From Capsaspora owczarzaki ATCC 30864 (taxonomy: Eukaryota > Opisthokonta > Filasterea), in contig NW_011887292.1 of NCBI RefSeq assembly GCF_000151315.2, positions 661,534 to 725,533 on the forward strand: DNA of 64,000 nt, written 5' to 3'. Under the pieces are notes generated by a model. The model worked only from the letters and a program-made list of their open reading frames with translations, did no database searches and was not told where the DNA came from. Made by a program: the position numbers and the translations under genes. This document shows, piece by piece, positions 1-64,000 of the stretch; the first letter of the stretch is position 1, and the number at the start of each line of letters is the position of its first letter.

Positions 1-3000
1 ACGAGGTAAATCGATGTGTGGGCACGTCCAAGTGACGCACAACATGGTTGGCGACGAGTACATGCTTCAGCGCCTTATCGAGCAGGATGCTGGGGTGTCG
101 AAGCAAGAGCAGAACGAAGCGGTGAGTTGAACGCACGACAAATGTGTTTTTTCGTGTTGCCATGTCAGGTTGCCCGCTTACCATGAGGCTTGAGTCTTGT
201 AGTGGGTAAAGACAGCTTCACTGACCTTGAAGACCAACTCATCAAAGCACAAGTTGACCTGGTGGAGGATGAAGGCGAAAAACAAAACAAAACAAAAAAC
301 CCCAACAGCAACAGGTTAGAACGCGATGCTCCACACCAATTGCCAATCACAGTGTTCTACACAAACCTCTGCTTCGATTTCATCGTAAAGGTAGCGAGAT
401 TTCAGCGCCCAAAGAGCACTGTTGGCGCTGTCGTTGTACAAGTCCAAGGGCACGAGCATGTACTCGGTTGCAGTGCCCGATGGCGACTCGATGATAGAGT
501 CGGTCAGAATCCAAGGCAAAGATTGCTCAATCGGGAACTGCAGCAGCAATAGGAAGCACACCCCCAAAAGAAGTAGAAAACATCACCAGACCTTCGAGTG
601 AGTTGCAGCAGCAATCAGAAACTGCAACGATTAGCAAACATACCTGAACAGAGCGAGTAACTTCCAGATAAAACTCTTTAAACCAAAGAACCGAAAGATC
701 CGAGCAGGCCAACACGGACTCTGCAAAACAAGACGCAAGATACCCCCCCTCGGGTCAGTTCTCCGAATCAAAGCATACCAACGGCCTCGAAACAGCCTCA
801 AAAATGGCCGAAACGAAAAATACATACTGTCCAGATCAAGCAGGTAAGGATACAAGAAGGAGCGCTTGTAGAAGGTCATCATCTCGAAAATCTGTTGGCT
901 GGAATAATCCTTGCCCTTCATCAGCGTGCCTTTCATGCCGGCAGCCTTCTCGTTGTACAAGGACTCGAGAAGCACGCGAGCATAGTTGAGCTGGGTGGAG
1001 GACGGCGCACAAGCGCGGTAGGTGACAGGGGTCGATGGCCCAGCAGGCCCTTTCTTCTTCTTCTTGTCGTCTTCGTCTGGAAGCTCAATGACGGCCTTTG
1101 CGTCCATGAGCATATCACGAATCATGACCAGGACGGACTGCGAAGGCCGCTTTTTCTTGATCGAGTGGCTGGTAATGTCCAGGAGGGTGTTTTGCACAAA
1201 GGTGAAGAGCTCGCGGTGAATGCAGCGACGAATGAGCGGCGCAATCGTGGCGCTGACCGTCTGAAGCGCAGTAGCCACGGATTTGATCATGGAAATCATC
1301 TCCACCAAGGCAAAGCGTTCCTCAAGCGAGTAATTGTATTTGACGAGCTTCTCGTACTCGCCAGCGGTTTCGGGACAGTTGCGATTGGAGAACTTGTCGA
1401 CGGGATGGGCATACTTCCAGGCGGCCTGGTCGTGAATCTGCGTCGTCCAGCTCGAGAGCAGCTTGATGCCCTCAAACACGAGCGCCAGGAGGTCAAAGTC
1501 CGGCGCCGGCTCCCAATTCTCCTGCGCACGCACTTGGTTGGAAAAGATGGCAAACCTGCTCATGTAGTCCTTGAAGCGCACAATTTCACCGTCCAGCGAA
1601 GTGATGATGCGGTACTTTGTCTGGAGCTTCAGGATTTCATCCTCCGTTTCCGGCTGCAGCTTGCTGCGCTCAATATGCGGCGCATGCTTCATGTAGGCAG
1701 ACGGGTCCATCTGCATGTCGCCAATCAGCGGAATGATTGGCCAGCTCTGGTAAAGCAAACGAGGCAGACGCACGCAAAGAATTAGGGAAATCAGCAAACT
1801 CAGTTGTTTTGCAACCAAACAACCAACCAAAACACTTACTCGGAGAATCTTGAGGGCACGGTCCAACTTGACACGCTTGTTACGAAGAATGCTCGTCTTC
1901 TCGTCGTTACCGTCAATCATGGACAGCGAAAAGGCCATGGCACGCAAAAGCGCGTACTTTTCGTCGGGAAGCGCAAACTGATCTTCCTCATAGTAATCAA
2001 CGCACACGTTGACGACGCTCGTCAGGACTTCAACATAACCGTCAATGCCCACAACGTCCGTTCGAAGTTTGGTGGAGATGCAGTCGTGGTTTGCCAGGAA
2101 CAGGTACAAGTGCTGGTTTTCCATCGTCTCGCCCTCGTCCATGCGCTTCAAATTGGTGCAAGCACTGCAGCAATGACAAAAAACAACGAACAACGCAATG
2201 GTTGGGGGTGGGGTGGGGTGAGTGTGATGCTTTGAGGGCAAAAAAAAAAACCAAACGAAAAAACCCAACGAAAACAAACAAACAAAAAGGACAATCGGAC
2301 GCAACCAACTTACCGCTTGTACATGGCAAAGTCATTGTTCCAGGCTGTCTTCATGTTCTTCATGTTATCAAGCAGGGAGAAGCCGTTGAGGAGGTGCACA
2401 ATCGAGAGCAGGAGCGGCTCCGACACGATGGGCTCCTTGTTCTTGTTGTAGATGGCAGCCAGGTACTTGATGACTTCGACGAGCTCGGCGCAAGCGCGGT
2501 TGGCAAAGCGCATAAACTCCTTCATCTTCTCGACCTCTGGGCGCAGAATGTCGTGCGTCTTTTCGTAGATTGCCACGCGATCGGGTTGATCTTGCGTCTT
2601 GACCTGCACACAGCCAGTGAGCAACCAGTTAGCAAAAAACGAGAGCAACCGTTGCAGTTGATGCACCAACTCGTTGAAGTTGTTGAAGGGCGTTACCTGC
2701 GGCAGAGCCTTGGACAAGGAGCGAGTTGCATAAATGATGCCAAAGTAACGCATGGCCTCATCGACATTGGCATACTGCGGACAACACACACACACACATA
2801 CACACACAGAGTAGTTGTTCAAGTGAGTTGATTCAGATGTGAGTGAAGAGTCAGCATTCAGTAATTCAGCAACAGAGAACAAAAAAACAAAATTTTTCAT
2901 GTTTGGAAAGAAATGGTTGTTTTTTTGTTTTTGCCATTTCTATTCTATTATTCTGATTGGATCGAGTCGAGCCGTTTTGAGTCTGGCTCAGCACTGCATC

Positions 3001-3630
3001 GACGCTCAGAATGGCAGGAACGATCACGACGACAATGATGATGGGTGATGATGAACGAGGAGCAGGAGAGCTGAAGCGGAGCACCGTGAAAGTCAACATT
3101 CAGCCGCGTCTCCCATCGGTAGTCAGCCATCGCGCGCGTCGCTTCACCACCTCCACCGTGCTCCAATTCCCAATGAACTAGAGCTTGGTCGCTGCGTTGG
3201 ATTCTTCCCCTCAACCAGTCGCGGTACTTGCCACTTCAAGCCAGAGACCGGTTTTCCAATACAAAATCAAACAAAACAATGTTTTTTTTTTTTTTTTTTT
3301 TCCATTTTCAACCGATGCTTTTCAAGAGTCTCGTCTCAATAGAGTTGGGAGGCGGGTCTCCGTCCCCACTACTTGGTGATTGAACCTATGCGAGAGAGTG
3401 CAGAGAGAGTGAGAGAGAGAGCGGGGGAAGTGTACCATTTTGCGCATGAAGCGAGCCTCGCCAGCAAGATGCGACTGGAGGTTGCTGTAGAGGTCTGCGT
3501 CTCCAAAGGCCGTGTCCAGCGACGCGTTGAGCTGCACGCTGATCGGCCGCGGCTGGATGGCAGGCTGGTTGTCCACAAGCACATGCTGGGACAGCAGCGC
3601 GACGTTGTTCAGCGAGGTGGCCAAGCTCAT
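1..3630 (-). CDS. CYFIP: CYFIP/Sra-1 (PIR121), WAVE regulatory complex subunit, N-terminal ~740 residues
   Basis: CYFIP binds Rac-GTP and, with NAP1, ABI and BRICK, holds WAVE inactive until Arp2/3-driven actin assembly is needed. I read nine exons on the minus strand: 3630-3436, 2774-2697, 2603-2314, 2164-1840, 1746-828, 720-644, 537-367, 258-182 and 89-1; all phases agree across GT-AG junctions. Landmarks matching animal CYFIP are SMPWILTD-like (SLPWILTDSIIE), PLDLYNDSA, LYDEIEAEVNLCFDEL and SSTQLNYARVLLESL. The start is the Met before SLATSLNNVALL; an earlier in-frame Met would add a poly-Phe stretch from a homopolymer and is rejected. The C-terminal ~500 residues expected from the family lie beyond base 1. 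The 661 bp first intron is the longest. The gene is divergent from the CoA-transferase at 4199. Family assignment is firm; exon ends are by eye. Confidence 0.95.
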
Positions 3631-4198
3631 GATGGGAAGACAATAAGAAGAAGAAGAAGAAAAAACAAAGAAAAAAAAAAAAGAATGAAAATCATTCATT
3701 CATTCAGTTTCCTGTAATGGAGCAAGCAAGCAAGCAAAAAGGTCGCGTCGGTGGAAAAGACCGATGACTAGGTTGGAGGAGATGGTTGGGAGTAAAAAAC
3801 ACAATTCGAAAAAAAAGGCATCTGCGTCTTGGAAGGAGCGCGGTTTGTTGTTTGAATGTCGTTTTGCTCAACGGTCTCCAGTTGGAGTCTTCTTCTGCAT
3901 GGAAGGAGTCTGATTTTGCGATGTCTGCTTGCTTGAATATCGTGTGAGCTGGCAGTCACCGTGATTCGTTCAGTTTCTGGCACAGAACACTCGTTTGCAT
4001 CGAATCTGCATTGAGTTTTGTTTTTGCTGCAATCCCATTGGGAACAAGTCTGCTCCGCCGTTGACTTTGCCATTGTCAGGCTTGTTGACTTGGAGTGACA
4101 CACCAATGCACGACACGCAACTCGTCTCACTCATTCTTTTGTATTGCCTTGTCTCAGATTCAGATTCAGATTCAGAATTCAGATTCTTATAATCATCG
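3631..4198. promoter_or_regulatory. Shared divergent 5' region of CYFIP and SUGCT genes
   Basis: This 568 bp spacer separates two start codons that point away from each other, so it must hold both promoters and 5' leaders. It contains A-runs, a GAA-rich stretch at 3645-3662 and a short CAGATT tandem repeat just before the SUGCT start. I see no convincing TATA box or further coding potential. Confidence 0.5.
4155..4186 (+). repeat. CAGATT tandem repeat in SUGCT leader
   Basis: About five imperfect copies of a CAGATT unit lie in a row and end about 13 bases before the ATG at 4199. The position makes it part of the 5' leader or core promoter. Function unknown. Confidence 0.7.
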
Positions 4199-5497
4199 AT
4201 GGCAGCCAACATCGCGCTCCGTGGCGTGCGCGTGCTCGACCTGTCGCGCGTGCTCGCAGCGCCGTTCTGCACAATGCTGCTGGGCGATATGGGAGCCGAT
4301 GTCATCAAGATTGAGAGCCCGAACGGCGGCGACGACACGCGCAAGTGGGGCCCGCCGTTCGCTGCTCCGGCCGTGAAGCGCGACAATCACCAAGTGCCCG
4401 TCCGACAGCCAGAGAGTGCTCAGCATACATCTGCTGTGGGACAAGCCGACGCATCTGCACCGGCGGCAGAGTCGGCGTACTTTCTGGCGGCCAACCGAAA
4501 CAAGCGGAGCGTCACTGTGAATCTGAAATCCGAGCGAGGCGTCCAGATTGTGCGCGAGCTCGCGGCAACTGCGGATGTGCTGGTCGAGAACTTTCTGCCT
4601 GGCAAGATGGAGCAGCTCGGACTCGGGTACGAAGGTGTCCTGCAGCCGTTGAATCCGCGGCTTGTCTATTGCTCGTTGACCGGATTTGGCCGCCATGGGC
4701 CGTACCGAGACCGTGCTGGCTACGACCTCGTCACCCAAGCGATGGGAGGTTTGATGCACATCACCGGCCAACCTGGGAGCGGTCCCGTCAAGGTTGGCGT
4801 GGCCATTACCGATCTCGCGACGGGGCTTTTCGCCCATGGCGCGATTCTGACCGCCCTCCTTGCGCGCACCCACACAAACCGCGGACAACGCGTGGACTGC
4901 TCACTCATGTCATCCACCGTTGCCTTGCTGGCGAATATCGGATCGAATTACTTGATTGCAGGCAAGGAGGCAAAGCGGCTCGGCAACGCGCACCCCAGTA
5001 TTGTCCCATACCAAAGTTTCCAGTCGTCCGATGGCGAGTTTGTCGTGGCGGTGGGCAACGACGCGCAGTTTGTCGCGTTCTGTCGCGTTCTGGGTCTGCC
5101 AGACCTTCCACGGGACTCGCGCTTTGCCAAAAATGCCGATCGCGTCGCTCATCGCGAGGTTCTCATTCCGCTCATCGCAGCCATGCTCCGAACGCAGCCT
5201 ACCGCGCACTGGATGGATGCGTTAACACGCGAGGATCTTCCGTGCGGTCCTATCAACAATCTGCAGCAGGTCTTTAACGACCCGCATGTCTTGGCAACTG
5301 GGTTGATTCAGCAAGTGGAACACCCGACAGTCGGACGAATTTCACTGACCGGCTCGCCAGTCCAATACAGCGACACACCAGCACGGATAGCGTTGCCTCC
5401 GCCCACGCTCGGGCAGCACACCGATCAAATTCTCGCTGAGGTACTCGGATATACGCCCGAGCAAATCGCAGCGTTGCGGCGTGACAAAGTCATCTGA
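4199..5497 (+). CDS. SUGCT: Family III CoA-transferase, SUGCT type (succinate-hydroxymethylglutarate/glutarate CoA-transferase)
   Basis: A single exon of 432 residues. Family III (CaiB/BaiF) enzymes move CoA between carboxylic acids through an aspartyl-CoA intermediate; animal SUGCT uses glutarate with succinyl-CoA or HMG-CoA donors in lysine and tryptophan breakdown. The whole chain aligns in order with SUGCT: RVLDLSRVLAAPF, GDMGADVIKIE, NRNKRSVTVNLK, VENFLPGKM, GLMHITG, DLATGLFAHGAI, SIVPYQSF, CGPINN and the LGQHT tail. The catalytic Asp is expected at about residue 176 in AGYDLVTQ. Residues about 58-92 form an extra low-complexity loop that SUGCT lacks. The N-terminus shows no clear mitochondrial presequence, unlike the animal enzyme, so the compartment is uncertain. 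The exact acyl donor is inferred from family only. Confidence 0.93.
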   Translation: MAANIALRGVRVLDLSRVLAAPFCTMLLGDMGADVIKIESPNGGDDTRKWGPPFAAPAVKRDNHQVPVRQPESAQHTSAVGQADASAPAAESAYFLAANRNKRSVTVNLKSERGVQIVRELAATADVLVENFLPGKMEQLGLGYEGVLQPLNPRLVYCSLTGFGRHGPYRDRAGYDLVTQAMGGLMHITGQPGSGPVKVGVAITDLATGLFAHGAILTALLARTHTNRGQRVDCSLMSSTVALLANIGSNYLIAGKEAKRLGNAHPSIVPYQSFQSSDGEFVVAVGNDAQFVAFCRVLGLPDLPRDSRFAKNADRVAHREVLIPLIAAMLRTQPTAHWMDALTREDLPCGPINNLQQVFNDPHVLATGLIQQVEHPTVGRISLTGSPVQYSDTPARIALPPPTLGQHTDQILAEVLGYTPEQIAALRRDKVI

Positions 5498-5666
5498 GCC
5501 CTGCTGGTGTCAAAAAAACGTTGCTTTGTTTTGTAGTCAAACAACATACAGTAAAAGTGATTGTATCAAAGAAAAGATGTTTATGGAAATGATGTGAATG
5601 GACAAGGGCCGAAAACAAACACGACACACACACACATACACACACACACACACAAAACCCTCCTCA
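5498..5666. other. Convergent 3' spacer with CA repeat
   Basis: A 169 bp gap between the stops of SUGCT (+) and TDH (-). It contains an interrupted CA dinucleotide run at about 5623-5655 that abuts the TDH stop codon. The two 3' UTRs probably overlap or nearly meet. Confidence 0.6.
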
Positions 5667-7380
5667 TCACTGCTTTCCAACAGCAGGGTAATGGCGACGA
5701 AGCTTGGTCAACATTTCACCAACCATTGTCTTGAGATCATAGTCGTGCGACCATTGCCAGTCTTGACGAGCATTGGTGTCGTCGAGGGAGCGAGGCCAGG
5801 AATCGGCGATGGCCTGTCGGAAATCGGGGCGGTAGGCAACCTTCAGGGGCACGTGCTTGCGAATCTGCTCGGCAATCTCCTCGGGGGTGAACGAGAAGGC
5901 GGCAAGGTTGTACACGCGCTGCTTGAGCTGTTCGTTGGGGGCCTCGAGCATCATCATGGTGCCCTTGAGGCAGTCGTGCATGTACATCATGGGCAAACGG
6001 GTCTTTTCCGAGAGGAAGCACGTGTACTCGCCAGTCTTAAGAGCGTGGTGGAAAATGTCGACGGCGTAGTCGGTCGTGCCGCCGCCGGGCAGCGATTCGG
6101 CCGAAATGACGCCGGGGTATCGCAACGAGCGGAAATCGACGCCGTAGCGGTTGTGATAGTACTCGCCCATGAGCTCCATGTGCACCTTGGTGATGCCATA
6201 GATGGTGGTTGGGCGCATGATCGTGAGGTCGGGGGTGTTGTCGGCGGGGGTGGTTGGGCCGAACGCGCCAATCGTGCTCGGGCAAAAGACGCGCAGCTTG
6301 TGCACCTTTGCCAGGTCGACAATGTTTTGGAAGCCCTGGATGTTCACCTGAAGTGCCTTGGCCGGCTGCTGCTCGCCAATAGCCGAGAGCAGTGCGGAAA
6401 AGTGCACGACCCAATCGATGCGGTGGTCGACGATCAACGCCTCCATCTGTTGGTAGTTGAGCACATCAATGTACTTGAATGGGCCTGGTGCGCGATTTGG
6501 AGGTTGTCAAAAGATGGAGTTGCAACAGTGTCAGTTTGTTTGTTTTTGTCGAAATGGCCACAGTTCACACTGTGCGACGTATCCCATCCACTCACCGTCT
6601 TCCGGGACGTCGGGCTTGCGAATGTCTGACGTGACGACGTTCTCCTTGCCATACTTGGCGCTACAATGTGTTCAACATTAGCAACCATACAGACGTAGCG
6701 CAGAATCGTGTTGATTTTTTTTTTTTGATTTTCTTACCGAAGCATCTTTGCCAGTTCAGAGCCGAGCTGCCCGAGTGAGCCTGTTTTTTTTTTTGGCGAG
6801 ATTTCCAACCCAAAGAGCCACACAAAAAAAATGAGCACCAGAGAAACAACATCGAAACGCTTGGCTGATCCAACGCAACAAGTGAATCGAGTGAGTGAAT
6901 GACTGGAAGCGAACGAAGCGCGGTGGTCACGGAGAGCAACACGAGGGGTTTTCCCTCTTTTACATCTCTTTGCTGCAAAAACCGGTTTCGCTGGGAGCTT
7001 TTCGTTCTGCAGAGCGCGACAGGGGCGTCCGAGCGATTGCGTAGCAGCGCCAAACCGATCGCAGACGGAGCCTGCTTGACACTCGAGCAGAAATTGCACG
7101 AGCGCAAAGTGCAGGGGCGAGCCTGCGCGTGGACTGTGGTTGTGTGTGTGTGGTCGGATTGCACTTTGCTTCACGTCGCTGCGTCTCGCTTCCACTGTTA
7201 CGTCGTCACTTCAAGATCGAACTCACCGGTGATGAGGATGCGCGGCGATTTGCCAGGCGCGGTCGAGGTGGGCACGACGGACGACAGGGAGACGGCAGCG
7301 GGCGAGTGCAGCGATCGGACGCAAGTTGGCACTGTGGCAGAGGACGCTGTCCGGGCAAGCGAGGCGAGCGATCGAAGCAT
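5667..7380 (-). CDS. TDH: L-threonine 3-dehydrogenase, mitochondrial, short-chain (extended SDR) type
   Basis: Oxidises L-threonine to 2-amino-3-ketobutyrate with NAD+, the first step of threonine to glycine and acetyl-CoA in mitochondria. Four exons: 7380-7227, 6780-6738, 6660-6596 and 6484-5667, all GT-AG and in phase, giving 359 residues. Residues 1 to about 45 are Ser/Arg/Ala-rich without acids, a typical mitochondrial presequence. The Rossmann motif ILITGSLGQLG is split over the first intron. Family landmarks are SDIRKP, HFSALLSAIGE, CPSTIGAFGPTTP, the catalytic YGITK (Tyr and Lys), LRYPGVIS, PGGGTTDYAVDIFH, LPMMYMHDC and SWPRSLDD. The second exon is only 43 bp. It lies convergent with SUGCT and 225 bp downstream of the UBE2T stop on the same strand. 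Confidence 0.95.
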
Positions 7381-7605
7381 GACGGTAAAGTGTTTGCAGA
7401 AAAAAAAAAATAAGACGAGTGGGAATGGAGAGTCTGAATGGGGGTGAAAACATGTGGAAATTCGACAGGCACGACGGTCGGGTTGGAGAACCGATTTGAG
7501 CGCGATTTCGACAAAGCAAACTGCCAGAAGATGGAAGCGTTCCTATGATACTGTATTTTACACCATTCCAGGACGGAAGGAAACATTGCGCAAGAGCAAC
7601 AGACG

Positions 7606-8827
7606 CTATGGCGCAGCAGCAGACGACGACGAAGAAGAAGAAGAAGAGGAGGACACCGCAGAGCTCCGGGCATGCTTCAGGGTCATGGCCTTGGCTGTCG
7701 CATCGAAGGCAGCTCGATTGAACTGGAACTGGTGTGCCTGAGTACACGAAGAAGGACAAGAGAGAGTGAGCATTCAGGATCAGTGACGGGGAAGGGGCAG
7801 TCACCACACACAAGAACGAAACAAAGGTTACAATTTCAGCAACAAGAGCATCGTCGGGATTGGGCTCGGCGAGCAGCATTTGGACTGATGAAAGCAGCAT
7901 TGCAATGTTGTGACATGCCCTCCAGGAGCCCTAATACGATTCAGGCGTTAAGAGCGAGCAGGGCCAACAAAACAAAAACAAAAAAAAGTTGTTAGTTTCA
8001 AAAGTCAAAAAGACCTGGCAGGTCGGAGCTCGACATTTTGCAAAGCAGAGTCGCAGCAGCTCCATCTACCTTCGGATACGGCTTGAGCAGGTCTAGACAG
8101 ATACGCCCGGCAGAATCAATATTGGGATGATGCACTGGGGTGACAAATCGCGTCTGCGGAACTTCAAACGGGTACCTGAAGCAGCAGAAGAGCGCGCCCA
8201 TTAGAAAACAGCCAAATCAGTTGACTGTGTGTACTTGTTGTGCTTTGGCTGATGCGACGTCGATGATCCAATCGGCAACCCGAAATAGAGCGCAATGCGC
8301 AAGCTTTTACGCGAATTTCTTTACCTGTCTGGGATTTCAAGCTCCAGCTTGAACACACCCGATGCATAAGGAGTGCCTTCAGGGCCTGTGATATCTACCA
8401 TGACAATGAAGAACGGCCGTGAGTGACTGGGAAGCTCATGGATGAATGACGGAAAAAAGTGAAACAGACGGTTTCGGTTGCTTCTGAGTCAAGCTGCAGG
8501 AACCACCGGTCGCTGGACAGTCGTCAAAGGCATGCAGCGGCGCAGAGCTAGACCACGCCGACACCATAAGAATCCAGCCTCTCTCGCGCTGGCCGCAGGA
8601 GCAGCAGGAGCAGCACCAGCAGCAGCAGAAGCGGGGTTGCGCGCCACACTTTCGCGCCAAAAACACGCGCACACACCCCACTGCCAGCAAAAAAGCAGTG
8701 GCCGCCTTGACTTACTCGCTTCAAGAAGGTCGATGCGGTCTGGATTCTTTTGCCAGCAGGAGATGCCAGGCGGCGGCTGCGAGGCCAGGAGCGGCAGTTC
8801 CTTGTTCAACCGGACTGTGCGTTGCAT
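7606..8827 (-). CDS. UBE2T: Ubiquitin-conjugating enzyme E2 T (UBE2T)
   Basis: UBE2T is the E2 that, with FANCL, mono-ubiquitinates FANCD2/FANCI in interstrand crosslink repair. Five exons: 8827-8716, 8394-8325, 8175-8070, 7930-7832 and 7737-7606, in phase, giving 172 residues. The N-terminus [25 protein letters not shown] and the core [29 protein letters not shown] and EPNPDDAL follow animal UBE2T closely. The active-site Cys is about residue 87 (ICLDLL). The exon-4 start, [17 protein letters not shown], matches the GAWRPSLNIA block of the family. The tail after the UBC fold is short and ends in a run of about ten Ser, so the longer C-terminal extension of the human protein is absent. A second E2 subclass cannot be excluded formally but the UBE2T-specific segments argue against it. 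Confidence 0.9.
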
Positions 8828-9019
8828 TGCGCCGTTCAACCCCCCGCTTCAATGTGCAGCAACGAAATGTGAATTAGAAGAGTGCAAAAGAGTTGCTACA
8901 TACATCAAAGGATTCAGTGCTAACGCGGGCTGTCGAACTGGATGGCATTGTTGCTTTGAGGCAAATCAATGGATGAGCCTTGCATTGAATTCCCAATGGG
9001 ACTGCTGTAATTTATAGCC

Positions 9020-9058
9020 ACCAGGACCAGGACCAGGACCAGGACCAGGACCAGGACA
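9020..9058. repeat. GGACCA/CCAGGA hexanucleotide tandem repeat
   Basis: About six perfect copies of a 6 bp unit. In one minus frame it would read Pro-Gly repeated, but no gene model includes it. Confidence 0.85.
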
Positions 9059-10164
9059 GGATGCCCATGCTATTCTGGAACTATCCACTGAGACTATTGA
9101 ATCAGTCCAAAGCAGCTCAAGTGGAATGACAGAGAAGCCACCTGAGTTTTTGCATTTGCATTGCACTTGGCAGGTTGGTCAGCAGCAAACGTTTCTTTTC
9201 CAGTCCTTTTGTTCAATTTCGTATTCTTACTGTTGTAAGTTGTCTCTTTGTTTGGATCTCAGTTTTTTTTTTCTTGGTTTTTTTGTTCGGTAAAAGCGCT
9301 TGAAGGAGATGACATCTGACTGTTTTCCCGCGCAATTTTCGTGTGGCTTTTTTTTCTTCTATGAGCGAGAGGGGGCGAAGTCTGCCATTGAGCGAGCACA
9401 ACGACATGAGATTGAGAGAGACTTGGAAGTGAGAGCAGCAGGAGTGCAGGAGAGTGAGCGCAGGAGAGGGGGGGGATAGGGGCAATGGGCGGTTTAAGAA
9501 ACGGCTGTGGCTGACGCAGAATTCTGCAAACTGGCAGCGTCCCCGGCCCCTTTCTGCGCTCTTCTATCTCGTGCGCACGAGTGGCAGTCCTACTGCCAGG
9601 ATGTTTGGACTCTCCTTACCAAAAGCGCACACGGCGAAACGAGAACAGCAGAGCGACCGAACCCTTTCCCCATCACGAGTAGCGGTCGACTTTTTTTCCT
9701 TTATTTTTTTATATTTGTTTTTGTATTGGTTTTTCTTGTCAACCTCAGTCGAGTGACAAATGGAAGACGAGAGCGTCGTCGGTTGCTCCTTCGCTATGAG
9801 GAGCACAGGAGGTGAACAAGAAGAATAAGATGAAGAAGATGAAGTACCGCGGTGGTAGCGGAAAGGGTGCTGGCCGTTCTTCTGGCTCTGCTCAGTTTGA
9901 GCGTCGGCCGATGCCCTCCCCCCCTTTGTGCTCTTCGCTTCCCCGCTCCCCACTTTGACCTTGCATTGCTGCAGCTGCTTCAACTGAGCACAAACCTTCT
10001 CCTTTTCAATGGTCGGCCAGCAAACACAAAACGCGCACTTTTTAGTTTCCTTTTCACGTGAAGGTTTGAATAAAAAACGATCGGCTTTTTGGAAGAAGCG
10101 AATTTACTTTTTTAAAAAAAGACATGACGACGGAAAACGCAAAAGACATGATTAAAATTTGCAG

Positions 10165-10275
10165 ATGAGTGGAAGAAAAAAAACGGAGGTGGACAAAAAT
10201 CAAAGTGAGGAAGGGCGAGATGGAAAAGAAGGGGAGGGGAAAGAAAGAGAAAGAAAGAAAGAATCAAAAAGTTAG
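10165..10275 (+). repeat. Purine-rich (GA/A) tract
   Basis: Nearly all bases on the plus strand are A or G, with GAAA and GGGA short repeats. Such strand-asymmetric tracts can form triplex or be unwound promoter elements; here it lies about 450 bp before the cyclin start. Confidence 0.6.
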
Positions 10276-10727
10276 CACGGTGCGCAAGCCTCGCACTGCT
10301 GCACCTGTTGCACTGCGCAACGCATTCCCTACCAATAATCATAATAAGAATCACAATAATAATAAAAAAAGCACAAGGCATCATGTTCGTAAGGGGAGCA
10401 CGTGCAGGGCATCCCAAAAATGTCCTAACACAAAACTAGAGTACTGCGATGTGCACTATTGCATGAATTTGGGTTGATGCTCACTGACTCGTGCTCAATT
10501 CTCTGCGTTTTCGTCAGACTCGTTTCCCCCATTTTCGTCGTCTTCATCTCCATCTCCATCTCCAGGTCGTCGTCTCGATTCTCAAACCAAAGCAGCGTCG
10601 CATCCGCGTGCAACATTTCTTAGCACCCAAGGGCTTTTTTTTTTTGGGTCTTCCTACTCGGACGTTTTAGCGTTCTGTCACAACTGCTCGCTGAAGGACA
10701 GTGAACGCTTCGTGGTCACGGTGTGAA

Positions 10728-13556
10728 ATGCCCCCGAACGAGTCCAGTGTCATTGCCCTCGTTCCGCTGCTGTTGACGAATATGGACGGTTGTCAGTCGT
10801 CCTCGTCATCGTCAATTCTTGCTGCGTCAATTCTCGCCCCTGCCTGCTCCGTTGCTACTGCCGCCTCATCCAACGCACCAACCCAGGGCTCAACTCTTGC
10901 GGCGCCCTTCGATACGCCGGTCACCTCTCCGCCATCGGGACTGCAGCAACCTTCTTCCACGTCGTCCACCTCGCTTCCGTCGGCGGACGGTTCTGCGACT
11001 TCTGACTGCTTTCCCCAGCCAGTTCAATCGGCTTCCGCAACAACAACAACAACCACAACCACAACTACAGCTGATACAACCATCAACGATGGCGCAAACA
11101 TTACTGCCAATCGCGCCGCGGTGCCTGGAGCATTGGACGGGCACAACGCCGCCGCGATGATGTCGCGTTTTGACACCACCGCTACAGCGCTCACCCCTCC
11201 CTCCGAACCCCTGGTAGGGTCTCCACCATCGCAGCACGCACAGCAGTATCATCATCACCACCAGCACCAGCACCAGCACCAGCACCCACACCACCAACAT
11301 CAAAGACACCTGCAGCATCCTCATCGGCAGCCGCAGCTCAGCGATCACTTTGTTCAGGTGTACGGGACTTCGCTGGCCAACGCCTTCGGGGTGGAGCCTG
11401 CTCGTCGACAATCCACGCCAACGGCGAGCTGGTACGATTCGCGTGCCGGTGCGTCCACTGCATCCTCATCCGGCAACCATCGCTCGCTGTCCCGCTCCGC
11501 GTCTCTGCGAACCTCGAGCAGCAGCGACTCGGCCCTGCCTCAAGTCTTCCAACTGACGCCGACATCCACCTCCTCGCGTCACACGGGACAGCACAGCCAC
11601 TTCCCCGCCCTGACGCAGCATCATTCTCAGCAGCAGACCCTATTGTCGTTGTCCACGTCTGGTACCAGCACCCCGACAATGAAGCATGCGCCAGTGCTCG
11701 AGTGTGACGATCTGGCCGCCGCCGCCGCCGTCGCAAGTGGCCACGCTCTATCGTCGTTGGCTTGCGACGAGGACAGGCCACTCTACACTACTACCGCTGA
11801 TGCGGTCGCGGCACTCGCACCACAAGCCTCGGCAGCAGATGCCGCGTCTTCACTTGGGCTGCCAGTAGAGCCAAGGAAGCGCGCTTCGAGCAAACCGCCG
11901 TCGCTCTCCCTGCTTCCCACTGCTGGTAGCCACGAAACCGCGCCCCTCAAAGCGCTGTCTGGAGGTTTCAGCTTGGATCGTCTCCTGTTCGATTGTGCTC
12001 ATGCCACCTATGCCCACTGGGAGCGCGATACCGAAGACCTGGCAGCGCTGAACGATATTGTCGCAGTGGATTCCATTTCGCTTGTTCCACCAAAGAAGCA
12101 GCATCCGGCGCCCCTTTCGCCCAGCTCCATGTCTGCCTTCCTGGGTCCCGAGGCCTCTTCTGGCCTTGCGTCGCGCATTGCCATGACCAGATCTGCCTCA
12201 AAATCGACCGTAGCCACGCTTTCCCGCGTTGCTCAAGCGCTGGAAGTTGTTCAGCAGCAACAGCAACAGCAGCAACAACGCCACCCTCTTCCAAGTAGCT
12301 TGTCTGCGACTGAGCTGCGCCAGCCCGATGCTGCTGCCTTGCCAACTGCTTCAATTGAATCAAAGCTCGTCTTGCAAAATGCACTTCCGCCACCACAGCA
12401 GCAGCAGCAGCAACAGCCACAACAACCACCACCACCACAACAACAGCAGCAGCAACAACAACCACCACAACAGCAACAGCAACAACCTGCAACATCATCC
12501 ACGGCAAGCTCACTTTCGCCCAAGGCCCATCATTCACCCACTCACCAGCAGCAGGCCATCGCCATTCCCGGCAGCTCGACTGGGCTTTCACGCGTGCAGC
12601 AGCTTGATCATGGCAGCGCGTTGGTTTCGCCCTTGTCGGACGCCGCCACTCCTCACAACCCGTCTCGCGTTACGTCGGCCTTCCCTTCGCTTGCTTCATC
12701 GTACCAATCGTCTGGAGTCTTTTTCGCGTCGCCATCGGCGGGTTCGGCCGGGTTTTTCAACGGGCACCACGGCAATGGCTCCTTCTCTGCATCCATGGGT
12801 GCTGCCACGTCCACCCCGGCAATGCACTTTTCGCTCTTCCCGTCGTGTTCGAGTGGAGCCATGGTGCTGCAGTCCATGGCCAAGTACAATTTGACGACCG
12901 ATCGCATTCTTGACGAGGGCACCAACGTCATGGTGCGCATGCTGTGCAAAATCTGCCCAACGCTGTCCACCGCGTCGGCCACCTCGGACGCGACCACGAT
13001 TGAGTCGTTCCGGAACTTCGCCAAGAAGGTTGTCCGCGATGGTCGCATTGCATGCTCAGTTTTTCTGACTGGCCTGGCCTTTGTCGAGCGCTTTGTCGAC
13101 AAGGTGCAGCTGTTTCAACGATTGGATCCGCGCACGTCTAGCCCTCTGACGTTTGCCGCTCCGGCTGCCGGCGGGTTTCTGACCAGTGGCGCGCTGGGCT
13201 TACTTTCGGGATCTCCGCCCCACGGCCACGCCTCGGGCTCAACATATGGGGCAAAGGCGACCGTCAGCTCTGCGCAGCTTGCCGCGTCATTCCAACAGTC
13301 GACGTTCCTTGTGGAAGGCACGCGCACGCTTTGCCCCGGCAGCGAGCGACTGATTGTGCTCGGCTGCATGATGATTGCATTCAAGCTGTTGATTGACGGC
13401 GCGTATTCCATTGGCGCGTGGAGCGTTGTTGCCGGCATGCACTCCGACCACGTTCATCGCTCCGAGCTTGGTGTGCTTGCTGCCCTCGACTACGAGATTG
13501 GCATGAAGGATGGCACTCTGGCGCACTTTATCGAGCGACGATTCTCTTCTCGCTGA
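10728..13556 (+). CDS. Large Q/S/H-rich cyclin-like protein (PCL/Pho80-type cyclin box)
   Basis: A single exon of 942 residues starting at the ATG for MPPNESSV. Roughly residues 1-700 are low-complexity: Ser/Thr/Ala-rich with a HHHQHQHQHQH block near 11260 and several poly-Gln stretches between 12253 and 12490 (alternating CAG/CAA). The C-terminal ~230 residues look like a cyclin box: DRILDEGTNVMVRML, IACSVFLTGLAFVERFV, then RLIVLGCMMIAFKLLIDGAY and LGVLAALDYEIG. Helices 2 and 3 are separated by a Gly/Ala/Ser insertion of about 70 residues (13120-13320). This resembles fungal PHO85-type cyclins, which have a single cyclin fold and long disordered regions. The partner kinase is not shown by the sequence. 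It is convergent with SHOC2. Confidence 0.75.
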   Translation: MPPNESSVIALVPLLLTNMDGCQSSSSSSILAASILAPACSVATAASSNAPTQGSTLAAPFDTPVTSPPSGLQQPSSTSSTSLPSADGSATSDCFPQPVQSASATTTTTTTTTTADTTINDGANITANRAAVPGALDGHNAAAMMSRFDTTATALTPPSEPLVGSPPSQHAQQYHHHHQHQHQHQHPHHQHQRHLQHPHRQPQLSDHFVQVYGTSLANAFGVEPARRQSTPTASWYDSRAGASTASSSGNHRSLSRSASLRTSSSSDSALPQVFQLTPTSTSSRHTGQHSHFPALTQHHSQQQTLLSLSTSGTSTPTMKHAPVLECDDLAAAAAVASGHALSSLACDEDRPLYTTTADAVAALAPQASAADAASSLGLPVEPRKRASSKPPSLSLLPTAGSHETAPLKALSGGFSLDRLLFDCAHATYAHWERDTEDLAALNDIVAVDSISLVPPKKQHPAPLSPSSMSAFLGPEASSGLASRIAMTRSASKSTVATLSRVAQALEVVQQQQQQQQQRHPLPSSLSATELRQPDAAALPTASIESKLVLQNALPPPQQQQQQQPQQPPPPQQQQQQQQPPQQQQQQPATSSTASSLSPKAHHSPTHQQQAIAIPGSSTGLSRVQQLDHGSALVSPLSDAATPHNPSRVTSAFPSLASSYQSSGVFFASPSAGSAGFFNGHHGNGSFSASMGAATSTPAMHFSLFPSCSSGAMVLQSMAKYNLTTDRILDEGTNVMVRMLCKICPTLSTASATSDATTIESFRNFAKKVVRDGRIACSVFLTGLAFVERFVDKVQLFQRLDPRTSSPLTFAAPAAGGFLTSGALGLLSGSPPHGHASGSTYGAKATVSSAQLAASFQQSTFLVEGTRTLCPGSERLIVLGCMMIAFKLLIDGAYSIGAWSVVAGMHSDHVHRSELGVLAALDYEIGMKDGTLAHFIERRFSSR
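12253..12490 (+). repeat. CAG/CAA trinucleotide tracts encoding poly-Gln in cyclin gene
   Basis: Two clusters of mixed CAG and CAA codons (near 12253-12280 and 12398-12490) encode runs of Gln broken by Pro. The mixture of codons should make them more stable than pure CAG tracts. Confidence 0.85.
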
Positions 13557-13994
13557 AGGCGTCTCTGTTGCCTCACGTTTTGTTAAGAAAAAAAAAATCC
13601 CAATAATTCGACTTTAGAATTATCGCTTCAGGTTGTACTTTGTGTTTCGAATGTCACTGATAATACAATAAGTTTTGCACAGTAGATCTAGCAATCTCAA
13701 TGATACGTTCAACTCAAAAAAATGAACGAGTTGTTAAATGAATACAATGCACTGACAATAGGCAGACAAAAAAGAGAAAAAAGAAAAGAAAAACCACATA
13801 AAAAAAAAACTGCCAAACAAAAATTGCCTCGCTCACGATCGCGCACTCACTCACACAAGAAAGAATACAGCACATAGAACTGCGGCACAAGCAAAAACAA
13901 CAACAACAACAACTTGGGCGCCGGCACAAACGAAAAAAAAAAAAAAACAACCAAAAAAACAACCAAAAAATCACGCTTGGACAACGATTTTTGC
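13557..13994. other. Convergent 3' spacer, cyclin / SHOC2
   Basis: 438 bp of A-rich sequence between two converging stop codons. On the minus strand it is T-rich and continues the open frame pattern only as low complexity. Nothing else seen. Confidence 0.5.
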
Positions 13995-16900
13995 TCAAAC
14001 ACCGTCTGAAACAATGTCGGAATAAAGCTTGTTGACGTCTTCGTCGCTTTGGGGATAGTCCTCGAGCAACCCAAGATCGTTGGCGATAATCTCGGCCTTG
14101 GTGATGGGCTCGGGCCGCGAGACAGTGGGCAGCTCGTGCTCGTCAATGTGCAGAACAGCGTCGGGATTGATGAGCTTGGCCTGCTCCACTTTAGTCCGGT
14201 TCTTTTTGCGCAAGTAAACCATAACAGCCGAGGGGCCGCCAGACGTGACATTTGGAGGAATGGCGGTCAGCGGATTGTCGTCCAGGTTGAGCAGCTGCAG
14301 CTTGAGGCAGTTTGCGAGTTCGCACGGAACATCAGACAGGCGGTTGTCGTTAACGTGGAACGACGTCAACGATTTCAGTTGACCTGAAAATAAGCAAGAA
14401 CGAAAAGAAAGGGGGTGCATGTGAGTTTCGAATGACAAGGGCTATGGCCGATGATCTCCCTGGTCTAAAACATACCAATGCTCAAGGGCAATTCTGTCAA
14501 CTGGTTTTCGCCGACGTAGAAGAGACGCAGTGCGTGCAAGTTCCCAAGGCTCTGGGGGAGCGCTGTAAGTCGATTGCTTTGCGCATGCAGCTCCTCAAGG
14601 GCAGCCAGGGAGCCAATTTCAGGCAGACGCGTCAGCCTATTGCCTTCCAAGTCCAGCACACGCAGCTTGACGAGTCGCGAGGCGGATTCCGGAAGGGCAG
14701 ACAAGTTGTTATTCCCGAGAACAAGCGATTCCAAATTGACCAGCTGGCCCAACGTCTCTACAGCGCGGAAAAATCCGGTACAAGTGAGTGCTGGAAAAGC
14801 ATCATCAAACACAAACCTTCTCGAGACATACCAGGCAAGAGTTCAAGCTTGTTTGAGCCCAAATTAATTTCTCGAAGCGACACAAGATCGCCGATGTCGT
14901 TCGGAATGCTGGTAATGCTGTTGTAGTTCAAGTTGATCTTGCCCAACAGCTTCAGCGATGAAAAGATTCCAGCAGGGATTTCACGAACGGAATTGTTATC
15001 CATGTTGAAAATCTAACCATCGGAGAGGAAAGAGAGAAAAAAAAAGTCCAGGAGAGAAGCGTGAGGAATGGCACAATAGACTACAAAAACAACCATTTCA
15101 ATAGCAGTACCAACTTGGACCTACCTCCAGCTTCGTAAGAGCACCGAGATCGGCAGGAATGGTCGTAAAGTTGTTCCGCGACAGCTGGAGGTTGTTCACG
15201 TTAACGAGCTGGGAGAGGATGCCGGTGGGCAAAACGACAAGCTTGTTGCCTTCGACATTGAGCTCTTCCAACAAGACGCAATTCTTGATGGCTAGCGGCA
15301 GTTCAACAAGGCTGTTGTATCGCAAACCAAAGTGCTTGAGCTTGACGAGGTTGCCAATCTCCTCAGGCAGGCGTTCGAGCTTGTTGTACTCGACATTCAA
15401 TGACGACAGGCGCGATAGTTTCCCGATCGCTGAGAAGACAAGGAGGAATTCGAGTCAGCACAGCAAGAAAACAACAAGCTTGATCACAGCGGCAACTGCA
15501 GCAGAAACGGAGCGACATACAGCTTGGCAATGCGGTCAGACAGTTGTTCATCAAGTCAAGAATTTGGAGCCCTGCCAGGTTGCCAAGCGATGCTGGCAGT
15601 TCGGTAATCTTGTTATTGCGGATGCTAAGAATGTTCAAGCCCTGGCAATACCCGACGCAACGCAACGCAACGCACAAACAAACAAACAAGCAAAAAAAGC
15701 AAGTGAGACCGCCGACGCTTCCAATCAGGAAGTCAGTCAAAACTACCCTTACCGTCAGATTTCCAATGTCGTGACTAATCCACGTGAGCTTGTTGTAACG
15801 CAAGTAGAGCTTTGATAATTGCTTCATTCGATAAATGACAGGCGGGACCTCCGTGAACTTGTTGTGGCGCAAATCCAGGACGTTGAGGTTTTTGAGCAGC
15901 TCGAGTTCATCTGGGAGGGATGTGAGCTGGGGGTGATAACAACGCATTGATTTTGGTCAGTATAGATTGGAGCAGCAGCCAGTGGAGTGATTGCGTACAC
16001 GCTTCTACCCCACCTCCCTCCTCCCTCCTCCTCCCCAGCATTCCAATCCTTCCTCGCATTGGTCTCGACGGGTCTTTTTGGGGGGAGTGGTATTGAGAAT
16101 TGCTTGGTTTTGTGTTGTTGCCTTCCAAAAACAACCACAAACAACCACAAACACCAAAACGCATACACTTTGCACCGACAACGGCGTGGCAATCACACCA
16201 CTCTCACTCCAATGGCGATCGAAACTCAACATCGATGGAGTTGGGGGCGGGGAAATTTGTGATGAGTGAGGGTGCGAATGGGTCGGCAAGGAAAAGCAAA
16301 ACAAAAAAAAAAAAAAAAAAAATCAAAGAAAAAAAAAAACAAGGAAAAAAAACAAGGAAAAAAAACAGTGTGATTTTTGGTGACACGTATCATGCAAATA
16401 TGCAGAAGACCTGGACACCTGGAAAACGACGGGGAGGAGTTGAGAGAGAAAAAGGAGAGCGACACGGAGAGAACTGGAAGAGCGCAGTGTGACTGACGAC
16501 GTTGGACAAGCAGAAGAAAGCAGATCAAACAAACAAAAAAAAAAAAAAAAAAAAAACTCGCAATGGCTCGTGCAGAACGGAACGCAATGCACTTTGCAGC
16601 CAAAAACAAAAAAACAAAAATAAAAATAATAAAAATAATGAAAATACACAACTGTCATCCGGATCACAGCGGGGAGACGACAACAGCGAGACGTGAGACT
16701 CAACGTCCTCTGTGTACAATAGTATCACTCAAACGACAGGCTCATTCCTTCCGTCCCCTTCCCTTCCCCATCATCATCATCATCATCCACGAAGAACAAG
16801 GAAAAAAAAAAAAAAAAAAAAAAAAAAGACCGTTTTTTTCTTTCCGATCTTTTCGCTGCTTCTGCTCGAGTTTTTTCAGACGCTTTGGGGGCTTGTAGTG

Positions 16901-17290
16901 TGTCTGGGTCGGCTGGCTCGGCGTTGAGGGGCAACGTACCTGGTTCTGGCTGATGCCGAGTGTCTTGATGTTGACCAGCGCGCCAATCTCCTTGGGCAGC
17001 GCGGCGAGCCGGTTGTTGTACAGGTAGAGCTCAGTGACGGAAACGAGCTCGCCCACTTTGGCAGGCAGGATGGCGAGGTCGCTCTCGCTCAAGTCCAGCC
17101 ACGTCGCCTCCTCCTTCTTGCACTTCTTGAGCTTCTTCTGGACCAGGTCGGCGGTCGCGGTGCTGTTGACCGCAGCCTCCGGCTTCTTCTTTGACGAGGA
17201 CGACGAGGCCGAGGACGACGCGCGGCTGCTGCTGCTGCTGCTCGCCTCCTTCTCAGGTTCCTTGAACATGGTTTGCCGTTCGTGCGACAT
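13995..17290 (-). CDS. SHOC2: SHOC2-type leucine-rich repeat scaffold
   Basis: SHOC2 forms a holophosphatase with PP1C and MRAS/RAS that removes the inhibitory phosphate from RAF. Seven exons: 17290-16940, 15926-15753, 15641-15521, 15429-15125, 15012-14832, 14757-14476 and 14383-13995, all in phase, 600 residues (human 582). The first ~60 residues are a Lys/Ser-rich, poly-Ser tail as in SHOC2. About 20 LRRs follow with the SHOC2-specific wording TELYLYNNRL, NVLDLRHNKFTEVPPVIYRM, KLYLRYNKL, LSIRNNKI, GLRYNSL and LEELNVEGNKL. The C-terminal cap NVTSGGPSAVMVYL corresponds to the SHOC2 IVAGGPSFII end; an extra ~55-residue acidic tail follows, ending in SDIVSDGV. Intron 1 (15927-16939) is 1,013 bp, the longest in the window, and packed with A/T runs. 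Confidence 0.93.
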
Positions 17291-17303
17291 GGTGAAGAGC
17301 ACA

Positions 17304-17342
17304 AGAGAGAGAGAGAGAGAGAGAGAGGGAGCGAGAGAGAGA
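17304..17342 (+). repeat. GA dinucleotide repeat upstream of SHOC2 start
   Basis: An interrupted GA run just 5' of the SHOC2 start codon (CT-rich in the sense of that gene), so it lies in the leader or core promoter. Confidence 0.8.
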
Positions 17343-17977
17343 AAGGACGACGGAGTGATGCGAGTCAGTCAGCAAAGATTCAAAGAGTGGCGAAAGCAGA
17401 CAAAGCAAAGGAAAAAAAAAATATTGCAAAAAATGAAGAAAAGGATAGATTGGGTCTCTCATTCATCTTAGATCCGCATCTTGTTCATCTAAGATCGCAA
17501 TCAGCCGGGACACAAAAATGCTGTCACGAGAGTTGTGAGGTGATGTTTCGCACCGGAACAATCAATCCACGAGGTAATGACAGCTCACGGGAAAAAAAAA
17601 AAAACCAAAAAAAAAAAAACAAAAAAAAAAAACAAAAAAAAACAGAAGCTACACACTTCTGCTCCAACAGGTTTTCAGAAAGTGGATCGGGGCATGCATC
17701 CACCGGCTGACATGCAATCCCTCGCGTTGCAAACGGTAGAACACGATCCGCACAACATCAGCGACATAGAAATGGAGAGAAACACGGTGAACGAGGACGA
17801 AAAAAAAAAAAACAACACCGCAATCTTCAACCCAAAAGCGTTTTTTTTCTTCACCAAGGCATTAACAACAGAAGTCAACAACATAACAACAACCAAAACA
17901 CGCACAAAAAAAAAAAAAAAAACTACCCGCAAGCAACACATGAAATCGTTCAACAAGCTCCCAATCACGCGAAACAA

Positions 17978-20182
17978 TCACACAAGTCGGAACGCCTCTC
18001 GACCGCCTGCCGATCGCATGCGCACCACCAACTTGCGCGAATGCAGCACATCAACCAACAACGCCACTCGCTCGCGCGTAAACTCGAGCTTGGTGCAAAG
18101 GCTATCAATTGTCTGCGAATCGGCCAAGAAAGAAAAACAAAAAACAAAAACAAAAGGGGTTTGTGAGCTGCGAAGGAAAGCGGTCTCTCCGATCCGGGGA
18201 AAACAACCAAGGCTTTCGACAACTTACCAGAGGGCCGTCTGTCTCTTCCAGCAAACGGTATAGACTAGTAATCTGCTCCGAGCCTTTGCCGGTCTGTGGG
18301 AGTAGTACCATCAGCTTGTAGCGTCGTGAGAACCAGCACTCGGAAAAACCAACCCACCACTCCAATCCGACTCTGAATTGCAACGTACTCGGAACATGAC
18401 TGGGAAACTACCGAGCTCAAAGCGCGTGCGTGTCTCGACAGTAGGCTTTTCGTCTTGCTCGTCATCGGATTCAACCACGTCTGCGAACACGGTCATGTTG
18501 AGATCGGTTCCTGTTGGTGCGAGTACGCCCTTGGGCTTGACCGGGTCTGGAACCGCAGCAGGCAGGCAGGGCAGTCGCATAGTCACTGTTGGGTCTTCGA
18601 TCGTCCAGACGGCCACCGCGCCGGAAACCGTCTCGTCTTCACTGCTACCTCCAGTCGAGATTTCCTCCGAAGGCACAGTGTCCACAACAGCATTGTCCGA
18701 GCGGACGGCAGAGCGAGTTTCCGTGTCGAGGCTCTCTGGTCGCAAAACCACGACGGACTGGACTTGAAGAGGGGACATGTCCAAATCCAAGTTGGATGCA
18801 ACGTTGCGAGCGTCGACAATGCTGAACTGACCAGGCATGATCATCGGGACGACTGTCGGGCTAGAGAACGTCCAGTCCGGACTATGACAAGTTCAGAACA
18901 CGGCGAGTAAAGCGACAACAAAGTGAGGAAAAAAAAAACAAAAACAAAAACAAAAAACACTGCTGGTTTGTTAGCAAAGCAACTCAAAAATGGGCTCACC
19001 TCTCCATGTCATGAGGACCAGAGGGTACGGAATCTGGCGAGTTGCCATCGCTGTCTTGATTGCTATAGCTTGCTGCCATTCCGGTGGGAATCGTCTGGGC
19101 CACCCGCGCAGAGCGTGCGCGCAACAGAGGCGTCTTGGGTGGGGTGCCAAGCATTGCTGGAGACTCGTTGCTCATTCGGTCTGCAGGTGAACTTGGGTTG
19201 AGGGCTGTCATTGACGCCTTCATGAAGGCTGTTGTTTGAGGCGGCGATGGCATGGCCAGACTATCAATCGAGACTGCAACTCAAAACAATCAAAAAGTGA
19301 AAAACACTATGGCGACACCCCAGAGTTACGCGACTCGCGCCAGACAACGTTCACATAGGCTACCTTGCGAAATGTTGGATACGCGATTCCTGTCTGGGCG
19401 CACGCTCACATCGAAATCATGAGCGTCAAAGCTTTGGTCGTGAGTGGTAATGTTCAGGGTTTCACTCTGATTTTCAGCGTTCTGTCGCTGCTCTCGCGCA
19501 GCAAGCAGAGCCAAGTTTGGTGCCGGCTTTGGCAGTGCAGCAGATGCCTGACTTGTTCGTGGTGCAGGTGCTGCTGCACTTGATGTCGACAGGAAGCTTT
19601 GATCCGATCCGCACGCAGAGGCTGGGCCAACGGCGCTACTGTTTGCCCGCCGAGCAGCCGCTTGCCCAAGCAGGCGTCCCTTGGGTTGCTGTGCAGGCGG
19701 AACAGCAGTACGTTGCGCGGGCTTGTGCAAATTGGAGACTGGTTGGCTGGGGACGTGGTGACGACCAGGCAATGCGGGTGTCGGTTGTGCGTTTGAAACT
19801 GTTTCACAGAGATTTCAAAATGAGCGCTCTTTCGGTGTTTCGGATTTTGCAAACAAGCTGCTCTTTGTAAAGCCAAGGATTGACATTCACAAAAGCAAGA
19901 AGGGTGCACTCGAAAGCAGGGGGACAAGTTTGTGAGGATGTGGGCGAGAGAGAGAGAGAGAGATGGGCAGGTTTGAGCGCCAAAAACCGCGCCAAAGCAA
20001 TCAAACGGCAAGCTCCAAACCACCAAAAAACTCATACCAATAGTCCCACTTCTGCCGGTTGCGGAAGAGGATGACACTTTAGAAGGCGCTCCGGCACGGG
20101 CTGGCGCTGCAGTGGTGCTTGTGGCTTTACGAGCATCGCTACTGCGAGTCGCGCTCATAAAGTTGACAAAACGGCTCGACAT
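17978..20182 (-). CDS. Unrecognised Ser/Thr/Pro-rich protein, 515 residues
   Basis: I do not recognise this family. Six exons join in phase: 20182-20038, 19798-19364, 19273-19000, 18881-18389, 18293-18228 and 18112-17978, each with GT and AG ends; the consistent phases support one gene. The first 280 residues are Ser/Ala/Pro/Gln-rich and probably disordered, with a central motif TPPKTPLLRARSAR that looks like a CDK-site/basic patch. The fourth exon has a more ordered, acidic segment (VESDDEQDEKPTVE). The last ~65 residues, ITSLYRLLEETDGPLV followed by TIDSLCTKLEFTRERVALL and LHSRKLVVRM, are predicted by eye to be helical with a final beta-hairpin, compatible with a winged-helix fold. That last point is inference. 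No signal peptide or membrane segment. Confidence 0.6.
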
Positions 20183-21581
20183 TTTGTTTTTTCAAATGCG
20201 TTTTTAGAGAAATGGCTTGTCTCCCTGGAAGAGTAAAGTTCTTTTTGAAGATGTGTTGTAGTAATGCAATTTTCTCGCTTGGTTGTAAAGACACTGCAGA
20301 GTGTGTTGAAAAGTACATGACATTTATCAACTTGGCTCAACCTTTTCATCGCAAAATCGGATTTCTTGCTCCTCCCGCTCCTCTTTGCTCGTTCCTCTCG
20401 TTTTATCCATTGATGCGATGAGATTTCATATAAGGCTCGGGAAATGTGAGGTGCGGTATGACAACACGAGCAAACGGGTCGGACCTGCTTTGCGCTTCAT
20501 CCATTCTTTTTTCATCCATTCACTGGACTCGTATTGACATGAAAGAGAAACAATCTAATAGTGTATTCACATGGTAGGAGCACAAAAACCAGGCAAGAAT
20601 AACTCTGGATAGCGCATGAAGCAAGTCGAGGGCCACCGAGATTCAGTTCCTTGGTTTTTTGTTTCAAAAAACACCTCGCATATTGAACGGTGATTTGACG
20701 GCAGTGTTGTACACTACAGTAGAGCAAAAAAAAAGAAAAAGCCCAAAATCATTTCGAGTGAGTAACGAGACAAGAGATGGGTTGAAAAGAGCAAGTAACA
20801 AAAAGACAGCGGAAAAAAAAAACAACAACCGTGAATGAAAGAAATGTTAGTGCATCGGAGTAGAGCGGGCGTGCGTGGGATGGACAAGTCCATGTGCGCG
20901 TAACAACCAGCGTCTTTAAATGACGGTTTTAATGTGCCCCATATTGTTGCACACCCGAAGATGTGCAGCAGCTGGATCGAATCCAACCGACCAGCCACAA
21001 GTCCACTAGACGAACATGCAGCAGTTGGCCGAAATGGGGGAAAAGAGGGAGGAAGAAAGAAGGGGGGGGGGAGATAGAGATAGAGAGAGACACGGGGGAT
21101 TTGTGAATTACCTGTTGTTTCCGTCAAAATAATCAAGCTTCGGCCAGTTCGACTGTCCATCACTGATCTAGAGAGGGAGGGAGGATACGAACATGAGAAT
21201 GAGAATAGGCAGGGAAAAGAAAAACAAAGTTGAAAACAAAAGTGAAGGGAAAAATTTCGACGAAGACGTGAAGAATCGCCGCATCAAAGATGTGGAAAAC
21301 CTTGCAAGGGCTCTCCGCTTTGTGTGCTTGAAGCACTGCATGCGATCCTTGTCTGTCTCGACGCACTCCATACGGAGCATTGCTATCCCTCCGCTTGTCT
21401 CCGTTCACCGTACAGGTACTTCATGGGTCGGAAAACACATTGCGGAGGGAAGGTCAAGGATGTACTCCAGCCAGGGGGGGGGGGGAAAAAGGCGGCAGAG
21501 TCATCACAATAACCTTTTGGGATTTTGGCTTGTGCAAAAGAAGAAGAAAAAAGGACATCACGCAAAAAACACATACCTCAT
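20183..21581. other. Intergenic region, possible unannotated short exons on minus strand
   Basis: 1.4 kb upstream of the unrecognised gene and downstream of TRM9. On the minus strand 21171-21113 has acceptor- and donor-like ends and reads ISDGQSNWPKLDYFDGNN; a second piece near 20716-20672 reads YNTAVKSPFNMRGVF then stop. These look exon-like but I cannot build a complete gene or name a family, so no CDS is called. The rest is A-rich or T-rich. Confidence 0.35.
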
Positions 21582-22353
21582 TCACTGGCGCTCGAGAATA
21601 ATGTACCAATTGTCGCGATCGTAGCCAGAACGGAGAACGCGGACATTTGCCAGACGACTGGCAAGCATTTCCAGCTCACCGCTCTTGAAGAGATGGTAAA
21701 ACCGGTTGAAAACGCGTGGCTCTTGTGCGGTCGACGGAGCGACGCTTGCAGTGGCCGCGGGCGTCGAAGACCGGAGTTTCCAGGGCACAAAGAGGTCCTG
21801 GGTGGTGTTGCTCGAACCAAACTTGTCTTGCTCAAGCGCCCAGACAAAGACGAGCAGCCGACCGCCAGGGCGGAGCAAGCGCACAATCTCTGCCATCGCT
21901 GCCAAGCGTCGTTCTTCCGTGACGAGGTGATGAATGACGGCGATGGAAATGGCGGCGTCAAACAGGCCGCTCCGGAACGGAAGGCTGAGGTTGTCGGCCA
22001 CAAGGGACTCGAAGCCGCGGTTGTTGCAAATCCCAATCAAGGCATCAGAGCGATCGCACCCAATGCCCATGACTGATGGGTTGACGCCGAGGTACTTGCC
22101 GTTGCCACAGCCAACGTCGGCCAAAAGCGAACCGGCAGGCAACGAGCCGAGAAACCCGTCCACCACGGGCCACGGCTTGTAGCGCGTGTCACTAAAGTGA
22201 TCGGCAATGGCATTGTACACATCGTGCACAAAGCTGTTTTCCGCAGCTGCCGCAGTGGAAGCATCCGTCAGAATGTCTTGGTCGAGCGTGGCAGGCAGCG
22301 CCGCAGACGAGCCCGTCGTCCGACGCGTGATTTGTTTCGCAGGCACGTTTGAC
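21582..22353 (-). CDS. TRM9: tRNA (carboxymethyluridine34-5-O)-methyltransferase, TRM9/ALKBH8 methyltransferase type; first exon not found
   Basis: Trm9 methylates cm5U at the wobble position of tRNAs, acting with Trm112. One long 3' exon of 257 whole codons after an acceptor at 22354 (AG of CGATAG) entered in phase 2. The class I SAM fold is complete: FVHDVYNAIADHFSDTRYKPWP is the Trm9 signature start (22 residues, spread over the first helix), then LADVGCGNGKYLG (SAM loop), GCDRSDALI, VADNLSLPF, ISIAVIHHL, WALEQ and DLFVPWKL, ending RDNWYIILERQ. There is no in-frame ATG in this exon, so a short upstream exon is required. I tested ATGs in 22374-22990 and found none with a donor in the right phase. 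No AlkB or RRM domain is visible upstream, so this is the stand-alone Trm9 form. Confidence 0.9.
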
Positions 22354-22373
22354 CTATCGAATCGATATGACAA

Positions 22374-25097
22374 GTATGAAGTGAGATGGAGTCGAATCAG
22401 GCAAAAGAGTCCAAAGTAATAGAGGAAAGAATGGAAAAAAAAAGCAGAACAGAAGAGATCAGCATTCTTTGGTTGTCAGCACTGTGTTTGCTCAGAAGTC
22501 TAACATGTATAATTTTTAAATTTTGTATGCATCATCTCTGGTGGAGGATCAAACGATCAACACGGAAACGAGAAGGAAGGAAAGAACATTGAAAAAAAAA
22601 AAAAGAGATCGCCATGTGCTTTTTTGAACGCATGGTCAGCGCGTGCGAGCGAGCAGTGCTGGGAACGCAGAGCGCTGTCAACGCGCAGCAAGCCACAAGA
22701 AGACTTGTTGCACAAGAGCACAACGCCAAAGGACAGCGCGAGTGACCAGGCGACAGCAGCCAGGCGAGAGAAAAAGGAGAAAACAGAACAGAAAGAGAGA
22801 GAGAGAGAAAAAAAAAAAAAGATCGCAGTGTTCGTTCTGCTCGCTTACATTGTGGCGGGTCATCAGGGAGCTTGATCAGATCATGGCTTTTGAAATGAAA
22901 GGAAGAATGAGTTTGTTCTTGCTGACAGGGGTGGCGGAGACCGACGCGACAGTGCCAGAAAAAAAAAAAAAAAAAACTCAAAAATCAGTCCAGAAAATCA
23001 GTGGAGAATGAGACACAAAGATGGACTGAAAAGATTCGAGTTTGACCAATTTAATCCGAGTAGAACGAGCGGCCGGTTCGGGACTTGACAACCAAGCAGT
23101 GCCTAAGAAACAATTTTAATTCCGGTTGATTTTCACAAAGGGGGTTGGAGTGCATACAGAGAAACAGACAGATGGAGCCATGGTTTCAAAAAGCACACCT
23201 CACAACACATCGCCGGGTGTTGAATTGTTGCAGGTGGACAGTTTAGTGATTGCTTGATGCTCTGATGGCACGCGGCATGGCATGTCCAAGTTGTGCGCGT
23301 TTTTGAGATCGAAACACGAACGAACGAACGAACGAACGAGCAAAGCGAGCACATTTTGGTTGGTTGCTAGCCCGACTTGCACTGTTTGACTGATCAACCA
23401 AGCTTCAAACAAATTCAAACATCTTTTTCCAGAGAGGGGGGGGGGGTCCCAAAATCAGTGCAAAATCAGTGGGAAGATAATCCGGACACTCACAATCTGC
23501 CGGGACCCTCGAAAAGGGGACGGCTGTTGTGTGTGTGCAGTCTAAGTCGGGCTAGATGTTTATTTTGACGCTGACCGAGCTTAAATCCTCATCATGACAC
23601 ACCATCGTCTTCACACAACTGCAGCAATGCTGTAAATCTGCAATCGAGAAGAAAGGTTGGGCACTCTATTTTTGTTCGGTGTTTTTCTGTGTGTAATTCT
23701 GTTAGATCCTTTGGGGTTTCCATGCGCTGTTGACTTGATTGTGCGTGCCCTCATCAGCATAAGATTCAGACCATTGGATAAAGATATGGGTGTGATGCTG
23801 GTGCTGGTCAGTGGGGGGAGAGGAGAGGACTCGTGCGTGAGAGAGCAGAGCGGCTTGGGAACAGATGGCACTCTGGTTCGCACCGCATTTTGTTTTTGTG
23901 GGCTCGGCGATCGCCAACCCGCGCATCTCCCGCCCTGCCTCTCGTCACACACGCTGAATGCGTCTAGTGTCTACGAGTGGGGGGTTGGCGGGGAGAGCGA
24001 GGCGCGGGGGTTTGCTGTGTGGGCGATTCGAAATCCATCTGGGTCTTTTTTTTTTTTTTTTCTTCCAACTGTTCGCGCTCGCTAATCAGACCGCCCCCCC
24101 CAAGCTGCCTCGCTCTCTGTTCTCCCGCTGTCCAATCGCCCGCGCTTTGTGTTGCCCATCCTTCCATCCGTCTATCATCACCCGTTGCGCCAGCAGTCTG
24201 GCTTGGCGCCACGGGACTGGCTTTTTTGCTTCGGTGCAATAGGGATTTTTACGATTTTATTCGTTTTTTTTTTTTTTTGAATTGAGATTGTTATCGACGA
24301 CGGCGTTCAGAGCCGAGTTTTTTTTTTTCGCCCTTGCCAGTTGATTTGCGAGTCCCTCCTTGGTTTGCAACTGCCGGTCGTCGCGCTCTCCTCGTCTCGC
24401 CTGCTCTTCTCCACATACACAACAGCGGCATTCGCTCGATTTTTTGAATTGATGATTATTTTTTATTATTTTGTTTAAAACTTTTACCTTACTCTGTTTT
24501 GAGTGTTGTTTCGGGGTCGATGTCAACATCGCGCGCGGCAACATTGCTTTGGTGTTGATCATGTACACGAGAGGTTTGAGGTGGCGCGAGTGGCCAGACG
24601 GTGCCCCCGCAACACCGAGACGGGAACAGTGCGGTTTTTCAATTTTTTTTATTTTTTTCAGACAAAAGGTTCCTTCGTCTCGTCTCGGTCGCCCAGCTCG
24701 CAACGGGGGGGGGGGGGCACGCACTTTGGGCTGAAACAAAGTTGGAGGCTGATTTTTACTCAACAGTACCTGCGTTGAGGGTTTCACCGGACGATCCGTC
24801 GTTTCGCTGTTGCCAGGACCCACTTCCCCATTTGGGGCATTTGGGGGATGCCTTGCCCTTCCCCCTCTCTCTCTCGGCTACTTATTTGGGGAGATCAAAG
24901 CACCCCTTGCATTGAGAGCCCTTCAATTTTGGTACTCACTGCTTGCCATTGTTGCTGTTCATTTTTGTTCATCCGACGACAACAGGTCTGACAAAAAGCC
25001 TCGTTTCTCGGTTCTCAGTTTGCATCAACAGGAGCAACAACTCACTGACCCACACACAAGAAAAGACACACTCTCATCACACCTCTTGCCTGCGCAA
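22374..25097. other. Intergenic region between divergent TRM9 and INPP5A genes
   Basis: About 2.7 kb that must contain the missing first TRM9 exon and both promoters. It contains a CGAA tetranucleotide run (23317-23342), an A-run at 22963-22978, a GA run at 22795-22808 and several T-runs near 24050-24320 and 24640. No further gene is supported. A frame open from 24810 into INPP5A has no ATG before 25098. Confidence 0.5.
23317..23342. repeat. CGAA tetranucleotide repeat
   Basis: Five to six tandem copies of CGAA/GAAC. No other structure around it. Confidence 0.8.
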
Positions 25098-26840
25098 ATG
25101 GAGATTGTCGAACAGACAGTGCCAGCTGCTGGCAACGGAGGGATCAAACTCTTGCTCATCACGGCAAACGTCGGATCCATCTTTGAGGAAACCGAGCACA
25201 CACTGCCACAATGGATTGCAAGCGTATCGCAAGCGATTGCCGAGAGACAGCCTCATTTTGTAGCCATCCACATGCAAGAGGTGGGCGGCAAGTCCTACAA
25301 GACGGGCATGCGGCTCGTGGATGGATTTTTGCAATTGCTCGATGCTTCGCCTGCGCTGGAAGAGTTTGATCGACGACTCTTCCACTGCTACCGCGACTTT
25401 ACCACACCCTATTTCACCGCGCTCGGATCATTGTATTATATTCACCGGAGCGTTGGCGAGGTGCGATGCTTTCACTTTGCGCACAACCTGTACATCCCGC
25501 TTCCAATTGAGTGCAGCATGCCGCCTCGGAGCCAACGGCGCTGTGCAGGATTTTTCGGCGACGACGGCTCCTTCTTTCCAAACCAACCCACTCCCGAAGA
25601 CTGTGAGCTCTTTGCAGAGTCGCAGCCGCCCCATCCACCGCATTACGAGCTCACGCAGCACGAGAAGTTCCCCGAATCCTTCTTCCCACAGTGTTCATGG
25701 TCCCGCAAGGGCTTTTTGCGCACTCGATGGGTCTTCCCGAGCCCCGTCCCGATCGATCTGATCAACTTGCATCTCTTCCATGACGACAGCAATCTTGTCG
25801 CGTTGGAAAAGAGCCCGTCCGTGTATGCGGAGAATCGTGTTCGTGCCTTCAAGTATGTGCTGAAGCGCTGCGAAGCGAGCGACAAGCCCTGCCAAGTGTA
25901 TTTCGGGGATGTCAATTTCCGATTGGATCTCGCGCGCGTTGTGCGGTACCTTTCCAACGGCGGCACCCCGCAAGTGCTGCGCGACAAGAATGGAGCTCAG
26001 ACACGGGTGATTGTGCGCATCAACTCGACCGTAGCATCCGCTGGTGCAGCCGCAGCAGTAGTAGCAAACTCTGCTCCACCAACGGCACCGCACAACAATG
26101 GCTGCAGCAGCAGCAGCAGCCCACTTTGCACACCGATTGTTGTCACGTCCGCCGACAAGAAGATCGAGCTCCAATCACCCCGAGCGGTCCGTGCGACGAC
26201 GGCACCGATCGCCGTTCCACGCATCCGAACACCCAGCCCGATCTCTGAGCCAGCGTACCCGCTTTCGCCAGCGCCAGGAGCCACCGCGGAGGAAGCGCTA
26301 TCGGCCACCGGAGCCACGCCTGCCTTTGCCGAAACCGAGCGTACCATTTCGACCGGCTCGCTTCTATCACCCGAAGGCAGCACGTTTGCCTCAACATCAC
26401 CGTCGTCGTCGCCGTCGACGCACGCCTTGAATCAGCAGCTCTTGTTCCCGAGCAATGCCATCATTGTAGAGAAGAAGACATTCATTGTGCCGGATCCCGA
26501 CCGCTTTTTGCGCAACCAGGGTCGAGAGTTTTTGACGGTCGGCGTCGTTGAGCCAGAGTTCATGGACAACCCCGTCCTGCACGAGTTCCCGCTTGATTTC
26601 CCTCCAAGTTACCCGTTCAGTGAAGACGCCTCTGCCGGCTCGACATACATGACGACGCGCTGCCCTTCGTGGTGCGACCGAATCTTCCTGACAAAGACCG
26701 CTTTCGACATTGCCTCTGCGTCGCAGCCGAGCTCCGATGTTTGCGACTACACCAGTATTGCTAGTGATGTCTGTGTGGGCGACCACAAACCAGTGTTGCT
26801 GTCCTTTGCTCTTCCTCCGCTGTCGGCGCAACCAAGTTAA
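25098..26840 (+). CDS. INPP5A: Type I inositol polyphosphate 5-phosphatase (INPP5A-like)
   Basis: Hydrolyses the 5-phosphate of Ins(1,4,5)P3 and Ins(1,3,4,5)P4 to end calcium signalling. Single exon, 580 residues against 412 in human. It follows INPP5A rather than the OCRL/synaptojanin branch: LLLITANVGSIFEE at the start, FVAIHMQEVGGKSYK (catalytic Glu), CSWSRKGFLRTRWVF, INLHLFHDDSNLVALEKSPSVY. Metal/catalytic motifs are GDVNFRLD (about residue 270), TRCPSWCDRIFLT (about 520) and GDHKPVLLSF (about 560). Between about residues 300 and 468 a Ser/Thr/Ala/Pro-rich insertion of roughly 150 residues breaks the phosphatase fold. The human protein is farnesylated on a CaaX tail; this one ends PPLSAQPS, so that anchor is missing. 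The start is the first in-frame ATG. Confidence 0.93.
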   Translation: MEIVEQTVPAAGNGGIKLLLITANVGSIFEETEHTLPQWIASVSQAIAERQPHFVAIHMQEVGGKSYKTGMRLVDGFLQLLDASPALEEFDRRLFHCYRDFTTPYFTALGSLYYIHRSVGEVRCFHFAHNLYIPLPIECSMPPRSQRRCAGFFGDDGSFFPNQPTPEDCELFAESQPPHPPHYELTQHEKFPESFFPQCSWSRKGFLRTRWVFPSPVPIDLINLHLFHDDSNLVALEKSPSVYAENRVRAFKYVLKRCEASDKPCQVYFGDVNFRLDLARVVRYLSNGGTPQVLRDKNGAQTRVIVRINSTVASAGAAAAVVANSAPPTAPHNNGCSSSSSPLCTPIVVTSADKKIELQSPRAVRATTAPIAVPRIRTPSPISEPAYPLSPAPGATAEEALSATGATPAFAETERTISTGSLLSPEGSTFASTSPSSSPSTHALNQQLLFPSNAIIVEKKTFIVPDPDRFLRNQGREFLTVGVVEPEFMDNPVLHEFPLDFPPSYPFSEDASAGSTYMTTRCPSWCDRIFLTKTAFDIASASQPSSDVCDYTSIASDVCVGDHKPVLLSFALPPLSAQPS

Positions 26841-27325
26841 AGCTGAGTCCACATTGATCATTGTCGGTATCGGTGGATGCACTCCGCCCCCCTCCCCTCT
26901 CTTTGCTTCTTCATTGTTTTGCTTTTTTATAAGGTTGTTGTGGGCGTTTTTGTGTGCAGTTTTGTCACAGAATTATCATGCTTGTCCGCTTCTTTGGTCT
27001 TTCGCTCATTTTTCATTTTGCCCCTCCCTCTTGTTCTCAACAAAGCACAAGCAAAATGCGGCCCTAGGAAAGTCAAAAAGAAAGAGGAAAAATTGACACT
27101 TCAAAACAAAACCCATCTATCACACTACAACATGACCAACATCAACAAGAACAAAAAAAAAATTGACAGCCGACGACAAAGAAAAACAAAGCCACCGCTC
27201 GAGCAACCAAAGCAGCGAAAGCCACGCCTTAAACGAATGGTGACGAAATATCGCTGGAGTTCTTCTTCAAGAAAGAGGCCAAATAAACGAGAGACGCAGA
27301 AAAAAGAAGAAGAAGCTAAAGCTGC
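26841..27325. other. Convergent 3' spacer, INPP5A / VPS26
   Basis: 485 bp between converging stops, T-rich on the left and A-rich on the right as expected for two facing 3' UTRs. No coding signal. Confidence 0.5.
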
Positions 27326-28601
27326 TTATGAGACGAGGTACTGCTCGGCAGTTTCACCGTCCTCCTTCTTGCGCCACAAGGTAATCTCTTGTTGCTTAAA
27401 GTAGCGTCGCTCCTCCTCATCGACAAGCACAAGGTTGAGGTAGTACCGCACAGAGAACTTCTTGTTGATGTCGCGCATCGTTGGTGCCAATTCAAAGCCA
27501 GCAAGGAAGAGTCGGATTGGGATGGATTCGCCACGAACGGGTGCGCCGTCCATGATCTCGTACTTGGTGATGGTCTCGCTCTCATTGTAGACGTTCGGGC
27601 CTTAAAAGGAAGCGAAACGAAAAGAAAATAAGAGAAAAACCAAACAAGTCAGATCCCAGCTCAGCTCCGTGAGTCTCGCAATGGGCGCTAACGAGGCGGC
27701 CTATTCGTCTTACCGGTGCCTGTGGATTCTCGCTTAATGATTGCCAGTTCCATGTGCTTGATTTTGATGCGGACAAGCAAAAAGTAAATCTTGCCGACAA
27801 TGGCGTCTTTCAGGTAGTACCTACAACGAGGAAAAAGCAGGGTTGGTGAAATGCAGATGCAAAAGACCGTTTCCTTTCGACAAGACGGGGGCCGTGGAAG
27901 CACCACACACACACTTACTTGGATTTGCTGTACTCAAACTCAATGTGCAAACAGTCCTCAATACCGACTTCCATTTTGATGGAGTTGTTAATCTTGGGCA
28001 AGATGGAGTATTGGTGAACCCACAGATCGAGCTCCTTGGTAATGTCAGCGAGGCGACGAACGATCGTGACGCGCAGCAGGTATCTGTGTGAAAACGATAA
28101 CAGCAGTTTTAGCCAAATTTTTCAGCCGTTTTTTGAGACGCCCCAACTAGCACACGCACCACCCCTCCCCACTCGAAAGCGCTCATAAAAGACACCACAG
28201 GCAGGAACGACTCACCGCAAGCGAACGTTGATGCCGTTGTACGACTCGTGTGACTTTTCGACGTTTTGGAACTCAAACTGGAAGGTTTGCGAGCGAGTCA
28301 TTTCTCCGGGCGGCGCAAGCTCGCGCACAAGCGAGGTAAACTCGTGGTGGTTTCCACGATCGTAGAACATTTCAATCTGGCCGAGGAACTCGACCTTGAT
28401 GCCATTGTGCTCGAGCTTCTTGCCGGGTGTTTTGAGGTTGATGTGAACCTGATCAGCAACAACAGCAGAAATGGCCGAGTCAGCACGAGCACGTGAACTG
28501 CAAACGCGTTCAAGTATCGCAGCAGTTTCGGTGGGGGATGAGGTTGGAGTGAGGGGTTGCTGCTTGGTCATGGTCGCTTCTGTGCGATGAAGATTGAATG
28601 C

Positions 28602-28632
<31 letters not shown>

Positions 28633-29393
28633 CCCTCTGGAACGTCGCTCGCTTGGGAACCCACCAACCCGCTTCCAAAGACAGTGGCATACACGGATTG
28701 CCACCATTTGGGGGAGGGAAGGGTTCGCAGTCGCAGCCAGCATTGCGACAGAAGGGTGCTCCACAGAGCCCGAGATCGCCAAATTGCACCCAATACGGGT
28801 TGCACCCCCGTGTCCCCCTTCCCTTTCGCTCGAGAGGATCCCGCGCGAGCCCGGTCGAATTGCAAGTCCGTCAGCTCGCTTTGGGGGGGGGGGGACTGCC
28901 GCCAAACACACCAACTATCTCGACACTCGGCTTTTCGCTTTGCTGGGAGTTGCATTGAAAGTCATTTGACTTTTTTTTTTTTTTTTTTTTTTTTTCCCAT
29001 TTGGTTTTGTGTGCTGCTGCAACGTTCCAAAATCCGCGTGTCACTTTCCCCCCGACTCAAGACTCAAGACTCAACATTCAGGCAGGCGTGAGAGTGAGCA
29101 TCATTGAATGGAGGAGGGAGAGTGGCGGGTACCTGGCCCTTGACCGTCTCGCCGTCGAGGAAGAGGTAGAGCTGGTTCTTGTGCCCTTCCTCGTCCTTGA
29201 CCTCGATCTGCGGGCGCGTGCTCTTGTCGTCCAGCACAATGTCAATCTGCGCGGTCTGACCAAAGCCGAAGAAGCTCTGAATGAACAAAAAAATGGATGG
29301 GAATGTCATGTAAAAGTCAGCAATCGACGAAAAAAAAAAAAAAAAAGCCATTTTGCTGGATTTTGCATTGAGCGCTTTTTGTTTGTTTACCAT
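27326..29393 (-). CDS. VPS26: Retromer subunit VPS26
   Basis: VPS26 is the arrestin-fold subunit of the retromer, which recycles receptors from endosomes to the Golgi or plasma membrane. Six coding exons: 29393-29391 (the ATG alone), 29276-29133, 28448-28216, 28083-27919, 27820-27714 and 27600-27326; all phases agree, 308 residues. The chain matches VPS26A throughout: SFFGFGQTAQIDIVLDD, YLFLDGETVKGQ, LEHNGIKVEFLGQIE, FTSLVRELAPPGE, NSIKMEVGIEDCLHIEFEY, VGKIYFLLVRIKI, YEIMDGAPVRGESIPIRLFLAG and FSVRYYLNLVLVDEEERRYFKQQEI. The C-terminal tail beyond TLWRKK is only about 15 residues. The start codon sits alone before a 114 bp intron (29277-29390). It shares a very short divergent promoter with the F-box gene. 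Confidence 0.96.
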
Positions 29394-29561
29394 GATTGAA
29401 AAGAAAAAAAGTGAGACTGGGTTTCTAAGACGAAGAAACAACATCTCGAAACAGTTGTGAATATCAGAAGAACTACTGCTTTTGTTCGAAACGGTCAAAG
29501 CACGAGGCGTTGTTCGGGGATCGACTTGACTCGGCTCAGTCTCATATCATCAGTGCACGAA
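29394..29561. promoter_or_regulatory. 168 bp bidirectional promoter, VPS26 / F-box gene
   Basis: The start codons of VPS26 (minus) and the F-box/LRR gene (plus) are separated by only 168 bp, so both promoters and leaders share this segment. No TATA box seen. Confidence 0.6.
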
Positions 29562-31367
29562 ATGTCGTGGGCCATGCATCCCGGACGACGGGTTTACCCG
29601 TCCGATGGCGACGATTCGCTCGATTCTGACGATGACGATGATGATGACCTGTTAGTGGCGCCCAAGCGAAGGCGAAAGCCGAGTCAGCCGCGAAAGCCGA
29701 GCGTCGCGGCGGTACTCGAGTCGAGGCGAGACGAGCTCCTGCTAACGACGTGTCCCGCGTCTCTGCTGCATGCTCCCAATGAGGGAGAGGATGCTGCTGC
29801 TGCTGCTCTTGCGACGACTGCTGGCAAAAAAGGCAAAAAAGCATCGTCCCAGCGCCCTCCGAGTGAGCCGCGATCTTCTGCTTCGACTGCCAGCGCCGCG
29901 ACGACCACAGCGGTGGCGGCGACTACAACTGCTACGCCCGTTCCAAGTCTGCCACACGAAGTCCTGTTCTTGATTCTGCAGAGCGCAGTGTCGCGGTTTG
30001 GCGCAGTGCCGCTGTTGTGTCGCACGAGTCGCGTCAGTCGCCTGTGGAACGCTGTGAGCTCGGATCCACTGCTCTGGCGCAGCGTCGATCTGTCCAACTG
30101 TGCCGATCGCTTGTCGCTGCAGCGGTGGCAGTCTCTCGCCGCCATGCACCGGTGGACGCGTCTCGAGCAAATCTCACTGGCCAACAACGCGTGGCTGGTC
30201 GATTCAGCGCTTGCCAACTTGGTTGCTGCTTGCCCAACCCTGACGGCTGTCGACGTTGCTGGCTGCTGGCGAATCTCCCCGGTGGGACTGCGATCGCTCT
30301 TGGGCTTGCCCAAGCTCACGAGTTTTACCGCGCGCGGAGGAGAGCCTCCTCTGGGTCTGTATGCGAGCGGTTCTTCACGCCGAGATGGAGGGTCATCGCA
30401 AAACGCGGAGGACGCGGCACCGTGGCGCCGGACGGATCCCCTCACACCTGCGTTTCTTTCCGAATTGGCAACCACGCACCCAGAACTCAAAGAGCTCAGC
30501 ATCAGCTTTGCACATCTCGAAGGAATCAGCTCGTTTGAAAGCCTGCGCTTGCTGACAAGCCTCAATCTTTGCTTCGTGAAAGGGTACGTTCACGCGGTGG
30601 AGCTCGTCAGGTGCTTCCCAAACCTGGAAAGCCTCTTCCTCGCAGAGCTCGGGGAGCACCTGCCGTATCCCGCCCTTCTCCTTCAGGACCGACGTCGTGC
30701 CACCCCACAGCCAGGATTGACCCATCTTCGACACTTTATCTGCACTTCACAGAACCCCGACTTTGCGCAAAGCGTGAGAACGGATGTGTCGACATCGGTC
30801 ATGGGCCTGATTACCCCGAGTCTTTCGCTCGAGACACTCAATCTGGAAGGAATGTGCGGCACCCAAGCGCTGGCGTTTCACGAAATTCTTGCGACTCGTC
30901 CCATCTGGCGCCTCAATCTTTCCAACACCCGCGCAACCCTGAATGCCACCGCTCTGAAGCGACTCAAGATTGCCTTCGTGCTGCCGGAGATGCGACGACA
31001 GAGCACATACCGCGTCCTCAAAGCTTGGGTCACCAACCTGAAGGAGTTGTATCTGGATCGCTGCTCATGGGCGGATGGCTCGCTTTTGGATGTGATGGTC
31101 AAGATTGCGCGAGAAGAGACCAACAAGATGCCACTCCGGATTCTGAGCCTGGTGGGGTCCCGTCCGACTGCAAAGCCTTTGGCGCGGTTGATTGGCGTTG
31201 CCCCTTACCTTGTAGTTGTGGACTTGACATCTTGCCGTGGCATTCCGCGAGGATTCAAGCGTCGCTTCAAAGGTCGGGCAGCCATCCTGGAGCTTCAAGC
31301 CGAACTCGACCGAATCGGCTACGAATCTGACAGCGCATCTGGCAGCGAAGATTCGTCGTCGCACTGA
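29562..31367 (+). CDS. F-box and leucine-rich repeat protein (FBXL type)
   Basis: Single exon, 601 residues, starting at the ATG for MSWAMHPG; the frame is open earlier but without need. FBXL proteins are substrate receptors of SCF (SKP1-CUL1) ubiquitin ligases. An acidic Asp run (SDDDDDDD) near residues 25-35 and a basic RRRKPSQPRKPS patch are followed by Ala/Thr-rich linker. The F-box is about residues 125-170: SLPHEVLFLILQSAV, RVSRLWNAVSSDPLLWRSVDL. LRRs follow with FBXL wording: LEQISLANNAWLVDSALANLV, LTAVDVAGCWRISPVGLRSLL, LKELYLDRCSW and VVVDLTSCRG. The tail is Ser/Asp-rich. Substrate not inferable. Convergent with the kinase gene. AATAAA occurs at 31571, about 200 bp after the stop. 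Confidence 0.82.
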   Translation: MSWAMHPGRRVYPSDGDDSLDSDDDDDDDLLVAPKRRRKPSQPRKPSVAAVLESRRDELLLTTCPASLLHAPNEGEDAAAAALATTAGKKGKKASSQRPPSEPRSSASTASAATTTAVAATTTATPVPSLPHEVLFLILQSAVSRFGAVPLLCRTSRVSRLWNAVSSDPLLWRSVDLSNCADRLSLQRWQSLAAMHRWTRLEQISLANNAWLVDSALANLVAACPTLTAVDVAGCWRISPVGLRSLLGLPKLTSFTARGGEPPLGLYASGSSRRDGGSSQNAEDAAPWRRTDPLTPAFLSELATTHPELKELSISFAHLEGISSFESLRLLTSLNLCFVKGYVHAVELVRCFPNLESLFLAELGEHLPYPALLLQDRRRATPQPGLTHLRHFICTSQNPDFAQSVRTDVSTSVMGLITPSLSLETLNLEGMCGTQALAFHEILATRPIWRLNLSNTRATLNATALKRLKIAFVLPEMRRQSTYRVLKAWVTNLKELYLDRCSWADGSLLDVMVKIAREETNKMPLRILSLVGSRPTAKPLARLIGVAPYLVVVDLTSCRGIPRGFKRRFKGRAAILELQAELDRIGYESDSASGSEDSSSH

Positions 31368-31699
31368 TTGCCTTTTTTAGCAGGGTTTTCTGAGCAAAAG
31401 AGAAGAATCGGTTTGCTGGTGGCTTGATACAGTACAATCAATGCATGGAGGGTATACTTGTGTTGGAATGACTGCTTTGTTTTGTTTTGTTTGTTTGTTG
31501 AACGCTGCCGCTTGTTTGGACCGAATACAAAACGCCTTTTCCGGGTTGAAAAATCACATTGTTGTACAATAATAAATAACAAAATCACCAAAGTCGAGGC
31601 GACTTGCAACCAATCCGGCGAAAAAAAAAAAAAAAAGAAAAAAAAAAGGCGTAGGTGTCTGGTTGATAAAATGAAAGAGTGCTCAAAAAAGATAAATGA
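31368..31699. other. Convergent 3' spacer, F-box gene / kinase gene
   Basis: 332 bp between converging stops. It has an AATAAA at 31571-31576 on the plus strand, a plausible polyadenylation signal for the F-box gene, and an A-run at 31621-31646. Nothing else. Confidence 0.5.
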
Positions 31700-34063
31700 T
31701 CAATGACCAAATAATTGACGGCCACCAGCAGAGGGATGGCTTGCAGCCGGACTGGTCATGTGAGAAAGATTGGAGCCATCGCGCCCGGTACTGGCAGACC
31801 CGCCTCGCCTGAGCGACTGACCCCGTGAACGAGCCGGTGATGGCGATGGCGGGGCTGGCTTGTTCATGTCTGTGGCGGCTGGCAGTTGATGAGTGGACTG
31901 CGCACCGGGCTGTTGAGTGACGAACGTGCTCTGGCTATGTGATGGTTGCTGGTGTTGCGGATGCTCATTTTGTGAAATGGCAGGTTGGTGTCGTTGCTGC
32001 TGCTGATGCAGTTGCTGGTGTTGTTGCTGTTGGCGGTTGATCGCCTGCGGCTGCATGCTCACGAAATGGTCATTCACATCAAACGATCTGGCCGCGGGCG
32101 TGGGGGACGCGGGGTCCAAACCGGGAGTCCGCGCGCGAGATGAAACTGGACTTTCCATTTCCCATGTGTCGTTGTCGGACACGCCTATAGCATGCACAAC
32201 GAGTTTTGGGGATGAGACGATTGGTTTGCGTGCTTAAAGTTGCTGCCCTCATCACAAAAACAACAAAACGGAGCCTATTCGCATTACCAGACAAATTTGA
32301 AAGCGTGTCTGAAAATCGGCTTGATGCTGGTGGTTGTTGGGATAGGAGGCCAGACGGCAAAAACCGGCGAGCAAAGTTGAAAACTCTCCAGGACGCTGAC
32401 CGACATTGCGAGCAGACATCTGAAGTCACGACGGACTGCAAAATAAAGATCCCCAGATCAACCCACAACATCGAGTGTCAGCGTCGGCACACGAGATCAA
32501 ACCCATCCCAAAACCAAAACAAGGAGATTAGCAAAAACACTCACCAGACAGTTGTACACGCGGACCCACTTTCGCTTGCTAAGCGATCGCTGAACGGAGG
32601 AGTGAGCGAGAATCTGGTCAATGGTGGGTCGAAGCGCGGGATCGGGATTCATCATCCACCGGATGAGATTCATGAGTTCGTCCGAAACACCTGCGCAGTC
32701 TGGAAAATCGCCGAGACGAAGAGCACGCCAATGGGGTCCATCCGAAGGCAACTCCATGTGCGTCGCCAGCTGCAGAGTGGTAATGCCCAAACTGAAAATG
32801 TCTGCTGCTTTGGAAAAGTTTTCGTCTTGGAGCACTTCGCGCGCCAGGTAGCGCGAGTCGCCTTCCCGGCGATTGTCACCGAAAGAGGTTGACAGCTGCG
32901 GCGAGGCGAGATTAAGCATTGACAAAAGCCCCGGAGAATTTGGCGCGGCAGTCGATGTCGATGGTCGTTGGCGTCGGGTAGCGAGCGGGGTTTCGCGACT
33001 TGCAGCAGCACCGGACGAAGCATCCATCTGGCGCGGGTGGTGTTGCAGTGAAAAAGTACTAGCACGGTCTGCTGCTGCTGCTGCTGCTCGTGGTTGCTGC
33101 TCATAGGTCAGTGCAGCTTCACGTTCGGCGGCTGCATCGGAAGAGCTTGGCGAAGACGCACTGTTGATGCGATAGGCAATCCCAAAGTCCCCAAGTTTGA
33201 GAGACTTGTCCTCGGCCACAAAGATATTCTCGGGCTTGATGTCGAGATGCAAGAAATTGCGCTCGTGGACATGCTGGAGGCCCAACGCAATGTCTGTGAG
33301 AAAGTCCCAGATTTGCTCTTCGGGCAGAGCGTTGAACCGGCGGGCGTAGCTCTGCAGGCTGCCGAGCTCGCAAAACTCCATCTGAATGTACAGCACCTCC
33401 TGCTCTTCCCAGGCGTCATAATACTGCACACAGTGCGGATGACGGCCGAGCGATTGCATGTTGTACACTTCGGAGATTTTTTCAAGACGGTCGGTTTGGC
33501 TGCGAAACCGTTGCTTGGCAATTTTGATGGCGTACACTCGACCGTCTTCGCGGGAACGAACCTTAAAGACGTTGCCAAACGACCCGCTGCCCATCCGCTC
33601 AAGACTCACAAAGCATTGTTCAAAGTAGGTCTGGTCGATTTCCGGGTTGTAGAAGGCGTTGGTCATCGCTCGAGCCTCGGCATTGTCAGCTGCACCACGG
33701 TCGCGTCCGCTTGAAAGGTGGGAGACATCCAACATGCTTGCGTTGGCATGGGTTGAGGCGGAAGGCGAGCTGGAAAACGAGCGAACATCGTCGTGAGCAC
33801 GCTGCGGAGAATCAGTGGTCCGCCAATCGGTGCTGAAAGGCGGAGATGAGCGTGCTTGTGTGACGGCTTGCTGGGTCAGGCGACGCGGGGTGGACGCGGC
33901 CGAGCTGGTGGTAGAAACGCGTCGGCGCATGTACGCCGCTGCTGCTTCTTCAGAGGCACGCTCGTCGTCAAGCAAGAGATTGCCGGATTGAACAGAGTCG
34001 CCATCATCTTCGTCGTCGCTATCCTCGTCGCCGCTGTCCCTATCGTCATGTCCACCATCATGA

Positions 34064-34095
<32 letters not shown>

Positions 34096-35316
34096 GTTGT
34101 CGTCGTTGATGTTCTTGTGAGGGGCAAATCGCGCATGCCTTCCAGTGGGCTCCAACCGACTGCTCGCACCATGATCTCCCTCGTCGGTGTCAGCGTCAAA
34201 ATGCAAAACCTGGCTGACGCCACGGGAAGTGCGCCCGATGCGCCCTTGTGAACGGGGCTGCGAGCCGCCCGCACGAGAGCCGGAGGCGTGATTGGAGAAG
34301 CTCAGCCCACCCGCAAAGAACGGCTGGCTGCGACTGCTGCTGCTCTGCTGATGCAAGAGCTGCTGTCTTTGTGCAGCGAATGCCTGCGACCGTTCGTGGG
34401 ACGGCGGCAGGTCGTTCTCGACTCCGGGGATGGGCGAGGTGAAAGCTGTGCCAAAGAGTGCCAAGTGCTCGCGTGAGCGTTGGCGAGCGCTCGCTTGTTG
34501 CTGGTGCAGTTTTGACAATTCTTGTGGATTGATGCGCATCGGGCTGGGCGAGACATTTGGAAACCCTCTTCGCCCTGGTCGTCCGTCGCGCGGGGTTAGC
34601 GGTGTGTACGACTTTGTCGGAGTCGGCGGGGGATGCTGCGGCGACGCTGCCTCGTCATCATCAGCAGCCGGCCGTGTGGGCGCGGACGAGAACGACGACG
34701 ACCGCGGCCACGCCAATGGAGCAGTAGCCGCCGATGGAGCCGCCGCTGCTCCTGATGATGATGGTGGTCTTGGCAGCGAAGAAGAAGAAGAAGGCAGCTG
34801 CGCGTGCAGGTTGCCATTGAAACTGCGGTTTGAGAGGCTGTGCCCGCCGCCAAGGCCACCGCTGCCGCCGCTGTTGCTGCTGGTACTGCTGCTGCTGGTA
34901 CTGCTGGAGCCACTGCGGTGCTCGAGCAGGTGCTGTGCCATCGAGAAGGGAGCGACGGGGCCAGCTGAGGGCCGGATGCCGCCGTGCATCGCGCTTGGAG
35001 CTGCTGAGGCTGTGTCGCGGTTGCTGGGCGGCACGTGCGGGTCGTAGGCGTGCAGCTCGCCCGCCGGCCGCTCGTCTTGCCGCAATGCGTGCGTCTGAGC
35101 ATGGGTCTGCTGCCGAAAAGCGTGGTTTGGCGGCAGCGCATGCAGTGGAGATGCGTCTGCGGTGGTGCTGCCTGCTGGTTCTCGGGCTCGTGATGGGCGC
35201 CTTGCCACTCTTGGTGACGCTGCTGCTGCTGCTGCCGCCTGGTCTGGCTGTGCCTGTGGCGATGGCTCAGTCCCGCCTTCGGAGGCAGTGCGACTTCCCG
35301 AGCGTCGTCGCATCAT
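31700..35316 (-). CDS. PKMYT1: PKMYT1/WEE1-family inhibitory kinase with long disordered arms
   Basis: WEE1 and MYT1 phosphorylate the Thr14/Tyr15 region of CDK1 to block mitotic entry. Three exons: 35316-32545, 32435-32288 and 32184-31700, in phase, 1,134 residues. Residues 1-560 are Ser/Ala/Gln/Pro-rich with a long Asp/His run (about 34030-34110). The kinase starts near residue 564 with YFEQCF, as in MYT1, then GSGSFGNVFKVRSREDGRVYAIK, HPHCVQYYDAWEEQEVLY, HLDIKPENIF and LGDFGIAYRI. Between DFG (about 710) and GDSRYLAREVL (about 818) lies a ~100-residue Ser/Ala-rich insertion in the activation segment. After the kinase there is no clear transmembrane helix, unlike animal MYT1, so it could act in the nucleus like WEE1. 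The last exon is Gln/Pro/Ser-rich. Catalytic residues appear intact. Confidence 0.9.
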
Positions 35317-36143
35317 CGTCGGGCACGCTGCGTGGCTTTACAAAAAAAAAAAAAAAAATCAACGCCGACGTCTTTTGAAAAAAAAAAAGAAAAAAAAAAA
35401 AAGAGTCTCGAAAATCAAAGTCAAAAGGGCGAAACGAAAGAGGAAAACGAGTGGAGCGACTGGCGAGCAGGGCGAACAGAATGGAGCAGATGTGTATGGG
35501 TGTGTGTGTGTGTTGGGAAGGTCGCAGTGCTGCGGGAAGAAGACGAGCACTGGGCAAAGGAAAGCAACCCAACAAAAAGCCAATTCAGCTCAAAAAGAAC
35601 TATGGAGAAAAAAGAAAAAAAAAAAAAGGAGAAAAAAGGCGGGAAAATCGAAAAGGAGTGGAAAAGAGCAAATTTTGGCGGGAAAACTTGAAAAGCCCAA
35701 AAATGCGTGCAATTTTTGAAACACCAACGCAACGCAACGCGGGTTACCGTTTGGCACGGTGGGTGCTCGAATAGTTGTTAATTCATTATTATCAGCTTCC
35801 CAGCCTTTTGCGCAAAAGTACAGCACTGCAAAACTCTTTGACTGACGTGAATGTCAAACCAAAGCCCAGTCATCGACCCCTTCTACATGCTTCCAATGCT
35901 GCTGCCGATCGTGTTCGCCTGTTCGCTCACAAAATGCTGCTGCGTGATGATCAATGCGTTTTAGTGTCATCTGCCAAATGCGTTGTTTGACGCTCGACCT
36001 TCACTTGGTCATCCCAAGCCAACCCTTGTTTTTTGCATTTGGACATTGTTTCACTCAATCATCCGCAGATCAAAATACGAGCATCGGAATAATCCAATTC
36101 CCATCTGGATCACTCCATTGTTGACATTTCAAACAAAAAAAAA
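35317..36143. other. Divergent intergenic region, kinase / dihydropyrimidinase
   Basis: 827 bp with long A-runs at 35340-35402 and 35608-35637 and a GT run near 35498-35514. It should hold both promoters. No gene seen. Confidence 0.5.
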
Positions 36144-38917
<2,774 letters not shown>

Positions 38918-39078
38918 GCTGGTTGTTTTATTCGTTCTAGCTTTGTGTGTGGCAGACGGCCCCTCTTCTGGCTTTTGAATACAACGGATGAACACATTTT
39001 TGGAAACGTTTACTATCTATCAACAACAATTTGAGTCTGGCTCCTCTGACACTAACGATAACACACGACGACGAACGG
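38918..39078. other. Convergent 3' spacer, DPYS / U-box gene
   Basis: Only 161 bp between converging stops. No coding signal; 3' UTR overlap is likely. Confidence 0.5.
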
Positions 39079-40081
39079 CTACTCCACCATCGGCAACGAT
39101 GATGGACTGCCATCGAGGGCGGCGGCTTCATCAACCGCCAGTAGCACTGTCTTGGGCAAGCCATCCTGTGTGGGGAGCTGCACATTCAGTCGCCAAGTGC
39201 TGGAGATGGCGAGTCGAGCAGATTGTTGAGGCGCCAAGGTCAGACGACCAGTTTCGCGTCCATCGTCGTCGTGGACGTTAGAAGAGGCAAAGGGACGGTG
39301 ACGCTGTGCAACGAGCACCAGCGGCACAGTGCCACGGTTGGTCACTGCGAACGGGACTGACTGATTCGACGTCGGAAGCGCATCCAGCAGCAGAAACACG
39401 CTCTCGGCCATGGCCGGGTTCCAATTGGCGCCAGTGCACAGCGCGCGCACCGTGTCTGGATCGAGGCAACGCAGGCCCGCTCGCAGCGCCTCAGGGGCGA
39501 GTGTGACCTGCACCGCATCGTCTGCCACGCGTGGCACCCGTTCAGCGCCAGACGCAGACGCTGAGGAAGAGCATGGCAACGACGAGGATGTTGATGACGC
39601 GAGGGCGCTCTCGATGGCTGCCTTGACAGTGTAGTTTGGAAACAACTGTGCTTGAGTGAGAGGCTTCTTGGTCATCGGACATGTTTTGTGGGTCTGGAGC
39701 CACCTTTCGATGGCGTCGCGCTCAAAGCAGTGGCCGTACGGGGTCGAGACCGGGTCGGACATGACTTCCTGCGTGATGGGGCAGTTGAAGGCCTCCAACA
39801 CTTCGGACAAGGCGTGCTGGCTCTGTGCACGATGCAATGGTGATGACGAGGAGAATGATGCTGCTGATGCTGCTGGGGATGGGGATGGGTGGGCGCTGGG
39901 GCTGGTCTCGGCGTACTTGGTGCGCTGGCTCAGGAGCAGCGGTGACGCTGTCGTAGACCGCCTTCAGTCCTGCTCCAATGAGAGCTCCGGCCGCGAGCGC
40001 GATGCCGGCCACTGCAAAGATACCAAAGTCATCACTGTCGTCACTGGTCGAGCCATTCTTCTTGCTTTTGGATGGAGGCAT
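39079..40081 (-). CDS. Membrane-anchored U-box E3 ligase candidate
   Basis: Two exons, 40081-39917 and 39822-39079, joined in phase 0 across a 94 bp GTACGC...CACAG intron; 302 residues. Residues 1-18 are Lys/Ser/Asp-rich. Residues about 19-40, FGIFAVAGIALAAGALIGAGL, form one hydrophobic Gly/Ala-rich helix that should anchor the protein by its N-terminus. The U-box follows at about 60-130: FNCPITQEVMSDPVSTPYGHCFERDAIERWL in two halves, then TCPMTKKPL and LFPNYTVKAAIE, with the zinc-free RING-like hydrophobic pattern intact, so E2 binding is expected. The C-terminal ~110 residues include a predicted beta-rich stretch (VPFAVTNRGTVPLVLV, then LTLAPQQSARLAI), faintly like a VHL beta domain; that likeness is inference. 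Target membrane and substrates are unknown. Confidence 0.85.
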
Positions 40082-40695
40082 TTTTTTTGTTCGAGTTTGG
40101 TTGCACGCAGCGTAAGAAAATCGAAAGACGGAGAACGGAAAACGCAGCAAACGAGAAAACAAGAGAGAAACGATATTTGCTGAGGTTTTGCTGAGTTGCT
40201 GAATATGTTATGGATTGATGAAAATTCCAGTTTGACAAACCATTTGACGGTATTGCAGCGCAAGACGAGCGGCATGTGGATGAGTAAACCTGCCCTGAAC
40301 ATGGATTGCCAAAAACCCGAACGTTCTATTTGTCTTCGCGGTGCCTTGCGGACCCCTCCTTTCGTTTCGGTTTGTTTGGTCGCGCTCCCTCAGCCGTCGT
40401 GGAGCGTTCTGCGCAGTTCATGCAGGGTAGTGGAGCGACATACCCGAGCTCAACATTTTCCGGGAAGAATGCGGTTGCCAGTATTGGAATAAGCCCCGCG
40501 ATTGAATCATAAAGCGCCGCTGCCCATGATTCCAATCCGCATTGTCTCCTCCATCCATCATGATTGTTACCCAACGATGGTGTGGCGCATTGTTGTTGCT
40601 CCCATCATCGTCCCGAGCTGCGATGGACCATCGGAATCGGGATAAAAACAAAAACAAACAATTCCAAACGTGTAAAATCCCCCGAACGCATGTCA

Positions 40696-40734
40696 AATCG
40701 ATCATTGTCAAATCGATCAATTACCAATCGATCA
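40696..40734 (+). repeat. Three AATCGATCA elements at exact 15 bp spacing
   Basis: Identical 9-mers start at 40696, 40711 and 40726. Each contains the palindrome ATCGAT. The exact 15 bp period suggests an array of factor binding sites. A related TATCGATCA occurs at 42877, about 50 bp before the WOPR start codon. Confidence 0.75.
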
Positions 40735-41059
40735 GCGAAGGGGCTTGGAATCCCATCGGGTCCCTCTCACGCGATTTTCGCATGACGCTGTTGTCCAAAG
40801 TGAGCTTGTGCCGAGGACGGATGGAGTGGGGCGTGCGCCAGAGAGAGAGAGAGCATCAGCCAAATCGCAGCATCGAAATGATGCATCGTCCTTTCAACTT
40901 CCATCCTGCCCCTGGGTCGGGGCAATTGCCTTCGCGATTTATCCCATTTTCCGTCAAAAGAATGAATTTACGCAGATGGAAGACGCTCACTCTTGCATTT
41001 TGCTTTTTCTTTGACAAGCGTTGACAGTGAGTTGAAGCGAGTTGTTTTGTTTTTGATTT

Positions 41060-41340
41060 CGCTCCCTCTCGCGCTCCATCCACTCTCTTGCGCTCTCTCG
41101 CGCTCTCTATCGTTCTCTCTCTCTCTACACCCTCGCTCTCAACATCTCTGCCTCCCTCTCCTCTCTCCTCTGCCATAAAAGATCCCGCGGCATTCGCAGC
41201 GGACAATCTTTGGAGGGCGTTTCGTTCGCAGCTCCCATTCCCTCCCCTCTCACCTTCCTTCCCCTCTCCCCCGCCTCCGCTCTCTCGCCATCTCCCCCCC
41301 CCGCTTCTTCTCGCTCTTCCCCTCTACCCTGCTACACGAT
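41060..41340 (+). repeat. Pyrimidine-rich (CT/CCT) tract
   Basis: A block of about 280 bp dominated by C and T on the plus strand, with CTCTCT and CCCTCC short repeats. It may be part of the WOPR gene leader or promoter. Confidence 0.6.
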
Positions 41341-42934
41341 GCGTCATCAATGCGTCATGCCTTTTTTCTATTGCTATTCGCAATGGTCGCCACCCGATGC
41401 CAATCGGCCAGAAAAAAAAAAAAAACACAAAGAAAAAAAAAAACGCAAACACATTCTGTCAAATTCATCCTATCGACGGCTTGCTTCACCCTCCAAGCGA
41501 GGGCGTTCCTGACATTTCCGCGAGCTGCTCGTGTGAGCCATGGTTGGAGTCACAACTTTGTCGCTCGCCTGCAGCGCTCACCGACCCCACATGCCCCCAT
41601 CACCTGTTGCTCTTGTGGGTTGGCAGCAACACCTCTCAAACTCATCAAATCCTGATGAGGCGAGTTTGTGTTTTTTGTTTTTGCTTTTTTTTCTTCTTTG
41701 GCTTTTCCGTTCAACTCGAGCGTTTTTTATTTGATATTCAGTTCCTCCTTTTTTTATTTTCCGGTGTCACCGGAATTCGCTTTTTAATTCAGCCCTGGCC
41801 GCTGCTGCATGGGCGAGAGCAAGTCGTAGAGTGCGTTTCAAAATTGACTCGCGCTCGCGGGATTTTTGTTTTTTTTCCACTCTTCCCCACGCTCTCCGCC
41901 CCGCCCTGCTGACAACCGTCAATTAAAAAAACCACACCGACATCTGAAACAATAAAAAAAGACGCCAGATTCCAGGTGTCTGATGTGTGGGGTCGGTGTT
42001 GGCGTAGATCAGTGGAAAGCCCGATTTCTGGTTGGCTGGTTGTTTTGTTGAAACACAAAAATGTGTGTTGTTGTTGTTAACACCATCGGCATCGGATCGA
42101 TTCGAGTATGAAACGGAACGCCGTCCGATTTGGGACATGTCACTCCATTTTTATTTTTATTTGTATTTTTCTTTGATCGATTTCCTATCACATTTTTTTC
42201 TTTCGTTTTTTCTTTTTGGTTTTCTTCTTTCTTCTTCCGCTTGCGCGCTCTCCACTCTTGTACGTAGCTGAACGTGCACAACCAGCGCTTTGACACTGCA
42301 GTCCGCTCCAGCTGTCTTTGTGCGCCGAGTGCGGGGCAAAGTGGTTTGGCGTGGAAAAAAGCGAATTTCTCCTGTCATTGCGAAAAAAACTGTCAAAATA
42401 CTCAGATGCAATGCAACTTCCTCCGGTTCCTCCTCTTGCAACACCCTTCGCCTCCTCTTCCTCCTCTTCCTCCTCTTCCTCTTCCTCTTCTCGTTGCCCT
42501 GCGCGTGCTCCAACGAGCGTGCACCTTCTCCCCTTCCCCCCTTCCCTCCCCAACTTGCCATCATTCGACAATTTTTTGATTGCTCACACAAAGTTGTTTT
42601 TGTTTTTTGTCCTCCTATCGCACTCCTGTTTTTTTTTTTCTTTTTGTTTTTTTTTTCCTTTGTACTTCAACCGTTTCTCTTTGATAGATCTGCCAAGCAG
42701 CTCAACCCAAAACTGGTCCTGCCAGCTCCCTTCAAATTCGCTTTCGATTAATTTGATTTTTTATTTTTGTCGGATACCTCCACCTCGCCGGAACCACGAT
42801 TTCGCCATACGTCTTTTCCTCCCTCAATCTTTTTTCGGCCTAGCAACCAATCCTCTTTTGTAACATTCTTTTGTTTTATCGATCAAGTATCTCGACCTTG
42901 ACAAGCCAAGCACACACACACACAAAAACCAAGA

Positions 42935-44014
42935 ATGCCCGCTCAACTGACTCCCACCCTGCACGCCCCTGAGGCCGACAACCAAGGCGCCGCTCCTTTT
43001 GAAGCTGCCTCCCTGTTTGCGCACGCTCGCAACAACGCCATCCGCGTTATTCGCCAGCACTTGACTGCCGAGGAGAAATCCGCCATCAACACTGGCCATG
43101 TTTACATTTACTGCGGCAAGAAGATTGAGCGCTGGACGGACAACCGCCTGTGGTCCAAGGCGTACTCGACCAAGGCTGGCTGGCTCATCTACCGCGAGTT
43201 TGAGTTTGACCCGAACAACACGAACGGCCGCACCAAGAAGCGCAAGGCTGGCGGTCTGATCAAGAAGATTCTGAGCGATCCGACCCCCAACTCGACCCTC
43301 CGCCTGGTGTTTTACACCAACCACATTTCCGCCGCCGAGGCCGAGGAGGTCCCCACCAGCCCCCAGATTGCTCGCCGTCACAGCAGCAGCGTCATCCCCT
43401 CCGTGGCTGCCTCGATGGGCGGCTCGTACCGCCAGCGTCGCTCGTCCGACTCGTTATCCGAGAGCGATCTCGAGACGCTGCACGAGCGCGACGAGCAAAA
43501 CCACACCAACCTCTTTGCGTCGTCCACGCTGCGTCCGTCCCGGTCGGAGCCCACCCAGGCCGATGCAAGCGACTACCAGGACTACGCCTCCATCATGGCG
43601 CAGCTCAAGTCGTACCAGCAGCGTGTGGGCATGCTTGATCGCCCCGCCATGTTTTACGACCCGGCCCCGGTTGCCAGCACCACCTTCTTCCAGCCCATGC
43701 TTGGTCAGTTTGCGGATGCCCGCATGACCTTGGCGACCGCTGCCAACGACATGACGTTCGAGCAGTTCCTGGCGCAGGATTACTCGTCGTCCTCCTCCGC
43801 CTCGACGCTGCTGAGCACATCGGCCTCCATGCCAGCCATCGACGCCTCGACGCTCACCGACTCTTCCACGGCCACGTGCCTCACGCCCTTTGGCAACTTT
43901 TTCCAGCCCATTCCCAGCGTGAGCACCGCCGAAATGGTTGCCTTCGAGAACAACTTTCCCTTTGGCTTCTCCAGCCTCAGCAGCCACAACATTAGTGGCG
44001 TCTCGCACCAGTAA
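42935..44014 (+). CDS. WOPR-domain (Gti1/Pac2, Wor1-like) transcription regulator
   Basis: Single exon, 359 residues, start ATG preceded by AAGA. The WOPR domain (about residues 22-130) has both conserved parts. WOPRa: SLFAHARNNAIRVIRQHLT, INTGHVYIYCGKKIERWTD, NRLWSKAYSTKAGWLIYREF, which keeps the DNA-contacting RWTD-x-R-x-W core. WOPRb: AGGLIKKILSD and LRLVFYTNH. Wor1, Ryp1, Mit1 and Pac2 of fungi are master regulators of morphology that bind DNA through this domain. The rest is Ser/Ala/Thr-rich with SSSVIPSVAASM, a RQRRSSDSLSESDLE patch and hydrophobic/acidic stretches that could activate transcription. A linker basic patch RTKKRKAG between WOPRa and WOPRb may help nuclear entry. The family is best known from Fungi, so its presence beside animal-like genes is notable. 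Confidence 0.85.
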   Translation: MPAQLTPTLHAPEADNQGAAPFEAASLFAHARNNAIRVIRQHLTAEEKSAINTGHVYIYCGKKIERWTDNRLWSKAYSTKAGWLIYREFEFDPNNTNGRTKKRKAGGLIKKILSDPTPNSTLRLVFYTNHISAAEAEEVPTSPQIARRHSSSVIPSVAASMGGSYRQRRSSDSLSESDLETLHERDEQNHTNLFASSTLRPSRSEPTQADASDYQDYASIMAQLKSYQQRVGMLDRPAMFYDPAPVASTTFFQPMLGQFADARMTLATAANDMTFEQFLAQDYSSSSSASTLLSTSASMPAIDASTLTDSSTATCLTPFGNFFQPIPSVSTAEMVAFENNFPFGFSSLSSHNISGVSHQ

Positions 44015-44574
44015 AGTCGGGCACCACTTGTGATTGTCCCCCCTTATGCGTTTGAGTGCATCCGTCTTGATGGCTGCTGCACGTTCCATTTTGTTACCGT
44101 TGTTGTGATTGTTGTTGTTATGTTTGTCTCGTTCTTCGTTTCGGTTTGGTTATTTTTATATTATTGCTGCCTCCTATCATCAGGAGAGTTAGGTCCTTTG
44201 CGACTTTTTTTGTTTTCGAACACAGGCTGTACATTTGATGGATCGGTTATCCTGCGTCCATTGTTTTCATTTTACAATACACCGTTTTTTTTAAAAAAGA
44301 TTTTTCGACACACCAGCAGCAAGTAAACGGTCTACTTTACCAGTTCCAACTCTCGAATCGCGTTCAGAAGAAGAAGCCAAAGGGGTGCTTCCGTTCAAAC
44401 CCAAAATTGAACGCTCAATCCCCTTTCAGGACGATGGTCGACACCAAAAAAAACCAGCTCATACTACAAGCATCGTTTGATTGTCGATACAAAAACTAGA
44501 TCACATACAAGCATCGATACAACAAGGGAAAAAAACGCAACACACCGAAGCAAAGCTCAACCGGAACACTGCGC
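44015..44574. other. Convergent 3' spacer, WOPR gene / UAP1
   Basis: 560 bp between converging stops; T-rich first half, A-rich second half, as expected from facing 3' UTRs. No coding signal. Confidence 0.5.
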
Positions 44575-46670
44575 TCACTTTGGCAAAACCACCGTCGTGT
44601 CCTTGAAGATCTTGTTCATGGTGTAAGGCTCAAGTCCTTCGCCGGCATACGTGACAAGGGGCGAGATTTCGACCGCGGCATCGGGAAGAAGGCGGCCGCC
44701 CGCGGCTGCGACGTAGGAGGCGTGCAGATTGAGCAAATCGGCGCGGCACGTCTCGGGACAGTCCTTGCCAGCTCCAGGGGCATTCTTCAAGGGCGAGAAC
44801 TCTTCGTCGCGGAGAACTTGCAGGGCGCCCGAGTTGGTGGAGAGCGGGAAGACGTCGAAAACAAACATTTCGAGCTTGACGCCGTTCGGCTCCTTGGGCG
44901 TCACAATCTGACCGGAGGCAACGTCGACAAACGGAATCTTCTTCTTGGCAACGTGGTGGACGAGGGCGTCGCGGTGCTCAGTGAGCAGGGCGCGCAAGAA
45001 GGGGACGGAGAACATGTGGTTGGCAATGTTGCCGGCGTTGAACACGAGCTCGCCGGCGGCGTTGGTCCGCGCAGCAGTCTCCTTTGTGATTTCAGAGTAC
45101 TCGACGACACGCAGCTTGCCCTCGCACAGGCAGAGCACACCGACGGGCTCGTCCGGATAGGCCTTGGCGACCACCTTGTTGCCGCAGTCAACCTTCTTCT
45201 CCGAGCAGTAGCCAAAGAACACGGGGTCGCCGAGACGAACAAGCACATTGTCCACGCCATACACGTGCACGCGCTCAATGCCGCGCTTCTCCATGTCGCT
45301 CAGGGCCCCGCTGCGCTCCATGCTCGAAAACAGGCCGCCGTTGCCGTTCGGGGCGCGCGAAATCTGCCACGGCGACGCCAGAATGATCTTGCCTTCAAAC
45401 GACATGCAAGGGATGTTTTCTTGCTCGAAAAAGAAGATCTGGTCTGCGCGCAGGCCAAAGTTGTTGTGCGAGGCGAAAAACTCTTTCGTCTTGGCGTCTG
45501 TCGTGTCGCTGGTCATGACGTACCTGTGATGTGAGGAAGAACACACACAAAAAAAAAAAAACAGAGAAGGGAAACAGGGAATCAAAGTGAGACGAATGCG
45601 CAAAAGGTCAGCATCAAGCTGCTGTATGAAACCATACCACATCAGAGTCACCGATGCCTTCTTGGAAGTTTCAGCTGCGAGCTGCTGCAATCGCACAATG
45701 CGTTCGCCTTGGAGCTGGTAGAGCGACTTGTGCGAGGGAAGGCCGACATCGTACATGCCCTTGGGGTCGGCCGTTCCCAAACGTGTGCCCTGGCCGCCCG
45801 CGAGGAGCAAGACTGCGCACTTGCCATCTGCAATGAGCTGTACCCGACGAGGAAGAGGAAGAGGAGGAGGAGGAGCACACGAATGAAAGAAATCAGTCAG
45901 TTGTCAAGGGCTCAAAGGACGAGACTTTGCCATCCACTGCACATTGTGCTCATTCTGCAAACGCTGCATGACTCAGATCACAAACAACGACGTCGGTTGG
46001 AACACAAGTGCACACAAAGGAGGAAGTTGAAAAAAAAAAAAAAAGAGGAGGAACAAGTCTCGATCTTGTCCTAATCTGGTTTGGCAGGCCGTGCGTTTCT
46101 GTCATTTTGACGTTTTTTGACGTTTTGACGATGTTTGACGTTCGTTCTGGCCGTTCCGCTCATGATCTTCGATAGTTCTGCAAGTGCGACCCCCAACAAC
46201 ACACTGATACAATCTCACTGTCCTCTCCTCAAAGACGGCTGCTTCATCGCCTCGCCTGGTCGGTCGGTAAGGCGTGAACGCACAGTTCCTCACATCCTCC
46301 CAAACCGACTGCGCCACCCCAGCAACGCGCGCTCCATGCACCTTTTCTCCTTCTCTCTTACTTCGAGGCCATGCTGGCGCCACTGCTTGGCGTTGGCCTT
46401 GTCCGTGGTGGAGCCGACGCGGTCTGCTGGCAGCGGCGCAATGAGCGCGTCGAGCTTGCTCTGCGACTCTGCGCCAGACGTCTTCATGGCAGCCACAAAG
46501 TCGAGATTGACACGCGCGAGGTCCAGCGACTTGATGTCAGCGTAGAGGTGCGAGCGCTGGATGTCCGTCAGCGTCGGCCAAAAGTGCAGCAGATGCTCCT
46601 GGCCGTGCTTGGCCAGCGCAGCCTTCAGATCAGCCAGCTCGGCTTCAGTGGGTGCTCGATTTTGAACCAT
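44575..46670 (-). CDS. UAP1: UDP-N-acetylglucosamine pyrophosphorylase
   Basis: Makes UDP-GlcNAc from UTP and GlcNAc-1-phosphate, the last step of the hexosamine pathway that feeds chitin, N-glycans, GPI and O-GlcNAc. Three exons: 46670-46362, 45837-45638 and 45523-44575, in phase, 485 residues (human 505-522). The N-terminus AALAKHGQEHLLHFWPTL matches UAP1. The pyrophosphorylase signature LLLAGGQGTRLG then PKGMYDVGLPS is intact, followed by EQENIPCMSFEGKI, APNGNGGL, VEYSEI, FNAGNIANHMFSVPFL, KIPFVDV, FVFDVFPL and FSPLKNAPG. The 524 bp first intron carries a cluster of TGACG elements. The C-terminal end is a little shorter than in animals. It sits convergent with the WOPR gene. Confidence 0.95.
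46108..46140 (+). promoter_or_regulatory. Cluster of four TGACG (CRE half-site) elements in UAP1 intron 1
   Basis: TGACG occurs at 46108, 46118, 46126 and 46136, each preceded by a T-run, so spacing is 10, 8 and 10 bp. TGACG is the core half-site of CREB/ATF bZIP factors. An intronic enhancer is possible; I cannot test occupancy. Confidence 0.45.
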
Positions 46671-46871
46671 GACGAATGAACGATAATTGAATGAGTGAAT
46701 GAATGAAAGAATGAAGAGTGAATGCGTGAAATGGAATGGATGAAGGACGTGTAGAAAATGATAAAAAGAGCGTGCGTTGAGACAAATTTCGTACTTGCAA
46801 CCCTTTGACCCGTGTCGCCAAGAAGCAAATCATTGCCGTGTCAGTTTTGAAGGGATCAGAAGCAAAAAAAT

Positions 46872-46903
<32 letters not shown>

Positions 46904-47081
46904 AACACTACGAATCGAGGATATGCAGGGAGGCATGCACTTGCTATTCACAAATCTAAAACAAAAGCGGATTGACAAGTCGCCAACACACGCATCCTTC
47001 TTTACAACAAGCACTCGGGCGCCAAACAAAAAGCCGTTCCAAGTTGCTTTGAGGCCTGACGACAGCGTAGAGCACTGTGGC
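46671..47081. other. Intergenic region upstream of UAP1 with CA repeat
   Basis: 411 bp on the promoter side of UAP1 and the 3' side of the next minus-strand gene. It contains a perfect CA run at about 46874-46902 and ATTC/ATGA short repeats at 46690-46720. No gene. Confidence 0.5.
46874..46902. repeat. CA dinucleotide microsatellite
   Basis: About 14 perfect AC units, the longest pure dinucleotide run in the window. Confidence 0.9.
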
Positions 47082-49133
47082 TTAGTACATCGGACGCTGC
47101 TGCAGCTCGTTCAACTTCATGTACTTGATGTTGTCGGGCTTTTGTTCGCTGCGAGTGGGCATGAACACGGCGCGCTCGGCACGGCGCCTGGCCATCATGC
47201 TCTGGGCGAACATTACCAGGCCAAAGAGAACAAACAGGCCGGCGGTTCCAATCATCGAGTACCGCACCACTTTCGACTTGAACAGCGAAGAGAGGCACCA
47301 TTGGTTGTCCATCGCCTGCTGGCACTCTTCGAGCGTCTTGTACTCGAATGGATTGCTGCAGTCGATCTTGCTCGAGACGTAGCAGCGGCCAGACGGGTCG
47401 CTCGCATAGCCAGTGTAGACGGTGGCGCACGCGTCTGGTGGGTTTTCAGTCTCGACCGTCATTGACTGCAGAGTCATCGGCGCGTTGGTCTCCCACGCAC
47501 GGTGGCGCACAACGAGCACCAAGACAAAGCTCTGCGAGGCATCGGGCGGGCAGTCGGCTGGGTCGGAGGACGCGGGCATCGGCTGGCCCTTGGAACAGGC
47601 ATGCGAAGGCGCGACAAGCACGCGGAAACGGTAAATGCGGCCAGCGACCATCTGCATGGTAGCACTGAGCACGGAGATCTGCACGAGCGGCTCATCTCGG
47701 TTCATGCGTTCGTTGACAGTCGCCAAGCCGAACGCCAGCGCCATCTGAGCATTCGGGTTCGCGGACACGTCCGGAATGGTCACTTGCCCGCCAAGGAGGG
47801 GCGGCGGAGAGTCAGTGTCGGTTGGGGTCGTTTCTGGCGGCGAGTCAGGCTTGGGCGGCAGACCAGCGCCAACGTTGTCCTCGACCGTGGTGCCAAGGTC
47901 GTCCGCGCGAACCGAGTGCCATCGGAGGACCATGTCGGGTGCATTCCAGTTGCCCGGCGACTCTCCACCCTGCGGGTCGGCGTACTGTCCTTCCATAATG
48001 AGGGCAAACTTGTGGAACGGCTGCCACAGAGGGCCGTTGGAGTTGGGACCGCAGTCCATACCAACGACCAAAACGAGTCGCATGAAAATCGAATTTGAAT
48101 TGCTTGGCATCTGCGTGGCGCCGCGCACAGAGGTCACAAACCGCTTGCACTTAGTGATTTCTTGCGAGGCAAGCACCGTCGTATCAATGCTGCGAATGGC
48201 GTCCATAACGAGCGGATCGTCTAGAGGCGTGGACGGCAAGGCGTCTTCAAACGTTCCGACTGGCGCCACGCGAAAGGTTTTTGGGACAAATCCCGGAAGG
48301 GTCGAAACGGGCACCTCGAGATCCACCGACGACACTTGAGGCTCGGCGTTGGCAGAAGGCAGAGGAACAAACACTTGAGCGTTCACGGCAAACACGCGAT
48401 CGTACGGAACGGTGCAGTCCAAGTCGTCAAACACGGAAGACGCCGCGTCCTTTCGACAGTCGGTCGACATGCCGGCCAGGAAGCGCATTATGTACCTTTT
48501 GCCAGCGACAACCTGCTTCTGCACCGAAAGCAAGTCGAGAAGGACGATGCGGTTGATGGAGTTGCTCGGCTCGTTGAGGCGATCGAGCACGGCTTGGACG
48601 GCAAGCACAAGGGAGGGATCTTCCTGGAGCGAGTTCACAGAGTTGTCGACAGGCGTAAAGCTTCCGGGCCTCGGCACGGGCACGGGCACGGGCTCAGGCG
48701 CAGGCTCAGGCGCAGGCACGGGCACCGCGACGGTGGTTTCGGAAATGTCAAACTGGAGGATTTTGTACGCTGGCGTGGCCCAAGCCTGCCACAGCACCTG
48801 GACGACAAGATCAAACGTCCTAGTGGCGTCGTCTTTGGCGTTCAGTTGCAGGGTGATGGTGTACTTGATGCCTGACACGACCTGAGAAGTGGCCGAAACA
48901 ATTTTGGCCAATGCGAGCTCGGCCCCGAGCTCGTCGCCCTTCTCCAGGTTGGCATAGTCGGTCGCAAAATTAACCGCCTGCAGCAGTTGGGGGTCGTTCA
49001 GATCTGTGATTTCGCTGGGTGCTCCCACTGGCGCGCGTCGGCCATCTGCACGCATCGGGCGAGCCGGATCCATGACTGCGGCAAGTGCGCCAATTCCCAG
49101 CGTCGCAATGACGAGGACGATGGCGAGCTTCAT
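47082..49133 (-). CDS. Type I membrane protein with about four tandem cystatin-like domains
   Basis: Single exon, 683 residues. Residues 1-19 (MKLAIVLVIATLGIGALAA) are a signal peptide. Repeats of a ~110-residue unit follow. Unit 1 has LQAVNFATDYANLEKGDEL, then QVVSGIKYTITLQL (about 84-97); unit 2 has LAVQAVLDRLNEPSN then QVVAGKRYIMRF (about 206); unit 4 has MALAFGLATVNERMNRDEP then QMVAGRIYRFRV (about 493). The helix followed by a QxVxG loop and a beta-strand is the cystatin plan; QxVxG is the loop that enters papain-like proteases. Unit 3 (IRSIDTTVLASQEITKCKRFVTSV) keeps the pattern but not QxVxG. Pro-rich linkers separate units. A Cys-rich stretch precedes one membrane helix (about 623-643), then RRRAERAV and a short tail ending RPMY. 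Cystatin assignment is by motif only; function as inhibitor or lectin-like receptor is inference. Confidence 0.75.
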   Translation of the reverse strand: MKLAIVLVIATLGIGALAAVMDPARPMRADGRRAPVGAPSEITDLNDPQLLQAVNFATDYANLEKGDELGAELALAKIVSATSQVVSGIKYTITLQLNAKDDATRTFDLVVQVLWQAWATPAYKILQFDISETTVAVPVPAPEPAPEPVPVPVPRPGSFTPVDNSVNSLQEDPSLVLAVQAVLDRLNEPSNSINRIVLLDLLSVQKQVVAGKRYIMRFLAGMSTDCRKDAASSVFDDLDCTVPYDRVFAVNAQVFVPLPSANAEPQVSSVDLEVPVSTLPGFVPKTFRVAPVGTFEDALPSTPLDDPLVMDAIRSIDTTVLASQEITKCKRFVTSVRGATQMPSNSNSIFMRLVLVVGMDCGPNSNGPLWQPFHKFALIMEGQYADPQGGESPGNWNAPDMVLRWHSVRADDLGTTVEDNVGAGLPPKPDSPPETTPTDTDSPPPLLGGQVTIPDVSANPNAQMALAFGLATVNERMNRDEPLVQISVLSATMQMVAGRIYRFRVLVAPSHACSKGQPMPASSDPADCPPDASQSFVLVLVVRHRAWETNAPMTLQSMTVETENPPDACATVYTGYASDPSGRCYVSSKIDCSNPFEYKTLEECQQAMDNQWCLSSLFKSKVVRYSMIGTAGLFVLFGLVMFAQSMMARRRAERAVFMPTRSEQKPDNIKYMKLNELQQRPMY

Positions 49134-49850
49134 GCTTGAGTTTTTTATGGTTTGGTTTGATGATAATCAAAGGTCTTTTGAGAATGTTGAGCTCTGTTGA
49201 AATGCAATACAATACAAAAAAGCGAACACGTCAGGATTCGCCAACTCAGCCACGAGAATGAGCGTTGGACGAGCAGCATTCAACGAGGCCCGCCAAGCAA
49301 GTCCTTAGTATTCAGAGTGATGAGCAATACGCTTTTTCTACTCAAAATGAACTGTACGGAACGAACGAGTCCGAGCATCAAGCATCGGAGAGAGAATGGC
49401 GAAATTTGGAGAAGAGCGCCGTGAACCAAACATTCTCATAACCAGGAAGTGATTGGGGACCAGAACACACACGCAAGGCACGAATGTTGACATAAAAGAC
49501 ATGCAAAGTGTGACCGAGGCTGTTGCGCCTCGTCGTGAGGCGAAGTGAAAGCCACAGAACAGCGCACAAAGCGGAAGGAAGGAAACGCAATAGCGCAATA
49601 CAGCGTCATCTTTTTTTTTTTTTTTTTTTTTTTCGGAAGATGCGTTATGATGTACCTGTTGCGTCGTCAAAACCAGAATAATGGAGAGTGATTCCAAAAG
49701 CAAATGCAATGGTCAAATGCAGAAAACCATCAACTGAAATCAAAAGTAAAAAAGTGCTCAAAGAGCTTTTGGAGCTTCTTCATTATTCGGCTTTGTGACT
49801 TTCAACCTACAGTAAATTTGGATAAGTCTCGTTTATTGTGCTGGACTCTT
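49134..49850. other. Intergenic region
   Basis: 717 bp between the cystatin-like gene start and the DapF stop, both on the minus strand. It has a 23-base T-run at 49611-49633. No coding signal. Confidence 0.5.
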
Positions 49851-50999
49851 TTATGCAGGAGCCGTGAGGGCACTTTGAGAAGGTGGCGAGTACACACCGA
49901 CAAAGACAACCCGCGAAGGTCCGGCGAGAACCATGGTGCCTTGAGCGCTGATTCCAACCTGCAGAGTGCCTCCTGGCATTTGGACGCTGAAAACGGATTG
50001 GTTGGCCGCATTGTCGGCTGCTGTGGCAGCAGGAGCAACCAACACGCCGGTCCGCTGAGCTGCGGCAATCACGGCACACGCCGCCGATCCGCAAGCAAGG
50101 GTTTCGCCAGCCCCGCGCTCCCAAACCTTGGCAAGAATGCGGCGCGATGCCTCTGCGTTGCTGCCGGTCGTAGCTGCTGGTCCGATTGCTGCGAATGTGA
50201 CGTTGACGCCCTGGGGAAACAGCGCGTTGGTTTCAAGTTTGGATCCGACGGCGCGCACGTCAATCTGATTCAGCTGCTCCTCCGAGGGCAACAAGAATAC
50301 AAGGTGCGGGTTGCCCATTCCAACAGCGACGCCGCGTGCGAGCAGTGAGGCAACGTCCTTGGGAGCGTCGGCAAGTCCGAGATCGGTCACTGCATCCAAT
50401 GCAGAGCCTCGTTGAACGTCGCGCGAAAGCGGAATCCGAGTCCACTCAAACTCGGGCAGACCCATGTCCACGAATACATTGACATTCTGGAATGGGTCTT
50501 GCGCAATGGTCGTAGACGGAATGGTCTTTGACGGAGTGCTGCGATCCAGCGCTCGCCAGCATCGCAGCGTTCGTGAAGCCGTGATGACTACGACGACCTG
50601 CTCCCCTGCAGCGAGGACTTGCTCGCGCCGAGCGTCGTCCTCCAGCTCGCGATCCATCCACAGCTGTGCGACGCAGCGTGTTGCATTCCCGCACGCCAGG
50701 GCCTCGGATCCGTCGCTATTGTAAATCTGCATCGAGACGGCCGCGACGGGCGCACCACTGCGAGCGTCCATCTGCACTGGCTGCGCGGCAATGACGAGCA
50801 GCTGGTCGCATCCAATGCCATTGCGGCGATCGCACATGGCGCGAATGTCTGTCTTGTCGAGCATTGCCTGGCCCGATCCGCTCGCCGTTGTGGCTGTGAC
50901 TCCAAATCCCGTCGATGCGGTTTCCAGCGACTCGAGGTCACTCGCCTCGAGCACAACGAAATCGTTGCCACAGCCAGTCATCTTGACGAACGGCCTCAT
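49851..50999 (-). CDS. dapF: Diaminopimelate epimerase
   Basis: Converts LL- to meso-diaminopimelate in the bacterial/plant lysine pathway by a two-cysteine PLP-independent mechanism. Single exon, 382 residues (bacterial ~275). Signatures: FVKMTGCGNDFVVLE at the N-terminus, DRRNGIGCDQLLVI, IYNSDGSEALACGNATRC with catalytic Cys at about 103, GMGNPHLVF, and ERGAGETLACGSAACA with the second catalytic Cys at about 303. Both acid/base Cys are present, so it is probably active. Extra Ser/Thr/Ala-rich segments at about 24-48 and 128-155 account for the added length. Animals and most fungi lack this pathway; in eukaryotes it is typical of plants, algae and oomycetes. Absence of introns and the bacterial-type family suggest horizontal transfer, but other genes here are also intronless. 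No presequence for a plastid. Confidence 0.9.
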   Translation of the reverse strand: MRPFVKMTGCGNDFVVLEASDLESLETASTGFGVTATTASGSGQAMLDKTDIRAMCDRRNGIGCDQLLVIAAQPVQMDARSGAPVAAVSMQIYNSDGSEALACGNATRCVAQLWMDRELEDDARREQVLAAGEQVVVVITASRTLRCWRALDRSTPSKTIPSTTIAQDPFQNVNVFVDMGLPEFEWTRIPLSRDVQRGSALDAVTDLGLADAPKDVASLLARGVAVGMGNPHLVFLLPSEEQLNQIDVRAVGSKLETNALFPQGVNVTFAAIGPAATTGSNAEASRRILAKVWERGAGETLACGSAACAVIAAAQRTGVLVAPAATAADNAANQSVFSVQMPGGTLQVGISAQGTMVLAGPSRVVFVGVYSPPSQSALTAPA

Positions 51000-51271
51000 G
51001 GTGTTGTAGGGGAGGGGAAGGGTTTTGTGCCTGAGTTGTGCCTGCTGAAGGGGTCAAAATGAATGAAATGACTGAAACTGAGCGAATGAAAAGCGCAAGT
51101 AAACGACAGTACATTGACCACAAGTATCAACAGCTGCAATAAACACAACAAGAAAACAAAGAACGACAATAGCACGACAATCAGGCGAATCTCCAAGGAA
51201 TCGATTGCAGACACACACCCCGGCAAAAGCAATGTCCAGCTTGCTTTTGCGACAAGACATGGCGTCGAGAA
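51000..51271. other. Short intergenic region, DapF promoter side / PACSIN 3' side
   Basis: 272 bp between two genes on the same strand. Nothing beyond low-complexity sequence. Confidence 0.4.
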
Positions 51272-52704
51272 TTAGATGGCTTGCACATAACTGGCGGGGT
51301 ACAGGCCCGTCCGGCCGTTGACTGTTCCACGGCACCATCTGGTTGGAAACAAACAAGCACCCTCATCAAAGTGAACGAGCAAGAAACAAAAACCTGACAA
51401 CAACAACAAGACAGCGCAGCAAAGATTCACTCACCCTTGATCATCTTCGCCTTCAAGCTGCGTAATAGTGTCGCCCTCGCTGAAGGAAATCTCTTCGCGG
51501 TCCGAGGCCACATAGTCGTAGAGAGCGCGCACCTTGACGGAAGAATCGCCCCAATCCTCGTCGAATGTGCCGGCGGCGGGCGGCAAGGTCCGGGCTTGCG
51601 GAGAGGCGCGCGTCGTTGTCGGAGATGCCGACATTTGCGAAGAGTGCGAGTTTTGTCGTGTTACTTGCGATGGAGGAACGTCCAAGTCGTCGGGCGTGTT
51701 TGGTGTCCACTCCTCAAACTCGGGCCAGTGGTAGTCCATGTCTGCACCCTTGAGCTGGGAGAAGGAGTGGAGATCTTCATTTGAGTCAATGCCGTTCAGA
51801 ATGCTGTTCAAGGCGGTGGAGGTTGCCGAAATGCTGTGTGCGCAAAGTGTTCAAAAAAAAAAAACCGAACCAAAAAGTGGAGGCATGGAATGAGCAAAAG
51901 ACACCCTGCAACCAAGCAAAAGCTCCTTGCAACCTCAACGCGCGTTACATACCCTGCGTTGTTGGAAACGTCAACAATGCGTTGATAGTCAAGAAGCGTT
52001 CGTTTGAAAAATTCAATGCGAAGCCCTTCAAATTCTTGCCAGCGCTCAAAGACCTCCTTCATGTCGCGAATGTAGTTGGGTCGGTATTCGGTAATGATAC
52101 GCAGGTATTCCTCGTACTTTTGTCGCAGCACGTCCGCCTCTTGCGCGGCCTTGCTGGCCTTCTCGGCCATCTTGGAGCACTCTTCGGCAGAGCATTGGTT
52201 GTTGCCCTCCGCCTCTGTCGCGCGCTTTTGCAGCACATGAGCCGTCTTGGCCGCAGAGTGATAGAGCTTCCGGTACTTGTCGACCTTGTGCTTGTGCTTG
52301 ATCCACGGCTTCTGGGCCTTCTCAAAGCCGTCCTCGGCCAGCTTGGTTTCCTTGAAGTGGATGATGGACTTGTGGAAGTTCTCGCTCTTCCACTTGTCGA
52401 CCGCCGAGTTGACAGCGCTCTGCAGGTCGCGAATGATGGCCAGGTGCGCCTCGGCCTTGCCGTACGCCTCCGTAAAGAGGCCGCCCCAGCCGGTCTTGAG
52501 CGTGCCAAACTCCATCGACTTTTCAGACGCGATTTGGCCCTCCCACTTCTTGGCCCAGCTTTGCAGCGACTTGGCATACGCCTTTTCGAGGTTTTCGCGC
52601 TCGTCCACGCACGCGACCAGTTCGTCGCACAGCTTTGGAGCGTTGGAGACGCGCTCGACGACGCGCTTGTACTGCTCGACTTCCCAGAACGATTCGTCGC
52701 CCAT
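51272..52704 (-). CDS. PACSIN: PACSIN/syndapin, F-BAR and SH3 protein
   Basis: PACSINs bend membranes with an F-BAR dimer and recruit dynamin and N-WASP by SH3 during endocytosis. Three exons: 52704-51953, 51833-51435 and 51338-51272, in phase, 405 residues. The F-BAR (residues 1-~265) matches PACSIN: SFWEVEQYKRVVERV, DERENLEKAYAKSLQSWAKKW, TLKTGWGGLFTEAYGKAEAH, HKSIIHFKETKLAEDGFEKAQK and YLRIITEYRPNYIRDMKEVF. A linker has a PEFEEWTPNTPDD acidic stretch and Ser/Thr/Pro-rich part; no clear NPF. The SH3 (about 350-405) has VRALYDYVASDREEISF, EGDDQGWCRGTVNG and GLYPASYVQAI, with the ALYDY and SxY ligand-pocket residues. The short last exon encodes the end of the SH3. Confidence 0.93.
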
Positions 52705-53965
52705 GTTGTGCTCTTTGGCTGTGGGTTGTGAAAGACTTGACTAGGGGAAAATGCCGAGATCAAACCAAACCAAGCGAAACAGGCAAGGTCAGTCAAACCA
52801 GAACGCTGGTGCATCAGGCTGAGCAAACAGGGAGAGTCGAGAAGCACAAATCCAGCGGCAATAACCAGAGAGGGCAAGTCAAACCGACACCCACACACAC
52901 ACCCACACACACACCCTTTCTGTAAGCTCGGATGTGCGTGAGCGGCACAAAATCCCAAAAACCGCCTTCAACCGTGATTTACAAACGCAGACACCAATGG
53001 TACTCCACTTCACTTGACTCCACTTCACGTATCTCTCTCCCCACCCCACACCCCCAAACTCTGATACTCTGATAGCAAGTGTTTGGTCATCGTCGCTTTT
53101 TCCCCGTTTCCCGAGGTTTTTGGTGTGTTGTGGCAAAAAAACAAGCATTGAGCCGATTTCCATTGTTTTTTTTCCCCTATTTTTTTTTGTTAATATTAAA
53201 AAAAAAAAAGGAAAAGCGATTGAACAAAAGAAAACAAAAGCTCGGCAGCCGAGATTGCGCGAACACGAGCGAATCAGCCAAATGGTCAGCAGATGTGATG
53301 CTGTGGTCGATGGCGGACCGTGCGTGCGGCTGTTTGTGGAAGGGTGCCCAAGCGGCCAAAAAAAAAAAAAAAAAAAAAAAAACCACCGTTCTCGTCACTC
53401 TGGCTTTTCTTTTGGGCTCCAATCGCTGCTCGTCCTCAACTGCGCGGATTGCAACCGTGATGAATGAATAGGTTGGCTGGTGGCGCAGGTCGGATGCAAA
53501 GCACCGGCGCGAAGGGCAGACAGCAGCGCCGCAAACATGCACAAAGCGCTTTCAAAGTGGAAAATCCAAAAAAAAAAAAAAAACACCAAACAACAACCTA
53601 CCCGAAAAAACAATAAAAAAAAAAATGAATGAACTGAACTGAACTTGAAGCTGCAAATCTCCTTTGGTTGGGGGTCCGGAGCAGTCTGCCGGGGCGATCG
53701 TCAGCTCGGTTGGTCGATTCTGCTTTATTGAGGCAATGCAGCAAGGAGAGTCCGAGCCTCAATCGATGCAGACACTAGAATTTCAAACTGTCCACTTTTT
53801 CCCGAAAAGCTTCATGTGTGGCACACATACGTCTAAGCAGAATGCAAAAATACGGTAATCCTTCAAACACAACAATCAACACTCTATTGTCGCTGTTTGG
53901 AGGGTTGTTCACAAGGGGAGGAAAAAAAAAACGGCAATCAATCAAAAACAAAAAAACCAACCACT
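52705..53965. other. Intergenic region between PACSIN start and ARL1 stop
   Basis: 1.26 kb on the promoter side of PACSIN. It holds a CCCACACA repeat at 52888-52914, A-runs at 53200-53212, 53359-53382 and 53570-53583, and no supportable gene. Confidence 0.5.
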
Positions 53966-55562
53966 CTATTGTCGTGTCTTGAGATTGTTCACAAGCCAGT
54001 CCATGGCTTCTTCAAGACCTTCGCCCTTCACGGCCGATGTCTTGAAAATTGAATATGTGCGGTTTTTGAGCGCAGACAATCCGAGCGCCTCCGACACCTG
54101 TGCCGGTGGGAGCGCGCCAGGCATGTCTTGCTTGTTGGCAAACACCAGCAGCATGGCGTCCTTCAGCTCGTCCTCCTGTGAGCATGGGCATGATGGTGGT
54201 AAGAGGAGTGTCCGGACATGTACGTGACCACGCTTGCCAACAAAGTACAAAAACAAACCATACACACCTCGAGCATGGAAACGAGCTCAGACTTCGACAT
54301 GGACATTCGGTCCCGATCAGAGCTGTCCACAACGTAAATAACGGCGTCCGTGTTTGCGTAGTAGCATCGCCAGTAAGGGCTAGAGAGAGACAGAGCAGAA
54401 GCGTGGGTGACCAAGAAGACAAGTGAGAGACGTTCGTGCTTGTCAATTAGACAAAAGCAAACAACTAAAGTGGACTGCTTACCGGATGCTTGTTTGACCT
54501 GGAGAAAAAACAAATCAAACCGAAAGAGGCCAGACGAAAGAAACGGGAGCGAAAAACAAAAAGTGAAATCAGTCACTGTTCAAGCCCGCAAAACGGTGAT
54601 ACAACAAGCCACCACTTACCTCCGAGATCCCAGACTATCGTGCCCGCGTTCAATTGCGTTCGAGAAGGACGGGTGCAAATGCCAAGAGGATGAGTAACAC
54701 GCCAACAAAACCAGCTGCGACACGCTGCACGACGCCGAAAACGTACCTTGGAATTTCAAATTCTTATATGTGACGGTCTCGACATTGAAGCCAATTGCTG
54801 TAGTGGGCGTATCGAATCAACGTCAGCAAACGCATTGATATCAACAATGCAAGCAGGTCGTAAACAAAAAAAAAAAAAAAAAACTCACTGGGAATTGTTG
54901 TCACAACTTCGCCGACTTGCAATCTGGCCTCGCACAGTACACAACAGTGCTTAGTGAGCTATTTGACTATTTGACCTCATGGTCCCCATCATCGGGTGGT
55001 GGTGGTTACGCACCGGTACAAAATGGTCGTCTTGCCGGCGCCGTCGAGGCCGAGGATCAAAATGCGGACCTCCTTGTCGCTCCACAGCTTGGAGAACAGA
55101 CCAGAGAACCAGTTGCCTGTGCCACAAAGATGAATCATGGTGTGGTGGCGGAATGAGTGTCGAGCTAGGGGAGCAAGGCAGAGAGGCAAATTTGCAGAGA
55201 TCCCCGACTCGGACCGATTCAACCAAGTCCCTCAGTGCACGCAACGACACCCCCCCTTCGGCACGGTGCGACACGATTGCGATTCGAGAGCGATCGCCGC
55301 AGCATCTGCGCGCGGTGGGAGTGGTTGGGTGGCGGGCTGCAGGTCGAGCGAGGCTTCAGCGACAACAGCGACCTCGCCCCTGCCGGTCCGTCCGTCCGTT
55401 CGCCGCCTACTTTGTTCAGCGAGAGCGATGCAAGATGAAGCGAGCAGCCTCGCAATGCAGACACAACGGAACGCGGCGGCCACCCAACACAGCCTGCTTC
55501 TCCATCGGCAGCCACGTCCTCAGTCAAAAATTGAAAAAAAAAAAAAAAAAAACTCTACCCAT
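53966..55562 (-). CDS. ARL1: ADP-ribosylation factor-like GTPase ARL1
   Basis: ARL1 is a trans-Golgi GTPase that recruits GRIP-domain golgins. Eight coding exons: 55562-55559 (ATGG only), 55116-55014, 54923-54889, 54797-54747, 54634-54620 (15 nt), 54498-54483 (16 nt), 54379-54268 and 54175-53966; phases agree, 181 residues, exactly the human length. The first split exon gives MGNWFSGLF with Gly2 for myristoylation; reading from the next ATG (55138) would replace this by MIHLCGTG and lose it. Motifs: GLDGAGKTT (P-loop), TIGFNVETV (switch 1), WDLGGQTSIRPYWRCYY (switch 2, ARL1 wording, coded across three tiny exons), NKQD, and C-terminal [10 protein letters not shown]. The GTPase is complete. 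Divergent from the receptor gene at 56683. Confidence 0.95.
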
Positions 55563-56682
55563 TGTGAAGTTTGTGTTAGAAAAAAAAAAAAAAAAAAGAG
55601 TGGAGTTTGGCGTTCGACAACACGAAGCTTGAGGATCGACATGCCAGCAAATACAGTCGAACCTGCAGCAAATATCGTTTGCTTGTCGGTTCTGAGAGAG
55701 GGGTTGAGAATAGCTCGAGAAACAGCGAGAAAGTGCGCTTTTCATTCGGTCGGATGTTTGGACAGCTCGTTGTGCCTGAGTGCAGGGTGCTTTTCGCCTC
55801 AAACGCACAGCAAAAATTCTCCTTATATGGATTGATTGCTGAACTGCTTGGTAAAGTTAATGCGGCAGTTGCAAGCAAATTGTACTCAATGGGAAACATT
55901 TTAACCCAATGTTCCACTTGCCACAAAGGATGCAAAACGTCATTCACTTTGCGTTACCAAGACACCGTTGTCATAATTCGATAGTACTCAGCCCAGGCAT
56001 TCACCAATTTTAATGCCAGGACTCTGACTCAAGTACTTCCGGCTGGCGAAGGCGCAGCAGGTGGTTGTCAGGCGAATTTCGAGAATTCGATTTGTCTTTG
56101 CGCACTATTGTTTGAATCAACCAACCCGAACCTGCTCAAAACTCGATTTCCGGTCTGGTGTGCCAGAACCGAGAGTCGAGTGCTGGCGCACGTCGCTTGT
56201 GATTGGTGGTTTCGCGAGTTTTGTGGGCATCTACGTTTTATTTTGTTTTTCTTTTGGCGTTGGCACTGCACACTGTGCATCCATCAACTGCCATTACCTT
56301 GGCCAACAGCATTCAAGACCCAGCCCGCCACATCCAAAGTTCAACACCCTGTGACGCGACTCGTGCCGCAATCAATGGTTCCACGCTGCGAAAATTTCAC
56401 GTCGATTTTCATTTTGTTTTGTTTTTGTTTGTATTTTTTTTTTTTTTATGAATGGTGACAGTTGCGACAGTTGCGACACCACTCCACATCACCGTTGAAA
56501 ACAAGACAAATCAAGGATAACGGCAAGACACGGAAATCACGAACGCTTCAACTCCAGCCTCGCATTTGGCATACGTGGACGATGACAAAAGTGTCCATGG
56601 CCAGATTGGTTAACGATTTGTACTTGCTCCAACAGTCCTGTTTTGTTTTGCTCTTTTTTTTTTTTTTTTTTTTCCTTTTTTG
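55563..56682. other. Divergent intergenic region, ARL1 / 7TM receptor
   Basis: 1.1 kb with A-runs near 55578-55596 and T-runs at 56430-56448 and 56651-56673, the last directly before the receptor start. Both strands have open frames of about 120 codons at 55576-55984, but neither resembles a known protein or shows splice support. Confidence 0.45.
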
Positions 56683-59600
56683 ATGCCTTCCAGAATGGCG
56701 CACCGCATCCCTGTCACGCTGTGGAAGAGCTTGATGCTGGTGGCGCTGTGTGTTGTGGTGGCCAAGGACTTTGCTGGAGCTTCAGCACTGCGGGTCGACG
56801 CTGCGCAGCCGAACTGCTTGTCTTCGACTCCTGGCGAAGGGGTGACTGTCGTTGTCTCTGGCGACTTTGGCCCATCTGCGCCAGTGCCTGCAAGCAACCT
56901 CATGTGCCTGCTCGGGTCGTCGGCGCAATCCGCCTTGGCTGGCACCTGGATCAGCAGCACGCGGGTGCAGTGCGATCTTCCTGCTGCGAACGCCATGCCT
57001 GCATCTGTCGACTTTGTGCTGCGCGATTACACCTATCAGCTGCTCCCCGCAAAGTACATGCAACTGCGCATCACCCTCGACAGCAACGCTACTCGCGTCC
57101 CTGGCTGGCTCCCCGTCTTCACTCCGCCGGCGACAAGTCTCTCTGGGCTCGTGCCTGATCGGTATTTTTTTTTTTTTTTTTTGATTCCTTGTTTTGTTTA
57201 CGTCCTTGTTGGGCATTTGCGCTCGTCCTCGCTATGTTTCCGGCTATTGCACCTCTCGCTCGCGCACGCGCTCTCTCTCTCTCATCGAGATCTTGGTTAC
57301 GTTGAAGTGCGACTGAGTGGGGAGTGACGGTACGTCGAAGCAGATTCCAAAAACAACAAAAAAAAAAAAACCCAACAACATCGAACAAAAACAGGAGACG
57401 AAAACCCGCAAAAACAAACAAAAAAACCAAAAACCCACAACAAATACAAACGCGAAAAGGTGCGAAAAAAAGGCGCGCGTGAGGGTCTCTGCCGCTCGCA
57501 GCACTACCAAAATGCTTGCCAATCCAACTGCCAGTAGAAAAAACCAGACATCTTTGCATCTCTGCTTTCGGACTTGAGAGCGTGCAGGTGATCTGGCGAC
57601 TTGTTTGGTTTATTTTTTGGGACCTTACTGGGGTCACCCAAGACGAGTTTATTTGTCGTTTCCCTGTTTCTTGTGACTCATTCAGTCTGATTTTGTGATT
57701 GTTTTTTTTGTGGCAATTTTGCTCAACAACAGTGGTCCAATCGGTGGCAACACGCACGTCACCGTGTCAAGTGTTGGGTAAAGATTGATTGAATTTGGAA
57801 GAGAACAGCAAAATCGAAAATCCCTCACTTTCTCTGCTCTTCCCCTATTGTTTTTCAGCGCCATTGACAACCGCGATCTTCGATGCAAGTTTGGCACGGT
57901 CGAGACAAATGGCAACTTTATCGACGCTACCTCGTACCATTGCACGTCTGCCACTGTCGGCTCGCCTGGACTCGTGGATGTTGAACTCAAAACCGAGCCC
58001 ACACAAATGTCCATGGGCGTCTACCTGGATGGCGTTGACGATTATGGAGTTGCGCCCATCCCTGTGGCCGAGCTGAGTCTCAACATGACGTTTGAGACGT
58101 GGTGGCGTCCCGCCGAAATCCGTGGCCGCCTCCAGGCGCTCATCCAGAGTTGCGTGCCTGGCGAAACGCCCGAGACGAACTGCGAATTCTGGATCACGGT
58201 TGCTCGCCCAAGTGCAACGGATCCCAACTTGAGCGCGTTCGGCTTTGGCCACGAGTTTTACAACGGACAAAACCAAGAGGACAACTACTACGTCCTGCCC
58301 CTTTCGGCTCAAAGCCAGTGGCAGCACGTGTCGGTCGTTCGTGAAATCTGGGATCCAACGCTGGCGGTCTGCTCAACGGCTGGTTGCCCGGCGATTGGCG
58401 AATACCGTGTGTACTGGAACGGCGAGCTTGCCGGAGAGCCGTACCAATTCACCGTCAACACGATGAATGGCACGACCAACACGTATGTTGGTGCGTTGTA
58501 CACCACATCCTTCTTCAAGGGCGTGATTGACGATGTGCGCATTGTCGACTACCCCAAGACGCAGGCACAAGTCCAACAGGGTATGCACGATGTCTACACC
58601 GGATACGAACCCGGCACCATTGTCTCGTGGGACTTTGAGCCAAACCATCAAGTCTTTTCAGTCACAAGCTACCAGAGCGATATGGTCACGCCGCATCAGT
58701 ACACAAACTTTATCACCACCCCTTCCAACCCAACCGTCCCGTACCAGCTGAACATGGGAGGCGGCACTGCCCTTTTTGCCGGCCAGATTGTCCAGGCGGT
58801 TGCCTTTGCAGAGTTCCCTGCGGCCCCGTCTGGTCTGCAATTCTTGTACTACACCCCAGAGACAATCACCGACTTTGCTCCCCAACACGGCCGCACCTCG
58901 GGTGGTACCGTTGTCACCGTCTATGGCACCGGATTTTTGAACTCGACCTACCTCTCATGTCGCTTTGGTTTGGCCGATCCGACTCCCGCCAACTTTATCA
59001 ACTCGACAACATTGACGTGCATTTCGCCCGCGTACTCGATCTGCTCCCAAGGCTCGGAAAGCCTGGTCATTCAATTGTTTGTCTCCAACAACAACCAGCA
59101 GTTTGTTGTGGCAGCAGCAAACTTCACCTACTACCAGCCCGCCACAATTCAGAGCGTGTCGCCCACCCAGGCTCCTCTCACCAGCACCTTTCCCGTGACG
59201 ATCTTTGGCAGTGGATTCATCTCGACTCCCGAGTTCCGCTGCCTTTTTGGCAGTCACGCGTCCGTGCCATTGTCCATTACCCCCACGCAGGTTGTCTGCT
59301 ACCCGCCACCCGCCGATTCCGGTGAAATTGTGGTCGTTTCGGTGACCATGGAAGGACAGACCTCGCCCGCTTCGCAGGTCATCTTTACTCTGTTCGATCA
59401 GTGGTCTGTTGTGGAAACCACAGCGGTCGGCATTGCCATCTTTATGGGCATTTGCTTTGCCATCGTCGTCTTTGTTCATATCTGGCTGTTTGTGCATCGC
59501 AATGACAAGGCTGTCAAGGCCTCAGCGCCTCTGTTTGGCCAATTCATTTTGTTTGGCGCGTACCTTGGCTTTGGCGCGGTTTCTGCCTTCTTCGCCACTC

Positions 59601-60681
59601 CCACCGACGCATCATGCACGGTGGGGATCTGGTTTGTTTTCCTGTCGTTTTCCTTCATGTTTGCGAGTCTCTTTATCAAGAACTGGCGCATTCAGCACAT
59701 CTTCAATGTGAGTTTCTCGAGCGCACTGTTTGTGTTGCTGGTGTCACTCAGATGTGTTGCCGTCCATGACATGGCTCACTTTTCTCGTGTCGCCTGCAGA
59801 ACAAGAAGCTCGACAAAGCAGCGTCGAAAAACCTGACCGACCTTCGTCTCTCTATCGCCTTGTTCTTTGTGGTTGGTATCATGATCATTATTCTTGCAGT
59901 CTGGACGGGGACGGCCGACGACAAGGTGCAGATCGACGATGAGGGTTTTGCGTCCTGCTATGTCAACCCCACTTTCCAAGGCATTCTGTTTGCCTACATG
60001 GGCGTCATGATGCTGTTTGGCATTATTTTGGCCATCCGCACCCGCAACATCAAGGAGGATGCTTTCAATGAAAGCAGGCTCATTTCGGTTGCCATTTACA
60101 ACGTCTCCTTTGTGACTATCATTATGATTCCGCTGGTGACCTTTACGACCGATGTTCGGGCGCTCCTGGTGATGAAGGTATGGTTTCTCGAAGGCGTTTG
60201 CAACAGACAAAACAAATCAAACTCAGCCTTTTGGTTTTTTTTTCCCCCCTTTTTGAACAACCCGCGCAGAGTGTCGGCATTCTTTTCGCCGTCATGGTCA
60301 CTGTCGGCTTGTTGTTCTTCCCCAAGATTTGGCAAGCAGCAATTCACCAGCGTCGAGTGTAAGGCTATTTTGGATTCTTCATCCCAACCGCTCGCGAATC
60401 CTGATTTGTGTCATTTTGTATTCTCTTGATCCTTGCACAGCGCTCGCATGCGAAATTCCAGCGATCAAAACACGCCTGGGCCCACCAACTCCAACACCAA
60501 CGCAGCATCTGCGCGAGCCGGAGGAATCAATTCGCCCAGGGGTTCGCAGAACAACGAGGGGTCGCAGACTCGTCAAACTCACTCGCACGTCTCTCATCCC
60601 TCATCAGACGAAGCGGCTGTGGACATGATGCAACTCCCGATGAGCGAGTTCAAATCTCCTTCAGAGCAGCTGCGCGCTTGA
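56683..60681 (+). CDS. Class C (GABA-B-like) seven-helix receptor with IPT/TIG and LamG-like ectodomain
   Basis: Six exons: 56683-57161, 57733-57777, 57859-59707, 59800-60177, 60270-60358 and 60441-60681, in phase, 1,026 residues. A signal peptide (about 10-35, LWKSLMLVALCVVVA) leads to the ectodomain. Parts in order: an IPT-like unit with GEGVTVVVSGDFGP (about 45-170); RGPIGGNTHVTVSSVG; a concanavalin/LamG-like domain (about 225-415, YLDGVDDYGVAP, MTFETWWRP, GVIDDVRIVDYP); two IPT/TIG units (from about 509, ITDFAPQHGRTSGGTVVTVYGTGF and about 604, IQSVSPTQAPLTS). Seven helices run from about 690 to 940 in class C style: FMFASLFIKNWRIQHIFNNKKL at TM3/loop 2, GILFAYMGVMMLFGIILAIRTRNIK, FNESRLISVAIYNV and VGLLFFPKIWQ, closest to GABA-B receptors. 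No Venus-flytrap domain is present. The cytoplasmic tail is Ser/Asn/Gln-rich. ATG at 56695 (MAHRIP) is an alternative start. Confidence 0.87.
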
Positions 60682-61426
60682 TTGAGTCAAAATCTATCAG
60701 AGTTATTGTTGAGTTTTGTTGCTGTTGTTGTGAGCGTTTTTCGTTTTCAGATGTGTGTGTGTGCTTGCGTGTGTGTGTGTGTGTGTGTCAAGCCGAATAT
60801 GGCATGAATATTGTTTGCAAACCCATCTTGGTTTCTGAGCCACCGCGCCCCCACACGACCATCTCACGTGCCGCGCTGCTCGCCAAGGGCGGTCACCTGA
60901 GAGACGACCATCGCCCCATGCACAAGAACTACCAGTGGCCTGTTATGTCCTGTCAGCTAGTATTGAATTGTCCCCAATCCAGCACACATACTAACTTATT
61001 ACGTGCTCAGCCAGTCTCCAAATTGTACGGTAGCGTTTTCTGCTGCATTGAAATTTCTGGTTGCAATCTTCACACATGACCCACTACACACATGCTCCAG
61101 TGCCTTGCCTTTCATGCGTTACCTTGGCATGAATCGAATGGACTCGATTCGACCCGAAGCCGGGTCAGAGTGAGCGCGAGGGACGTAAAGCGAGGAGCCT
61201 AACTTGTTGACGCGGCACTCGTCTTGCACTCATCAAGAGACGCATATCGATTGATAGTCAAGCGCTCATCACTCTCGCCCTCAGTGCGCACGATAGGAAC
61301 GAGAGACAGAGAGCTGCATGCGGAACGGGGGAGACGTGGCATTTTGGCTTCACTCCAACGCGACTGACCTCGCCCGTCGCCATTCTTTGTAGAACACTCA
61401 CACCCCCGCGAGTAACACACCCTCAC
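60682..61426. other. Intergenic region between receptor and ELMOD genes
   Basis: 745 bp, both neighbours on the plus strand. It contains a GT repeat at about 60752-60788 in the receptor 3' flank. No gene seen. Confidence 0.5.
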
Positions 61427-63324
61427 ATGACGCACCCGGCATCTTCGTCCGTGGCGTCCAATGCAGCGAGAGGTCGGCGGTTGGCTGCCCGTCCGTCGCT
61501 CTTCCACCGCATCCTCAAGTGGGTGCTGCACGTCCTGACGCGCGCCTGTGAGCTCCAGCGACTGCTCAGCGCACTGCCAGTCCAAGCACAGCCTCCAAGC
61601 GATGTTGTCGCTCGCGTCGGTGCGTTTTGTTGGTGGCTGATCAGACCGTTTCCGCATTCGGTCATACTCTCTGAGCTCACTTCTGATTTTGACTTTTCTG
61701 ATTCTTCTGGCTTTTTTGTCCACTGTGTCTGCTGCTACTGCTGCTGCTGGTTGTCGTTCCGCACTCTCAACCTTCACACTGCACTTGTATCATCACCTTC
61801 GACATCCTCGCTCTTTTGACACGCTCGAATCTCCCACAATCGTTAATCTTTGGAAACGATGACGATTACTCTGCCTGTCAACGTGTCCGACTCTGCTCGC
61901 GTCATCCACTCCAACTGCGCCTGCGGACATAAAACCCACCCTGGGCCAAACCTCACTCGAATGTGCTCAGAGTTGAGCTTGATGTGGTCGCGCGTCTTGC
62001 CTGTAAGAATTTCTTTTTTTGTGTGTGATCTTGAGCGCCGAATCTGCTTTTGCGGCCAAACTTGAACGATTCGGTTTGTCGACATCATCTTTGTTCGGAT
62101 TTTTTTCCTCAGGATCTGTCGTTGCCAGTCTCCCAACACCAGAGCTTTGATGTACCACGCGCTGTTCATTATGTCAAAGCGCAGAAGCACATCCAAGAGC
62201 CCGCAGATTCACCGTACGTCATTTTTTCATCAGAGCAGCACTTTTTCACTCGTAAACTCATTTTTGAACGCCGTCCTGATTCGCAGATTCACCGCTCAGC
62301 TGCGTCGCTGCCTTGAGATGATTTCAGACTTGGGCACTCTCTTTGAGCGTGTCACCGAACTGCAGGACACGCCGTACGATTCGTCGCAAGAATCGAACGA
62401 AGCGCAGCTTGTGGAGGTAGAGATTGTCGTTGTTCTTTGTTTCGGCTCTCGTGTCTCGTGTCTCTGCATGTCTCACAACACACCATGGTCCACTTCTTTG
62501 CCCGACTGTGTTTTGGCGGATGACAGCTTTGGGAATTGATGATGCCAGAACAGCAACTCTCTGCGCGCGTTTCAAACGACTGGAAGACCCTCGGCTTCCA
62601 GGGTCGTGATCCCGCTACAGACTTTCGTGGCATGGGCATGCTTGGCTTGAAGCAGCTCTTGTTTTTCGCCCAGCAGCACAACACCCAGGCTCGCGGCGCG
62701 TTGACCGTGTCGTGTCATCCTGAGCGCGGGTATGTTTCTTTTTTTTTTTTCTCCCTTTCCAGCAGTCCCTTTCTCCCCCTCCCCTCTCGTCCTCAAATCA
62801 CTTCAAATCAATGAGGATTCTCGATGGAATTCCGACCACCAACTTTCCTGTTATGCTTGTTACTTGTTCCCCTGCTCTGCAGCTTTTCCTACGCCATTGT
62901 TGGCATCAACCTTTCCAGCATGGCCGTCGAATTTTTGGACAACCCGAAACTACACGAGCTGCTGTACCATTTGAGCAATCAGCCCGAGTGCAGCAAAGAC
63001 AGCCTGGTCAACTTCAACGACTTTTACTGTGAGTGTAAATTGGTTTTTTTCCCGGCGCGCTTTCCGAGCCTTTGGTGCTGACCGACTTCCCCCCCCCCGC
63101 ATTCTTGCATTCTCTCTTTTGTCTGCACAGGCTTTTTGTTTTGCGAGTTTAGCCGGCTGTGGCGCCAAGTCAACCCAGAGAATATGCTGGCCTTCAACCA
63201 AATTCGCGATTCTCTGAAGGCGACTGTGACGCGCACCCTCGAGCACAATCTTGAAGCAGTTTCGGCAGCGATCGTTGCCATGCGTGTGCTAAACCACGAC
63301 GCTAATTCCTCGATTCAACACTAA
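61427..63324 (+). CDS. ELMOD: ELMO-domain protein, ELMOD2-like (ARF/ARL GAP family)
   Basis: ELMODs act as GAPs for ARL2/ARF GTPases. Seven exons: 61427-61619, 61971-62002 (32 nt), 62113-62213, 62287-62416, 62527-62729, 62883-63028 and 63131-63324; phases agree, 332 residues. The N-terminal FHRILKWVLHVLTRACELQRLL parallels the ELMOD2 start. The ELMO domain has WKTLGFQGRDPATDFRGMGMLGLKQLLFFA, where the Arg in TDFRGMG is the proposed catalytic residue, then YAIVGINLSSMAVEFL, LVNFNDFYC and FCEFSRLW. It ends in NSSIQH. The first intron is 351 bp with an AG-free tract reaching the acceptor. Possible partner in cis of function: ARL-family GTPase ARL1 lies 6 kb away, but ELMODs are known to act on ARL2/ARF6 rather than ARL1. 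Converges with POLD1 at 75 bp. Confidence 0.92.
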
Positions 63325-63399
63325 ACGCTTTTAATTTGTGTAATCATTGTCCAAAAGAGAAAAACAAAATCAACACAATTATTTTTGAAAATGCGCGCT
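63325..63399. other. 75 bp convergent gap, ELMOD / POLD1
   Basis: Two stop codons face each other across 75 bp; the 3' UTRs must overlap on opposite strands unless both end very early. Confidence 0.6.
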
Positions 63400-64000
63400 T
63401 CACCACGAGTCAAATCGCCGCACGATCTCGTGTTGATCGCTCAAGTCCTTTTGCACTTTTCGGCGCATGTAGAAAATAGGGCAATCGCAACTGTGGACGG
63501 CACACGGAGCAAATCAGAGCTGTGAGCATACAACGCAAAAAAAAAATCATCATTCCAATTGAATACGAGGAGAACTTGCCTGGTGCAAATAACCTCTTCG
63601 TGGAGACTACCCTGGCATCGTTGACACTCGGTCCAAAGGCGTGAGAATTTCATCTCGAGCGCATGCAGGCCCGCAATCTACAATGATTTTGGTCAGCGTG
63701 TGAGAAACAATGCAACCCAGCATCACGCAAAAAAACAACATGACAATGCTCGAGTTACCTCTTGTTGAAACAGTTGTGCTTCGCGTGGTTTGCAATTGCT
63801 GCACACGGCGTCCTCTGCAACATCCGCTCGTAGAACGTTAGCACTGACAACAAACAAACAAACAAACAAACAAACAAACAAAAACAAACACCCCACTCAC
63901 AAAACAACCCCACTCCCCCTGACACCACACTCACCATTCCGCGCCAAGGGCACTTTGCAACCAACACAGCGAATGCTGCGAACAGTGAATTTGCTCAATC
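63400..64000 (-). CDS. POLD1: DNA polymerase delta catalytic subunit, C-terminal zinc/Fe-S region (partial)
   Basis: The 3' end of a gene running in from beyond 64000. Exons: 64000-63935 (partial), 63814-63759, 63677-63580 and 63490-63400, all in phase. It codes for the CysA zinc module (RCVGC and CSNCKPRE) and CysB module (CQRC and [10 protein letters not shown]), the latter binding the 4Fe-4S cluster that holds POLD2. [20 protein letters not shown] and [11 protein letters not shown] are nearly identical to human POLD1; the end is RRFDSW. CysA Cys spacing and all four CysB cysteines are kept. The intron between the last two exons (63491-63579) begins GC rather than GT (ACCAG then GCAAGT), the standard GC-AG variant. 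The polymerase and exonuclease domains lie outside the window. Confidence 0.95.
63848..63890. repeat. CAAA tetranucleotide repeat in POLD1 intron
   Basis: About nine CAAA units (GTTT on the coding strand) in the intron 63815-63934, giving an extended T-rich tract before the acceptor. Confidence 0.85.

What the first reader, a model, noticed from the sequence alone, without database searches (positions are those of the whole stretch)
56683..60681. GABA-B-like class C receptor with an IPT + LamG-like ectodomain and no Venus-flytrap
The seven helices and loop wording match GABA-B/class C receptors, yet the ligand-binding Venus-flytrap is replaced by a concanavalin/LamG-like domain between IPT/TIG units. 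Such a layout suggests recognition of a carbohydrate, matrix or a partner cell protein. Domains are seen in sequence; the ligand idea is inference. It could be an adhesion-type sensor in a unicellular relative of animals.
Basis: partly seen in the sequence, partly recalled or inferred. Interest (0 to 1): 0.78.

Follow-up and report, generated by a model that had tools for sequence, protein, structure and literature searches.

The report
Capsaspora GABA-B-like receptor with LamG-IPT ectodomain
A single-celled relative of animals carries a receptor whose membrane part resembles the animal GABA-B receptor but whose outer part is a chain of matrix- or cell-recognition-type domains instead of the usual amino-acid-binding trap; the gene looks intact, but a receptor of this kind from this species was already reported in 2012.

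Summary
The window is Capsaspora owczarzaki and the gene is CAOG_00213. Pfam finds 7tm_3 (171.9 bits), IPT/TIG (103.3) and Laminin_G_3 (45.3), all above cut-off, and no Venus flytrap. One exon holds LamG, two IPTs and the first helices, so ectodomain and 7TM belong together. The 7TM is nearest solved GABA-B2 and falls on the GABA-B side of a tree that lacks mGlu (96/92). Two tandem paralogues share the layout; dN/dS is below 1. Novelty is limited: Krishnan et al. 2012 named a TIG-bearing glutamate-family receptor of this species, probably this gene or a paralogue. Not in the texts I saw: LamG between IPTs, the three-gene family, faster divergence outwards, gene conversion of one exon. A pattern I first drew, flytraps only on the other side of the tree, failed when checked: a fourth flytrap-type receptor lies on the GABA-B side. 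Most likely a G-protein-coupled sensor of matrix, glycan or a partner cell; the ligand is inference.

The parts
56695..56784 (+). Signal peptide region (annotated start is Met 5 of the 1026-aa model; an upstream in-frame Met is at 56683)
   Evidence: CAOG_00213 starts here; hydrophobic stretch aa 7-38; the end of the peptide is my estimate
56827..57027 (+). Distal N-terminal domain, probably a degenerate IPT (exon 1; aa 49-115)
   Evidence: Pfam TIG 14.0 bits, below the 20.9 cut-off; profile-profile match to TIG2/TIG3, probability 82.9, E 9.2e-6, 53 columns; no credible PDB match
57139..58000 (+). IPT/TIG 1 (aa 153-222), spread over exons 1-3 and interrupted by introns 57162-57732 and 57778-57858
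   Evidence: Pfam TIG 26.8 bits over a cut-off of 20.9
58037..58576 (+). Laminin_G_3 / concanavalin-like domain (aa 235-414)
   Evidence: Pfam 45.3 bits in the whole protein, 48.9 alone, cut-off 27.6; six-frame genome search
58862..59131 (+). IPT/TIG 2 (aa 510-599)
   Evidence: Pfam TIG 49.1 bits, also TIG_plexin 31.1
59144..59368 (+). IPT/TIG 3 (aa 604-678), directly before TM1
   Evidence: Pfam TIG 50.5 bits
59414..60326 (+). Class C seven-helix domain (7tm_3, aa 694-936), exons 3-5, interrupted by introns 59708-59799 and 60178-60269
   Evidence: Pfam 171.9 bits spliced; hydropathy; best PDB match GABA-B2
60327..60681 (+). Cytoplasmic tail and stop, polar, no domain above cut-off (intron 60359-60440)
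57782..59836 (+). Uninterrupted open frame around exon 3 (57859-59707) joining LamG, TIG2, TIG3 and the start of the 7TM
   Evidence: the same 684-aa frame

Best explanation
[quoted passage not shown] Its 7TM is GABA-B-like; its ectodomain is a rod of IPT-like / IPT / LamG / IPT / IPT domains. Most likely mechanism: the rod projects from the cell; its outer part (distal IPT-like domain and/or a LamG face) binds a matrix component, a glycan or a protein on another cell; binding is passed through the membrane-proximal IPT pair to a 7TM, probably a dimer, that activates a G protein. Shown here: gene structure, domains, no detectable flytrap, GABA-B-likeness by sequence, conservation among three paralogues. 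Inferred: surface location, dimerisation, coupling and the class of ligand.
For: Domain scores. GABA-B2 is the best solved relative, 79.9 bits against 53.2 for the best mGlu; five control 7TMs of the same genome pick differing partners: GPR179, GPR158, GABA-B2 for the C6 LamG receptor, GABA-B1 for a C19 receptor. In the alignment the TM3 Cys (CTV), the K of FIKNWRI, FNES in loop 3 and the PK of TM7 stand opposite the same or similar GABA-B2 residues; that these matter for folding or signalling in class C is recalled. dN/dS, window against the two paralogues: 7TM 0.09-0.12, TIG2+3 0.10-0.12, LamG 0.24-0.27, TIG1 0.34-0.46, aa 1-150 0.36-0.43; protein identity 78, 66, 55, 43-46, 37-43%: a conserved signalling core with a faster outer part. 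G-alpha genes are present (26 matching pieces). LamG is listed among adhesion-GPCR ectodomains, whose ligands include matrix and membrane proteins (PMC12716839 passages); plexin-A4 is a PDB match of aa 484-659.
Against: No ligand, expression or location data. LamG and IPT folds can be plain spacers. pS is 0.59-0.75, near saturation, so dN/dS is rough. The loop-2 Cys (C844) is present but not set against GABA-B2's in the printed alignment. On the tree the nearest row outside the family by path is C8:442323, which lies on the other side of the GABA-B branch. The AlphaFold2 model was unusable (mean pLDDT 32.2, two-sequence alignment), so no binding face could be examined. The LamG's best PDB relative is weak (22 bits, an S-layer-domain protein).
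Confidence: 0.5

Rival explanations
1. It is the signalling partner in a class C heterodimer, as GABA-B2 is: another class C subunit binds the ligand, and the IPT-LamG rod serves mainly for pairing and spacing.
For: The 7TM is nearest GABA-B2, the coupling subunit in animals (the role is recalled). The genome has 29 class C loci by my count of the 34 pieces; four have a flytrap-type match, and one of these, C8:1337534, is on the same side of the tree.
Against: The outermost part diverges fastest between paralogues, unexpected for a mere spacer. No pairing data.
Confidence: 0.2
2. It senses a soluble ligand (peptide, polysaccharide, serum component) through the LamG or the distal IPT-like domain: a chemical receptor rather than a contact receptor.
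For: Class C receptors of animals bind soluble ligands (PMC12716839). Concanavalin-like folds can bind sugars (recalled).
Against: Nothing specific; no binding residues could be tested without a usable model.
Confidence: 0.2
3. The ectodomain is not a ligand sensor; the 7TM is constitutively active or mechanosensitive, as recalled for flytrap-less animal orphans such as GPR156, and the rod only tethers.
For: No flytrap; GPR156 is a solved class C receptor with short chains (298-598 residues).
Against: GPR156 is not among the 60 of 81 matches listed for the window's 7TM; a roughly 650-aa multi-domain ectodomain under purifying selection is more than a tether needs.
Confidence: 0.08
4. Wrong gene model: an adhesion-protein gene joined in silico to a class C GPCR.
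For: Only the usual worry with predicted genes; no RNA was seen.
Against: LamG, IPT2, IPT3 and the first helices lie in one open frame; two paralogues keep exon sizes 45/1849/378/89 and the domain order; NCBI's model is the same.
Confidence: 0.02

Closest known systems
TIG-bearing glutamate-family receptor of C. owczarzaki, EFW40850.1 (Krishnan et al. 2012, PMC3251606)
   Same: Same species, class C 7TM with a TIG domain. Of 9 TIG matches in the genome, 6 lie beside a 7tm_3 match, in the window gene and the two C10 paralogues, so EFW40850.1 is very probably one of these three.
   Different: The section read names only TIG, not LamG. I could not tell which gene it is (one search found no mapping). 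Figure 5 and the supplements were not seen.
Pentaxin-bearing glutamate-family receptor EFW47134.1 (same paper)
   Same: Class C with a concanavalin/LamG-like domain, same species. The genome's only Pentaxin match lies upstream of the 7tm_3 match at C8:442323 on the same strand, so that gene is probably EFW47134.1.
   Different: No TIG match there; its 7TM falls on the other side of the tree.
Animal GABA-B receptors
   Same: 7TM sequence: best PDB matches; no NCD3G in either (here; PMC12716839 for GABA-B).
   Different: GABA-B has a Venus flytrap; here IPT-LamG-IPT-IPT.
Adhesion GPCRs with LamG or TIG
   Same: Rod of adhesion-type domains on a 7TM (LamG in adhesion GPCRs; TIG in two Salpingoeca ones, PMC3251606 passages).
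   Different: 7TM is class C; no GAIN or GPS found.
Plexin / MET-type receptors
   Same: Tandem IPT domains; plexin-A4 matches aa 484-659 in the PDB.
   Different: No Sema or PSI domain listed; seven helices instead of one.
GPR156
   Same: GABA-B-related class C receptor without a flytrap (recalled).
   Different: Almost no ectodomain (recalled); not in the listed matches of the window's 7TM.

Membership tests
Class C (glutamate family) GPCR | 7tm_3 seven-helix domain above the Pfam cut-off | tested here: met
   171.9 bits over 33.5, profile 5-251 of 251; seven hydrophobic segments besides the signal peptide, TM2 and TM6 as overlapping stretches
GABA-B receptor | 7TM closest to GABA-B among animal class C types | tested here: met
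   Best PDB match GABA-B2, 79.9 bits against 53.2 mGlu4; on the GABA-B side of a 27-row tree, branch 96/92, but without any mGlu/CaSR row and not as direct sister of GABA-B
GABA-B receptor | Venus flytrap (periplasmic-binding fold) ectodomain | tested here: not met
   None; no ANF_receptor, Peripla_BP_6 or Bmp match at this locus
GABA-B receptor | Binds GABA / obligate heterodimer | not testable with these tools
   Needs experiment
mGlu / CaSR / T1R receptor | Flytrap plus NCD3G | tested here: not met
   Neither. The genome-wide NCD3G search found none, but its controls were silent too, so it proves little
mGlyR/GPR158/179 | Cache ectodomain | tested here: not met
   No Cache match; 7TM on the other side of the tree from GPR158/179
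Adhesion GPCR | GAIN/GPS and an adhesion-type 7TM | tested here: not met
   Not among the 5 families listed; the 7TM is 7tm_3; none of the genome's 10 GPS matches is at this locus
Laminin_G_3 domain | Pfam match above cut-off over the whole profile | tested here: met
   48.9 bits over 27.6, profile 3-151 of 151; fold not confirmed (model unusable)
IPT/TIG domains | Pfam TIG above cut-off | tested here: met
   Three pieces above 20.9 (26.8, 49.1, 50.5); the fourth, distal, only 14.0

The most novel reading that the evidence does not exclude
A GABA-B-type 7TM module is a general transducer that swaps outer parts: on the GABA-B side of the Capsaspora tree the same 7TM type carries IPT-LamG, LamG with Ephrin-like repeats, repeat-rich beta-helix-like chains and, in one long-branch row, a Peripla_BP_6 flytrap. 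The IPT-LamG family would be a small set of contact or self-recognition receptors with a fast-evolving distal head and a stalk exon kept uniform by gene conversion, acting in aggregation or host contact.
Probability: 0.12. Interest if true: 0.6.

Novelty: new member of a known kind. Interest (0 to 1): 0.35.

Why it matters
Class C receptors are usually thought of as flytrap receptors for small molecules. Here a GABA-B-like 7TM sits under an adhesion-style ectodomain in a close relative of animals. If that ectodomain controls G-protein output, the class C 7TM is a general transducer that very different outer domains can drive, and the fixed pairing seen in animals becomes a datable event. The 2025 survey already argues that the animal combinations arose on the animal stem (PMC12716839, section 9 read); this family is a concrete, testable example.

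Tried and rejected
With ANF_receptor alone I saw three flytrap class C genes, C4, C14 and C16, all on that side. Peripla_BP_6 adds a fourth, in the same 2176-aa frame as the 7tm_3 at C8:1337534, and that row lies on the GABA-B side, on the longest branch of the tree (2.13). Because of this I lowered the novel case from 0.15 to 0.12, its interest from 0.65 to 0.6, and the overall interest from 0.38 to 0.35. Bmp gave no match in the genome. Most other class C ectodomains were not examined.

Structure prediction of the full protein with a two-sequence alignment gave mean pLDDT 32.2; no fold search was run on it, and the second job was not used.

Same layout elsewhere: whole protein (22 proteins from 7996 scored candidates, a capped list; the two Capsaspora proteins carry 7tm_3, TIG and LamG, the other 20 TIG without 7tm_3), 7TM part (4 proteins, two Capsaspora and two cnidarian with ANF and 7tm_3), LamG part (4 proteins, two Capsaspora and two of 1772 and 1762 aa without 7tm_3). 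These searches need shared 5-residue words, so absence in other filastereans is weakly supported.

A missed upstream flytrap exon: three frames within 55134-56455 gave only sub-threshold matches. NCBIfam gave nothing above cut-off for P0001 or P0002.

Literature: searches. Seen: PMC12716839 outline, passages and section 9; PMC3251606 passages and section 20; PMC10445921, PMC4302439 and PMC3870316 passages only. De Mendoza et al. 2014 is not held. Figures and supplements were not seen. For this gene or layout, 'Laminin_G_3' with '7tm_3', 'CAOG_00213' and 'class C GPCR' with 'laminin G' and 'Venus flytrap' found no paper; one search found two that look off-topic by title. led to the 2012 paper.

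Tree: 22 of 29 class C loci used. Dropped: C1:3126112 and C1:3130132 (7TM stretches the same as C1:3121974 bar one extra first residue in the latter), C3:1323912 and C2:972454 (stops/introns), C2:305038 and C15:31787 (partial), C17:60628 (34 bits). The C14 and C8:442323 rows were joined by me across an intron by eye. No mGlu row was available.
Full report
What it is. The window is part of the Capsaspora owczarzaki ATCC 30864 genome: the spliced protein equals CAOG_00213, and the window lies in contig 1 of a 27.46-Mb assembly. Six exons give 1026 aa; NCBI's protein starts at the second Met of this model (56695) and has 1022 aa.

Domains. Pfam on the spliced protein lists 7tm_3 171.9 bits, TIG 103.3 bits in four stretches, TIG_plexin 45.5, Laminin_G_3 45.3 and one sub-threshold match; nothing of the flytrap, Cache, NCD3G, GAIN or GPS kind. 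Scanned in pieces: distal domain TIG 14.0 bits (below cut-off), TIG1 26.8, LamG 48.9, TIG2 49.1, TIG3 50.5. A profile of the distal domain from the three paralogues matches a profile of TIG2/TIG3 with probability 82.9, E 9.2e-6, over 53 columns, but finds nothing credible in the PDB. I read the order as signal peptide, IPT-like, IPT, LamG, IPT, IPT, 7TM, polar tail. The stretch between LamG and IPT2 (aa about 415-500) has no assignment.

One gene. The 684-aa open frame 57782-59836 contains LamG, IPT2, IPT3 and about the first 100 positions of 7tm_3. Separate transcripts for ectodomain and 7TM would have to split an exon.

7TM type. Against solved structures the 7TM stretch scores 79.9 bits with GABA-B2, 68.2 with GABA-B1 and 53.2 with mGlu4. 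Five other class C 7TMs of the same genome were controls: C4 (flytrap) prefers GPR179, 83.9; C2:1021292 GPR158, 52.8; C16 (flytrap) GPR158, 64.6, with GABA-B2 close at 62.1; C6 (two LamG) GABA-B2, 66.6; C19:14633 GABA-B1, 99. So the preference discriminates. A tree of 27 rows (22 Capsaspora, two cnidarian GABA-B-like, fragments of GABA-B2, GPR158 and GPR179) puts 11 rows on one side of a branch with support 96/92: the window gene, its two paralogues, the C19 pair, C3:484103, C6:826831, C8:1337534, the two cnidarian rows and GABA-B2; the other 16, with GPR158/179 and the flytrap genes C4, C14 and C16, are opposite. The window trio is not GABA-B's direct sister: it joins a group of 7 rows that holds GABA-B (82/82), and inside that group the fork next to GABA-B is weak (87/53). 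By path length the nearest row outside the family is C8:442323, on the other side. Further cautions: no mGlu or CaSR row, long branches, midpoint root.

Family in the genome. The 7tm_3 search gave 34 pieces, which I count as 29 loci. ANF_receptor gave 5 matches, 3 beside a 7tm_3 match: C14, C4, C16; Krishnan et al. 2012 also report ANF in 3 sequences of this species. Peripla_BP_6 adds C8:1337534, in the same open frame as its 7tm_3. So at least four class C genes have a flytrap-type match, three on the GPR158/179 side and one, on a very long branch, on the GABA-B side; my first idea of a clean split does not hold. TIG gave 9 matches, 6 in the window gene and the C10 pair, 3 not near a 7tm_3 match. 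LamG gave 15; those beside a 7tm_3 match on the same strand are the window gene, the C10 pair, C6 (two) and C8:442323; for C6 and C8 this rests on neighbouring frames, not on a spliced model. Two class C genes read as one frame (L073, L074) have long repeat-rich ectodomains that look like beta-helices by eye, with only sub-threshold Chlam_PMP matches.

Paralogues. The C10 pair encode the same layout; exons 2-5 have the same sizes in all three genes, 45, 1849, 378 and 89 bases. Identity of the window protein to c1/c2: aa 1-150 36.7/42.5%, TIG1 45.8/43.4%, LamG 55.1/55.1%, aa 420-500 54.3/54.3%, TIG2+3 66.0/66.0%, 7TM 77.6/78.4%. dN/dS: 0.43/0.36, 0.34/0.46, 0.24/0.27, not defined/0.13, 0.12/0.10, 0.09/0.12 (dS near saturation). 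Between the two C10 copies exon 3 is 93-100% identical in 100-column windows, exon 4 about 70-94%, exon 1 and the first introns about 34-64%: the mark of gene conversion over exon 3, or of an assembly slip, which I cannot exclude. So the stalk, LamG included, and the first helices were made alike while the distal head was not.

How it works. Best reading: a G-protein-coupled sensor of matrix, glycan or a partner cell. Shown: architecture, intact frame, purifying selection, GABA-B-like 7TM. Inferred: surface display, dimer, coupling, ligand class. Sequence alone settles none of the functional rivals. An AlphaFold2 run failed (pLDDT 32.2).

What is known. Krishnan et al. 2012 (section 20 read) state that TIG occurs in CASP_EFW40850.1, Pentaxin in CASP_EFW47134.1 and 5_nucleotid_C in CASP_EFW44378.1 of C. 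owczarzaki, domains not reported before in the glutamate family. The first is very probably one of the three TIG genes here; the second is probably the C8:442323 gene, near the genome's only Pentaxin match. Garcia De Las Bayonas and King 2025 (section 9 read) report that non-metazoan glutamate receptors have diverse ectodomains and that filasterean 7TMs branch near mGlu, mGlyR or GABA-B receptors or apart. I therefore file this as a new member of a known kind. Not in the texts I saw: the LamG between IPTs, the three-gene family, the divergence gradient and the gene conversion.

Noticed in passing
L044 (G000:C10:543501-553500): Two tandem paralogues of the window gene; exon 3 is 93-100% identical between them while exon 1 and the first introns are about 34-64% identical, suggesting gene conversion of one exon.
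   Followed up: partly
L044:4213-4392: CAOG_009932 (P0002) ends at a stop inside what looks like intron 5 (donor GTGAGT); its paralogue and the window gene splice here to a tail exon, so the annotated end may be wrong.
   Followed up: partly
G000:C8:1337534-1341142: Class C frame of 2176 aa with Peripla_BP_6 matches (94.4 bits jointly for two pieces and a weaker third piece nearer the 7TM); a flytrap receptor on the GABA-B side of the tree and without an ANF_receptor match.
   Followed up: partly
L073 and L074: Class C receptors with long repeat-rich, beta-helix-looking ectodomains and 7TMs on the GABA-B side; only sub-threshold Chlam_PMP matches.
   Followed up: partly
L046 (G000:C6:822001-829000): Class C locus with two LamG matches and Ephrin_rec_like repeats in neighbouring frames, 7TM nearest GABA-B2.
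   Followed up: partly
L045 (G000:C8:441801-447800): Class C locus with LamG and Pentaxin matches and cadherin-like-looking repeats, probably the Pentaxin receptor EFW47134.1 of Krishnan et al. 2012.
   Followed up: partly
window 53966-55228, minus strand: Exons of an Arf-family small GTPase gene directly upstream, divergently oriented.
   Followed up: no
G000:C1:3121974-3135111: Four class C loci in tandem with almost identical 7TMs.
   Followed up: no
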